This document shows positions 1 to 64,000 of a DNA stretch of 64,000 nucleotides, one piece after another (the first letter of the stretch is position 1; each line of letters begins with the position of its first letter). Under the pieces are notes generated by a model, which ran no database searches, was not told the DNA's origin, and saw nothing but the letters and a program-made list of their open reading frames with translations. Source of the stretch: Arion vulgaris (Eukaryota > Mollusca > Gastropoda > Stylommatophora > Arionidae); the NCBI GenBank assembly GCA_020796225.1, contig CM036767.1, positions 22,326,927 to 22,390,926 on the forward strand. The letters run 5' to 3'. The translations under genes were made by a program, and so were the position numbers.

Positions 1-497
1 AAAAACTTTAGTTTTATACAATACAAAAACAATGACAATACACAGCAAAGTTGCGACCAAAAGGCCTTTATCAAGCAAACGATACAACAGGAGTGACGAA
101 TTTCACAGCACACTACATATAGACTACGATAGAAATATCTCAAAGGTAATAAAATTAAAATGTGACTAAAAACGAATAACGAAATTAATGCATAAAACTA
201 GAAGTGGAAAAAAGAAGATAAACAATAAAAATCAAATATAAATATATATAACATATACATTGAACATATACACAAATAGAATATGGAACATGAGAAGAGA
301 AAGTACTAAGTAGCATAGAAATGTAGTGCGTTGAGTCCATGAGGTCGCAAGGTACCATATAACAAATACAATCATTCTCTAGAGCAAATCGACTACGATC
401 ACCAGAGGAACATGATCGGATGGCTGTGACCTGGACATAGCGAGCTCCCAAATGGTCAGTTCCATGCGAGCTCGCGATGTCAAGGTCACGGCCATCT
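1..497 (-). mobile_element. Penelope-like element, 3' terminal remnant
   Basis: This is the reverse-strand 3' end of the same Penelope-like family found at 11667, 20626 and 25611. It shares the segment around gcgaccaaaaggcc, the run of 3' UTR sequence, and the gaggtcgcaaggtaccat block that marks the end of the GIY-YIG coding region. No intact coding sequence remains. The element is cut by the left window edge, and near 497 it passes directly into the 22-bp array. Its inner end is folded back on itself (see 419-496). Confidence 0.75.
419..496. repeat. Inverted repeat (fold-back) at element/array junction
   Basis: A 29-base left arm (419-447) and right arm (468-496) are reverse complements with about three mismatches, separated by a 20-base loop. 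The arms hold Penelope-like sequence just past the GIY-YIG coding end. Intact relatives (26040-26110, 28260-28330) carry the sequence once and continue differently, so the fold-back formed here. It ends about two bases before the purine-rich array starts. Confidence 0.8.
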
Positions 498-3400
498 GAA
501 ATAAAAAAAAGGATGAAAGCAAAAAAAAAGAAAGGATGAAAGCAAACAAAAGAAATGATGAAAGTAAACAAAAGAAAAAAGGATGAAATTAAACAAAAGA
601 AAGAAAGGATGAAAGTAAACAAAAGAAAGAAAAGATGAAAGCAAACAAATGAAAGAAAGGATGAAATTAAACAAAAGAAAAAAGGATGAAAGTAAACAAA
701 AGAAAGAAAGGATGAAAACAAACAAAAGAAAGAAAGGAGGAAAGCAAACAAAAGAAAGAAAGGATGAAAGCAAACAAATGAAAGAAAGGATGAAATTAAA
801 CAAAAGAAAGAAAGGAGTGAAAGTAAACAAAAGAAAGAAAGGATGAAAGCAAAAAAAGAAAGAAAGGATGAAAGAAACAAAAGAAAAAGGATGAAATAAA
901 CAAAGAGAAAGTGATGAAAGCAAACAAAAGAAAGAAAGATGAAAAAACAAAAGAAAGAAAGGATGAAAGCAAACAAAGAAAGAAAAGATGAAAGTAAACA
1001 AAAGAAAAAAGGATGAAATAAACAAAGAAAGAAAGATGAAATTAAACAAAAGAAAGAAATGATGAAGTAAAAAAAATGAAAGAAAGATGAAAGTAAACAA
1101 AAAAAGAAAGAGATGAAAGTAAACAAAAGAAAGGATGAAAAAACAAAAGAAAGAAATGAGAAATTAAACAAAGAAGAAATGATGAAAGTAAACAAAGAAA
1201 GAATGGAAGTAAACAAAAAGAAAGAATGGAAAGTAAATAAAGAAAGAAGGGAAATGAAACAAAAAAAGAATGAAGTAAACAAAAGAAAAAAATGAAGTAA
1301 ACAAAAGAATGAAGAATAAAAGAAAGAATGGAAGTAAATAAAAGAAAGAATGAAAGTAAATAAAAGAAAGAATGGAAGTAAATAAAGAAAGAATGGAAGT
1401 AAATAAAAGAAAGAAAAGAATGAAGTGAAATAAAAGAAAGAATGAAGTAAAAAGAAAAATGGAAGTAAAAAAAGAAAGAATGAAGTAAATAAAAGAAAGA
1501 ATGGAAGTAAATAAAAGAAAGAATGGAAGTAAAAAAAAGAAAGAATGGAAGTAAATAAAAGAAAGAATGAAGTAAATAAAAGAAAGAATGGAAGAATAAA
1601 AGAAAGAATGAAGTAAATAAAAAAAAGAATGAAGTAATAAGAAAGAATGGAAGTAAATAAAAGAAAGAATTGAAGTAAATAAAAGAAAGAATGGAAGTAA
1701 ATAAAAGAAAGAATGGAAGTAAATAAAAGAAAGAATAAGAAAATAAAAGAAAGAATGGAAGTAAATAAAAGAAAGAATGGAAGTAAATAAAAGAAAGAAG
1801 GGAAGTAAATAAAGAAAGAATGAAGAAATAAAAGAAAGAATGGAAGTAATAAAAGAAGAATGAAGTAAATAAAGAAAGAATGGAAGTAAATAAAAGAAAG
1901 AATGAAGAAATAAAAGAAAGAATGGAAGAATAAAGAAAGAAGAAAGTAAATAAAAGAAAGAATGAAGTAAATAAAAGAAAGAATGGAAGTAAATAAAAAA
2001 GAAAGAAGTAAATAAAAGAAAAAATGAAGTAAATAAAAGAAAGAATGAAAGTAAATAAAGAAAGAATGAAGTAAATAAAAGAAAGAATGAAGTAAATAAA
2101 AAGAAATGGAAGTAAATAAAAGAAAGAATGAAAGTAAATAAAAGAAAGAATGAAAGTAAATAAAAGAAAGAATGAAGAAAAAAGAAAGAATGAAAGTAAA
2201 TAAAGAAAGAATGAAAGTAAATAAAAGAAAGAATGAAGTAAATAAAGAAAGAATGGAAGTAAATAAAAGAAAGAATGAAAGTAAATAAAGAAAGAATGAA
2301 AGTAAATAAAAGAAAGAATGAAGTAAAAAAAGAAAGAAAGGAAGTAAATAAAAGAAAGAATGGAAGTAAATAAAAGAAAGAATTGAAGTAAATAAAAGAA
2401 AGAATGGAAGTAAATAAAAGAAAGAATGGAAGTAAATAAAAGAAAGAATTGAAGTAAATAAAAGAAAGAATGGAAGTAAATAAAAGAAAGAATGAAAGTA
2501 AACAAAAGAAAGAATGGAAGTAAATAAAAGAAAGAATGAAAAAGAAAGTAAATAAAAAAGAAGAAGTAAAAAAGAAAGAATGAAAGTAAATAAAAGAAAG
2601 AATGAAGTAAATAAAGAAAGAATGGAAGTAAATAAAGAAAGAATGAGTAATAAAGAAAGAATGAAAATAAAAGAAAGAATGGAAGTAAATAAAGAAAGAA
2701 TGAAAGTAAATAAAAGAAGATGAATAAGAAAGATGAAGTAAAAGAAAGAATGGAGTAAATAAAAGAAAGAATGAATAAAAAAAAGTAAAAGAAATGAAAG
2801 TAAAAAGAAAGAGAAGTAAATAAAAGAAAGAATGGAAAGTAAATAAAAGAAGAATGAAGAATGAAAGAAAAGATGAAACAAAGAAAGAATGGAAGTAAAA
2901 TAAAAAGAAAGAAGATAGTAAATAAAGAAAGAATGAAAGTAAATAAAAGAAAGAATGGAAGTAAATAAAAGAAAGAATAAAAGTAAATAAAAGAAAGAAT
3001 GAATAAATAAAAGAAAAAGAATGGAAAGAAATAAAAGAAAGAATGGAAGTAAATAAAAGAAAGAATGGAAGTAAATAAAAGAAAGAATGGAAGTAAATAA
3101 AAGAAAGAATGGAAGTAAATAAAGAAAGAATGAAGTAAACAAAAGAAAGAATGGAAGTAAATAAAAGAAAGAATGGAAGAAATAAAGAAAGATGAAGTAA
3201 ATAAAGAAAGAATGAAAGTAAATAAAAGAAAAATGGAAGTAAATAAAGAAAGAATGAAAGTAAATAAAAGAAAGAATGGAAGTAAACAAAAGAAAGAAGG
3301 GAAGTAAATAAAAAAGAAAGAATGGAAGTAAATAAAAGAAAGAATGAAAGTAAATAAAAAAGAAAAGAAAGAAAGAATGAATAAATAAAAGAAAGAATGG

Positions 3401-6400
3401 AAGTAAATAAAAGAAAGAATGGAAGTAAATAAAAGAAAGAATGGAAGTAAATAAAAGAAAGAAGGGAAAGTAAATAAAAGAAAAAAATGGAAGTAAATAA
3501 AAGAAAGAATGGAAGTAAATAAAAAGAAGAAGAAATAAAAGAAGAATGGAAGTAAATAAAGAAAGAATGGAAGTAAATAAAAGAAAGAATGGGAAGTAAA
3601 TAAAAGAAAGATGAGTAAAATGAAAGAAAGAATGAAAGTAAATAAAAGAAAGAATGGAAGTAAATAAAAGAAAGAATTGAAGTAAATAAAAGAAAGAATG
3701 GAAGTAAATAAAAGAAAGAATGGAAGTAAATGAAAGAAAGAATGGAAGTAAATAAAAGAAAGAATGGAAGTAAATAAAGAAAGAATGAAGTAAATAAAGA
3801 AAGAATGGAAGTAAATAAAAGAAAGAATGGAAGTAAATAAAAGAAAGAATGGAAGTAAATAAAAGAAAGAATAAGTAAATAAAGAAAGAATGGAAGTAAT
3901 AAAAGAAAGAATGAAAAGTAAATAAAGAAAGAATGGAAGTAAATAAAAGAAAGAATGAAAGTAAATAAAAGAAAGAATGAAAGTAAATAAAGAAAGAATG
4001 AAGTAAATAAAAGAAAGAATTGAAGTAAATAAAAGAAAGAATGGAAGTAAATAAAAGAAAGAATGGAAGTAAATAAAAGAAAGAATGAAAGTAAATAAAA
4101 GAAAGAATGGAAGTAAATAAAAGAACGAATGAAAGTAAATAAAAGAAAGAATGGAAGTAAATAAAAGAAAGAATGGAAGTAAATAAAAGAAAGAATGGAA
4201 GTAAATAAAAGAAAGAATGAAAGTAAATAAAAGAAAGAATGAAAGTAAATAAAAGAAAGAATGAAAGTAAACAAAAGAAAGAAAGGGCGAACGTAAATAA
4301 AAGAAAGAATGGAAGTAAATAAAAGAAAGAATGAAAGTAAATAAAAGAAAGAATGAAGTAAAAAAGAAAGAATGAAAGTAAATAAAAGAAAGAATGAAAG
4401 TAAATAAAAGAAAGAATGAAAGTAAATAAAAGAAAGAATGAAAGTAAACAAAAGAAAGAAAGGGCAGAAGTAAACAAAAGAAAGAATGGAAGTAAATAAA
4501 AGAAAGAATGAAAGTAAATAAAGAAAGAATGAGTAAATGAAAGAAAGAATGAAGTAAATAAAAGAAAGAATGAAAGTAAATAAAAGAAAGAATGGAAGTA
4601 AATAAAAGAAAGAATGGAAGTAAATAAAAGAAAGAATGGAAGTAAATTAAAGAAAGAATGGAAGTAAATAAAAGAAAGAATGGAAGTAAATAAAAGAAAG
4701 AATGAAAGTAAATAAAAGAAAGAATGGAAGTAAATAAAAGAAAGAATGGAAGTAAATAAAAGAAAGAATGGAAGTAAATTAAAGAAAGAATGAAAGTAAA
4801 TAAAAGAAAGAATGGAAGTAAATGAAAGAAAGAATGAAAGTAAATAAAAGAAAGAATGGAAGTAAATTAAAGAAAGAATGAAAGTAAATAAAAGAAAGAA
4901 TGGAAGTAAATGAAAGAAAGAATGGAAGTAAATAAAAGAAAGAATGGAAGTAAATAAAAGAAAGAATGGAAGTAAATAAAAGAAAGAATGAAAGTAAATA
5001 AAAGAAAGAATGAAAGTAAATAAAAGAAAGAATGGAAGTAAATAAAAGAAAGAATAAAAGTAAATAAAAGAAAGAATAAAAGTGAATAAAAGAAAGAATG
5101 GAAGTCAATAAAAGAAAGAATGGAAGTAAACAAAAGAAAGAATGGAAGTAAATAAAAGAAAGAATGGAAGTAAATAAAAGAAAGAATAAAAGTAAATAAA
5201 AGAAAGAATGGAAGTAAATAAAAGAAAGAATGAAAGTAAACAAAAGAAAGAATGGAAGTAAATAAAAGAAAGAATGGAAGAAAATAAAAGAAAGAATGAA
5301 AGTAAATAAAAGAAAGAATGAAACTAAATAAAAGAAAGAATGGAAGTAAATAAAAGAAAGAATGAAAGTAAATAAAAGAAAGAATGGAAGTAAACAAAAG
5401 AAAGAATGGAAGTAAATAAAAGAAATAATGAAAGTAAATAAAAAAAAAATGGAAGTAAATAAAAGAAAGAATGAAAGTAAATAAAAGAATGAAAGGAAGT
5501 AAATAAAAGAAAGAATGGAAGTAAACAAAAGAAAGAATGGAAGTAAACAAAAGAAAGAATGGAAGTAAATAAAAGAAAGAATGGAAGTAAATAAAAGAAA
5601 GAATGAAAGTAAATAACAGAAAGAAAGGAAGTAAATAAAAGAAAGAATGGAAGTAAATAAAAGAAAGAATGGAAGTAAATAAAAGAAAGAATGGAAGTAA
5701 ATAAAGAAAGAATGAAGTAAATAAAAGAAAGAATGGAAGAAAATAAAATAAAGAATGGAAGTAAATAAAAGAAAAAATGGAAGTAAATGAAAGAAAGAAT
5801 GGAAGTAAATAAAAGAAATAATGAAAGTAAATAAAAAAAAAATAGAAGTAAATAAAAGAAAGAATGAAAGTAAACAAAAGAATGAAAGGAAGTAAATAAA
5901 AGAAAGAATGGAAGTAAACAAAAGAAAGAATGGAAGTAAACAAAAGAAAGAATGGAAGTAAATAAAAGAAAGAATGGAAGTAAATAAAAGAAAGAATGAA
6001 AGTAAATAAAAGAAAGAAAGGAAGTAAATAAAAGAAAGAATGGAAGTAAATTAAAGAAAGAATGGAAGTAAATAAAAGAAAGAATGGAAGTAAATAAAAG
6101 AAAGAATGGAAGTAAATAAAAGAAAGAATGGAAGTAAATAAAATAAAGAATGGAAGTAAATAAAAGAAAAAATGGAAGTAAATGAAAGAAAGAATGGAAG
6201 TAAATAAAAGAAAGAATGGAAGTAAATAAAAGAAAGACTGGAAGTAAATGAAAGAAAGAATGAAAGTAAATAAAAGAAAGAATGGAAGTAATAAAAGAAA
6301 AAATGGAAGTAAATAAAAGAAAGAATGGAAGTAAATAAAAGAAAGAATGGAAGAAATGAAAGAAATAATGGAAGTAAATAAAGAAAGAATGGAAGTAAAT

Positions 6401-9400
6401 AAAAGAAAGAATGGAAGTAAATAAAAGAAAGAATTGAAGTAAATAAAAGAAAGAATGGAAGTAAATAAAAGAAAGAATGGAAGTAAATAAAAGAAAGAAT
6501 AAAAGTAAATAATAGAAAGAATGGAAGTAAATAAAAGAAAGAATAAAAGTAAATAATAGAAAGAATGGAAGTAAATAAAAGAAAGAATGAAAGTAAATAA
6601 AAGAAAGAATGGAAGTAAATAAAAGAAAGAATTGAAGTAAATAAAAGAAAGAATGGAAGTAAATTAAAGAAAGAATGGAAGTAAATAAAAGAAAGAATGG
6701 AAGTAAATAAAAAGAAAGAATGAAGTAAATAAAGAAAGAATGAAAGTAAATAAAAGAAAGAATGGAAGTAAATAAAAGAAAGAATGGAAGTAAATAAAAG
6801 AAAGAATGGAAGTAAATAAAAGAAAGAATGAAAGTAAATAAAAGAAAGAATGAAAGTAAATGAAAGAAAGAATGGAAGTAAACAAAAGAAAGAATGGAAG
6901 TAAATAAAAGAAAGAATGGAAGTAAATAAAAAAAAGAATGAAAGTAAATAAAAGAAAGAATGAAAGTAAATAAAAGAAAGAATGGAAGTAAATAAAAGAA
7001 AGAATAAAAGTTAATAAAAGAAAGAATAAAGTGAATAAAAGAAAGAATGGAAGTAAATAAAAGAAAGAATGGAAGTAAAAAAAAGAAAGAATGGAAGTAA
7101 ATAAAAGAAAGAATGGAAGTAAATAAAAGAAAGAATAAAAGTAAATAAAAGAAAGAATGGAAGTAAATAAAAGAAAGAATGAAAGTAAACAAAAGAAAGA
7201 ATGGAAGTAAATAAAAGAAAGAATGGAAGAAAATAAAAGAAAGAATGAAAGTAAATAAAAGAAAGAATGAAACTAAATAAAAGAAAGAATGGAAGTAAAT
7301 AAAAGAAAGAATGAAAGTAAATAAAAGAAAGAATGGAAGTAAACAAAAGAAAGAATGGAAGTAAATAAAAGAAATAATGAAAGTAAATAAAAAAAAAATG
7401 GAAGTAAATAAAAGAAAGAATGAAAGTAAATAAAAGAATGAAAGGAAGTAAATAAAAGAAAGAATGGAAGTAAACAAAAGAAAGAATGGAAGTAAACAAA
7501 AGAAAGAATGGAAGTAAATAAAAGAAAGAATGGAAGTAAATAAAAGAAAGAATGAAAGTAAATAAAAGAAAGAAAGGAAGTAAATAAAAGAAAGAATGGA
7601 AGTAAATGAAAGAAAGAATGGAAGTAAATAAAAGAAAGAATGGAAGTAAATAAAAGAAAGAATGGAAGTAAAAAAAGAAAGAATGAAGTAAATAAAATAA
7701 AGAATGGAAGTAAATAAAAGAAAAATGGAAGTAAATGAAAGAAAGAATGAAGTAAATAAAAGAAAGAATGGAAGTAAATAAAAGAAAGACTGGAAGTAAA
7801 TGAAAGAAAGAATGAAAGTAAATAAAAGAAAGAATGGAAGTAAATAAAAGAAAGAATGGAAGTAAATAAAAGAAAGAATGGAAGTAAATAAAAGAAAGAA
7901 TGGAAGTAAATGAAAGAAATAATGGAAGTAAATAAAAGAAAGAATGGAAGTAAATAAAAGAAAGAATGGAAGTAAATAAAAGAAAGAATGAAAGTAAATA
8001 AAAGAAAGAATGGAAGTAAATAAAAGAAAGAATGAAAGTAAATAAAGAAAGAATGGAAGTAAATAAAAGAAAGAATGGAAGTAAATAAAAGAAAGAATGG
8101 AAGTAAATAAAAGAAAGAATGAAAGTAAATAAAAGAAAGAATGAAAGTAAATAAAAGAAAGAATGAAAGTAAACAAAAGAAAGAAAGGGCGAATGTAAAT
8201 AAAAGAAAGAATGGAAGTAAATAAAAGAAAGAATGAAAGTAAATAAAAGAAAGAATGGAAGTAAATAAAAGAAAGAATGAAAGTAAATAAAAGAAAGAAT
8301 GAAAGTAAATAAAAGAAAGAATGAAAGTAAATAAAAGAAAGAATGAAAGTAAACAAAAGAAAGAAAGGGCGAACGTAAACAAAAGAAAGAATGGAAGTAA
8401 ATAAAAGAAAGAATGAAAGTAAATAAAAGAAAGAATGGAAGTAAATGAAAGAAAGAATGGAAGTAAATAAAAGAAAGAATGAAAGTAAATAAAAGAAAGA
8501 ATGGAAGTAAATAAAAGAAAGAATGGAAGTAAATAAAAGAAAGAATGGAAGTAAATAAAAGAAAGAATGGAAGTAAATAAAAGAAAGAATGGAAGTAAAT
8601 AAAAGAAAGAATGAAAGTAAATAAAGGAAAGAATGGAAGTAAATAAAAGAAAGAATGGAAGTAAATAAAAGAAAGAATGGAAGTAAATAAAAGAAAGAAT
8701 GAAAGTAAATAAAAGAAAGAATGGAAGTAAATGAAAGAAAGAATGAAAGTAAATAAAAGAAAGAATGGAAGTAAATAAAAGAAAGAATGAAAGTAAATAA
8801 AAGAAAGAATGGAAGTAAATGAAAGAAAGAATGGAAGTAAACAAAAGAAAGAATGGAAGTAAATAAAAGAAAGAATGGAAGTAAATAAAAGAAAGAATGA
8901 AAGTAAATAAAAGAAAGAATGAAAGTAAATAAAAGAAAGAATGGAAGTAAATAAAAGAAAGAATAAAAGTAAATAAAAGAAAGAATAAAAGTGAATAAAA
9001 GAAAGAATGGAAGTCAATAAAAGAAAGAATGGAAGTAAACAAAAGAAAGAATGGAAGTAAATAAAAGAAAGAATGGAAGTAAATAAAAGAAAGAATAAAA
9101 GTAAATAAAAGAAAGAATGGAAGTAAATAAAAGAAAGAATGAAAGTAAACAAAAGAAAGAATGGAAGTAAATAAAAGAAAGAATGGAAGAAAATAAAAGA
9201 AAGAATGAAAGTAAATAAAAGAAAGAATGAAACTAAATAAAAGAAAGAATGGAAGTAAATAAAAGAAAGAATGAAAGTAAATAAAAGAAAGAATGGAAGT
9301 AAACAAAAGAAAGAATGAAAGTAAATAAAAGAAATAATGAAAGTAAATAAAAAAAAAATGGAAGTAAATAAAAGAAAGAATGAAAGTAAATAAAAGAATG

Positions 9401-10552
9401 AAAGGAAGTAAATAAAAGAAAGAATGGAAGTAAACAAAAGAAAGAATGGAAGTAAACAAAAGAAAGAATGGAAGTAAATAAAAGAAAGAATGGAAGTAAA
9501 TAAAAGAAAGAATGAAAGTAAATAAAAGAAAGAAAGGAAGTAAATAAAAGAAAGAATGGAAGTAAATAAAAGAAAGAATGGAAGTAAATAAAAGAAAGAA
9601 TGGAAGTAAATAAAAGAAAGAATGGAAGTAAATAAAAGAAAGAATGGAAGAAATAAAATAAAGAATGGAAGAAATAAAAGAAAAATGGAAGTAAATGAAA
9701 GAAAGAATGAAGTAAATAAAGAAAGAATGGAAGTAAATAAAAGAAAGACTGGAAGTAAATGAAAGAAAGAATGAAAGTAAATAAAAGAAAGAATGGAAGT
9801 AAATAAAAGAAAGAATGGAAGTAAATAAAAGAAAGAATGAAAGTAAATAAAAGAAAGAATTGAAGTAAATAAAAGAAAGAATGGAAGTAAATAAAAGAAA
9901 GAATGAAAGTAAATAAAAGAAAGACTGAAGTAAATAAAAGAAAGAATGGAAGTAAATAAAAGAAAGAATGAAAGTAAATAAAAGAAAGACTGAAGTAAAT
10001 AAAAGAAAGAATGAAAGTAAATAAAAGAAAGAATGGAAGTAAATAAAAGAAAGAATGGAAGTAAATAAAAGAAAGAATGGAAGTAAATGAAAGAAATAAT
10101 GGAAGTAAATAAAGAAAGAATGGAAGTAAATAAAAGAAAGAATGGAAGTAAATAAAAGAAAGAATGGAAGTAAATAAAAGAAAGAATGGAAGTAAATAAA
10201 AGAAAGAATGGAAGTAAATAAAAGAAAGAATAAAAGTAAATAATAGAAAGAATGGAAGTAAATAAAAGAAAGAATAAAAGTAAATAATAGAAAGAATGGA
10301 AGTAAATAAAAGAAAGAATGAAAGTAAATAAAAGAAAGAATGGAAGTAAATAAAAGAAAGAATTGAAGTAAATAAAAGAAAGAATGAAAGTAAATAAAAG
10401 AAAGAATGGAAGTAAAAAAAAGAAAGAATAAAAGTAAATAAAAGAAAGAATGAAAGTAAATAAAAGAAAGAATGGAATTAAGTAAAAGAAAGAATGGAAG
10501 TAAATAAAAGAAAGAATGGAAGTAAACAAAAGAAAGAATGGAAGTAAATAAA
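498..10552. repeat. 22-bp purine-rich tandem array (about 10 kb)
   Basis: Roughly 450 copies of a 22-bp unit built from gaagtaaataaaag followed by aaagaatg. The left 600 bases use a longer 25-26 bp form (ggatgaaagcaaac with aaaagaaagaaa), grading into the 22-bp form near 1300. Units between 1300 and 4500 are ragged with many 1-3 base indels; from 4500 on they are very uniform. The plus strand is almost all A and G with three T per unit. The minus strand lacks stop codons in the unit, which gives several spurious frames over 1000 residues rich in F, L, Y and S. A higher-order period is present (see findings). Confidence 0.97.
4950..10500. repeat. Higher-order repeat of about 1.95 kb within the 22-bp array
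   Basis: Rare unit variants recur at fixed spacing. The variant gaaactaaata occurs near 5321, 7270 and 9230, and the variant gaaaggaagt after taaaagaat occurs near 5491, 7440 and 9400; both pairs of gaps are 1949 and 1960 bases. The variant agaaagactg occurs near 6231, 7783 and 9742. The first gap there is short by about 397 bases, explained by an extra tandem copy of about 394 bases in the first period, where the gaaaggaagt variant recurs near 5885. Boundaries of the three periods are approximate. Confidence 0.85.
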
Positions 10553-10639
10553 CAAAAGTAGGCAAGCATAAATCAAAAATGATGTATAATTAGTAATCCA
10601 GAAGTAAAGTATGGATACACCACAGAACTCAGCAATATG

Positions 10640-10830
10640 TGAAATAACATCGCTTCAAATATTGACTTGGGATATCTCATGCTTGGAAGAAGATAACGAA
10701 TAAAACTAACTATCCCTGAAGCCACTAGAGCAGGCAAGATCAAACATCAAACTATGAGACTGGGGCAGCAACCCAGTAACGGTGTGATGACAAAAGAAGG
10801 TGTGAGCTAGAGGAATTATCAGCATTCATA
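10640..10830 (+). mobile_element. LINE 3' end fragment
   Basis: The stretch with actagagcaggcaag, gagactggggcagcaac and ccagtaacggtgtgatgac resembles the LINE tails at 49495-49650 (plus) and 12716-12846 (minus). It is the last part of the RT C-terminal region plus a short 3' end. There is no usable reading frame. The flanks 10553-10639 and 10831-10974 show nothing I recognise. Confidence 0.55.
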
Positions 10831-10974
10831 CTTAAACATCTGCTGTTCTCCATGTTCTCATAGTAGTCTGTTCTGTTAATCATCAGCTACACAATACAAT
10901 TCTTTACAAAACATAAGGGAAAATAACAAGTGCAGAAAAAAAAACATGAACGACGAAAAAAGAAAAGCAAGTGA

Positions 10975-11428
10975 CAAACAAGAGCGGGTGACAAACAAGA
11001 GCGAGTGACAAACTAGAGCGGTGACAAACAAGAGCTGGTGACAAACAAGAGCGGGTGACAAACAAGAGCTGGTGACAAACAAGAGCTGGTGACAAACAAG
11101 AGCTGGTGACAAACAAGAGCTGGTGACAAACAAGAGCTGATGACAAACAAGAGCTGGTGACAAACAAGAGCGGGTGACAAACAAGAGCGGGTGACAAACA
11201 AGAGCGGGTGACAAACAAGAGCTGGTGACAAACAAGAGCTGGTGACAAACAAGAGCTGGTGACAAACAAGAGCTGGTGACAAACAAGAGCTGGTGACAAA
11301 CAAGAGCTGGTGACAAACAAGAGCGGGTGACAAACAAGAGCGGGTGACAAACAAGAGCTGGTGACAAACAAGAGCTGGTGACAAACAAGAGCGGGTGACA
11401 AACAAGAGCGGGTGACAAACAATAGCGG
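10975..11428. repeat. 17-bp tandem array
   Basis: About 27 near-perfect copies of gagctggtgacaaacaa, alternating with the variant gagcgggtgacaaacaa. Because 17 is not a multiple of 3, three minus-strand frames stay open, each repeating SCLSPALVCH-like peptides. These are not genes. The two variants come in blocks, suggesting duplication of several units at once. Confidence 0.97.
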
Positions 11429-11666
11429 GTAGTTCACATACCTAGCATCATTTTTGCTGGTGACTCAGGTGGTATCCAGAATAAGACAAGTGTCAGGGAG
11501 GTGAGTAAAATGCAAGGCAGGACTAGAATATAGTTATAAAATATCGATCTTCGCTTGAATATGATGGTAAAAGATAGGTCTATATAGGGCTCCGGACAGC
11601 AACTGTAGTGATTCACATTTCTCCTTGCCGGATACTGGTAGGAAGGTTTATAATAATTTACAATAT
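11429..11666. other. Unassigned spacer
   Basis: A stretch of mixed composition with a short AT dinucleotide run at its right end. A 91-residue minus-strand frame crosses it, but it has no recognisable motif and no paralogue in the window. I see nothing to annotate. Confidence 0.4.
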
Positions 11667-12640
11667 ATATATATGAGACTGCAGTAAAACTATTAGATTG
11701 GCGAAACACGTAATCACAAAGTACTGAGTTTTATAAATTACAAAAACAATGACAATATACAGCAACGTTTCGACCAACACTGCCTGAGACGCGTTCTGTC
11801 GTCCCCAACTATCCTTTTGTGGTTTACAGACGGGACAGAAGTCTTAAGGATATGTTGGTACACAGTCGCCTAAAGTCCAATATCCAGAGTCGTTTTGGCA
11901 CTGTCCAGTGTGGCCGTCGGCGTTGCAATACGTGTGCTTATGTGATACAGACGCGTACTGTATCTTTTCCTTTAGCCATGTTTGTTATTGTAGATGGTTT
12001 CACATGCGAGTCCCGTAATCCTATCTATGCCATTATCTGTAAGCGGTGTAACAAGGCTTATATCGGCACAACAGGCAAGAGACTTAGTGATCGATTCGTC
12101 CAACACTTGCGCGACATACGCCAATGCTCTGTGACCCTGTAGCCACCCATTTCAATGATACTGGTCATTTAGGAGCTTACGATGTCCAGGTCACAGCCAT
12201 CCGATCATGTTCCACGGATGATCGCAGTCGATTTGCTGTGGAGAATCGGTTGGTTTCGTTGTATGGTACCTTGTGACCACGTTGATCTCAACATATTACA
12301 TTCCTATGCTTCTTAGTACTTTCTCTTCTCATGCCTTGTAACCTATATGTGCATATGTTGCATGTATTCGAGTTATATATTTACTTGATGTTTTATTGTT
12401 TCTCTTCTTTTCTATTTCAAGTTTTTATGTGTGTTTTTGTGTTATATTTATTTCGTTATTCGTTTTTATTCCCAGATTTTCATTAGAAACGTTTGAATTT
12501 CTCCGTATCTAGTCGTCCATATGTAATTGTTTTTTTAAATTCGTCACTCCTGTTGTTCGTTTGCTTGATAAAAGCCTTGTTGATCGAAACGTTGCTGTAT
12601 ATTGTCATTGTTTTTGTAATTTCTAGAATAATTTATGAAT
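11667..12640 (+). mobile_element. Penelope-like element, GIY-YIG portion with inverted 5' tail
   Basis: A 5'-truncated Penelope-like element. Its left 115 bases (11667-11782) are the reverse complement of this family's 3' terminus, so the copy has an inverted segment in front of its coding part. Coding follows from about 11785: the linker with the CGRRRCNTC cysteine cluster, then the GIY-YIG nuclease with IYAIICKRCNKAYIGTTG, R in LSDRF and H in QHLRDI. A one-base deletion near 12134, compared with 28207, breaks the frame before the catalytic Glu segment. The 3' UTR runs to about 12640. It is inactive. Confidence 0.85.
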
Positions 12641-12715
12641 GCAAGCAATAGACAGTTTCAAGAATGCCTATATACTTGTCTTGTCATCGTTGAAACATAA
12701 AGCTTACACTTCTTC

Positions 12716-13440
12716 TACTTTTGTCGTCACACTGCTACCAGGTTGTTGCACATTGTCGTGGTTTTCTGTTTTTGTCTTGCGCTGTTCTCGTGGATTGGGC
12801 GATTATTATTTTTGTTCTTTGACAAGATTCTGCTACGCCATCTAACTATCTTTTTTGTGGTCTTACACTCGCCTTCCTCCCTGATGTTCTGTTGTAGAAG
12901 ACTGTATACTGTGAAGTTTGGATGCATCTTATTAAGGGGACAAACCACTTCATTCTTAGTTTCTCAATGTAATTCAAGCAAGGTTCTGTGCCAACTTTCT
13001 TTCTTATGCTGATGTTGGTGACTCTGTCTTTTCTGGTGTTGTTGGTAACTTTTCACAGGCAGCGCATTTCACATGTAGTTATTTTTTGTGACTGCGCTTT
13101 GCTCATTGTCCATGTTTGACTCTGGTAACACACAGTAGGTATGAAAATGCTGCTGATCATCTGTTGCTTAGCTGTCAGTGAAACGTTTGTTGCCTTAACA
13201 ATGGACCTATCTGGTAGGTTACAGCATTATTTCTTTGCACTCTAGCCTCTATCTAGTCTTTCATCTTCCGTGAATATGCTTCCTAAATATTTGAATTCTT
13301 TCACTTTGTTTATTTTAGTGCCATTGACATGGATGTCTAGTTTATTATGTTTTCTTCTCATATTCAATAGTTCTGTTTTAGTGTTGTTGATTTTCATGTC
13401 ATGGTTTATACAATTTTGGTTCTGGGTGTCAATATGTTTG
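12716..13440 (-). mobile_element. LINE fragment, RT C-terminal region
   Basis: The minus strand reads MKINNTKTELLNMRRKH and KEFKYLGSIFTEDERLDR at 13240-13400. These are the thumb-proximal motifs of LINE RTs, in which a lysine/threonine-rich KTE block is followed by a YLGS block. The 3' end with a short GAA-rich tail lies at 12716-12846 and matches 49495-49650. The part between is degraded. Immediately upstream on the minus strand the frame runs into the 33-bp array, whose unit comes from this element. Confidence 0.75.
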
Positions 13441-16400
13441 TTGTAGATCTTGTTCAGGGTGTCAATATGTTTGTTGTAGATCTTGTTCAAGTGTTAATAT
13501 GTTTGTTGTAGATCTTGTTCAAGTGTTAATATGTTTGTTGTAGATCTTGTTCAAGTGTCAATATGTTTGTTGTAGATCTTGTTCAGGTATTAATATGTTT
13601 GTTGTAGATCTTGTTCAGGTGTTAATATGTTTGTTGTAGATCTTGTTCAAGTGTCAATATGTTTGTTGTAGATCTTGTTCAGGGTGTCAATATGTTTGTT
13701 GTAGATCTTGTTCAAGTGTTAATATGTTTGTTGTAGATCTTGTTCAAGTGTTAATATGTTTGTTGTAGATCTTGTTCAAGTGTTAATACGTTTGTTGTAG
13801 ATCTTGTTCAAGTATTAATATGTTTGTTGTAGATCTTGTTCAAGTGTTAATATGTTTGTTGTAGATCTTGTTCAAGTGTTAATATGTTTATTGTAGATCT
13901 TGTTCAGGTGTTAATATGTTTGTTGTAGATCTTGTTCAGGGTGTTAATATGTTTGTTGTAGATCTTGTTCAGGTGTTAATATGTTTGTTGTAGATCTGGT
14001 TCAGGGTGTTAATATGTTTGTTGTAGATCTTGTTCAGGGTTTTAATATGTTTGTTGTAGATCTTGTTCAAGTATTAATATGTTTGTTGTAGATCTTGTTC
14101 AAGTATTAATATGTTTGTTGTAGATCTTGTTCAGGGTGTTAATATGTTTATTGTAGATCTTGTTCAGGGTGTTAATATGTTTGTTGTAGATCTTGTTCAG
14201 GGTGTCAATATGTTTGTTGTAGATCTTGTTCAGGGTGTTAATATGTTTGTTGTAGATCTTGTTCAGGGTGTCAATATGTTTGTTGTAGATCTTGTTAGGG
14301 TGTTAATATGTTTGTTGTAGATCTTGTTCAGGGTGTTAATATGTTTGTTGTAGATCTTGTTCAGGGTATTAATATATTTGTTGTAGATCTTGTTCAGGAT
14401 GTTAATATGTTTGTTGTAGATCTTGTTCAAGTGTTAATATGTTTGTTGTAGATCTTGTTCAGGGTGTCAATATGTTTGTTGTAGATCTGGTTCAGGGTGT
14501 TAATATGTTTGTTGTAGATCTTGTTCAGGGTGTCAATATGTTTGTTGTAGATCTTGTTCAGGGTGTTAATATGTTTGTTGTAGATCTTGTTCAGGGTGTT
14601 AATATGTTTGTTGTAGACCTTGTTCAAGTGTCAATATGTTTGTTGTAGATCTTGTTCAGGGTGTTAATATGTTTGTTGTAGATCTTGTTCAGGTGTCAAT
14701 ATGTTTGTTGTAGAACTGGTTCAGGTGTTAATATGTTTGTTGTAGATCTTGTTCAAGTGTTAATATGTTTGTTGTAGATCTTGTTCAGGGTGTTAATATG
14801 TTTGTTGTAGATCTTGTTCAGGTGTTAATATGTTTGTTGTAGATCTTGTTCAAGTGTTAATATGTTTTTGTAGATCTGGTTCAGGTGTTAATATGTTTGT
14901 TGTAGATCTTGTTCAAGTGTTAATATGTTTGTTGTAGATCTTGTTCAGGGTGTCAATATGTTTGTTGTAGATCTTGTTCAAGTTTTAATATGTTTGTTGT
15001 TGATCTTGTTTAAGTGTTAATATGTTTGTTGTAGATCTTGTTCAAGTATTAATATGTTTGTTGTAGATCTTGTTCAAAAATTAATATGTTTGTTGTAGAT
15101 CTTGTTCAGGTGTTAATATGTTTGTTGTAGATCTTGTTCAAGTGTTAATATGTTTGTTGTAGATCTTGTTCAGGGTGTCAATATGTTTATTGTAGATCTT
15201 GTTCAAGTGTCAATATGTTTGTTGAAGATCTTGTTCAAGTGTCAATATGTTTGTTGTAGATCTTGTTCAAGTATTAATATGTTTATTGTAGATCTTGTTC
15301 AGGGTGTTAATATGTTTGTTGTAGATCTTGTTCAGGGTGTCAATATGTTTGTTGTAGATCTTGTTCAGGGTGTTAATATGTTTGTTGTAGATCTTGTTTA
15401 GGGTGTCAATATGTTTGTTGTAGATCTTGTTCAGGGTGTTAATATGTTTGTTGTAGATCTTGTTCAGGTGTTAATATGTTTGTTGTAGATCTTGTTCAGG
15501 TATTAATATGTTTGTTGTAGATCTTGTTCAGGGTGTTAATATGTTTGTTGTAGATCTTGTTCAAGTGTTAATATGTTTGTTGTAGATCTTGTTCAGGGTG
15601 TCAATATGTTTGTTGTAGATCTGGTTCAGGGTGTTAATATGTTTGTTGTAGATCTTGTTCAAGTATTAATATGTTTGTTTGTAGATCTTGTTCAAGTATT
15701 AATATGTTTGTTGTAGATCTTGTTCAGGGTGTTAATATGTTTATTGTAGATCTTGTTCAGGTGTTAATATGTTTGTTGTAGATCTTGTTCAGGGTGTCAA
15801 TATGTTTGTTGTAGATCTTGTTCAGGGTGTTAATATGTTTGTTGTAGATCTTGATTAGGGTGTCAATATGTTTGTTGTAGATCTTGTTCAGGGTGTTAAT
15901 ATGTTTGTTGTAGATCTTGTTCAGGGTGTTAATATGTTTGTTGTAGATCTTGTTCAGGTATTAATATGTTTGTTGTAGATCTTGTTCAGGTGTTAATATG
16001 TTTGTTGTAGATCTTGTTCAAGTGTTAATATGTTTGTTGTAGATCTTGTTCAGGGTGTCAATATGTTTGTTGTAGATCTTGTTCAGGTGTTAATATGTTT
16101 GTTGTAGATCTTGTTCAGGGTGTCAATATGTTTGTCGTAGATCTTGTTCAGGGTGTTAATATGTTTGTTGTAGATCTTGTTCAGGGTGTTAATATGTTTG
16201 TTGTAGACCTTGTTCAAGTGTCAATATGTTTGTTGTAGATCTTGTTCAGGGTGTTAATATGTTTGTTGTAGATCTTGTTCAGGGTGTCAATATGTTTGTT
16301 GTAGAACTGGTTCAGGGTGTTAATATGTTTGTTGTAGATCTTGTTCAAGTGTTAATATGTTTGTTGTAGATCTTGTTCAGGGTGTTAATATGTTTGTTGT

Positions 16401-16832
16401 AGATCTTGTTCAGGGTGTTAATATGTTTGTTGTAGATCTTGTTCAAGTGTTAATATGTTTGTTGTAGATCTTGTTCAGGGTGTCAATATGTTTGTTGTAG
16501 ATCTTGTTCAAGTGTTAATATGTTTGTTGTAGATCTTGTTCAAGTGTTAATATGTTTGTTGTAGATCTTGTTCAGGGTGTTAATATGTTTGTTGTAGATC
16601 TTGTTCAAGTATTAATATGTTTGTTGTAGATCTTGTTCAAGTATTAATATGTTTGTTGTAGATCTTGTTCAGGTGTTAATATGTTTGTTGTAGATCTTGT
16701 TCAAGTGTTAATATGTTTGTTGTAGATCTTGTTCAGGGTGTCAATATGTTTGTTGTAGGTCTTGTTCAGGGTGTTAATATGTTTGTTGTAGATCTTGTTC
16801 AAGTGTTAATATGTTTGTTGTAGATCTTGTTC
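13430..16832. repeat. 33-bp tandem array derived from LINE RT coding sequence
   Basis: About 105 copies of a 31-33 bp unit containing atatgtttgttgtagatc followed by ttgttcagggtgt. Two main variants differ at the joint: cagggtgt (33 bp) and caagtgt or caggtgt (31-32 bp). On the minus strand the 33-bp form reads NKIYNKHIDTL, 11 codons. The first units are continuous with the RT reading frame at 13380-13440, where the residues are NKIYNKHIDTQNQNCINHD and then MKINNTKTE. The array is therefore an expansion of that coding segment. Confidence 0.93.
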
Positions 16833-17179
16833 ATAGACTACAAAAGCATACACAAGTGATTCCAATGGTTGTCAGTCTGTTATTGTTTCGAAATATTCGA
16901 TCACAGATCAGTCTTTAATTTTCATTGTCTTCAATGTTTTCTTTGGTCTGACCCACCTATTCTTTCTGTCTATCCATATTTTTTCTGCCCGCTATGAGTT
17001 CATACCTGGTCATAGTGCCTAATATGAAACATAGTGATTGATTTTTGTATGAAGGCATGCTTTCCTTATCATTAGTGTACCTCACCATTAAGACATGCCT
17101 TACTTCAACTTCAGAGCTACTTGACTTGTAATGTAGATCCCAAGTAAAGGATAAGGGAACATTTTGTGAAGATTTTGAA
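16833..17179. other. Unassigned spacer
   Basis: No gene, clear repeat or element end is visible. It starts where the 33-bp array stops and holds only short frames. On the minus strand it does not resemble the RT motifs expected if the LINE of the array simply continued here. Confidence 0.4.
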
Positions 17180-17365
17180 ATTGTTTATGTTTGATTTGTA
17201 CCAAGAACGTTTATACGTTGCACATTGGTTTAGTAGGCCCCTAAACGCATAGAATTCTACACGTTTAGGACATGTGCATCTGATTTCAGTCAAACTTCCT
17301 TAGCCGCCTCTTACAACATGCGTGGCAGGTAACAGTGGTTCTATTCTGCGAACGGAAATTAAAGA
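17180..17365 (+). mobile_element. Interspersed repeat family E, copy 1
   Basis: A segment with cgttgcacattgg, cccctaaacg, gtttaggaca and gccgcctcttacaacatg. The same order occurs at 63480-63720, and a more diverged version lies at 54215-54470 and, inverted, at 22310-22552. Other copies carry a GAA- or CTT-rich end, suggesting a short retroposon or the 3' end of a LINE. The class is unknown to me. Confidence 0.6.
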
Positions 17366-17432
17366 TCCCACTCCTAAGCTTAACGACAAGAGTGGACAAC
17401 AGTTCCATCATTCACATGGGGAAAGACAATAG

Positions 17433-17632
17433 ACTTCCAGTGCAAGAAAGGTTTGACTTCCAGTGCAAGAAAGGTTTGACTTCCAGTGCAAGAAAGGTTT
17501 GACTTCCAGTGCAAGAAAGGTTTGACTTCCAGTTCAAGAAAGGTTTGACTTCCAGTGCAAGAAAGGTTTGACTTCCAGTGCAAGAAAGGTTTGACTTCCA
17601 TTGCAAGAAAGGTTTGACTTCCAGTTCAAGAA
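17433..17632. repeat. 23-bp tandem array
   Basis: About nine copies of a 23-bp unit, gacttccagtgcaag followed by aaaggttt, with one variant (ttcaag) in two copies. Minus-strand frames across it are spurious. Confidence 0.95.
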
Positions 17633-17639
17633 AGAGCAA

Positions 17640-17900
17640 AATATGTAAGGACTATTAGGTCGGGCAAACTCAAGCATTTTATTAGGCAAAACATTGTTTG
17701 ATGCATCTGTCCTACATGCGTAGGTGTCTATCAACACCTGTGAAACATATTCACATTCTCTAGGCAAACCACACAGGTCACAATGAGTAGTCAACTTGAT
17801 TAATAAGAAAAAGCGTGAAGAAGAAGAAGCTTAAGAGATCACTTCCCGTCTGCTACTCTCACAAGAAACAAAATCTGACAAAGTAACGTATTGAACTGAC
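17640..17900. other. Unassigned spacer
   Basis: Contains a minus-strand frame reading MTTHCDLCGLPRECE, which continues into the array. The CxxC is suggestive but there is no supporting domain, so I do not call a gene. Confidence 0.35.
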
Positions 17901-17904
17901 TAAT

Positions 17905-18478
17905 TAATAAAATAACAATTAACAATAACGGTTACTGCTCAAAGAGATCTCAAGAAGATTGGCAATAGCAATCAAGAAGTTAAACACAATAAAGAACATG
18001 TGGCAAAGCACCAGCAAAATATTAAAATTTAAAAAAATTGACAACATGCATTTTTCCAGTGGCTACTTATAGTTGTGAATCATGGACCATTACACAAACA
18101 ACAAGAACGAAAATCCAGACCTTCGAAAATAAATGCTGCAGAAAGATCTTACGAATACCATGGGCAGAAAAAGAAAGAACACTGATGTCCTGACAGAACT
18201 AAATGTTAAAGAAAATTGGCTGATAAACAATATACTATACAGAAAAATTAGATACTTTGGTGACATCAAGCGTCACGATGGCCTGGAAAGAACAATATTA
18301 TAGGGCAGGGTTCTAGGACGCAGAGGCAGACCAAAGAGAAGATGGCTACATGATATTAAAGAAACCATGAATATGACCATCTCCGAAGTGGGTGAACTGG
18401 CTAGAGACAGAGTGAATTTCAGATGCGCTTCAAAGAGAGCAACGTCATATAAAGGATACGCACCTAGATGATGATGAT
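17905..18478 (+). mobile_element. LINE fragment, RT C-terminus and 3' end
   Basis: The plus strand carries the end of a LINE RT in broken frames: INNNG(D/Y)CSKEILRR near 17920, CESWTITQTTRTKIQTFENK near 18080, LRIPWAEKER, then NWLINNILYRKIRYFG and KRHDGLER near 18200-18290, and RGRPKRRWLHDI near 18330. It ends in a GATGAT tail at 18465-18478. The same family occurs at 24170-24546 and starts again at 63890. Several frameshifts and stops show it is dead. Confidence 0.85.
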
Positions 18479-18479
18479 G

Positions 18480-19014
18480 AATTAATAAAATAAATATGAC
18501 TCTTGTTCTACTTCTGTGACCGCTCGCTGTGAATTCAGACGTTAGTCATGATGCCTGGTATTGCGCATCTGACTGATTTTTGCGTGAGGCCTGCTTACTA
18601 TTTGACTGGTGTCCCTCGCCATGCATGTGAGATACTTGAAGATTATATCTTTCAAGTGTGATCGTTACAGGAAACACGTGGTCCGAACCACTTGACATGA
18701 GTCCTCTTATCCTCATAACTATTACTGCCAGTTACAATTAGTGAAGTGTGACTTCTCTATCGGACATACTGCTTTTTTCTGCATGTGGTGTGGTCGTTCC
18801 GCATGCATCGTATGATAAACACTCTTTAATGATTTTTTTCATGTTGTATATTTGGGCTTGGATCTACACCAAAGAGCAGTTACTACTTTGCAACCTTTCT
18901 GACTGGGCGAGGTCGTTCCGGTTTAGGAGCATTGTCAACCCTTCTAGGTTAGTCATTGGAATGATCACTTTTCGGCTGCTTCGTGTAATCATTGCTCTTT
19001 AACAATCATTTTTC
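18480..19014. other. Unassigned spacer
   Basis: An 84-residue plus-strand frame (18748-19002) has hydrophobic stretches but no family resemblance and no paralogue here. No repeat structure is visible until the 28-bp array. Confidence 0.4.
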
Positions 19015-19375
19015 ACCATTAGTATAACAATATGGCAATTACACTATAAGTATAACAATATGGCAATTACACTATAAGTATAACAAAATGGCAATTACAC
19101 TATAAGTATAACAATATGGCAATTACACTATAAGTATAACAATATGGCAATTACACTATAAGTATAACAATATGGCAATTACACTATAAGTATAACAAAA
19201 TGGCAATTACACTATAAGTATAACAATATGGCAATTACACTATAAGTATAACAAAATGGCAATTACACTATAAGTATAACAATATGGCAATTACACTATA
19301 AGTATAACAATATGGCAATTACACTATAAGTATAACAATATGGCAATTACACTATAAGTATAACAATATGGACAG
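19015..19375. repeat. 28-bp tandem array beside the receptor exon
   Basis: Thirteen near-identical 28-bp units of tataagtataacaatatgg followed by caattacac, with an alternative aacaaaatgg in three copies. Decayed partial units continue to about 19400, close to the 3' splice-donor side of the receptor exon on the minus strand. Confidence 0.96.
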
Positions 19376-19413
19376 AAATATACACAATATGGTAATTACA
19401 AATGATATCATAC

Positions 19414-19600
19414 ATGAAGGATCTCCCAGGAGTTGCTTTCTTTATACTCTGCCATGTCAATCTCGCCCTCTGTGACGCCGATGGAACCATTGAGTATCCT
19501 TAAATCCACCATGTCGCCATGATGTGTCCAAGTACCGAACTTCAGGGTACATTTTTGTATGTCAAATGGAAATGCTTTTACATCAATTTCGCAGTTCGTT
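19414..19600 (-). CDS. Nicotinic-type Cys-loop receptor subunit, single internal exon
   Basis: The exon encodes part of the extracellular ligand-binding domain of a Cys-loop (nicotinic acetylcholine receptor family) ion-channel subunit, a neurotransmitter-gated membrane channel. Visible signatures are TNCEIDVKAFPFDIQKC, an exact C-x13-C Cys loop with the conserved FPFD, followed by TLKFGTWTHHGDMVDL, where receptors have MKFGSWTYDG. The exon is bounded on the minus strand by an AG acceptor at 19601-19602 and a GT donor at 19412-19413 (gtatga); phase and length (187 nt) suit an internal exon. There are no stops or frameshifts. No other receptor exon is visible in the window, so the neighbours must lie outside it or the exon is an orphan duplicate. 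Residue choices do not settle the subunit type. Confidence 0.85.
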
Positions 19601-19947
19601 CTGGTGATTAACAAAATAATTCATGAAGTACAGATGAAATTATTTTGTTTAAAAAAGTAAAATTGTGTTTTATTTAAAAATGTCACTAGTAGTAGGAATA
19701 ACACATATTGTTGAACAAGAAGGTTGATAGATGTAGTATTACATATGACAGACAAGAACATTGCCGTAACGACTTCCACATGCGCTATCTCATGCGAATA
19801 TACAACATTCGATGGCAAGTCCGCTTCTCTAATATAGAAGTGTTGGACAGTGTTGGCATTCCAAGCATGTACACCTTGCTGAGTCAGTGATGGCTGAGAT
19901 GGTTGGGACACGTGTAACGTATGAGTGATAGTAGAACACCAACAATT

Positions 19948-20430
19948 AATCAAGTGCCATGCCTGCCGGCATAAGCGATCATGTCTCTCCACAACTCTCT
20001 CTGCTTTGTGCATGTAATCAGTTCTGCGTTGATCTTGTGTTGAACCATGATGTCAGACCATCCAACATCTTTTCCCTCTGTTTTCTACGATCTCTCCTTC
20101 ATTGAATTTTACATGTAACCAAATGCTCTAAACCTTCTCTTCGCATTATATGCCCGAAGAACCTTAATTGCCGGATTCTTATTCTTTTGATACTGTTTCT
20201 TTGTGTGCAGGCTTGATTTAAAACATCCTCATTTGTTTTCTTTGCTGCCCATGGAATTTTCAGCATTCTTCTGTAAAACCACATCGTTGTGCATTCCAAT
20301 GATCGCATTGATTGCTTATTCATTGTCCATGATTCGTTGCCATACAGAAGTATTGGATCAATGTAGCACTGGAGTATAAAACCAACAATATAACACCAAT
20401 AATCCAACTCGCAACTGGTACAAGACAGCA
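19948..20430 (-). mobile_element. LINE fragment, RT C-terminus
   Basis: The minus strand reads YGNESWTMNKQSMRSLECT, RRMLKIPWAAKKTNEDVL and RIRQLRFFGHIMRREGLEH. This is the typical tail of an insect- or mollusc-type LINE RT with the R-FFGHI-R block. A second copy of the same family lies at 22075-22965. The frame is open for 112 codons, but neither the RT palm nor an endonuclease is present. Confidence 0.85.
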
Positions 20431-20439
20431 TAAGCACAC

Positions 20440-20610
20440 ATTGATATGCTTAATTGACACCTTCAAGCATGATCTTGCTTCATTTAGCATAGACATAGAT
20501 AATTGGGAGCGGTTAGACAGAGACAGGTAGGCATGGCAAGCGGTAGTAAAGTATGTCTCAAGAAGACAAGAGCAATCCCATCACATAATGAGAGCAAACA
20601 AAAAAGTATT
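20440..20610 (+). mobile_element. LINE fragment, extreme C-terminus
   Basis: The plus strand reads DTFKHDLASFSIDIDNWERL and then DR, a stop, and AWQAVVKYVSRRQEQS. This matches the pattern at the very end of many LINE RTs, in which a DxDxWE-LA-DR-WR block precedes a short tail. A related block lies on the minus strand at 63730-63890. One in-frame stop is present. Confidence 0.55.
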
Positions 20611-20625
20611 ATCGATAAAAGCGAA

Positions 20626-21003
20626 GTCTGCAGTAAAACTATGTGGCAATGGCGAAACACTTAATAACAAAGTCCGTGTTTAAAAATACAAAAACAATAA
20701 CAATACATAGCAACGTTTTGACCAAAAGGCATTTATCAAACAAACGATACAACAGGAGTGATGAATTTCACAGCACACTACATATCGACTACGACAGAAA
20801 CACACCAAAGGCCCTAAAATGCAAATCTGTGACTAAAAACGAATAACGAAATAAATGCAAAAACTAGAAGTGAAAAAAAGAAGAGAACAATAAAAATCAA
20901 ATATATATATATAACATATATACATTGAACACAAATAGAATATAGAGCATGAGAAGAGAAAGTACTAAGAAGCCTAGGAATGTAGTGTGTTGAGTCCATG
21001 AGG
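20626..21003 (-). mobile_element. Penelope-like element, 3' terminal remnant
   Basis: Begins with ctgcagtaaaactat and gcgaaacac, the family's outer terminus also seen at 11667 and, inverted, at 28720-28760. It continues through the 3' UTR to the block around gagtccatgaggtcgc that follows the GIY-YIG stop region. It is truncated there, so it contains no coding sequence. Confidence 0.8.
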
Positions 21004-21066
21004 TCGCTAATTAACTCTGGCCGTAAAAGTACTACTGGTACGAGAACTCAAGACATGAGTTACATG

Positions 21067-21240
21067 GACAACAGATTTCCTGTAACGATCACTCTTGAAG
21101 GGTCTAAGCTTCAAGTACCTCTGAAGTCGGCGAGGTTGTCCGTATGGTTGAGGGACAACAGATTTCATGTAACGATCACTCTTGAAGGGTCTAAGCTTCA
21201 AGTACCTCTGAAGTTAGCGAGACTGTCCGTATGGTTGAGG
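21067..21240. repeat. 87-bp direct duplication
   Basis: Two tandem copies of an 87-bp segment beginning gacaacagatttc, at 21067 and 21154, with few mismatches. As 87 is a multiple of 3, a plus-strand frame repeats a 29-residue peptide (NRFPVTITLEGSKL...). I do not recognise the peptide and consider it non-coding. Confidence 0.85.
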
Positions 21241-21475
21241 GGAGCCTGTAAAATGGTAATTTTAGCTCTCACGCAAAAATCAGTCAGAAGCGCAGTGCCA
21301 TGCGTCATGACTTTCGCCTGAATTAACAGAGGGCGATCGAGAGAAGAAGAAAAATAATCAGCTGAAACAAAGAGGCTAATGGTGAGGATGAACTGACGTT
21401 TCAATATGACCTAACTCTCCCAGCAGGCTATTAGTAAACTTATTCTAATTGAGGTGATGTTATTATTAACTGAAT

Positions 21476-21729
21476 GGGGGTCTCTGTGGCTAAGCCCTTT
21501 GCATTGTGAGTCGAAGGTCGTGGGTTCGAATCCGGGTGCCGCTCTGGTCACGAGTGCAGTTCTTTTCAGAGACTCCTAGGATTGTTGCTGGAGCTACGGA
21601 GTTCGTGTGCTTTGTACAATACTCTCGGCATGTGGCGTGCCATTTCTGCGGAGAGGGACCGAGCCAAATGGGGTCCAATGTCAGGTGCAATGAAGTCAAT
21701 CCTTCGGCTTTGAAACCCTTTTTCAACCT
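21476..21729 (+). mobile_element. tRNA-derived SINE, family A, copy 1
   Basis: The head has Pol III promoter boxes: A-box region tggctaagccc at 21487 and B box ggttcgaatcc at 21523-21533. The body (tgttgctggagctacggag, ctctcggcatg, gagagggaccgagcc) is shared with 51309-51540 and 62277-62556. The copy ends in aaaccctttttcaaccttt, and a 28-bp array starts immediately afterwards. Frames across it on both strands are spurious. Confidence 0.9.
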
Positions 21730-22040
21730 TTAATAGTAACTGTGTTCATAGAATGTTATAATAGTAACTGTGTACATAGAATGTTATAATAGTAACTGTG
21801 TACATAGAATGTTATAATAGTAACTGTGTACATAGAATGTTATAATAGTAACTGTGTACATAGAATGTTATAATAGTAACTGTGTACATAGAATGTTATA
21901 ATAGTAACTGTGTACATAGAATGTTATAATAGTAACTGTGTACATAGAATGTTATAATAGTAACTGTGTACATAGAATGTTATAATAGTAACTGTGTACA
22001 TATAATGTTATAATAGTAACTGTGTACTTAGCATGTTATC
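21730..22040. repeat. 28-bp tandem array at SINE 3' end
   Basis: About eleven near-perfect copies of tagtaactgtgtacatag followed by aatgttataa. The first unit abuts the SINE tail without spacer. Confidence 0.96.
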
Positions 22041-22309
22041 ATTGAATCTACTTATTTCAACTATATACAGTACAATCAATCAATCAAGTGTCATTCCTGC
22101 TTTCGTAGGCAATCATGTCTCTCCACAATTCTCCTTCTTGATGCAGATAATCAGGACGTTGTTCTTGTGTTAAACTACGATGTCATATATCATCCAACAT
22201 CTCCGTTTGTCTTCCACGATCTCTCCTTCCCTGTATGTTACCTGTTGTCACCAAATGTTCTAAACAATCTATTTGTATTATATGCCCCAAAGATGTAATC
22301 TGTGAGTTG

Positions 22310-22552
22310 CCGTGGCCTTGAAGTAGAGCAAAGAATAGTAACACTGCGACTTACAAGGCATGTTAAGAGGCATTGAGGTAGGGGCCTAGGAACTATTCTA
22401 ATAAATAAAAGAGTTGCAGAAATCCAGATGTGCTGACCTACTTCAGGTGCATAACTGGAACAATTACAATCGCTCTTAGGCTAGGATCACAACAAATCAC
22501 AAGAGTGGTTTAACAAGTGATCGATAGGAGCGTTCAAAGAAGAAGAAGTAAA
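22310..22552 (-). mobile_element. Interspersed repeat family E, inverted copy
   Basis: Reads on the minus strand like 54215-54470: gaagcaaagaatagta (plus: gagcaaagaatagtaac), ggtaggggcctagg, agagttgcagaaatc, ctgacctactt, and a GAAGAAGAAG end at about 22540. It lies inside a LINE fragment, so it inserted after the LINE. Confidence 0.65.
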
Positions 22553-22584
22553 TATCCCCAAGAACCTTGATTATCTGTTTCTTA

Positions 22585-22840
22585 TCCGATAAGTTCTTTG
22601 TATGCAGGCGTGATTTCTATCCGATAAGTTTTTGTATGCAGCGTGATTTCATCCTTGATAACGTTTCTTTGTATGCAGGCGTGATTTCTTATCCTTTTGA
22701 TAAAGTTCTTTGTATGCAGCGTGATTTATCTTGATAAAGTTCTTTGTGTCAGGCCTGATATTATCCTTGATAAGGTTTCTTGGTGCAGGCTGATTTTTAT
22801 CCTTGATAAGTTCTTGTTTCAGGCTGATTTAACTCATCAT
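22585..22840. repeat. Tandem array of about 39 bp, derived from LINE RT sequence
   Basis: Six or seven ragged copies of a segment like cttatccttttgataaag then ttctttgtatgcaggcgtg then attt. The corresponding single-copy segment is present once in the sister LINE at about 20175-20225, so the multiplication happened inside this copy. Individual units have lost bases, giving periods of 33-42. Confidence 0.75.
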
Positions 22841-23019
22841 TGTTTTCTCCATTCATGGAATTTTCAGCATTCTTCTGTAACCACATTATGTGGCTTCAAT
22901 GATCTTATTGTCCATGATTTACAGCATATGTAAGTATTGGTTCAATATAGCATCGAGTACTCGTTTCCGCAGGTCTTTGGTAGTGAATTACCATAGTGTG
23001 TTTTTCATTTCATAGAAGT

Positions 23020-23272
23020 TGCTATCTTGATTATAGTAGGAATTTTCGCTTGACTTATAATAAAGTTCTTGCTTGAGTTATAGTGCAAGTTGCTTATATT
23101 GAGTTATAGTGAGAGTTGTTTCGCAGTTATAGTGGAAGTTGCTTAGCTGTGTTTATAATAGAAGTTGCTTATGCTTGAGTTAAAATAGAAGTTGCTTTCG
23201 CTTGAGTTATAGTAGAAGTTGCTTTCGCTTGAGTTATAGTAGAAGTTGCTTTCGATTGAGTTACAGTAGTAA
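23020..23272. repeat. 27-bp tandem array
   Basis: About eight or nine copies of gttgctttcgcttgagtt followed by atagtagaa. The first copies are degraded and the last three almost identical. Confidence 0.9.
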
Positions 23273-23324
23273 CAAAACTAAGATGATAGAAAAGGAGAGT
23301 TGAATAATTGGTTGTTGGTTACTA

Positions 23325-23830
23325 AACTGACGTAATTGCACTCCGGGCAGACCCATAGGTGCTCAGTCTCCCCCCAAAAGATATCGAAGAGTATGCATAC
23401 TGATGGTTTCCGTGGCTCGCTGATTAAACACACTTCTTACTTCGCCCTTCAGGCATCCAGTTCGACTTGTACAATGGGTAACTACAAACTGCCTAAATCG
23501 CTTGATCGATTCAACATGTATTTTAGTGTCTTCATCCAACAGACAGTCGCGAAGAGACCGAAGAACATCCCCTTATTCATCTTCAACTCCCCAACAATCG
23601 ATGCTGTTGATGTAAGCCTGCCCGCTCTCTCATTACCATAAACACCCTTATGACCCGGACAGTATATCCACGTAGCCTCTGGAGCTTAGAAACTTCTATA
23701 GACATACCGAAACCTGCCCTTCTGGATCTTGTGAAGCATTGACTGAGAGTTAGATACAACAACGGCCCCAGTAAATGAAGAGCTGAATAAAAGCACAGAA
23801 AGCGAAATGAATTGAATGTAGACATTCTAA
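23325..23830 (-). mobile_element. LINE fragment, RNase H C-terminal portion
   Basis: Matches 58400-58860 on the same strand in order and sequence, for example tgcactccgg, agacccataggtgctcag, gagtatgcatactgatgg and tcgcgaag. On the minus strand it includes the end of the RNase H domain (SIEVSKLQRL and then R-VMRERAGLHQQHR) and the region after it. The active-site Asp and Glu segments visible at 58860-59010 are missing or truncated here. Confidence 0.75.
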
Positions 23831-23879
23831 ATCAAAGGCATAGAAAAATGATAACTACAATGAAAAACAAATAAATAAT

Positions 23880-24080
23880 GCCCGCCTGCCCAACGTGTTC
23901 ATAGTGCGTTGGACGACGGTGTGACAAGCCCTCTGTGAGTGGGTTCAATTCCACGGGCTGGCAGAAAAACCACAGTTTCTCCAGATTTACGGTGTTCGTG
24001 GCACCGAACCAAAGGGTTACGATGTCCATGGCACCGAGCCGAAGAGCTGAAAGCTCAAGTGCTTCTGGATCGGAAAAAAA
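23880..24080 (+). mobile_element. tRNA-derived SINE, family B, copy 1
   Basis: Shares its full length with 56400-56600 and 57125-57318. The A-box region is tagtgcgttgg and the B box gggttcaattcc. The body is ggtgttcgtggcaccgaacc and ccgaagagctgaaagctcaa, and the tail gcttctggatcgg is followed by a short A run. The A-rich tail suggests retroposition by a LINE. Confidence 0.85.
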
Positions 24081-24169
24081 ATGGAGAAATATAGTTGCAC
24101 AAAATTAATATAATAATGTGATATAGAGAAAACTGTATTAACAATGACTGGCAATAATGACAGGTATAA

Positions 24170-25250
24170 TAAAAAAAATATTGAGAACATGCATTTTTCC
24201 AGTGACTACATATGGTGGTGAATTATGGACCATTACACAAACAACAAGAACGAAAATCCAGTCCTTCGAAAACTAAATGCTACAGAAAGATCCTACGAAT
24301 ACCATGGACAGAAAAAGGAAGAACACTGATGTCTCGAAAGAACTGAATGTTAAAGAGAATTGGTTGATAAACAATATACTATACAGAAAAATTAGATACT
24401 TTGGTCACTTCAAGCCTGGAGAGAACAATATTAGAGGGCAGGGTCCCAGGACGCAGAGATAGACCAAAAAGAAGATGGCTACATTATATCACAGAAACCA
24501 ATGGCGAAGTGGGTGAACTAGCTAGAGACAGAGTGAATTTCAGATGTTCTGCACACGGCGACCATTTGTATTAAAATACCGATCTTTAGGAACCTCCAAG
24601 ACATTCTTCGCGTTGAATGTTGGGTAATAAAAAAGTTCATAACTTGTATCCATTTGAATTTCTAGTGAATCGTGAAACTGGTGTGAAATAAATCAGGTTA
24701 GTATACTTGTATGTCAATTTTTCTAGAAAATATGAAATTTATTATAAACTTTAAAGTATTCCATATTACCAAACAATTTTATAAACATTTCGTAAAGGAA
24801 AGCTACCTATAACGAGACAATTACGAAGGGTCACCGCAATAATTTTGTACACCGCTACTTTTTGCACAGTTACAGCTCCAAAACTTCATATTTTCATACG
24901 ATTAAAATATATTACGTCACTGAATCATACATTTTCAAAATGATGAATGATTCCTCTCTCTTTTGTTCAATTTTAGTGTGTGCACATTATCTTGAAGCTA
25001 CAAACTTTTGATCGCTAGATTGACGACCCCGTTTTGTTTCGATGTCACTTTTACCGACTACTACGTCATGTTCACTCCGACTCTTGTAAACAACAGTGTT
25101 GTTATTTACAGAGCGATAAACGCTAATTCTAAGCATAATTACAAAACTCTGTTATGCTGTATTTCTGCTGGTTAGTTGCTATTTGTATCGAATAGCAAGT
25201 TGAAAGAGAGCAACGTCATATAAATGATACGCACCTTGATGATGAAGACA
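24170..25250 (+). mobile_element. LINE 3' fragment split by a 656-bp insertion
   Basis: 24170-24546 matches 18040-18425 (residues such as TITQTTRTKIQSFEN, NWLINNILYRKIRYFGHF). The matching 3' end, gagagcaacgtcat then gatacgcacct and a GATGAT tail, only resumes at 25206. The 656 bases between, 24547-25202, are absent from the other copy and must be an insertion. Confidence 0.8.
24547..25202. mobile_element. Unclassified AT-rich insertion in a LINE
   Basis: AT-rich, non-coding, with no long frame. It ends with a palindrome, ttgctatt and aatagcaa, around a seven-base loop. No convincing terminal inverted repeat or target duplication can be read at the edges, so the class is open (a non-autonomous DNA element is possible). 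Confidence 0.55.
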
Positions 25251-25319
25251 ATAATGTACAAAAATGTTACAGTTTGACTGAGGTTTTTTTTAATCGATTG
25301 TAAAATAGAAATGGAAGTA

Positions 25320-25610
25320 ATTGGTTAAACTAAATGTTCTATCTCATTGTGTTCTTTGTGTACCCTTGTTGTTCATTGTTCATTTGAGGATCACCTTCAT
25401 CGCACATGGGACATATCCATAATCGTTCCGATCTCTTCCCAAGCATGTATCTCAGTGTGTTTAGGCTACCAACTGCAGTTCTGTGTTGACTGATGTATCT
25501 ACTGGGTTTTCTCTCGTGGTTTTCCTCGTCTTGCACACCTATCGGCAATCGAGATAGAGAATACTCTTTAACTTCTTATTTGAAATCTTCAGAGCGTATA
25601 TTTTCTCTTA
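25320..25610 (-). mobile_element. LINE, region after RNase H (first half of a split element)
   Basis: The minus strand reads RSEDFK, stop, EVKEYSLSRLPIGVQDEE, then SRYISQHRTAVGSLNTLRY and ERLWICPMCDEGDPQ. This is the tail of an RNase H-bearing LINE, with a CxxC near the end. It joins in frame to 28780-28940 when the Penelope-like pair between them and one copy of the 12-bp target duplication are removed. Confidence 0.85.
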
Positions 25611-26693
25611 ACACGTAATCACAAAGTACTGAGTTTTACAAATTACAAAAACAATGACAATATACAGCAACGTTTCGACCAACAAGGCTTTTATCAACAA
25701 ACGAACAACAGGAGTGAAGACTTTAAAAAACCAATTACATATGGACGACTAGATACGAAGACATTCAAACGTTTCTAATGAAAATCTGGGAATAAAAACG
25801 AATAACGAAATAAATATAACACAAATAACACAAATAAAAACTAGAAATAGAAAAGAAGAGAAACAATAAAACATCAAGTAAATATATAGCTTGACTGCAT
25901 GCAACATATGCACATATAGGTCACAAGGCATGGAAAAAGAAAGTACTAAGAAGCATAGGAATGTAATACGTTGAGGCCACGTGGTCGCAAGGTACCATAC
26001 AACGAAATCAACCTATTCTCCAGAGCAAATCGACTGCGATCATCCGTGGAATATGATCGGATGGCTGTGACCTGGACATCGTGCGCTCCTAAATGACCAG
26101 TATCATTGAAATGGGTGCCTAAGGGTCACAGAGCATTGGCGTATGTCGCGCAAGTGTTGGACGAATCGGTCACTGAGTCTCTTGCCTGTCTCGCCCAGAT
26201 AAGCCTTGTTACACCGCTTACAGATAATAGCATAGATTACGGGACTTGCATGTGAAACCATCTTCAATAACAAACGTAGCTAAAGGAAAAGATACAGTAC
26301 GCATCTGTATCACATAAGCACACGTATTGTAACGCCGACGGCCACACTGGGCAGTGCCAAAATGACTCTGGATATTGGACTTTAGGCGACTGTACCAACA
26401 TATCCTTAAGAATTCTGTTCCGTTTGTAAGCCACCAAAGGATAGTTGGGGAAGACTGAACAGGTCTCAGGATCTGACTTAAGGATAGACAGATGACGGAA
26501 TAACACATTTTTCACCAGTGAACTATGGGGGTGAAAGTTAAGATAAGTTTTATTCTGTCAGAGTTAGTAGTCATGCTGGCTGGTAAGGGCCTGCTGGCGA
26601 GTGATTTTCTGAACTCGATGCATGGCAGATACAAGCACCTTCTCCGGGTATAGGCGCCTGCGGAAAAATCACTCGCGAGCTCTATCCAGAAAA

Positions 26694-27448
26694 TCATGTC
26701 CTGCTACAAAGGCGACGAAGGCGCAAGAGCTGCGAGAATGGCAAAGAGTCACGACAAACCGGAGGATGGGAAGAAGCATAAAGGAGAAAACTATATGCAT
26801 CAGTAGGCTTGTAATATACTGATGTAGTGATAGTGGATAGGTATATAGTGATAGTAATGTCAAGAAAGTTGACACAAGAAGATGAAATGTGAGAGATAAA
26901 ACGAATAGCAGCGTTGAAAACATTAATGAAATTTATGAAGCGTGACAAATCAGCTTCAGGCATATCAGTAATGCCAATACAGTCATCAATGTATCTGTGA
27001 TAGACAGACGGAAGTGGGTCATCATATGTACTCCATACTAGATGTTCAAGATAACCCATGAACAGACAAGCATAACTAGGTTCCATTTTAGTACCCATGG
27101 CACCCATGATCTGCTCAAAGAATTGGTCATTGAACTGAAAGGAGTTGAGAGTGAGAAATAGTTCCGCAAGACGAAGGAGAGCAGAAGTTGACACAAGTGA
27201 ATTAGTTCTCCTATTGAGAAAGAACTGAAGATCTTTATGGCCGTCAGGATGAGGTATAGAGGTGTACAATGAGCACACATCAAGGAGGAAGAGACGGTAG
27301 GTCCTCTCGGGTAGCAACTCAAATGGAAGAAAAACAGACAAAGCGTGGTTTGCATCTTTCAAAAATGAAGGGAGTGTGGTGACAATGGGATTAAGGATAC
27401 TGTCAAGGAATTCGGAAATGTGTTCCGTAGGACAAGAGCAAGCAGAAA
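26694..27448 (-). pseudogene. Penelope-like reverse transcriptase, 5'-truncated
   Basis: Encodes the palm of a Penelope-like RT, which copies element RNA at target DNA ends. From the N-side: SCPTEHISEFLDSILNPI, SFLKDANHAL, LLDVCSLYTSIPH (first Asp motif), MGTKMEPSYACLFMGYLE, the catalytic YHRYIDD, then NFLDITI and SVYYKPTDAYSFLLY. The open stretch is 222 codons from the first Met, but the frame enters from upstream without a start. The N-terminal part is missing, and the downstream nuclease on this strand is in broken frames (25990-26515). Confidence 0.88.
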
Positions 27449-27463
27449 CTTGAAATTACTATC

Positions 27464-28375
27464 TTGACATTACTATCACCATATACCTATCCACTTTCAC
27501 TACATCAGTATATTACAAGCCTACTGATGCACATAGTTTTCTCTTTATACTTCTTCCATCCTCCGGCTTGTCGTGATTCTTTGCCTTCTTCAGCTCTTGC
27601 GCTTCATCGCCTTTGTAGCAAAGAAGATGATTTTCTGGATAGAGCTCGCGAGATGTTTGATTTCTTCCGCAGGCGCTATACCCGGAGAAGGTGCTTGTAT
27701 CTGCCATGCATTGAGTTCAGAAAATCACTCGCCAGCAGGCCCTTACCAGTCAGCATAGGACTACTAACTCTGACAAGAGTAAAAGTTATCTTAACTTTCC
27801 ACCCCCATAGATCACTGGTGAAAAATGTGTTATTCCGACATCTGTCTATCCTTAAGTCAGATCCTGAGACCCGTTCAGTCTTTCCCAACTATCCTTTTGT
27901 GGTTTACAGACGGGACAGAAGTCTTCAGGATATGTTGGTACACAGTCGCCTAAAGTCCAATATCCAGAGTCATTTTGGCACTGCCCAGTGTGGCCGTCGG
28001 CGTTGCAAACGTGTGCTTATTATACAGACGCGTACTGTATCTTTTCCTTTAGCCTCTTTTGTTATTAAAGATGGTTTCACATGCGAGTCCCGTAATCTTA
28101 TCTATGCCATTATATGTAAGCGGTGTAACAAGGCTTATCTGGGCGAGACAGGCAAGAAACTCAGTGACCGATTCGCCCAACACTTGCGCGACATAAGCCA
28201 ATGCTCTGTGACCCATGTAGTCACCCATTTAATTGATACTGGTCATTTAGGAGCACACGATGTCCAGGTCATAGCCATCCGATCATGTTCCACGGATGAT
28301 CGCAGTCGATTTGATCTGGAGAATAGGTTGATTTCGTTGTATGGTACCTTGCGACCACGTGGCCTCAACGTATAA
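27464..28375 (+). pseudogene. Penelope-like RT connector plus GIY-YIG endonuclease
   Basis: A 303-codon open stretch covering the RT C-terminus and the full nuclease. Visible in order are FFRRRYTRRRCLYLPCIEF, SLVKNVLFRHLSILKSDPE, the cysteine cluster CGRRRC, then IYAIICKRCNKAYLGETG, SDRF, AQHLRDI and the catalytic-Glu segment LENRLISLYGTLRPRG, ending at a stop at 28375. GIY-YIG nucleases of this family nick target DNA for reverse transcription. The first 60 codons are a frame mixture, and the RT catalytic YIDD part is absent, so this copy alone cannot move. Confidence 0.9.
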
Positions 28376-28779
28376 CATTTCTGTGCTTCTTAGTACTTTC
28401 TTTTCTCATGTTTTGTAACCTATATGTGCATATGTTGCATGCAATCTAGCTATATATTTACTTGATGTTTTATTGTTTCTCTTCTTTTCTATTTCTAGTT
28501 TTTATTTGTGTTTTTGTGTTACATTTATTTCGTTATTCGTTTTTATTCCCAGATTTTCATTAGAAACGTTTGAATGTCTTCGTATCTAGTCGTCCATATG
28601 TAATTGTTTTTTAAATTCGTCACTCCTGTTGTTCGTTTGCTTGATAAAGGCCTTGTTGGTCGAAACGTTGCTGTATATTGTCATTGTTTTGTAATTTGTA
28701 AAACTCAGTACTTTGTGATTACGTGTTTCGCCAATCTAATAGTTTTACTGCAGTCTCATTTATATATATTATATGTGAT

Positions 28780-28940
28780 TATTTTCTCTTAGAGCGTTGA
28801 TGATATCACTTTTGTCCATAGGAGACCCATTTTCAATCGTAGCATTGCCCGTCAGGGCCTCTGCTTTCTCATTGCCCTTCATCCCAGCATAACCCTTGCT
28901 GTGTAAAGATGAAGTATAGGGTGCAGGAGAAGGTCCTCTT
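28780..28940 (-). mobile_element. LINE RNase H end (second half of a split element)
   Basis: The minus strand reads GYAGMKGNEKAEALTGNAT and then DKSDIINALREN. The GNEKAEAL block corresponds to the last conserved segment of LINE RNase H domains (usually NE-AD). It continues in frame into 25320-25610 across the nested insertion. Confidence 0.85.
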
Positions 28941-29216
28941 ATGCACTTTGTAGATTGAGGTGTTTATGCACCCGGCTATTCCGTATGTCCGTTACATCAG
29001 TAGTTCTCAAGCATGTTGAAATCGTGGCACACTTAATGTCCTACAACAATATAGTAGTACTAATGCACCAACAATAAATAAGATGCACAAAGTTAAGAAA
29101 TACACAAATAATTTGAAAATGCTCAGTACACAGAGATCTAAAAATACGAGTAGATACATTTTGTGCCCTTGTCGTCAGCATGTACTAAAGTCTAGAGTAG
29201 ATTCATTAGAATTGTA
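28941..29216. other. Unassigned spacer
   Basis: A 67-codon plus-strand frame begins inside it, but it has no motif. I see no repeat or element structure before the palindromic element at 29217. Confidence 0.4.
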
Positions 29217-29294
29217 CAAGGTGTTCAAGATAAAAGTAGCCCGATGTACAAATCAAAGATTACCAATCGGGCTACTTTTACGTTGAACACCCTG
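29217..29294. mobile_element. Tiny palindromic MITE, Tc1/mariner-like ends
   Basis: Arms 29217-29245 and 29266-29294 are 29-bp inverted repeats with about three mismatches, around a 20-base loop. Both sides are flanked by TA (29215-29216 and 29295-29296), the target duplication of Tc1/mariner elements. The right end reads outward as cagggtgttcaacg, like the CAGGGTGTTC ends common in mariner families. At 78 bp it is almost nothing but ends. Confidence 0.8.
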
Positions 29295-29296
29295 TA

Positions 29297-29635
29297 TAAC
29301 GTCTTTAGCTCAAGAGGAGAGAATAATAATAGACAAGTAAACGCGTCTTAGCAGTGACTGGAGAATGCCTGAACATGTCTTTAACAGCGAAAAGGTTTTT
29401 AAAGTTAATTATTTTGTCAAAAACGTATGTAAAAAGGCAGAATTTCCGCTATTTGCTAAAAACTGGCAACGCGCTGCCGACCCCTGATCTGGGATTTTCT
29501 AGGGTTTACCTATGAATGTCACGGGCACACTGGTGCGCCTGGGCACACCCTTTGAGAACCATTGGCTTATATGGCTGTCCTCTTCTCCTGTTTCCATTTA
29601 CTTTGTGTATCAATACCTGTTGTGTGTGGGGGTAG
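29297..29635. other. Unassigned spacer
   Basis: No gene or repeat visible. Its right part may be the degraded downstream side of the minus-strand LINE RT whose frame becomes readable at about 29640. Confidence 0.35.
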
Positions 29636-29639
29636 GGGT

Positions 29640-31520
29640 ATTTGTTTCACAATATGGTGTTAGACATTCTTCGACCCAGGTCTTGTGTGGTCAGTATCAC
29701 GCCAGTAGACTATATTTCCCAGTATTTCTCTAGTACCTAGTTTTCAGCATATATATTGAGTAGGTAAGGTAACAGAATGCCGCCCTGTCTAACTATATAT
29801 TGAGTAGGTACGGTAACAGAATGCCGCCCTGTCTAACTATATATTGAGTAGGTACGGTAACAGAATGCCGCCCTGTCTAACTATATATTGAGTAGGTACG
29901 GTAACAGAATGCCGCCCTGTCTAACTATATATTGTGTAGGTACGGTAACAGAATGCCGCCCTGTCTAACTATATATTGAGTAGGTACGGTAATAGAATGC
30001 CGCCCTGTCTAACTATATATTGAGTAGGTACGGTAATAGAATGCCGCCCTGTCTAACTATATATTGAGCAGGTAAGGTAATAGAATGCCGCCCTGTCTAA
30101 CTATATATTGAGCAGGTACAGTAACATAATGCCGCCCTGTCTAACTATATATTGAGCAGGTAAGGTAACAGAATGCCACCCTGTCTAACTATATATTGAG
30201 CAGGTACAGTAACATAATGCCGCCCTGTCTAACTATATATTGAGCAGGTAAGGTAACATAATGCCGCCCTGTCTAACTATATATTGAGTAGGTAAGGTAA
30301 CAGAATGCCGCCCTGTCTAACTATATATTGAGTAGGTAAGGTAACAGAATGCCGCCCTGTCTAACTATATATTGAGTAGGTACGGTAACAGAATGCCACC
30401 CTGTCTAACTATATATTAGTAGATATAATGCCGTCTGTCTATATATTTTTAGGTACGGTGTAGAATGCTCGCCGTCTGTTGTAATATTGAGCAGGTAAGT
30501 AATTAGAATACCGCTGTCTAACTATATATTGAGCAGGTACAGTAACATAATGCCGCCCTGTCTAACTATATATTGAGTAGGTAAGGTAACAGAATGCCGC
30601 CCTGTCTAACTATATATTGAGCAGGTACAGTAACATAATGCCGCCCTGTCTAACTATATATTGAGCAGGTAAGGTAACATAATGCCGCCCTGTCTAACTA
30701 TATATTGAGTAGGTAAGGTAACAGAATGCCGCCCTGTCTAACTATATATTGAGCAGGTACAGTAACATAATGCCGCCCTGTCTAACTATATATTGAGTAG
30801 GTAAGGTAACAGAATGCCGCCCTGTCTAACTATATATTGAGTAGGTAAGGTAACAGAATGCCGCCCTGTCTAACTATATATTGAGTAGGTAAGGTAACAG
30901 AATGTCGCCCTGTCTAACTATATATTGAGTAGGTAAGGTAACAGAATGCCGCCCTGTCTAACTATATATTGAGCAGGTACAGTAACATAATGCCGCCCTG
31001 TCTAACTATATATTGAGAGGTAGGTAACAGAATGTCGCCCTGTCTAACTATATATTGAGTAGGTACGGTAACAGAATGCCGCCCTGTCTAACTATATATT
31101 GAGTAGGTACGGTAATAGAATGCCGCCCTGTCTAACTATATATTGAGTAGGTACGGTAATAAAATGCCGCCCTGTCTAACTATATATTGAGTAGGTACGG
31201 TAACAGAATGCCGCCCTGTCTAACTATATATTGAGTAGGTAAGGTAACAGAATGCCGCCCTGTCTAACTATATATTGAGTAGGTAAGGTAACAGAATGCC
31301 GCACTGTCTAACTATATATTGAGGTACGACAAATGCCACCTTGTCTAACTCCTTGGCCTATGTATGCACAAACCAGATGTTGTTCCTCTTCTATTCTCAC
31401 ATGTCTTTATATCGTATGTTTACAATATGCACTACTTGAGGGAAGAACCCTATCTCTGACATTATGTTCACGCAATCGTGTGGTATTTCACTCAATCAAA
31501 GGCCTTTGAATAATTAACAA
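29640..31520 (-). mobile_element. LINE RT fragment split by an array of its own motif
   Basis: On the minus strand 31340-31500 reads PHDCVNIMSEIGFFPQVV, HIVNIRYKDM and a decayed IGQGVRQGG. The other side of the array, 29640-29745, continues NIYAEN and then LEKYWEI and TTQDLGRRMSNTIL. These are the RT palm segments before and after the RQGG-L-P-L-NIY-E motif. The array between them is made of that motif. The catalytic YADD segment is not visible downstream. Confidence 0.82.
29740..31330. repeat. 44-bp tandem array derived from the RT RQGG motif
   Basis: About 36 copies of a 44-bp unit: tatatattgagtaggtacgg, taacagaatgccgcc, ctgtctaac. The minus strand of each unit reads VRQGGILLPYLLNIY, the conserved RT palm motif normally written RQG(C/G)-LSP-LFN-Y. 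Because 44 is not a multiple of 3, the frame is lost between units. Variation is mainly taggtacgg, taggtaagg, caggtaagg and caggtacag, arranged in alternating blocks. A decayed patch lies at 30410-30530. Confidence 0.95.
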
Positions 31521-31570
31521 AGCAAGTAAATAGGTTTATGTTATACTCTCTACAAAACAATACTTTCACT

Positions 31571-31597
31571 CATATATATATATATATATATATATAT
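31571..31597. repeat. AT dinucleotide microsatellite
   Basis: An uninterrupted run of alternating A and T of about 27 bases. Confidence 0.95.
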
Positions 31598-31599
31598 GA

Positions 31600-32200
31600 C
31601 GTGCTTTGGAGAGAACAGTAATGGAGAGCAGTGTACTTGGAAAATGAGGAAGGGATGACAAAGAAAATGGTAGCAACAGAACATTAAAAAAACCTTGAAT
31701 ATTGTATTTGAAGAAGTGGAAGATCTTACTATATACACAAGTTTTCAGTGGGAGCGCATTCTGCAGAGGTCATGTTGCATGATGACATATACATAGAAAC
31801 ATATATTATGTGCAGCTAAAAAATACCTCACAGTTTTAGACACATTTTTGAAAAGAATATCATCAAACACGTTAAAAACAAAATATTCATTACAATTTGC
31901 TAGTTGCTGAAAACTAAATCTCACATAAAACAAAATAAGAACATGCAAGCAAAAATGAATAGGAAACTCAATCTCAACATGTTCTTGCAGAAACAAGTTG
32001 CTAGATTGTGCAGATAAGGAAACAGCATTAAATTGCAGGATTAGTAACTAGAAAACCTTGGTGCACAGCCCAAACCTATTGTTAGAGGATGGAAAGGAAT
32101 ATTAATGGACTGGTAGATAGCCTGATCTAATCCTGGTCTGTCATCATTTATAGACAGTAAGAGAACATTGTTCTTCTTAATGAAATATAGATCTTCCTGT
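31600..32200. other. Unassigned AT-rich spacer
   Basis: Short minus-strand frames of 62-83 codons occur but lack motifs and paralogues in the window. No repeat structure is visible. Confidence 0.4.
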
Positions 32201-32204
32201 AGGT

Positions 32205-32430
32205 GTCTGTAGCTCAAGCGGTAGTGACCTCTATCACAACCCAAGCATACCTGGTTCAAACTCCAAGGCGGCAGTTTGAAAGAAAATTGACGTCAAAGGC
32301 GCATGGCGGCAACATGCGCCAGGATTAGTGAAGGGGCATTAACCAAGACCCTGCCCCCTACCTCCACGTGGTGACCATGGAAACAGACTTCGGTTCCGGT
32401 CTGGCCAGAGTGGGGGTGGGGGGGGGGCAG
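32205..32430 (+). mobile_element. tRNA-derived SINE, family C, copy 1
   Basis: The head has the A-box region tagctcaagcggtagtg near 32211 and B box ggttcaaactcc near 32252. The body ggcgcatggcgg, cgccaggattagtgaa, cctacctccacgtggtgacc and cggttccggtctggcc is shared with 56215-56330. It ends in a G-rich run. Confidence 0.8.
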
Positions 32431-32599
32431 GGATCGGGGAGAACTGCAGGTAGTGGTAGTAGTGCAAGCACGTAAAAGCAGAGCAGGTCCGAAAATCCAT
32501 GAACAACGCGCGCATCTCCTGGCCGATGTCCGATAAAATTTGCCAAAGTTCCCAAAAGTACGAAACAGCAGCGTGCGAGCCTCCGCGAACAAAATGCTA

Positions 32600-33060
32600 A
32601 CTTCCCCGGAGCAAATGACCGAACCAAAGGGATGAGAGATGCATCCTAAGCTGAGAGTGGAGTGAAACTCGGAACCCTGCGCACGCGTCAAGCTGCATGT
32701 CGGAGCAGTCCTGGGGCGAGGTAAATGAAATGGCAGATGTGTGAACATTACAGGCGTATCAGCTTTCCGGCCGAAGGGAAAGGCTGCATGCAAAGAGATG
32801 AGAGGTGCATCCCGAACAGAAAAGAGTGCCTACACGGAGCAAAATTTGGAGCCCTGCGGATGAATCAAGGTCCACGTCGGAGCAGTTCCAAGGCATGGTA
32901 AATGAAACGGCAGATGTGTGAACATGACGGTCGTATCAGCTTTCCGGCCGATGGGAAAGGCTGCATGCGAAGGGATGAGAGGTGCATTCCGAACGGAGAG
33001 GAGCCCCCACACGGAGCGAAACTCGGAGCCATGAGCGCGAGTTGAGCTGCGTGCCAGGGC
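32600..33060. repeat. GC-rich tandem monomers of 166-177 bp
   Basis: Three monomers, each containing gatgagaggtgcatcc, gcggag, aaatgaaa-ggcagatgtgtg and cagctttccggccga-gggaaaggctgcatgc. The gatgagag landmark lies at 32631, 32797 and 32974, giving periods of 166 and 177. GC content is far above the surroundings. The block sits between a SINE and the 5' side of the I-like LINE and ends in a TATA-like tatataagg at about 33130, so it may be that LINE's 5' promoter monomers. Confidence 0.75.
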
Positions 33061-33954
33061 ACTCCCGAAGTACGGTAAATGTGATATCAGGTGAAGGCGA
33101 CACATGGGAAGATTGCGAGAAAACTCCGTATATAAGGCCAAGCGTGAACTAAGATACTAGGTAAAGTTGACCGAACATAAACCCCAAAGTTACGTTTTAG
33201 CTCCTAACGAAATCTCCCTCCCTCCCTGAGACAGCCGGGCAGGGTACGATTGTTCTCGCAATTAACATCCCTGGAAAAATCAGGGCCTTCTGATGACTGG
33301 CGAGTGCAAAATATAAGTTGCGCTGACAGCGCCTAATGAAACGATCCATACATTATGATCTGCGGGGCCCCGGCCCAGTGTTTCCCGGATCAAGGAAATT
33401 ACAGAGCAAATGAAAATTGCCAAGTGCACGAGCCTCGAGTAAAGCGTCCCAGGACACAAAACTCTGTTCTTTTCGCAGGGAACCACTGCTACCTTGTAAT
33501 TTTGATTGGGGACAATCAAAGGCTAGCGGAGTAAACAGTACACTAAACTGGACGGTAGGCAAACCAAGCAGTCCACAAAAGACGGATTAGCTGGGACGGA
33601 GGGCACCCAAAAAGGCTAAGGCAGGAGAGCGAACCCAGTAAACGTTGGTTGAAATCGGACACTTCACCGAAGGTAAGCACTTGCGCTCCAAATGGTACTG
33701 AACGTTGTGACATAGCATACCCGTGCTAAGGCTGCATGGACCAAATTTTATCATGAATATATTTAATTTAGAATCTCAATATGGTGCTACGCCTGAGGAG
33801 ATCCATCGGGCAGGACGAGTGCCGGGCCCCATGCCTCGAAGGGGACCACTTTATGCTACCGACGGTCCCCATCCCCCGGTTTGACAAACCAGCGGCTGCG
33901 GGTCACGGGAAAACACTACTGGTTCGATACTGCCAAATACTGGACAGAAACGTT

Positions 33955-34640
33955 TAAACATTGCGCAATGGAATGTCGAAGGTCTCCATCACAAAAAGCA
34001 AGCACTCGCAATAAGACTTGCAAAAGAAAAGGTCGATGTAGTTTGCATACAAGAGACGCACTTAAATGCCCAACACAGATTCTGGATCAGAGATTATCAA
34101 ACCTTCAGATTAGATCGATAGGGGCACAAAGGCGGAGTCCTCACCCTAGCACGAGACGGCATTCCAGCAAAACAAATAAATGTGACAACAGGAGGCACCG
34201 GTGCATCAGAGATCATAGGCGTCCTCATTACATGTGATGAAATACAGATTCTTCTGTACAACCTATACTGCCCAGGTGACATCTCTCTATCACCTGAGGC
34301 GATGACTATAAATGATACAGCATGCATGGTGGTCGGTGATTTCAACAGCCATTCAGAAAGGTGGGGCTACCTCGAAACGAACAATAGAGGCGTAGAAGTG
34401 GAAGACTGGGAGATAGAGAACCACCTGTTCCTTACCAATGCCCCAGACGATCCGCCAACCTTCTACTTGAGAAGATGGCATGCGACTAGCACCCCAGATC
34501 TGGTCTTTGCAACGAGCGACCTCTCCACAAAACAGTACGTACGGTCACTAAGCAACTGGGAGATAGTGACAATAGGCCCGTCAAACTGCAAGTAGATCTC
34601 CACTTCGTACCCATGCCAAAAATGTGGTTGCCCCGGTGGA
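33955..34640 (+). pseudogene. LINE endonuclease domain (APE type), broken
   Basis: Readable segments in shifting frames: AQWNVEGLHHKKQALAIRLA, DVVCIQETHLN, GHKGGVLTLARDGIP, LLYNLYCPGD, VVGDFNSHSERWGY and TSTPDLVFATSDL. The N (WN), E (QETHL) and D-N (GDFN-H) residues correspond to the catalytic set of APE endonucleases that nick target DNA. A segment just before the GDFN block appears shortened, and frames shift at about 34115 and 34595. Confidence 0.85.
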
Positions 34641-35219
34641 ACTACAAAAAACAAATTGGAAACAGTACGCGGTACTGATAGATGCCAATGTTGAAAAGCT
34701 AGACATGCATGAAAATAAACGCATGCGATCCTTGGCAACGGAACTCTCTCAGAAGCAATCCTGAAAGCGGCACGGGAGACCATCCCTAGTGACGAACGGA
34801 AGGATTACAAGCCATACTGGACAGCAGAGGTTCAGAAGCTTGAAAACGACCTTGAGTTGGCAAGGAGAGAGGGAGCACATGCACAGATAGTAACGACCAA
34901 TACTGCTTACAAGACGGCAGCGGCTAAGTACAAGCGTGAAGTCAAACGATCAGCAAGACAGAGCTGGGTGGAAAAGACCGAATCCCTGAACCTTGATAGG
35001 GACGGTCACAGATTGTGGAAGCTAGCAAAAGCTTTGAGTGATGAAAACACCAGCCGCCCCCAATAGTTCTGGTGCAAGATTTAAAAAATGTACTCGGGGA
35101 GGGAAGCCGCAAATATTCTAATGGAAAATATGCAGAAGTTAGTAGAGTAAGCATAGCAAAGAACAAAACTGCTGAAACAAAGAGAAACCGAGAACCCTCC
35201 AAGGCGAGCCAAGAAAAGA

Positions 35220-36130
35220 GGATCGTTACCTAACGGAAATATTTACCACAAACGAGTTGGAAGATGCATTAGGGGAGCTCAAGCTCAGAAAATCGCCGGA
35301 AAAGAATGGGATCACAAATGAAATGCTTAAAAACTTGAGAGTAGAGCAAAGACAGCTCTACTGGCTGTCCTAAACACGTCGTGAAGGACAGGCATAGTCA
35401 CAAGAGAATGGAAGGAAGCGATCATGATACCTATCCTAAAGCCAGGCAAAGATAAACTCAACCCGGCAAGTTACAGACCCAAAAGCCTCCTATGCTGCAC
35501 GGGCAAACTCATGGAACGCACGGTGAACAAACGGCTATCATGGCACTTGGAGAGCAAATGGCTTCTCATGGAGTAAAAGGGAGGCTTTTGGAAGTACCGA
35601 TCTACCGAAGATCAGGTAACCTATATCACCCAGGATATCGTGGTTGGTTTCCAAGAAAAGAAGGAGACACTGGCAGTTTTGGTGGACATGGAGTAGGCGT
35701 TCGACACAGTCTGGAAAGAGGGGCTCAAGTTCAATCTTCTAACCCTCGGTATATAGGGGAGAATGTACAACTGGCTTGATAGATACCTAGAGAACAGAAC
35801 AGCAAGGGTTCAAGTTCAGGGGTACACAAGTATGAAGGCCACATTAGAGCAAGGTGTCCCCAAGGAGGAGTGCTCTCACCAACTCTCTTTCTAATCTTTG
35901 TCAACAACATAGCAACACATCGATTGCAAGATACGTTTAACAAACTGGAAATCTGGTCAGAAACATGGAGCATGAACATTAACACTTCTACAACCATCTA
36001 CACTCTGTTCTCGCAGAACAACCAGAATCACAAAAAATTAAGCTCAAAGTAAACGGGAAAGAACTTTCAGAAAGTAAAACCCCGATGTACCTTGGAGTCA
36101 CACTAGACCGAAGGTTGACATGGTGCCCCT
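35220..36130 (+). pseudogene. LINE RT domain with the catalytic YADD segment missing
   Basis: Readable: ELKLRKSPEKNGITNEML, WKEAIMIPILKPGKD, NPASYRP, CTGKLMERTVNKRLSWHLE, LAVLVDME, FDTVWKEGLK and GVPQGGVLSPTLFLIFVNN. The next residues are IATHR and then LQDTFNKLEIWSETWSMNIN. In intact relatives the YADD block lies between these two, so a deletion near 35920 has removed it. LGVTLDRRLTW follows near 36090. The protein could not polymerise even if its frameshifts were corrected. Confidence 0.85.
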
Positions 36131-36739
36131 AAATAGACAATACTACTGCAAAAGCGCGACAGAGGCTCAGTATGATGCGCAAACTCGCAGGCTCCACGTG
36201 GGGAGCAAACACCAAAATCCTCAAAACATTCTTCTCTTTAAGAGTGCGACCGGTCCTAGTGTATGGCATTGCAGCATAGAGTACTGCATCCAACAAGCAA
36301 TTCGCCAAAGTGAGCAGCAGTTTGAACCAAGCATGACGCATTATCACAGGAGTCATGAAGTCCACGCCTATCAAGGCGCTGGAAACAATAACAGGCCTCC
36401 AACCAACGGTTGACCGCAGAGACAGGAAAGTTTTGATACTAGCGGAAAAATTGAAACGGCTTAACTCCTACCCTATGTACGTCAAGATGAACGAACTAGG
36501 AAGGGGAGGGCTAAAGAGAACCAGCTTCGCAAAAAGTGTAAAAGTACTGACCCACGTCCATCGGGTCTTAGCAAATTGCAAACCCAAATTGATTCAGGCA
36601 ACTGGTAAGTTCCCACCATGGAAGATCAACATGTCAGAATTAAGGGAATCAATCCCAGGTATACTTAAGAAAGGGCAGCAAAAGAACTGCGAAAGAAGAG
36701 AGATTACCAAAAAACTCATAGAGACTGAGTACACTGAAG

Positions 36740-37130
36740 ACAAGAGGACACTCGTGTATACCGATGGATCGGCAGTGGACGCAAAGAGCGATGGCGGAGG
36801 AGGAATGGTGATTAAACTTTCAAAGACAGTGAAGATTACGAAGTCGATTGCCACAGACGTGTTTTCAAACAACTAACGTGCAGAGGCAGAGGAGCTAAGA
36901 ACAGCAGCCCAAATGATCTTAGAGAGAAGAAGCGCCTCGCGCAACAAAGTTGTGATACTCACCGATGCTCTGTTTGTCATCACAGTACTAAAAAGCGCAG
37001 CCAAAACATAACTAAATGAACTGAAAGCGATCCTCGGTGTACTAGTAAACTCACTCAAACGCACGGTCATTCAATAGATACCACACACTGCAACATAAGC
37101 GGTAACGAGGAAGCCGACAGGCTAGCGAAA
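36740..37130 (+). pseudogene. LINE RNase H domain, broken by stops
   Basis: Segments LVYTDGSAVDAKSDGGG (first Asp), AEAEELRTAAQMIL (Glu), VVILTDALFV (second Asp), and near 37095 ISGNEEADRLAKEG (last Asp) together give all four RNase H active-site residues. Stops occur at about 36875 and 37010, and a frameshift near 37075. The preceding 173-codon frame (36355-36876) covers the linker and first motif. Confidence 0.85.
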
Positions 37131-37590
37131 GAAGGTCGACTACCGCAGACTGATCACGAGATCAGCTATGAGGAGGCCAGGACAACCATCGGCTGGCAGT
37201 ACAATAAAAATGGTCGAAAGACCACCCACAATACAACAGCTACGATGGGTACTATGGTCTGTCCCGCAGTGAACAAGTTACCATATTACGCCTAAGTATC
37301 GGCCATAACAGACTCCGGGCCCACATGTCTAATAAATTTAAGACTGGCATAGCCTGTGCCACTGTGAACAAGCGGACATGAAGACAGAGCATATACTGCA
37401 AGACTGCCAGATGTTAGCAGCCCTGAGAAAAGAAACCTGGCCCGATAACACAGAGCTTCGCAAGAAGCTGTACGGAGGGAAAGAGTCCCTAAATTCAACA
37501 GTAAATTTCATGATAGGATTTGGTTCATCAGTCTAGGCGGGATCGCAGAGAGAAAGACATTTGGTTTGACTTGGATTTTCACGAACAGTA

Positions 37591-37884
37591 AAAATATACC
37601 TCACCATTCAGAAAGTAATGACAAGCTACTGAATGTATAAGTGGTGCGTAGAAAATCTACAACTAGTTTGCTGTGGTTGATGACAAAATTCTGTAAAGGA
37701 TATGCCACAATTAAAATTTTTTCTCCATATATTCCTCTTGTACCATTATATGTTACATAGGGTTTGCAAGTAATTTCTCCATACCGCTCTCTATTGAGCA
37801 ACTCGCTCAATATCGTTCATGGAATTGAATCCAATATTTTTTGTCTTTCTCAGTAACGTTTGTTTCTGGGTTTCCCTAAGGAGT
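37591..37884. other. Unassigned spacer
   Basis: Joins the LINE's 3' side to the large array. It includes a 69-codon minus-strand frame without recognisable motif. Confidence 0.4.
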
Positions 37885-40800
37885 TCTCTCTTTCTTGAAC
37901 CCTTTACTTCCCACTTCAATGCCTGCTTTGGTATTCTTGAAACCTTTACTTCCCACTTCAATGCCTGCTTTGATATTCTTGAACCCTTTACTTCCCACTT
38001 CAATGCCTGCTTTGGTATTCTTGAACCCTTTACTTCCCACTTCAATGCCTGCTTTGGTATTCTTGAACCCTTTACTTCCCACTTCAATGCCTGCTTTGGT
38101 ATTCTTGAACCCTTTACTTCCCACTTCAATGCCTGCTTTAGTATTCTTGAACCCTTTACTTCCCACTTCAATGCCTGCTTTGATATTCTTGAACCCTTTA
38201 CTTCCCACTTCAATGCCTGCTTTGATATTCTTGAACCCTTTACTTTCCACTTCAATGCCTGCTTTGGTATTCTTGAACCCTTTACTTCCCACTTCAATGC
38301 CTGCTTTGATATTCTTGAACCCTTTACTTCCCACTTCAATGCCTGCTTGGTATTCTTGAACCCTTTACTTCCCACTTCAATGCCTGCTTTGGTATTCTTG
38401 AACCCTTTACTTCCCACTTCAATGCCTGCTTTTGTATTCTTGAACCCTTTACTTCCCACTTCAATGCCTGCTTTGATATTCTTGAACCCTTTACTTCCCA
38501 CTTCAATACCTGCTTTGATATTCTTGAACCCTTTACTTCCCACTTCAATGCCTGCTTTGATATTCTTGAACCCTTTACTTCCCACTTCAATGCCTGCTTT
38601 GATATTCTTGAACCCTTTACTTCCCACTTCAATGCCTGCTTTTGTATTCTTGAACCCTTTACTTCCCACTTCAATGCCTGCTTTGATATTCTTGAACCCT
38701 TTACTTTCCACTTCAATGCCTGCTTTGGTATTCTTGAACCCTTTACTTCCCACTTCAATGCCTGCTTTGGTATTCTTGAACCCTTTACTTCCCACTTCAA
38801 TGCCTGCTTTTGTATTCTTGAACCCTTTACTTCCCACTTCAATGCCTGCTTTGATATTCTTGAACCCTTTACTTCCCACTTCAATGCCTGCTTTGATATT
38901 CTTGAACCCTTTACTTCCCACTTCAATGCCTGCTTTGATATTCTTGAACCCTTTACTTCCCACTTCAATGCCTGCTTTGATATTCTTGAACCCTTACTTC
39001 CACTTCAATGCCTGTTTGATTTCTTGAACCCTTTACTTCCCACTTCAATGCCTGCTTTTGTATTCTTGAACCCTTTACTTTCCACTTCAATGCCTGCTTT
39101 GGTATTCTTGAACCCTTTACTTCCCACTTCAATGCCTGCTTTGATATTCTTGAACCCTTTACTTTCCACTTCAATGCCTGCTTTGGTATTCTTGAACCCT
39201 TTACTTCCACTTCAATGCCTGCTTTGTATTCTTGAACCCTTTACTTTCCACTTCAATGCCTGCTTTGGTATTCTTGAACCCTTTACTTCCCACTTCAATG
39301 CCTGCTTTTGTATTCTTGAACCCTTTACTTCCCACTTCAATGCCTGCTTTTGTATTCTTGAACCCTTTACTTCCCACTTCAATGCCTGCTTTGATATTCT
39401 TGAACCCTTTACTTTCCACTTCAATGCCTGCTTTGATATTCTTGAACCCTTTACTTTCCACTTCAATGCCTGCTTTGGTATTCTTGAACCCTTTACTTTC
39501 CACTTCAATGCCTGCTTTGGTATTCTTGAACCCTTTACTTCCCACTTCAATGCCTGCTTTGGTATTCTTGAACCCTTTACTTCCCACTTCAATGCCTGCT
39601 TTGATATTCTTGAACCCTTTACTTCCCACTTCAATGCCTGCTTTGATATTCTTGAACCCTTTACTTCCCACTTCAATGCCTGCTTTGATATTCTTGAACC
39701 CTTTACTTCCCACTTCAATGCCTGCTTTGATATTCTTGAACCCTTTACTTCCCACTTCAATGCCTGCTTTGATATTCTTGAACCCTTTACTTCCCACTTC
39801 AATGCCTGCTTTGATATTCTTGAACCCTTTACTTCCCACTTCAATGCCTGCTTTGATATTCTTGAACCCTTTACTTCCCACTTCAATGCCTGCTTTGATA
39901 TTCTTGAACCCTTTACTTCCCACTTCAATGCCTGCTTTGATATTCTTGAACCCTTTACTTCCCACTTCAATGCCTGCTTTGATATTCTTGAACCCTTTAC
40001 TTCCCACTTCAATGCCTGCTTTGATATTCTTGAACCCTTTACTTTCCACTTCAATGCCTGCTTTGATATTCTTGAACCCTTTACTTCCCACTTCAATGCC
40101 TGCTTTGATATTCTTGAACCCTTTACTTCCCACTTCAATGCCTGCTTTGGTATTCTTGAACCCTTTACTTCCCACTTCAATGCCTGCTTTGGTATTCTTG
40201 AACCCTTTACTTCCCACTTCAATGCCTGCTTTGGTATTCTTGAACCCTTTACTTCCCCCTTCAATGCCTGCTTTGGTATTCTTGAACCCTTTACTTCCCA
40301 CTTCAATGCCTGCTTTGGTATTCTTGAACCCTTTACTTCCCACTTCAATGCCTGCTTTGATATTCTTGAACCCTTTACTTCCCACTTCAATGCCTGCTTT
40401 GGTATTCTTGAACCCTTTACTTCCCACTTCAATGCCTGCTTTGGTATTCTTGAAACCTTTACTTCCCACTTCAATGCCTGCTTTGATATTCTTGAACCCT
40501 TTACTTTCCACTTCAATGCCTGCTTTGGTATTCTTGAACCCTTTACTTCCCACTTCAATGCCTGCTTTGGTATTCTTGAACCCTTTACTTTCCACTTCAA
40601 TGCCTGCTTTGGTATTCTTGAACCCTTTACTTTCCACTTCAATGCCTGCTTTGATATTCTTGAACCCTTTACTTCCCACTTCAATGCCTGCTTTGATATT
40701 CTTGAAACCTTTACTTCCCACTTCAATGCCTGCTTTGATATTCTTGAACCCTTTACTTCCCACTTCAATGCCTGCTTTGATATTCTTGAACCCTTTACTT

Positions 40801-43800
40801 TCCACTTCAATGCCTGCTTTGATATTCTTGAACCCTTTACTTCCCACTTCAATGCCTGCTTTGATATTCTTGAACCCTTTACTTCCCACTTCAATGCCTG
40901 CTTTGATATTCTTGAAACCTTTACTTCCCACTTCAATGCCTGCTTTGATATTCTTGAACCCTTTACTTTCCACTTCAATGCCTGCTTTGATATTCTTGAA
41001 CCCTTTACTTCCCACTTCAATGCCTGCTTTGATATTCTTGAAACCTTTACTTCCCACTTCAATGCCTGCTTTGATATTCTTGAACCTTTACTTCCCACTT
41101 CAATGCCTGCTTGATATTCTTGAACCCTTACTTCCACTTCAATCCGCTTTGTATTCTGAACCCTTTATTCATTCAATGCCTGCTTTGATATTCTTGAACC
41201 CTTTACTTCCCCCTTCAATGCCTGCTTTGGTATTCTTGAACCCTTTACTTCCCACTTCAATGCCTGCTTTGGTATTCTTGAACCTTACTTCCCACTTCAA
41301 TGCCTGCTTTGTATTCTTGAACCCTTACTTCCCACTTCAATGCCTGCTTTGGTATTCTTGAACCCTTTACTTCCCACTTCAATGCCTGCTTTGGTATTCT
41401 TGAACCCTTTATTCCACTTCAATGCCCTGCCTTTGATATTCTTGAACCCTTTACTTTCCACTTCAATGCCTGCTTTGGTATTCTTGAACCCTTTACTTTC
41501 CACTTCAATGCCTGCTTTGGTATTCTTGAACCCTTTACTTCCCACTTCAATGCCTGCTTTTGTATTCTTGAACCCTTTACTTCCCACTTCAATGCCTGCT
41601 TTTGTATTCTTGAACCCTTTACTTCCCACTTCAATGCCTGCTTTGGTATTCTTGAACCCTTTACTTCCACTTCAATGCCTGCTTTGATATTCTTGAACCT
41701 TTACTTCCACTTCAATGCCTGCTTTGATATTCTTGAACCCTTTACTTCCCACTTCAATGCCTGCTTTGATATTCTTGAACCCTTTACTTCCACTTCAATG
41801 CCTGCTTTGGTATTCTTGAACCTTTATTCCACTTCAATGCCTGCTTTTGTATTCTTGAACCCTTTACTTCCCACTTCAATGCCTGCTTTTGTATTCTTGA
41901 ACCCTTTACTTCCCACTTCAATGCCTGCTTTGGTATTCTTGAACCCTTTACTTTCCACTTCAATGCCTGCTTTGATATTCTTGAACCCTTTACTTCCCAC
42001 TTCAATGCCTGCTTTGATATTCTTGAACCCTTTACTTCCCACTTCAATGCCTGCTTTGGTATTCTTGAACCCTTTACTTTCCACTTCAATGCCTGCTTTG
42101 GTATTCTTGAACCCTTTACTTCCCACTTCAATGCCTGCTTTGGTATTCTTGAACCCTTTACTTCCCACTTCAATGCCTGCTTTTGTATTCTTGAACCCTT
42201 TACTTTCCACTTCAATGCCTGCTTTGATATTCTTGAACCCTTTACTTTCCACTTCAATGCCTGCTTTGATATTCTTGAACCCTTTACTTTCCACTTCAAT
42301 GCCTGCTTTGATATTCTTGAACCCTTTACTTCCCACTTCAATGCCTGCTTTGATATTCTTGAACCCTTTACTTCCCACTTCAATGCCTGCTTTGATATTC
42401 TTGAACCCTTTACTTCCCACTTCAATGCCTGCTTTGATATTCTTGAACCCTTTACTTCCCACTTCAATGCCTGCTTTGGTATTCTTGAACCCTTTACTTC
42501 CCACTTCAATGCCTGCTTTGGTATTCTTGAACCCTTTACTTCCCACTTCAATGCCTGCTTTGGTTTCTTGAACCCTTTACTTCCCACTTCAATGCCTGCT
42601 TTGGTATTCTTGAACCCTTTACTTCCCACTTCAATGCCTGCTTTGGTATTCTTGAACCCTTTACTTCCCACTTCAATGCCTGCTTTGGTATTCTTGAACC
42701 CTTTACTTCCCACTTCAATGTCTGCTTTGATATTCTTGAACCCTTACTTCCACTTCAATGCCTGCTTTGGTATTCTTGAACCCTTTACTTCCACTTCAAT
42801 GCCTGCTTTGGTATTCTTGAACCTTTACTTCCACTTCAATGCCTGCTTTGATATTCTTGAACCCTTTACTTCCCACTTCAATGCCTGCTTTGGTATTCTT
42901 GAACCCTTTACTTCCCACTTCAATGCCTGCTTTGGTATTCTTGAACCCTTTACTTCCCACTTCAATGCTGCTTTGATATTCTTGAACCCTTTATTTTCCA
43001 CTTCAATGCCTGCTTTGTATTCTTGAACCTTTACTTCCCACTTCAATGCCTGTTTTGGGTATTCTTGAACTCTTTACTTCCACTTCAATGCCTGCTTTGA
43101 TATTCTTGAACCCTTTACTTTCCACTTCAATGCCTGCTTTGATATTCTTGAACCCTTTACTTCCCACTTCAATGCCTGCTTTGGTATTCTTGAACCCTTT
43201 ACTTCCCACTTCAATGCCTGCTTTGATATTCTTGAACCCTTTACTTTCCACTTCAATGCCTGCTTTGATATTCTTGAACCCTTTACTTCCACTTCAATGC
43301 CTGCTTTGGTATTCTTGAACCTTTACTTCCCACTTCAATGCCTGCTTTGTATTCTTGAACCCTTACTTCCCACTTCAATGCCTGCTTTGGTATTCTTGAA
43401 CCCTTTACTTTCCACTTCAATGCCTGCTTTGATATTCTTGAACCCTTTACTTCCCACTTCAATGCCTGCTTTTGTATTCTTGAACCCTTTACTTCCCACT
43501 TCAATGCCTGCTTTGATATTCTTGAACCCTTTACTTCCCACTTCAATGCCTGCTTTGATATTCTTGAACCCTTTACTTCCACTTCAATGCCTGCTTTGTA
43601 TTCTTGAACCCTTTACTTTCCACTTCAATGCCTGCTTTGGTATTCTTGAACCCTTTACTTCCCACTTCAATGCCTGCTTTGATATTCTTGAACCCTTTAC
43701 TTCCCACTTCAATGCCTGCTTTAGTATTCTTGAACCCTTTACTTCCCACTTCAATACCTGCTTTGATATTCTTGAACCCTTTACTTCCCACTTCAATGCC

Positions 43801-45192
43801 TGCTTTGATATTCTTGAACCCTTTACTTCCACTTCAATGCCTGCTTTGAGTATTCTTGAACCCTTTACTTCCACTTCAATGCTGCTTTGTATTCTTGAAC
43901 CCTTTACTTCCACTTCAATGCCTGCTTTGAGTATTCTTGAACCTTTACTTCCACTTCAATGCCTGCTTTAATATTCTTGAACCTTTACTTCCCACTTCAA
44001 TGCCTGCTTTGGTATTCTTGAAACCTTTACTTCCCACTTCAATGCCTGCTTTGGTATTCTTGAACCCTTTACTTCCCACTTCAATGTCTGCTTGTATTCT
44101 TGAACCCTTTACTTTCCACTTCAATGCCTGCTTTGGTATTCTTGAACCCTTTACTTCCCACTTCAATGCCTGCTTTGATATTCTTGAACCCTTTACTTCC
44201 CACTTCAATGCCTGCTTTGATATTCTTGAACTCCTTTACTTCCCACTTCAATGCCTGCTTTGATATTCTTGAAACCTTTACTTCCCACTTCAATGCCTGC
44301 TTTGATATTCTTGAACTCTTTACTTCCCACTTCAATGCCTGCTTTGATATTCTTGAACCCTTTACTTCCCACTTCAATGCCTGCTTTTGTATTCTTGAAC
44401 CCTTTACTTCCCACTTCAATGCCTGCTTTGATATTCTTGAACCCTTTACTTCCCACTTCAATGCCTGCTTTGGTATTCTTGAACCCTTTACTTCCCACTT
44501 CAATGCCTGCTTTGATATTCTTGAACCCTTTACTTTCCACTTCAATGCCTGCTTTGATATTCTTGAACCCTTTACTTCCCACTTCAATGCCTGCTTTGAT
44601 ATTCTTGAACCCTTTACTTCCCACTTCAATGCCTGCTTTGGTATTCTTGAACCCTTTACTTCCCACTTCAATGCTTGCTTTGGTATTCTTGAACCCTTTA
44701 CTTCCCACTTCAATGCCTGCTTTGGTATTCTTGAACCCTTTACTTCCCACTTCAATGCCTGCTTTGATATTCTTGAACTCTTTACTTCCCACTTCAATGC
44801 CTGCTTTGGTATTCTTGAACCCTTTACTTCCCACTTTAATGCCTGCTTTGGTATTCTTGAACCCTTTACTTCCCACTTCAATGTCTGCTTTGATATTCTT
44901 GAACCCTTTACTTTCCACTTCAATGCCTGCTTTGGTATTCTTGAACCCTTTACTTTCCACTTCAATGCCTGCTTTGATATTCTTGAACCCTTTACTTGCC
45001 ACTTCAATGCCTGCTTTGATATTCTTGAACTCTTTACTTCCCACTTCAATGCCTGCTTTGATATTCTTGAACTCTTTACTTCCCACTTCAATGCCTGCTT
45101 TGATATTCTTGAACTCTTTACTTCCCACTTCAATGCCTGCTTTGATATTCTTGAACCCTTTACTTCCCACTTCAATGCCTGCTTTGGTATTC
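37885..45192. repeat. 42-bp tandem array (about 7.3 kb)
   Basis: About 174 copies of a 42-bp unit: ttcaatgcctgctttg, gtattcttgaaccc, tttacttcccac. Variation is largely limited to positions g/a (tggtat, tgatat, ttgtat), c/t (tcccac, tttccac) and c/a (gaaccc, gaaacc). Since 42 is 3 x 14, frames persist: the minus strand reads GSKGFKNIKAGIEV or KWEVKGSRISKQAL, and the plus strand FTSHFNACFDILEP or NPLLPTSMPALIFL, with stretches up to 709 codons. Indel-rich patches at about 41080-41420, 42740-43090 and 43830-44000 separate very regular blocks. Confidence 0.97.
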
Positions 45193-45450
45193 TTTGACCA
45201 TTTCTTGTTACACAATATGCCCAGCATATCTCCATCTTCTCTTTTTTTATAACAGTTGTTACTAGAGGTTGACCAGACATTTCTCTGTTTTAATCAATTC
45301 TCCTGAATTCAACACATACATTTAAACAGCCTGTACTCACATTTTTCACATTTTATTACTTCTCTAAAATGTTATTAAGCTCTTCATTTATTCTTATTAA
45401 TTCTTCAACTGGACTGAAAGTATGTGTATAGATAGTCATTTGTTGCACTA
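45193..45450. other. Unassigned spacer
   Basis: AT-rich, no frame or repeat. The last array unit ends in tattctttgaccatttc, and unique sequence follows. Confidence 0.4.
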
Positions 45451-45451
45451 G

Positions 45452-45745
45452 ATAATACTCTCATCTTGAAGATGTGATATATGTCTAGTCTACTGTTACT
45501 ACGATCACGTCTTGAAGATGAGATATATGTCTATCCTACTGTTACTACGCTCACGTCTTGAAGACGAGATATATGTCTAGTCTACTGTTACTACGCTCAC
45601 GTCTTGGAGATGAGATATATGTCTAGCCTACTGTTACTACGCTCACGTCTTGAAGACGAGATATATGTCTAGCCTACTGTTACTACGATCCCGTCTTGAA
45701 GATGAGATATATGTCTAGCCTACTGTTACTACGATCCCGTCATGC
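45452..45745. repeat. 46-bp tandem array
   Basis: About six copies of tgaagatgagatatatg, tctagcctactgttac, tacgatcacgtct, with g/a and a/c variants. Confidence 0.95.
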
Positions 45746-45799
45746 AATTGTCCAAACCAAAGCATATATGCGGGTTACTGTAGATAAGAGACATCCACT

Positions 45800-46072
45800 G
45801 CACGAGAATACTAATGATGTTAAGGGCACACGAATACTAATAATGTTAAGGGCACACGAATACTAATGATGTTAAGGGCAAGAGAATAGTAATGATGTTA
45901 AGGACACAAAAATATTAATGATGTTAAGGGCACAAAAATATTAATGATGTTAAGGGCACAATAATACTAATGATGTTAAGGGCACGAGAATACTAATGAT
46001 GTTAGGGGCACGAGAATACTAATGATGTTAAGGGCACGAGAATACTAATGATGTTAAGGGCACGAGAATCAA
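45800..46072. repeat. 26-bp tandem array
   Basis: About ten or eleven copies of gaatactaatgatgttaa followed by gggcacga. Three central copies have aaaatatt instead. Confidence 0.95.
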
Positions 46073-46104
46073 GCATGGCATATCGTTGATGACCTATGCT
46101 GAGA

Positions 46105-46250
46105 GAACAATTGGCCAGGTGACCACGGTTGCGACCCTACTAAGAGACGAAGAATAGACCCCATCTATCTCAACGTTATCATCACTCTTGGAAGAGAATG
46201 TAGAGATTGCGGCAACATGAAGACTGATCTCGCAGTTTAGCTGCTGATAT
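46105..46250 (+). mobile_element. Interspersed repeat shared with 62065-62200
   Basis: The blocks cgaccctact, atctcaacgttatcat, cactcttggaagagaatg, tagagattg and atgaagactgatctc recur, inverted, at 62065-62200. It is a dispersed repeat fragment, class unknown, and may belong to the RNase H LINE that follows. Confidence 0.6.
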
Positions 46251-46252
46251 AA

Positions 46253-46572
46253 GATAATGCAAGGGATGATGATGTTGTATATAAGATGGGTTGGTTCATC
46301 GTGGTGAGAAGTCCGGATTGGGTTTCTCGTCTGATGCACATGGTATGGTAGTTACAGAGCAAAGTGGAGCGTACAGGACAACTACTTCTAGTATGAGGAT
46401 GGAGGTTGAGGCCGTTACTGCTGCCCTCCATTGGCTTTCTGCGACTTTACTGGGGGCGTTGTTGTATCTGACTCTCAGTCGATGCCCCACAAGATTCAAA
46501 AGGACAGATTTCGGTATGAGTGGATATCGTCTATAGAAGTTTATAACGTTCTGAGGCTTATATGGATCTACT
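46253..46572 (+). mobile_element. LINE RNase H fragment
   Basis: The plus-strand counterpart of 58640-59080: AYRTTTSSMRMEVEAVTAAL (Glu segment), GVVVSDSQSM (Asp segment) and the block leading to WIYCP appear in broken frames. The final segment is replaced by the 5' region of another LINE at 46590. Confidence 0.75.
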
Positions 46573-46589
46573 GTCCCCACTATTGCCTT

Positions 46590-46880
46590 GTAGTTCCATT
46601 GGGGACAATCAAAGGCTAGCGCAGCAAACCGTACACAAAACTGGACGACAGGCAAACCAAGTGGTTCAAAAAAACGACTGGTAACCTGAGCAGATGACGC
46701 TCAACAACCCGGGAGTAAGGTGTCTAAGGGTATCTACCCTAGAAGAAAATAGCAGCCTGCTACCTTGCTGGTCGGCCGGGGCAGCCCAAGGCTGGCGGAG
46801 AGCGAACCCAGTAAACGCTGGCTAAAATTGGACACATCGCCGAATGATAAGCACCAGAGCTCCAAATGACGCATAAGGGT
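46590..46880 (+). mobile_element. I-like LINE, 5' region fragment
   Basis: Matches 33510-33705: ttggggacaatcaaaggcta, caggcaaaccaag, gagagcgaacccagtaaacg and aagcac-gctccaaat occur in the same order. It contains a longer middle (gatgacgctcaacaacccgg ... ctaccttgctgg) lost from the 33.5-kb copy. Confidence 0.75.
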
Positions 46881-47160
46881 GGGTGCTTTAATTTGCGTTC
46901 CAGTGTCAGATGATTCGCCATTTTTGTATTATAACTGTGTTTATTTAGTGTAGTCTTGATAGTGTAGCTGGGTAGAGGTAAACCTCTATCAAAGAAGATG
47001 TAAGGCCTCCTTCCTCCGCTAGTCTACGGTACATCCTTGGTCAAGGTGGAGTACCCGTTTAGACCCCCGGCAGGGACACATGGAATCCATGGGAGTAGGT
47101 GGTGGATGAGTGAGGGAGCAGTAGACAGAGTGTCAATGGTTATGGTCTCAAAACTCATGA
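46881..47160. other. Unassigned spacer
   Basis: No recognisable frame. The right part already contains decayed copies of the 69-bp unit (gtagacagag near 47128). Confidence 0.4.
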
Positions 47161-47513
47161 CGGTAGACAGAGGATTTCTGTAATAGAGGCAATGGTTACA
47201 GTCATGGACCAGTATGGTCACTGCCAGGAAGGTAGACAGAGGATCTCTGTAATAGAGGCAATGTCAACAGTCATGGACCAGTATGGTCACTGCCAGGAAG
47301 GTAGACAGAGGATCTCTGTAATAGAGACAATGGCAACAGTCATGGACCAGTATGGTCACTGCCAGGAAGGTAGACAGAGGATTTCTGTAATAGAGACAAT
47401 GGCAACAGTCATGGACCAGTATGGTCACTGCCAGGAAGGTAGACAGAGGATTTCTGTAATAGAGGCAATGGCAACAGTCATGGGCCAGTATGGTCACTGC
47501 CAGGATGGAAAGC
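47161..47513. repeat. 69-bp tandem array, in frame
   Basis: Four full and two partial copies of a 69-bp unit: gtagacagaggatttctg, taatagaggcaatggcaac, agtcatggaccagtatgg, tcactgccaggaag. As 69 is 3 x 23, a plus-strand frame (47192-47545) repeats MDQYGHCQEGRQRISVIE. I do not recognise this peptide. It abuts the LINE RT fragment at 47560. Confidence 0.92.
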
Positions 47514-47559
47514 AATGGCAGACTACCTTCCAAGACAATGTCTAGAAAACCCAAACGAT

Positions 47560-48455
47560 AATATGGAATACAACATAATCGAATATATACAGAAAACATC
47601 ATGGGGAATGTTACTGAAGATAGCGGCAAAAAACAATACGATCCTTTTATAATCGGAGGGAGAGAAATACCTGAACTACGATACGCTGACGATACAGTGT
47701 TACTGTCGACATCACAAAAAGGGATGAGAAATTATTTGGAGAAGTGAAAGACAAAAGCGAAAAACAAAATCTATATCTCAATGTGGCAAAAACAAAAATA
47801 ATGACAACAGATAAAACGAACCTGACAAATGATATTTTTATTAATGGAGAAAGTAGAAAATGTGAACAGTTTTGAATATCTTGGTTCACTACTAACAACA
47901 GTTGGAAATGTGATGAAGGAAATTAAAGAAGAACAAACATGGCTTTACACAAAATTAAACAACTAAAACAGTATGGAACAGAACTGATAAGAAAACAAAG
48001 ATCAAAATACTAAGAGCATGCATATTCACAGTGGTAACGTATGGGTGTGAAGCATGGACATTTAATAAAGCAGTGGAAAAACATATAAGTGCTTTTGAAT
48101 ATAAGTGTTACAGAAGAGTCCTTCGTATATCTTGGACAGAGAAAAGAACAAATAGATCTATCCAGAAAGAACTCAAAATCAAAGAAAACTGGCTGATGCT
48201 ACAAATAAGAAAGAGAAAATTGAGATATTTTGGACATATAAAAAGACATGAAGGGCTAGAGAGGACCATCATGGAAGGAGGTATACCGGCAAAGAGATGA
48301 AGAGGAAGACCACGGAGATGATGGATTCAGGATGTGATTGATGGTTTGAACATGACAGCTGCAGAGGCAGGACATCTGGCCTATGCCAGAGAGAAATTCA
48401 GAGGACTGTTGGGGTGGCAAAGTTCTGCTCAGGACAAGCTATTTGATGATGATGA
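47560..48455 (+). mobile_element. LINE fragment, RT palm to 3' end
   Basis: Readable in broken frames: NIYTENIMGNVTEDSG, GGREIPELRYADDTVLLST (catalytic YADD), LNVAKTKIMTTDKTN, NSFEYLGSLLTT, then an open stretch (48031-48300) with VTYGCEAWTFNKAVEKHI, YRRVLRISWTEKRTNRSI, RKRKLRYFGHIKRHEGLER. RGRPRRRWIQDVIDGLNM follows after a stop, and the copy ends in a GATGAT tail. This is the best-preserved RT C-terminus of its family in the window, but at least four frameshifts remain. Confidence 0.88.
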
Positions 48456-48775
48456 GTCTTGATATTGTCTTTCCATCTTTTAGTGTCTTCCTTAGCTCTA
48501 TAACTATTAAATGTTTTAACCATTGTATTTGTTGTCTGTTAATGAATTTGTTGCATGAAGTTATGAACGATTGAATACAAACAGGATAAGCTGTTACAAA
48601 TCACCAGCTTGAGAGGCTTTAATTTCCATTTTTGTGTTGTAATTATTTCCCGAAGTTTGCTTTGCTCGATTGACTATTATATATCAGTTTATTTTTACTT
48701 CCATTGCATTTTGTTAGAAAATTGTGCTTCATGTTTCTTAGTTATCACAATGTTCAATACTTATTTACCTAGATC
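48456..48775. other. Unassigned spacer
   Basis: AT-rich with a plus-strand frame of 122 codons (48609-48977) that runs into the inverted LINE fragment. No motif supports it. Confidence 0.4.
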
Positions 48776-48779
48776 ATCA

Positions 48780-49240
48780 CCAACATCAAGTAGCTTGTCC
48801 CTTCCGGAACTTGGCCCCCATGACAGCAATTTTGAAACACTCCCTGTTCGGTACAAGTTGACCGGTGTCAGTAGCAGTCATTCTCAGATCATCAGTGACA
48901 TCTTGCACCCATTGCCTTCTAGGTCTTCCTATCATTCTTCTTCCAGGCATCATTCCATCCATTATTATTTTCTCTAGGCACTCATGTCGTTTGACGTGTC
49001 CGAAATATTTATGTTTTCCTTGTTTTTATGCTCTATAATAGCCAACTCTTTTTAATATCAAGCTGATGCAGAACAGAAGCATTTGTTCTTTTCTCTATCT
49101 ATGATATTCTAAGTACTCTTCTGCAGCATTTGCATTCAAAGACATTAATGATCTTCTCCACCGCTTTGTCAATGTTCCATGACTTACAACCATATGTTGC
49201 CCAGGGAAAAACGCACTCTTAAACACGTGATTTGTGTTTT
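48780..49240 (-). mobile_element. LINE fragment, RT C-terminus
   Basis: The minus strand repeats the blocks of 48030-48400: ATYGCKSWNIDKAVEKIINV, CCRRVLRIS, then decayed matches to the YFGHIKRHE and RGRPRRRW segments. It lies opposite in orientation to 47560-48455, forming a loose inverted pair with about 300 bases between 3' ends. Confidence 0.8.
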
Positions 49241-49244
49241 TATT

Positions 49245-49490
49245 TACTGCTTGTAAAATATAAATATAGACATGAGACTGCATTTGACTATTGTCACAGA
49301 ACCTAGTTAATCGACAACAGTTTACGCTCATGGAATCCTGAAGAAATTTTGTGAATCAGGATACCGGGACACAGGGAGAAAGTGGACAATATAAATAGTA
49401 GATGTAGTATAAATTCCACTACTTATGAAGTGTATTTGAAAAAAAGTTCTAGAAATCGCATCTTTTTCTGAAGTTGTTAGGCAAGAGGGA
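49245..49490. other. Unassigned spacer
   Basis: Possibly degraded LINE sequence. Nothing recognisable on either strand. Confidence 0.3.
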
Positions 49491-49494
49491 AACC

Positions 49495-49650
49495 ACGAAA
49501 AAGATGATTAGATGACATAGCAGAATCCTGTCAAAGAGCAAAAATAACAATCATCCAAGCCACCAGAAGAGCGCAAGACAAAAACAGAAAACCAAGACAC
49601 TGGGGAACAACCAGGTAGCAGCGTGACGGCAAGAGAAGAAGAAGAAGTTA
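49495..49650 (+). mobile_element. LINE 3' end fragment
   Basis: Contains gacatagcagaatcctgtc, gagcgcaagacaaaaacag, acaaccaggtagcagcgtga and ends in a GAAGAAGAAG tail. The same sequence is found inverted at 12716-12846 and diverged at 10700-10800. Confidence 0.7.
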
Positions 49651-49865
49651 GGCAAAACAGGATAAAAGAAAATAAGAAAATAAAAGAACGGTAACTCTAT
49701 GCAGTGTGCACATACACAAGAATGTTTATGAACATATTATATGTGTGTTTGTGTGTGTGTATACAGATTCCTTAAATAAATGACGATGTACGTATTGAGT
49801 ATAAAAACACGTTGTACATGTGCGTGTGTGTTTATGTGCAGAATAAGATTTGTCACTGTCTAGAT

Positions 49866-50524
49866 CATAGGCTCCCAAAGTGGACGGTACCACCCCCAGT
49901 GGACGCTGAAGCTTCTAGGAGGGCGCTAGTGGATTCAGAAGCATTGGGGGCGTTCAGGCGATTAGGGGTCAGTGGCTCCTTAAAGAAGAAATTAATAATA
50001 TATATTTTAAAATAAATTATTTTCGTGGTTTTTAAAATTTAATAATCATTTAAAATGTGAATTTAAAATTTAATTCATCTTATGCCCGTCTTACACGATT
50101 CATTTGTTCATCAATTTTCTATTTCATGTATATAATCATTTAAAATTGACCATGTATGACATAAATATATATATATCAATTTTCTATATAAAGAGAAAAT
50201 AGAGCCTGTATATATATGTGGGTGGGGGGTGTCGGCAAACTGTTATAATGGGGAGGGGGGGTTACAAAGTTTATGTCGTGCAAAGTGGGCGGTGGGGGGA
50301 GTTACAAAGTTTAGGTCGTGCAAAGTGGGCGGTGGTGGGGAGTTACAAAGTTTATGTCGTGCAAAGTGGGCGGTGGTGGGGGAGTTACAAAGTTTATGTT
50401 GTGCAAAGTGGGCGTTGGTGGGGAGTTACAAAGTTTATGTCGTGCAAAGTGGGCGGTGGTGGGGAGTTACAAAGTTTATGTCGTGCAAAGTGGGCGGTGG
50501 ACCGAAAACATTTGGGAACCTATG
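49866..50524. mobile_element. Non-autonomous hAT-like element
   Basis: The left end cataggctcccaaagtgg and the right end, read inward, cataggttcccaaatg are terminal inverted repeats of the CA-GG-TCCCAAA type typical of hAT elements. They are flanked by an 8-bp target duplication, gtctagat (49858-49865) and gtctagac (50525-50532), one mismatch; 8 bp is the hAT length. The 659-bp element has no transposase. Inside are an AT-rich segment and a 41-bp tandem array. Confidence 0.78.
50262..50502. repeat. 41-bp tandem array inside the hAT-like element
   Basis: About six copies of gagttacaaagtttatg, tcgtgcaaagtgggcgg, tggtggg. G-rich tracts vary in length. Its last unit runs into the right terminal repeat. 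Confidence 0.92.
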
Positions 50525-50532
50525 GTCTAGAC

Positions 50533-50699
50533 CCATACTTGTAAATTGCTTGCGGCATCCACTGCACAGAGCCATTGCTGTCAATAAGACATAGTGCATC
50601 TCTCCTCTCTGCAAGTCTTAAATCAGCGCTGTGAAAAGAGACAGAAAAACAAAGAATATTGAATAAATCTTGGTTTATCTATTAACACATTGTTTACCA
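50533..50699. other. Unassigned spacer
   Basis: Short unique stretch between the hAT-like element and the SINE-head array. Confidence 0.4.
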
Positions 50700-51308
50700 A
50701 GTGTTTGGGAGTGTGGGTGTGGGGTGGGGAGTCTAATTGAGGAAATCATTTGTCTGTCGGACTGGAGGTTGTGGTGTGTGGGAGTGTGGGGGAGAGTCTA
50801 ATTGAGGAAGTGGTTAAATCATTTGTCTGTCGGACTGAAGGTTGTGGTGTGTGGGGGTGGGGGGGAGAGTCTAATTGAGGAAGTGGTTAAATCATTTGTC
50901 TGTCGGACTGAAGGTTGTGGTGGGTGGGGGGGGGGTGGGGAGTCTAATTGAGGAAGTGGTTAAATCATTTGTCTGTCGGACTGAAGGTTGTGGTGTGGAG
51001 TGTGTGGGGAGAGTCTAATTGAGGAAGTGGTTAAATCATTTGTCTGTCGGACTGAAGGTTGTGGTGTGTGGGAGTGTGGGGGGAGAGTCTAATTGAGGAA
51101 GTGGTTAAATCATTTGTCTGTCGGACTGAAGGTTGTGGTGTGTGGGGTGGGGGTGGGGAGTCTAATTGAGGAAGTGGTTAAATCATTTGTCTGTCGGACT
51201 GAAGGTTGTGGTGGTGGGGTGGGGGTGGGAGTCTAATTGAGGAAGTGGTTAAATCATTTGTCTGTCGTACTGGAGGTTGTGGTGTGTGGGTGTGTGGGGT
51301 GGGGGAGA
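50700..51308. repeat. Tandem array of SINE family A heads
   Basis: Eight or so copies of a 68-85 bp unit: gtctaattgaggaagtgg, ttaaatcatttgtctgtc, ggactgaaggttgtgg and a GT-rich linker of variable length. The first three blocks are the tRNA-like head of the SINE at 51309, from its 5' end through the A-box region (tgaggaagtgg) to just before the B box. The B box itself is absent from every array unit. Confidence 0.92.
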
Positions 51309-51540
51309 GTCTAATTGAGGAAGTGGTTAAATCATTTGTCTGTCGGACTGGAGGTTGTGGGTTCGAGTCCGGACCAAGAAACGTGCAATTTTTACATGAG
51401 ATCCCTAGCATTCTTGCTGGAGCTACGGAGTTCGTGCTTTGTGCAATGCTCTCGGCTGATGATATATGCCATCTCTGCTGACAGGGACAGAGCCAAATGG
51501 GGAAACCCGGTGCAATGGGATCAATCCTTCACCTTTAGAT
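51309..51540 (+). mobile_element. tRNA-derived SINE, family A, copy 3
   Basis: Complete SINE following the head array. A-box region tgaggaagtgg, B box ggttcgagtcc (51360-51370), then the family body cttgctggagctacggag, gctctcggctg, agagccaaatgggg and tcaatccttcacc. The head is diverged from copies at 21476 and 62335. Confidence 0.88.
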
Positions 51541-51639
51541 TAGATTTTTGTTATCAAGTGCCTCCATGTAGCTGGGTTTTTTTTTCTAGCTATGTGCATC
51601 AAACTGTTCTCTTATTGTTTTCCATTGTGCTCGAAACCT

Positions 51640-52026
51640 TGCCAAGAGAAACCTTGCCAGAAACCTTGCCGAGAAACCTTGCGAGAAACCTTGCCGAGAC
51701 TGCGAAACCTTGCCGAGAAACCTGCGAGAAACCTTGCCGAGAAACCTTGCCGAGAAACTGCGAGAAACCTGGAGAAACCTTGCCGAGAAACCTTGCCGAG
51801 AAACCTTGCCGAGAAACCTTGCAGAGAAACCTTGCCGAGAAACCTTGCCGAGAAACCTGCCTGAGAAACCTTGCGAGAAACCTGCCGAGAAATCTTGCCG
51901 AGAAACCTTGCCGAGAAACCTTGCCGAGAAACCTTGCCGAGAAACCTTGCCGAGAAACCTTGCCGAGAAACCTTGCCGAGAAACCTTGCCCAGAAACCTT
52001 GCCGAGAAACCTTGCCCAGAAACCTT
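51640..52026. repeat. 13-bp tandem array
   Basis: About 30 copies of cgagaaaccttgc with scattered one- to three-base losses. Open frames on both strands (for example RNLAEKPCRETLP) are products of the 39-nt frame period and not genes. Confidence 0.96.
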
Positions 52027-52154
52027 GAACATGAAGCTGGAGGAGGCGTGAGAACGTGCTAAAGACAGTTGTTCAGGAGGGCTGTGATGAAAGCCATCTT
52101 CAGGAAGGGACATGCTACTTGATAATGAAGTAATTTTGAAATAAAATCTTTCAT

Positions 52155-54190
52155 TTTAATTAAAGTCATCAATATTTCTTTAGTAACTGACGACTCTCAT
52201 TACTATATCATCAATATTTCTTTAGTACCTGGCGAGTCTCATTACTATATCATCAATATTTCTTTAGTACCTGGCGACTCTCATTACTATATCATCAATA
52301 TTTCTTTAGTACCTGGCGAGTCTCATTACTATATCATCAATATTTCTTTAGTAACTGACGACTCTCATTACTATATCATCAATATTTCTTTAGTAACTGA
52401 CGACTCTCATTACTATATCATCAATATTGCTTTAGTACCTGGCGACTCTCATTACTATATCATCAATATTTCTTTAGCACCTGTCGACTCTTAATACACA
52501 AATAAGACAAGAGACCAAGCAAGAAAATGTATCAAATTTTATAAGAAAGCGCCGCTGGAACTACATCGGCCACACACTTAGAATGGATGAGAGAAGACTC
52601 CCTTACCAATTCCTCATATGGACACCAGAGGGAAAAAGAACACGAGGAAGACCAAGAGAGACTCTGCGTAGAACCATCACCAGAGAAAGCTCAACGATGG
52701 GCCTAGTAAACATTAAAGACTTAAAACAAATAGCAACGAACCGCGAGACATGGAGAGCTATGACCTCTGCCCTATGCGCCGCCCACAGGCCCAAGAGGAA
52801 AGAATAACTAACTAACCTGTCGACTCTCATTACTATATCATCAATATTTCTTTAGCACCTGTCGACTCTCATTACTATATCATCAATATTTCTTCAGTAA
52901 CTGACGACTCTCATTACTATATCATCAATATTTCTTTAGTAACTGACGACTCTCATTACTATATCATCAATATTGCTTTAGTACCTGGCGAATCTCATTA
53001 CTATATCATCAATATTTCTTTAGCACCTGGCGAATCTCATTACTATATCATCAATATTGCTTTAGTACCTGACGACTCATTACTATATCATCAATATTGC
53101 TTTAGTACCTGGCGACTCTCATTACTATATCATCAATATTGCGTTAGAACCTGGCGAATCTCATTACTATATCATCAATATTGCTTTAGCACCTGGCGAA
53201 TCTCATTACTATATCATCAATATTGCTTTAGCACCTGGCTACTCTCATTACTATATCATCAATATTTCTTTAGCACCTGTCGACTCTCATTACTATATCA
53301 TCAATATTTCTTTAGCACCTGTCAACTCTCATTACTATATCATCAATATTTCTTTAGTAACTGACGACTCTCATTACTATATCATCAATATTTCTTTAGT
53401 AACTGACGACTCTCATTACTATATCATCAATATTGCTTTAGTACCTGGCGAATCTCATTACTATATCATCAATATTTCTTTAGCACCTGGCGAATCTCAT
53501 TACTATATCATCAATATTGCTTTAGTACCGACGACTCATTACTATATCATCAATATTACTTTAGTACCTGGCGACTCTCATTACTATATCATCAATATTG
53601 CTTTAGAACCTGGCGAATCTCATTACTATATCATCAATATTGCTTTAGCACCTGGCGAATCTCATTACTATATCATCAATATTGCTTTAGCACATGGCTA
53701 CTCTCATTACTATATCATCAATATTTCTTTAGCACATGGCGACTCTCATTACTATATCATCAATATTTCTTCAACAACTGACGACTCTCATTACTATATC
53801 ATCAATATTTCTTTAGCACCTGGCGACTCTCATTACTATATCATCAATATTTCTTTAGTAACTGAGGACTCTCATTACTATATCATCAATATTTCTTTAG
53901 CACCTGGCGACTCTCATTACTATATCATCAATATTTCTTTAGTACCTGGCGACTCTCATTACTATATCATCAATATTTCTTTAGTACCTGGCGACTCTCA
54001 TTACTATATCATCAATATTTCTTTAGTAACTGACGACTCTCATTACTATATCATTACTATATCATCAATATTTCTTTAGTACCTGGCGACTCTCATTACT
54101 ATATAAATATCACTTTAGCACCTGGCGACTCTCATTACTTTAGCACCTGGCGACTCTCATTACTTTAGCACCTGACGACTCTCATTACTT
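52155..54190. repeat. 42-bp tandem array with higher-order structure
   Basis: About 40 copies of tttctttagtacctggcg, actctcattactatatc, atcaata. Variants (gtaactgacg, gcacctgtcg, gctttagaacc) occur in a repeated order. A unit lacking three bases (gacgactcat) occurs at 53071 and 53530, and the units around both follow the same sequence, giving a block duplication of about 459 bp (11 units). It is interrupted by a LINE insertion at 52492-52814. The last units decay from about 54045. Confidence 0.95.
52492..52814 (+). mobile_element. 5'-truncated LINE insertion inside the 42-bp array
   Basis: Codes, in one open frame from about 52499 to a stop at 52807, for the end of a LINE RT: RKRRWNYIGHTLRMDERRL, EGKRTRGRPRETLRR and then ETWRAMTSALCAAHRPKRKE. 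The stop is followed at once by a ctaactaac tail. The 13-bp sequence acctgtcgactct flanks it (52479-52491 and 52815-52827). The intact frame suggests it is the youngest LINE insertion in the window. Confidence 0.88.
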
Positions 54191-54214
54191 TTTGCTTGGA
54201 AATATGAAACGGTC

Positions 54215-54470
54215 TTCTTCTTTTTCTTCGTCATACTCTGCATATCGACAACTTGTTAATCACTCTGTGTGATCGGCATGTGATCTGAGCTTAAGAGCGA
54301 TTTACGTTGTGCCAGTTATACACCTACAAGTAGGCCAGCACATTCGATTTCTGCGACTCTTTTTATTTACTAGGGCAGCTTCCCTAGGCCCCTACCTCAG
54401 CCGCCTCTTACGACATACCTTGTTGGTCGCAATGGTACTATTCTTTGCTTCCCTTGCAGGCTCCAGGATC
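54215..54470 (+). mobile_element. Interspersed repeat family E, copy 3
   Basis: Begins with a CTTCTTC-rich end and continues tcactctgtgtgatc, gcgatttacgttgtgcc, aagtaggccagcac, ttcgatttctgcgactc, ctaggcccctacctcag and gccgcctcttacgacat. The end overlaps the conserved blocks of 17180 and 63480; the middle matches the inverted copy at 22310. Confidence 0.65.
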
Positions 54471-54484
54471 ACATAGACAGAAAC

Positions 54485-55275
54485 TTCCTCATATATTGCT
54501 AAATGCAGTTTTTGTAATTCATATTGCTAAATACAGTTTTTGTAATTCATATTGCTAAATGCAGTTTTTGTAATTCATATTGCTAAATACAGTTTTTGTA
54601 ATTCATATTTTTGCTAAATGCAGTTTTTGCAATTCATATTGCTAAATGCAGTTTTTGTAATTCATATTGCTAAATGCAGTTTTTGCAATTCATATTGCTA
54701 AATACAGTTTTTGTAATTCATATTGCTAAATGCAGTTTTTGCAATTCATATTGCTAAATGCAGTTTTGTAATTCATATTGCTAAATGCAGTTTTGCTAAT
54801 TCATATTGCTAAATACAGTTTTTGTAATTCATATTGCTAAATGCAGTTTTTGCAATTCATATTGCTAAATGCAGTTTTTGCAATTCATATTGCTAAATGC
54901 AGTTTTTGCAATTCATATTGCTAAATGCAGTTTTTGCAATTCATATTGCTAAATGCAGTTTTTGTAATTCATATTGCTAAATGCAGTTTTTGTAATTCAT
55001 ATTCTAAATTTTAGTTTTCTTAATTCAATATTCACCAAAAAGTTTTATTAATTGCTATTGTAAATGCAGTTTTTGCAATTCCTATTGCTAAATACAGTTT
55101 TGTAATTCATATTGCTAAATGCAGTTTTGCAATTCATATTGCTAAATGCAGTTTTGCAATTCATATTGCTAATGCAGTTTTGCAATTCATATTGCTAAAT
55201 GCAGTTTTTGTAATTCATATTGCTAAATGCAGTTTTTGTAATTCATATTGCTAAATGCAGTTTTTGTAATTCATA
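54485..55275. repeat. 28-bp tandem array
   Basis: About 28 copies of ttcatattgctaaatg followed by cagtttttgtaa, with t/c alternation (gtaat or gcaat) and a decayed patch at 55005-55080. Confidence 0.95.
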
Positions 55276-55574
55276 TTCTATTTACGATTTTAGTTTCATA
55301 ACTTTCATTATATCAATAATTTCACCAAAAAAAAAGATGTTTATTAAAATTGTGATTTGGGAAAAATAAATGATATATTTCCCTGTTTATGACAGAACTT
55401 GAGATTATAGACGAAAGAACAGTTGAACATCTTAGAATTGCTTTAGATATCTTCATTGACACATACAATGTCATATGACCCATAATAAAGAGCAGTATAA
55501 TGAGATTATATGTCATTATTATACCACAGGCAGGGCTGCAAGAAAAAAAAGCAAAAGACATTACTCCACAACAT
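55276..55574. other. Unassigned AT-rich spacer
   Basis: A 79-codon minus-strand frame has two hydrophobic stretches but no family resemblance. Not called. Confidence 0.35.
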
Positions 55575-56065
55575 CACATTCAATCTGACACCATTTCACA
55601 CTTTATAATACATTCAATCTGACACCATTTCACACTTTATAATACATTCAATCTGACACCATTTCACACTTTATAATACATTCAATCTGACACCATTTCA
55701 CACTTTATAATACATTCAATCTGACACCATTTCACACTTTAAATCACAATGAATTTCCGTTTCACACTTTTATAAAACAGTTGAACATCTGAATCTTTAT
55801 TCTCATTTATAATACATTCAAACTGACCCATTTACAGTATAATAATTATATTCAATCTAACACCATTTCAGACTTACTAAATCACATTCAATCTGACACC
55901 ATTTCACACTTTATAATACATTCAATCTGACACCATTTCACACTTTATAATACATTCAATCTGACACCATTTCACACTTTATAATACATTCAATCTGACA
56001 CCATTTCACACTTTATAATACATTCAAACAGACACCATTTCACACTTTATAATACATTCAAACAG
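55575..56065. repeat. 34-bp tandem array
   Basis: About 13 copies of cattcaatctgacacc, atttcacactttataata, with a decayed centre at 55740-55880. Confidence 0.95.
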
Positions 56066-56214
56066 AGTAATTGATTGATTAATTGATAGGACCATCATCA
56101 TTGCACTTCGGTGAGTGCTCCGATCTCTTACCTACACATTCAGATTCAGCGGCCGTGCACGAACTCCGTAGCACAGGCCAGGGTCCCAGATGAAATTTAG
56201 AAGATTTGTGGGGT

Positions 56215-56330
56215 TAAAGGCGCAAGAAAACAACGGCGCGCCAGGATTAGTGAGCTGGCACTTATCCCCTGCCCTCACCTCCACTTGATGACCCTGGTAA
56301 CAGACGGTAGTTCCGGTCTGGCTAAGAGGG
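56215..56330 (+). mobile_element. SINE family C, 3' body only
   Basis: Shares cgccaggattagtga, ctgccctcacctccac, gatgaccctgg and cggttccggtctggc-type blocks with 32300-32410. No tRNA-like head is readable in front, so the copy is 5' truncated. The stretch 56066-56214 shows nothing clear. Confidence 0.65.
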
Positions 56331-56399
56331 CAGGTGCCGTGGGTAAGCTACTCTGGGGCAAGTAGAGATGCAAAGGTAGTCACGCTAGATGTGATCCGC

Positions 56400-56600
56400 T
56401 CGCCCGCCTGCCCAGCGTGTTCGTAGCGCGTTGGGCTGCGGGTGACTAACCCTCTGTGAGTGCGGGTTCAATTTCTCGGGCTGGCAGAAAAGCCACAGGT
56501 TCCCCAGAATCACGGTGTTCGTGGCACCGAACCGAAGGGTTACGATGTCAATGGCACCGAGCGGAAGAGCTGAAAGCTCAAGTGCTTCTGGATCGAATAG
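56400..56600 (+). mobile_element. tRNA-derived SINE, family B, copy 2
   Basis: Best-preserved copy: A-box region tagcgcgttggg near 56414, B box gggttcaatttc near 56463, body ggtgttcgtggcaccgaacc, gcggaagagctgaaagctca, end gcttctggatcg with a short A-rich tail. Confidence 0.88.
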
Positions 56601-56639
56601 AAACAAAAATATGATCCACTCGCAACTCAGACGAGCGAA

Positions 56640-57110
56640 CTCCCAGAGTGACTATTAATGCTCGTCTCTCCCGGTCGACGGGAAAAGCTGGAAGGATAAA
56701 TGTGGAACCGCGTTTGGCAAAACTTGTAGCCCGCGCATGCTCTCTCTTGAAACCTTTCTCTATTGAGCCGATGAGTATGCTGGGAGTCGAGTTGAACTGC
56801 ACGTGGGCTCGCATAGTGCGAAACTCGGGCCTCTATCACATTGATGGGGGCACGATTATAAGCACAGAATCGGACAACACAGGCAAACGTGAGCGTGGCG
56901 AAAACTGATGGTGACGATAAGGCAGGCACCATCGCAAAGCGAGCAAGCACGATGGCGATGCAAGAGTAGGCCTGCCGCTGGCAGGTGAGCACGGCACGGC
57001 ATGCAAGGTAGGCACGGAAGGCCCGAATGCGGACGATGTAAGAGTGGGCCCACCGGTGGGCAGACTAGCATGGCACGGCAATTCAAAATTAGTTTTATGA
57101 AGGGGAGGTG
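56640..57110. other. GC-rich block of unknown origin between SINE copies
   Basis: GC-rich sequence with overlapping short frames on both strands (86-140 codons), none with motifs. Fragments such as tctcccggtcgacgggaaaa and gtgcgaaactcggg vaguely recall the GC-rich monomers at 32600-33060, so it may be a diverged copy of the same sequence. Confidence 0.35.
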
Positions 57111-57124
57111 GTGAATAGGCGATA

Positions 57125-57318
57125 GGCCCGCCAGCCCAGCGTGTACGCTGCGCGCTGGACGACGGGTTACAAGCCCTGTGAGTGCAGTTCAATTCCGCGG
57201 GCTGGCAGAAAACAGTCACATGTTCTGAAGATTTACGGTGTTCGTAGCACCGAACCAAAGGGTTACAATGTCCATGGCACCGAGCGGAAGAGCTGAAAGA
57301 TCAAGTGCGTCTGGATAA
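57125..57318 (+). mobile_element. tRNA-derived SINE, family B, copy 3
   Basis: Same order as the other two copies, with small deletions in the head (B box region gcagttcaattccgc). It ends in tctggataaaaaaaaagg, a clear A tail. Confidence 0.85.
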
Positions 57319-57655
57319 AAAAAAAGGATGAGGCGATAGGTGGAGGAATACTTGATATAACAGGAATAGGTACATGAAGAGGTGGCGGAGCAATGAATAT
57401 GGAAGAGTACGACCAGATGGTGAAGGTGGCCCAAAGGCATAGGATGGGGTACATGAGCTCCAGGAGGTGAAGGTATAAGTATATGAGGTATTGGATGGGG
57501 TGGGGAGGGGGTCTGGTTGGAATCATTTCAGAAGGGTACATATGTGGAGGTGAAAGACATGGTGGTGGAGGAGGTCCTGTCATTAGTTGTAAGTAAAGTA
57601 AAGGAACCATTTTTAATGCCAAGTGGTTTATAGGGAAAATGTTTTCCGTATTTTA
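57319..57655. other. Unassigned spacer
   Basis: Purine-rich (gtggaggag, ggtggggaggggg) with a proline-rich minus-strand frame that follows from composition. No feature called. Confidence 0.4.
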
Positions 57656-57659
57656 CATT

Positions 57660-57865
57660 GACCCCCGGCACACGTTAGGTTATGTGGTCAATATCACGCA
57701 GAGCGTCTTTGATTCCCAGTGTGGTTTTATTGGTACCTAATTGAGGCTGGGTCGACATCAGAGTGCTTACAGTCAGAGAAAAATTCTACGTGTTGAACTG
57801 AACCCGGAGTACTAGCATAAGTATCGATGTCTCTAACAACTACGCCACAGCGGCTCTCTTGTCAT
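57660..57865 (-). mobile_element. tRNA-derived SINE, family D, copy 1
   Basis: On the minus strand: A-box region tggcgtagttgttagag, B box gggttcagttc, then the body with cctcaattaggtacc and ccacataacctaacgtgtgc. It matches 63048-63258 in order. The head is repeated in the adjacent array. Confidence 0.78.
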
Positions 57866-58210
57866 TGGTTGTACAACAATCAAACATAAATACGGATATA
57901 CTTAAACTATTAGTGAACTGACACTGGAGTTCTATACTAAGAATCGAGGCTGACTAACAACTACAGAAATACAGATATACTCACTAGTGAACTGAACCCG
58001 GAGTACTAACCTAAGTATCGAGCTGACTAACAACTACAGAAATACAGATATACTCACTAGTGAACTGAACCCGGAGTACTAACCTAAGAATCGAGCTGAC
58101 TAACAACTACAGAAATACAGATATACTTACTAGTGAACTGAACCCGGAGTACTAACCTAAGAATCGAGCTGACTAACAACTACAGAAATACAGATATACT
58201 TACTAGTTGT
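57866..58210. repeat. 73-bp tandem array of SINE family D heads
   Basis: Four to five copies of ctagtgaactgaacccgg, agtactaacctaagaatc, gagctgactaacaac and tacagaaatacagatatac. The first three blocks are the tRNA-like head of the SINE at 57660-57865, including both the B-box complement (gaactgaaccc) and the A-box region. Confidence 0.88.
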
Positions 58211-58399
58211 ATAACTTGAAATCAGGTATCCAGATTTTGCTTGAAGGAATACGAATCGTCTCGACATTTCCAAAATTTGATGGATTCCATGTCATATGCA
58301 TGTCGACCCATTCCTAATATTGAATAATAATAATAGCAGCATGAACAACAGAATAACAATAATATAGTTTACAAAATAAGTATACTTTTTAAAGATTGG

Positions 58400-59110
58400 T
58401 TATTGGTTGCTAAACTGACGTCATTGCACTCCGGCAGACCCATAGGTGCTCAGTCTCCCCAACAGATATCGAAGAGTATGCATACTGATGGTTCCTGTGG
58501 CTCGCTGATTAAACACACCTCTTACTCTGCCTCTCAGGCATCCAGTTCGACTTGAACAACGGGTAACTCAAACTGCTTAAATCGCTTGATCGATTCAACA
58601 TCGATTTTAGTGTCCTCATCAATAGAGAGTCGCGAAGCGACCGAAGAATATCCCTTTATCCATCTTCAACTCCCCAACAATCGATGCTGTTGATGCAAGC
58701 CTGTTCGCTCTCTCATTACCGTAAACACCGCATGCCCAGGACAGTATATCCACGTAAGCCTCTGGAGGTTAGAAACTTCTATAGACATCCACTCATAACG
58801 AAACCTGCCCTTCTGGATCTTGTGAAGCATTGACTGAGAGTCAGATACAACAACTGCCCCAGTAAATGAAGTCCCAGAAATCCAATGGAGGGCAGCAGTA
58901 ACACCCTCAACCTCCATCCTCATACTAGAAGTAGTTGTCCTGTATGCCCCACTTCGCTCTGAAACAACCCGCCCATGCGCATTAGCCAAGAAACCTCATC
59001 CGGACCTCTCACCCTGTTGAACCGACCCATCGGTATATACAACAACATCATCATTCCTTGCATTATCTTCTATCAGCTGCTTCCGTAACATTCTGGATAT
59101 GAAAAACTCG
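58400..59110 (-). mobile_element. LINE fragment, RNase H domain and C-terminus
   Basis: The minus strand reads DVVVYTDGSVQQGERSG (first Asp), GFLANAHGRVVSERSGAY, TSSMRMEVEGVTAALHW (Glu), AVVVSDSQSMLHKIQK (second Asp) and LTWIYCPGHA. The last motif is ERAN or ERTG, not NEAD. A 107-codon stretch (58666-58989) is open; the rest is frameshifted. Partial copies lie at 23325-23830 and 46253-46572. Confidence 0.85.
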
Positions 59111-59387
59111 AAAAGTTAGCCTCGACGCGACATGCTTATTTCAGTGGCCGTAATTTTGTATTAATTTTACATTTAAATTCATATAAGTTATGTTATCTAA
59201 TGCAAAACATATGATAATTTCATAAATAATTGTAAAAAAATATATTATATATTTGTAAGATGTCTAATCTCGTTGTTTGAAGCACGCTTATTTTCTAACC
59301 GGCACATTTGAACCTACGCCATTTTGTCAAAATAGTGTTGACTTCGTTTCAACTTGCTCCAGCCAAAATCGAAATATTTTTAATTAA

Positions 59388-61360
59388 ATGGATTCTAACA
59401 ACCCAAATTACTGTCCTGATGAAGACAACAGTGAATCTTCAAATTTGTTAACATCAGAAGTTGACATATCCGAAGCGGAGATGGAAAATATAACAAAAAT
59501 ATCCCTGAACACTGTCGCATTGAACAGGTAGGAGTTTACGTTTTCGCCATTACACTTACCTATGTGAAACTGAAACTAACATTGTTTTTTGTTATGGGGA
59601 CTATGGTGGATTCTGTGATAATAATATGTTGTCTTGTTAAATAAATTAGCAATGTTGATGAGTTATATTGTTATAAATGCTAGAAAAAATAAGTTATTGA
59701 TATTTAATATGCTTAGCAACTGGTTGCTAGGAGAAAGCTATAATTTGTTATTCAAGATACAGGCTTCTTGTTTACGCTATTGTACTTGTTAGATCTTGTT
59801 TATTTCCACGTTTTTGTGATTTTCAGGTCAGATGCAATGTTCCTACACTATGTATGTTTGTATGAATGTTAAAATTATTTACTTATTCCTATATGCTAAC
59901 AATTATATTTGTTTCTATTTTTGTCAAGCCCTGTAGGACATGACCAGTCCTACGACAATCTTGACTGTGGTCCAGAAGATACATTGCCACCTTTTCGACC
60001 TGCAAGGCTCCCTGGTCTGCATCTGCCAGATGTCATAACAAGAAACGATCATCGGCAGTATCTCACCCCTCGTAAGTAATTATTAACAATAGGGGAGTGT
60101 ATGACAATTTTTCTCATGGCAATTTTCTCATCTTACAGTATGGAAAAAGATGTGATTGATAAGTGCATTATGACTGATTTTGTGATTGATAAGTGCGTTA
60201 TGACTGATTTTAATGTATGTAAAACTGACAACTGTGTGTTCATGTTATTCACATTGTGTTAACTGCTTTTCCATGCATTTTGTAAAGTAGTATTGCAGGT
60301 TTTGATTCTGAATTCCCAGTCAGTGTATTTTAACTAAAATAATTTCACAAATATAATGTTTTAAAAATCTTTTTTCTCATCTACAGTAAGGTTCTTCAAG
60401 CTGTATTTTTGTACAGAATTGTTGCAGCAAATGTGCAATTTTACCAACCAACAAGCAGCTGCAACAGGGCACACAAAACCATCATATGGTACATGGACAG
60501 ACCTACATGAAGAGGAACTTTTAAAATTTGTTGGTCTGCTCATGTACATGAGTCTAGTACAGGCTCCAAATGCAGAGTTATATTGGTCTAGTAAGCAACT
60601 CTTTCATGGTTTGTGGGCTAGGGCTTTTATGCCTATAAACCGATATAAAATAATTCAAGCATTCTTGAAAATCTCCAATCCTGAAACTGAGCGAGCTGAC
60701 GACAAACTAAAAAAGTTAGGTTCGTGCATGATTTTCTTAGGATGAAATGTATGAAGTTTTGGCAGCCGCATGAGTGTATTAGTGTAGATGAGAGAATGGT
60801 TAAGAATAAGGGAAGATATGGGTTTAGACAGTACATCAAGGATAAGCCAACTAAGTGGGGGATGAAATTATGGGTGGTTGCAGATTCAATAACGGGATAT
60901 ACATATAATTTGATGTTTATACAGGAAAGACGCAGCTCGCTCAACTCAAGGATTGGGATACGATGTTGTGTATAAATTATGTAGATCTATTTTCCAGCAA
61001 GGGTATCAAATTTTTATGGATAATTTTTATACTTCTTTTCATTTATTTGTAGATTTATTAAAGGTGAAGACTTTAGCAAGACTATTTCAGGAATACACTG
61101 CCAACATCAGGATATTCCAGAACTGGTCAGACCGAAGAGATATAGTCAGTTAGATTTTACTATAGAGTTAATTAAAGAGCTAGCTAACTTTGATAAAGAC
61201 ATTCAAGTTCCCTTGCTGGATAATAGAAGTAAAAATGTTCTCAAATAGTACCTGGTCTTAGAAAAACTCAAAAATTGTGTTAGATGCTATAGGATTAGAA
61301 AAGTTGAAAAGAAATCAAAAGTTTTTTGTCAGATTTGTAAAAAAAAGTTTCTGTTTTAAT
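59388..61360 (+). pseudogene. piggyBac transposase-derived gene, three or more exons, decayed
   Basis: Exon 1 (59388-59527) starts MDSNNPNYCPDEDNSES and is acidic. Exon 2 (59929-60071) reads SPVGHDQSYDNLDCGPED and ends at a perfect gtaagt donor. Exon 3 starts at 60387 after ctacag. Phases agree across both introns (ag/c and c/ta), and the joined frame leads into the piggyBac DDE domain: RFFKLYFCTELLQQMCNFTN, EELLKFVGLLMYMSL, YWSS, FHGLWARAFMP. After a one-base shift in an A run near 60710 follow SVDERMVKNKGRYGFRQYI (first catalytic Asp) and KWGMKLWVVADS, and after a second shift near 60925 GYDVVYKLC and IFMDNFYTSFHLFVDLL (second Asp). The third Asp region is missing; sequence jumps near 61090 to a C-terminal part with KLKNCVRCYRIRK and FCQICKKK. 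A polyadenylation signal aataaa lies near 61779. No TTAA-flanked ends are visible. Confidence 0.85.
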
Positions 61361-61361
61361 C

Positions 61362-62060
61362 AGATAAGAAATTGTCTGGTTGATGAACATTCTGTGCCTG
61401 GGTCAGATGAACGTTCTGTGCCTGGGTTACCTTGAGTCATGTTTGCAAGATGCCAGATAACTTTTTTCCTGTCTATTTTGTATATCACATATCATTGTTT
61501 ACTCATATTTTTGTTCAATAATATCTTTTACTTGCTATGGTTAGAAATTATATACCTATTTAATGTTTATGTATCATACTATAAGTGTTAGTTCTTTATG
61601 GGCTGCTTACTAGACCAATTCTGCGTCATTTTCTCTTGTATGTCATATTTATTGACTTTTTTCTTTAAAATATGAAAATATGCATGTCTTGTAAATTTTA
61701 TGATTACTGCCTTTCATATTGTCCAAACATGTTCAATTTCAGATATGTCCTGGATAAATGAATATTCTAAAAGACTGTAATAAAAGATTTCATTATATTT
61801 CTCATACTTTTTTTTTTTTCTTCTTTGTGATTGTAAAATTATTTGTCATTTGTAGAAAAATCTATTTTTAGACTTTTCATAAGTAGGTCATGGATATCAT
61901 AAATTACATCACACATATTTTAAAACCACATATCCAGATAGCCCATCCAATTAGCTTTCCAACCATATATAACATGCCTATTTTCAATGCAAAGAATTTG
62001 TATGTTTGCTAAATATAGAGCAGGACATCAAAAATATCAAAAACCTTAAAACCTGCCAAT
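61362..62060. other. Downstream sequence of the piggyBac-derived gene
   Basis: AT-rich and non-coding. It includes a short duplication (attctgtgcctgggt twice near 61390-61425), a candidate polyadenylation signal near 61779 and a T run at about 61810. I see nothing else. Confidence 0.45.
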
Positions 62061-62064
62061 GGTT

Positions 62065-62200
62065 AAGAGTTAACTGTGAGATCAGCCTTCATGTTGCCCC
62101 AATCTCTACATTCTCTTCCAAGAGTAATGATAACGTTGAGATAGTTGGTCATGCTACCATCTGTTGGGATCCATTGATCCCCTTCTGGTAGGGTCGCAAT
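62065..62200 (-). mobile_element. Interspersed repeat shared with 46105-46250
   Basis: Inverted relative to the 46.1-kb copy: gtgagatcagccttcatg, caatctctacattctcttcc, aagagtaatgataacgttga and ggtagggtcgc. Class unknown. Confidence 0.6.
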
Positions 62201-62276
62201 AGTTTTTAAAGAAAGGCATACAACCTCACATGTAAAAATAAAAAAAAATAAAAAGTAAGTAATGGAGCCTTTAGTA

Positions 62277-62556
62277 CGGGGTCTCTGTGGCTAAGTGGTA
62301 CGGGGTCTCTGTGGCTAAGTGATATGGGGGTCTCTGTGGCTAAGTGGTTACGCCTTTTGCCTTGCGAGTCGAAGGTCGTGGGTTCGAATCCGGACCGCGC
62401 GTTCTGTTCATGAGTTCAGTTTTTCGAGAGACCACTAGGATTGTTGCTGGAGCTACGGAGTTGTATGGCGTGCCATTTGTACTGGAGAGGGACCGAGCCA
62501 TATGGGGTAAAACCCGGTGCAATGAAGTCAATTCTTCGGCTTTAAAACCCTTTTAA
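62277..62556 (+). mobile_element. tRNA-derived SINE, family A, copy 2, with triplicated 5' head
   Basis: The first 21-24 bases, ggggtctctgtggctaagtg, occur three times in a row (62279, 62301 and 62326), then the full head continues with B box ggttcgaatcc (62381-62391). The body matches 21560-21729. A 30-31 bp array begins immediately after the 3' end. Confidence 0.9.
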
Positions 62557-63030
62557 ATGGAAGCCTTATTATATCACAAGGTATATAGGGGAATCATGTT
62601 ATATCACGAGGTATACAGGGGGAATCATATTATATCACAAGGTATACAGGGGGAAACATGTTATATCACAAGGTATACAGGGGGAATCATATTATATCAC
62701 AAGGTATACAGGGGGAAACATGTTATATCACAAGGTATATAGGGGAATCATGTTATATCACGAGGTATACAGGGGGAATCATATTATATCACAAGGTATA
62801 CAGGGGGAAACATGTTATATCACAAGGTATACAGGGGAATCATGTTATATCACAAGGTATACAGGGGAATCATATTATATCACAAGGTATACAGGGGGAA
62901 TCATGTTATATCACAAGGTATACAGGGGGATCATATTATATCACAAGGTATACAGGGGAATCATGTTATATCACAAGGTATACAGGGGGGATCATGTTAT
63001 ATCTCAAGGTATACAGGGGGAATCATGTGT
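62557..63030. repeat. 30-31 bp tandem array at SINE 3' end
   Basis: About 15 copies of aatcatgttatatcacaagg followed by tatacaggggg. The length of the G run (3-6) sets the unit at 29-31 bp. Plus-strand frames repeating YHKVYRGIML-like peptides are spurious. Confidence 0.96.
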
Positions 63031-63047
63031 AAGCCGGTATTTGTAAT

Positions 63048-63258
63048 TGACCGTCGGCACACGTTAGATTATGTGGTCAACATCACACCATCCGCTTTAC
63101 TTCTCAGCAGTGCTTTTCATGGTTCCCAGTTGAGACTGGGTTTACCCGAGAGTCATTACAGACATTACAGACGGAAAACAATTCCACGCCCACTGTTGAA
63201 TTGAACCCAGATAACTAGCATGAGAAGTGAGTGCCTAACAACTGTGTTACTGCAGCTC
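63048..63258 (-). mobile_element. tRNA-derived SINE, family D, copy 2
   Basis: On the minus strand: A-box region agtaacacagttgttagg, B box gggttcaattc, body with ccagtctcaactgggaacc and ccacataatctaacgtgtgc. Matches 57660-57865. Confidence 0.78.
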
Positions 63259-63267
63259 TTCAATCTC

Positions 63268-63468
63268 AAATGTAGGATAGCTATACACACACATACAGTC
63301 AAATGTTGGATAGTTATACCCACATACAGTCAAATGTTGGATAGTTATATCCACATACAGTCAAATGTTGGATAGCTATACACACACATACAGTCAAATG
63401 TTGGATAGCTATACACACACATACAGTCAAATGTTGGATAGCTATACACACATACAGTCAAATGTACA
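63268..63468. repeat. 28-33 bp tandem array
   Basis: About six copies of gtcaaatgttggatagc followed by tatacacacacataca; the CA run varies in length. Confidence 0.93.
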
Positions 63469-63479
63469 GTTGAATTTTG

Positions 63480-63722
63480 CATTTCTTCTTCTTCTTTGCG
63501 TTCGTTCTTTACGACCAATTTTAATCACTCTTTGTGATATGTTTGATCTTTGCCAATAACGTGTATACGTTGCACATTGGTCTGGTACGCCCCTAAACGT
63601 ATAGACTTCTATCCGTTTAGGACACATGCATCAGATTTCATTAAAAACTTCTTTAGTCGCCTCTTACGACATGAGTGGCAGGAAACTATGGTTCTATTCG
63701 TTATACCACAAATTTGAGCCCC
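63480..63722 (+). mobile_element. Interspersed repeat family E, copy 4
   Basis: Starts with a CTTCTTCTTC end, then tcactctttgtgat, cgttgcacattggtc, cccctaaacgtatag, gtttaggacacatgca and gtcgcctcttacgacatg. It is nearly collinear with 17180-17365 and longer on the left. Confidence 0.65.
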
Positions 63723-63729
63723 AGTAACC

Positions 63730-63890
63730 ACTCGGCGATTTTGCATTTAATATTCCTTCCTACCTTTCGTTCCTGTGATATTGTCTATATATTTAATGTA
63801 TCTTGTATAAACTTCGCTGTATTTAGTTCGCCATGCCTGCCTGTCTTTGGCCAACCGCTCCCAATTTACTTTGACTATACTTCATGATGT
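63730..63890 (-). mobile_element. LINE fragment, extreme C-terminus
   Basis: The minus strand reads KVNWERLAKDRQAWRTKYSE and then VYTRYIKYIDNITG, the last block of many LINE RTs (compare DNWERLDRDR near 20510). It ends against family E. Confidence 0.6.
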
Positions 63891-64000
63891 CAACTGACAA
63901 AGCAAAAAGCTCACATAACATCCAAATAAACAATGAGCTCCAATGTGTAGAGAGCTACGAATATCTGGGCTCAATAATTAACAATAATGGTGACTGCTCC
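63891..64000 (+). mobile_element. LINE RT fragment running off the window
   Basis: The plus strand reads TDKAKSSHNIQINNELQCVE and SYEYLGSIINNNGDCS, continuous with the family at 17905-18478, whose copy begins at INNNG-CS. The remainder lies beyond the right edge. Confidence 0.78.

Follow-up and report, generated by a model that had tools for sequence, protein, structure and literature searches.

A 44-bp minisatellite of Arion vulgaris that probably arose in place from a reverse transcriptase segment of a LINE copy

A window of 64,000 nucleotides of the Arion vulgaris genome, part of contig C15 in our genome search, holds a tandem array of 44-bp units which very probably (we put it at roughly 87%) arose in place from one reverse transcriptase (RT) segment of a decayed, truncated LINE copy and expanded later. 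This reading draws on the identity of the unit, on the register of the LINE upstream and its 10-bp continuation downstream, on fetched sister copies without the tandem, on a junction pattern that revealed no other array, and on parallel arrays in sister copies (Table 1). We propose that a 44-bp RT piece gave rise to a head-to-tail copy of itself where it stood, its borders having practically no homology (1 bp); the probable mechanism is a staggered break that was then repaired, or a template switch. Slippage or unequal exchange in later rounds may then have brought the array to about 37 units, and the LINE would have undergone loss or rearrangement 10 bp outside the array, the order of these 3'-side events being presumed. 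Other copies of the family would have been struck by like events at other segments.

Table 1. Positions of the array, its borders and the arrays of sister LINE copies (window positions, or L015-based coordinates marked q).
Feature	Position	Strand	Basis
44-bp tandem array, about 37 units	window 29750..31349	minus	TRF and unit table
First unit, 37 bp, internal deletions, in register with upstream LINE flank	31313..31349	minus	unit table
Degraded 113-bp block, about 2-3 units, many indels	30410..30522	minus	unit table
LINE RT before array (KAFD...GQG), degenerate, continuous with unit 1	31350..31554	minus	genome copies
Last 10 bp of LINE after array (TGCTGAAAAC)	29740..29749	minus	alignment
No LINE similarity found	29575..29739	.	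shuffle test against 8 copies; no match below 1e-3
Part of unrelated dispersed repeat	29500..29573	.	genome search
34 bp x 12 (L094)	near q138-196		TRF, HSP chains
37 bp x 10 (L085)	near q138-196		TRF, HSP chains
82 bp x 2 (L012, L098)	q231-320		TRF, HSP chains
45 bp x 2 (L075), x 4 (L085), x at least 50 (L028 with L099)	over YADD motif
69 bp x 15 (L077)	over YADD motif
34 bp x 2 (L090, L040), about 64 (L096 with L100), about 77 or more (L098 with L101)	q679-714
49 bp x 8 (L076)	q912-969

The initial annotation had described a 36-copy array at 29740-31330. The 44-bp array is real, and its extent had to be corrected to that of Table 1. TRF gave a period of 44 with 36.2 copies at 29750-31323, and the copy number is the assembly's value. 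Splitting the minus strand at every GTTAGACA yielded 35 pieces, 32 of them exactly 44 bp long; one unit measured 42 bp. The first unit is shorter than the others through internal deletions and has no cut end. The idea that it keeps an ancestral base (TGTC) was dropped, since a 3-bp deletion explains the sequence equally well. The 32 units of 44 bp comprise 12 distinct variants with a mean pairwise divergence of 5.2%, and adjacent units resembled each other only slightly more than under random order, 133 of 2000 shuffles giving values as low. The block at 30410-30522 is noisy while the rest of the array is clean, and may hold either old units or assembly noise. On the minus strand a typical unit reads VRQGGILLPYLLNI, the final Y occurring in the last unit only, and then TAG at the unit junction. 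With a stop at the unit junctions, the array as a whole is non-coding, and we propose no function for it.

Genome comparison settled the identity of the unit as an RT segment of a LINE, as had been suggested for the minus strand, because the genome copies hold it in RT sequence. A search of the 1.52-Gb genome (3,227 contigs) with five units returned 10 rows in the array itself; a further 24 rows fell at 23 places elsewhere, each of them matching the unit over about 45 bp at 87-91%. Twenty of these 23 places were fetched, and all 20 hold the segment within RT sequence, more or less decayed, in the form GIGQGVRQGCILSPYLFNIYAENIMRN. A search for the LINE without the array had been proposed beforehand as a check; none of the 20 fetched copies has a 44-bp tandem, and in one of them, L012, the segment is present twice through the 82-bp duplication. 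Sister copy L015 contains an open stretch of 215 residues that matches RVT_1 at E=1.9e-18, with GVRQGCILSPYLFNIY at the place corresponding to the unit, and gave ten matches to solved structures (4.9e-11 to 6.8e-8), R2 and LINE-1 ORF2 among them. By way of this copy the family, assessed from its RT and 3' part, has both the RVT_1 domain and the YADD motif of a LINE RT. The broken local reading at the array reached RVT_1 only at E=0.078 and R2 structures at E=0.64-0.84; a protein search with the broken peptide gave no match.

At the upstream border, the RT segment anticipated before the array was found. Its 205 bp are in register with 39 other copies at 76-81% among the matches listed (best 40 of 179 candidates scored), hence with at least 39 copies, and the fetched loci gave 65 matches to this flank below 1e-3. 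The LINE similarity has a sharp edge at 31554, close to an (AT)13 run (31572-31597). The RT segment that the initial annotation had placed after the array, at 29640-29745, did not hold up: past the array only TGCTGAAAAC continues the LINE in the alignment, then the similarity ends, and the rest of that stretch had no match below 1e-3. A downstream resemblance to RT (AEN.VLEKYWEI, KVNGNRRRGQP) was convincing by eye and was rejected, as the DNA compared with LINE copies stayed at shuffle level. When searched against the window's second LINE copy and the loci of 65 others, the 165 bp between this point and the dispersed repeat gave no match below 1e-3, and their shuffle z-scores against 8 copies were about -2 to 1. 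In the controls for this search, 31600-31800 gave one match (L059) and 20 shuffles gave none. Part of the stretch (29686-29742) has one weak match, in L021, where it falls outside the LINE match (E=0.002; 8.8e-5 with a longer query). The adjoining dispersed repeat recurs at 39 other places at 85-96% among the matches listed (best 40 of 746 candidates scored). The element continues over 205 bp before the array and over only 10 bp after it, so that the downstream register rests on 10 bases.

Such a birthplace had been described as rarely visible this clearly, a view that the sister copies do not support. Three LINE queries and one unrelated query (the dispersed repeat) led to 79 distinct places, 65 of them with a LINE of the family; 61 of the 65 copies have at least 300 bp of LINE, and four of the 65 adjoined the dispersed repeat (29500-29573 query). 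In eleven of these 65 other distinct copies, RT segments other than the window's have been duplicated or arrayed in place, with unit lengths of 34-82 bp and unit numbers between 2 and about 77 or more (TRF, HSP chains). This is no genome-wide rate, because the array-bearing fraction varies between queries: before removal of duplicates it was 2 of 20 loci for the unit query, 1 of 19 for the upstream-flank query (self omitted) and 8 of 30 for the third LINE query, which shares sequence with the 45- and 69-bp units and is perhaps biased towards them. The three large copy counts (L028, L096, L098) are the array span divided by the unit length. A diverged twelfth case, at L071, has 41 bp x 19 in a neighbouring copy, at the place matching q679-714; this copy belongs to the same diverged subfamily as the second LINE copy of the window at 47578-48450.

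Fifteen arrays were found in all, including those of the window and of L071, and 11 of them have LINE in register on both sides. Two others, that of L028 and the 34-bp one of L098, extend on one side beyond the sequence fetched, and in two more the LINE flank of one side is very short, namely 10 bp in the window and about 4 bp for the 37-bp array of L085. Among the copies spanning each of the five sites in turn, 30 of 34, 35 of 44, 41 of 52, 40 of 46 and 40 of 44 show no length change above 8 bp; the remaining ones have deletions, other insertions, and arrays. In copies L034, L039, L041, L013 and L014 the YADD region or its vicinity is interrupted by 156-348 bp of inserted sequence; the insertion points are not all the same, and the inserted sequences differ from each other. 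On different contigs, L028, L085 and L075 have the same 45-bp borders without microhomology, with at least 50, 4 and 2 units. These common borders may have been inherited from a source element or made by a repeated break; the tree of copies, being star-like, does not decide between inheritance and repeated duplication.

The borders of the nine unit types may tell how the duplications started. Direct repeats there measure 0 bp for the 45- and 69-bp units, 1 bp for the window's 44-bp unit and the 34-bp unit of L094, and 2 bp for the 49-bp unit. They reach 5 bp for the 41-bp unit, 6 bp for the 34-bp unit at q679-714, 7 bp for the 82-bp unit and 8 bp for the 37-bp unit within L085. The 7 bp of the 82-bp border are those of array-free copies, L098 having only 4 bp, and 7 of the 8 bp of the 37-bp border are present in array-free copies. 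Direct repeats of 5-8 bp are thus found at the borders of four of the nine unit types, far above the 0.9% of random placements on L015 that reach at least 5 bp (P about 1e-6, a post hoc value computed from border homologies that were read by eye and entered by hand). As an exact pattern, the border repeats are present in array-free copies in 25 of 65 cases for the 34-bp unit at q679-714 and in 18 of 65 for the 82-bp unit. Two kinds of start are thus visible, one between short direct repeats and one with practically none, and the array of the window is of the second kind.

The LINE does not appear to be a special site for such arrays. In the same loci we counted 13 arrays in 53,148 bp of LINE and 43 in 112,103 bp of flanks (with a period of 15 or more and a score of 100 or more), which corresponds to 2.45 and 3.84 per 10 kb. 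In these counts, two LINE rows are parts of one L098 array, L075 lies below the score limit, and the 43 include the array of L071, which proved to lie in LINE and can be transferred without reversing the order. A LINE-specific hotspot, which we had considered, thus found no support in the density test. Since arrays are not enriched in the LINE relative to its flanks, the array-forming process looks general in the genome, with the LINE acting as a readable tracer. We would give about even odds to a wider proposition, that an unusually active process of duplication and subsequent expansion makes minisatellites from ordinary sequence almost anywhere, the LINE copies being replicate test strips. 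If so, births could be read to the base, from the same ancestor and a known before-state, at stages ranging from 2 units to about 77 or more; reuse of some of the break points would have occurred between direct repeats of 6-7 bp, and of one (that of the 45-bp unit, in three copies) with none. Within the window, 48.7% of the bases (1-64000) lie in tandem arrays of period 10 or more. It has 26 distinct arrays of period 15 or more, the largest being one of 22 bp at 1028-10552 and one of 42 bp at 37892-45194.

Could the array have come from elsewhere? Insertion of a pre-existing satellite with a 44-bp unit into the LINE is extremely improbable in our judgment. Although the end of LINE similarity 10 bp beyond the array would agree with it, the unit is LINE sequence that continues both borders, and the 20 fetched sister LINEs are without the tandem. 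A junction pattern, allowed up to 2 mismatches, had 56 matches in the genome, 34 in the array and 22 as scattered singles, against 23 matches for a reversed control pattern. At up to 2 junction mismatches, a limit that more diverged arrays would escape, the genome thus holds no second 44-bp array of the unit, and the same monomer was not seen arrayed at several loci as in a satellite family. As no other array of the unit was found, no satellite family offers itself as the source, which argues for growth in place. This had already been proposed, and it is borne out by the other copies, in which the segment adjoins the LINE flanks; of the two results named beforehand as speaking against it, a segment standing apart from these flanks and an unrelated satellite family with the unit that predates the LINE, neither turned up (for the latter, no 44-bp array elsewhere at up to 2 junction mismatches). 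An assembly artefact, a single unit falsely expanded, could be suspected from the noisy 113-bp block. We consider it hardly likely, given the distinct variants among the units and the similar arrays in other copies.

A last alternative, unlikely but deserving some weight, is that the duplication was made during reverse transcription (template jumping) at insertion, or in a source element, and that only the expansion came later. The 45-bp borders common to L075, L085 and L028, and the 34-bp borders common to four copies (L040, L090, L096, L098), look as if inherited and would suit it. Against this, the junction pattern found no other two-unit copy of the 44-bp unit, and array density outside the LINE is no lower than within it. 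The copies sharing borders are also ungrouped on the tree, but this tree is poorly supported besides being star-like. Duplication in place after insertion remains our preferred reading. The flank together with one unit is about 85-86% identical to the nearest sister copies, and the array units differ from each other by the 5.2% given above. With head-to-tail units in the range of about 10-100 bp and a homologous element that lacks the tandem in its fetched sister copies, the array has these two features of a TE-derived minisatellite.

TE-derived minisatellites are already known. In humans, according to the portions of Ahmed & Liang 2012 (PMC3389668) drawn on here, 7,276 minisatellites and satellites (23%) derive from TEs, which also speaks against the rarity of visible birthplaces. 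The cases described there resemble ours in that a short unit of a TE copy is repeated, with many two-unit cases and later expansion by local duplication; ours differ in that they belong to one LINE family, with births at different RT segments and a before-state readable from sisters. A model cited in the same portions shares with our array a shorter first unit (37 bp), which here, however, owes its length to internal deletions and not to a cut end. Birth between flanking direct repeats of 5-10 bp was proposed by Haber & Louis 1998, as described in the parts of PMC3389668 and PMC6947457 used here. Four of our nine unit types, with border repeats of 5-8 bp, are in line with this model, whereas the window's array, with 1 bp, does not show the 5-10 bp direct repeats that this signature requires on either side of the ancestral unit. 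A review (PMC6947457) tabulates Alu, LINE-1 and LTR elements as sources of satellites and minisatellites. A 2025 review of satellites from TE segments names the pol region of LTR elements and LINE untranslated regions as monomer sources (PMC12628747). Here too a TE segment becomes a monomer, but at one locus, as a minisatellite and not a satellite family, and from LINE RT coding sequence. In the part of the open-licence literature that was covered, no minisatellite seeded by a LINE RT segment was noticed.

The window's array is an ordinary member of the family series, and the useful part is this readable, family-wide series of births. The origin of the first duplication of a minisatellite is unsettled, known models accounting for about 6% of the human TE-derived cases in the portions of PMC3389668 cited, and in a LINE family with many births, whose ancestral sequences can be read from sister copies, break points, microhomology, unit length and expansion are accessible to direct measurement.

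The window contains some further elements. The second LINE copy (47578-48450, plus strand) is about 70% identical to the main subfamily and 89% to L051; it is 5' truncated just at NIYTEN and keeps YADD and the 3' part. Just before it, at 47162-47505, lies a 69-bp x 5 array, which is not LINE-derived as far as seen; it was considered as derived from an RT motif and not counted, since it precedes the start of LINE similarity. On the minus strand, 26697-27455 is an open stretch resembling RT (RVT_1 at E=0.0045, which does not reach the Pfam cut-off), overlapped in opposite orientation by a GIY-YIG stretch at 27431-28372 on the plus strand (E=1e-6), and the two look like rearranged pieces of a Penelope-like element. 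At 34122-34595 on the plus strand lies part of the endonuclease of a further non-LTR element (Exo_endo_phos_2, E=7.7e-13).
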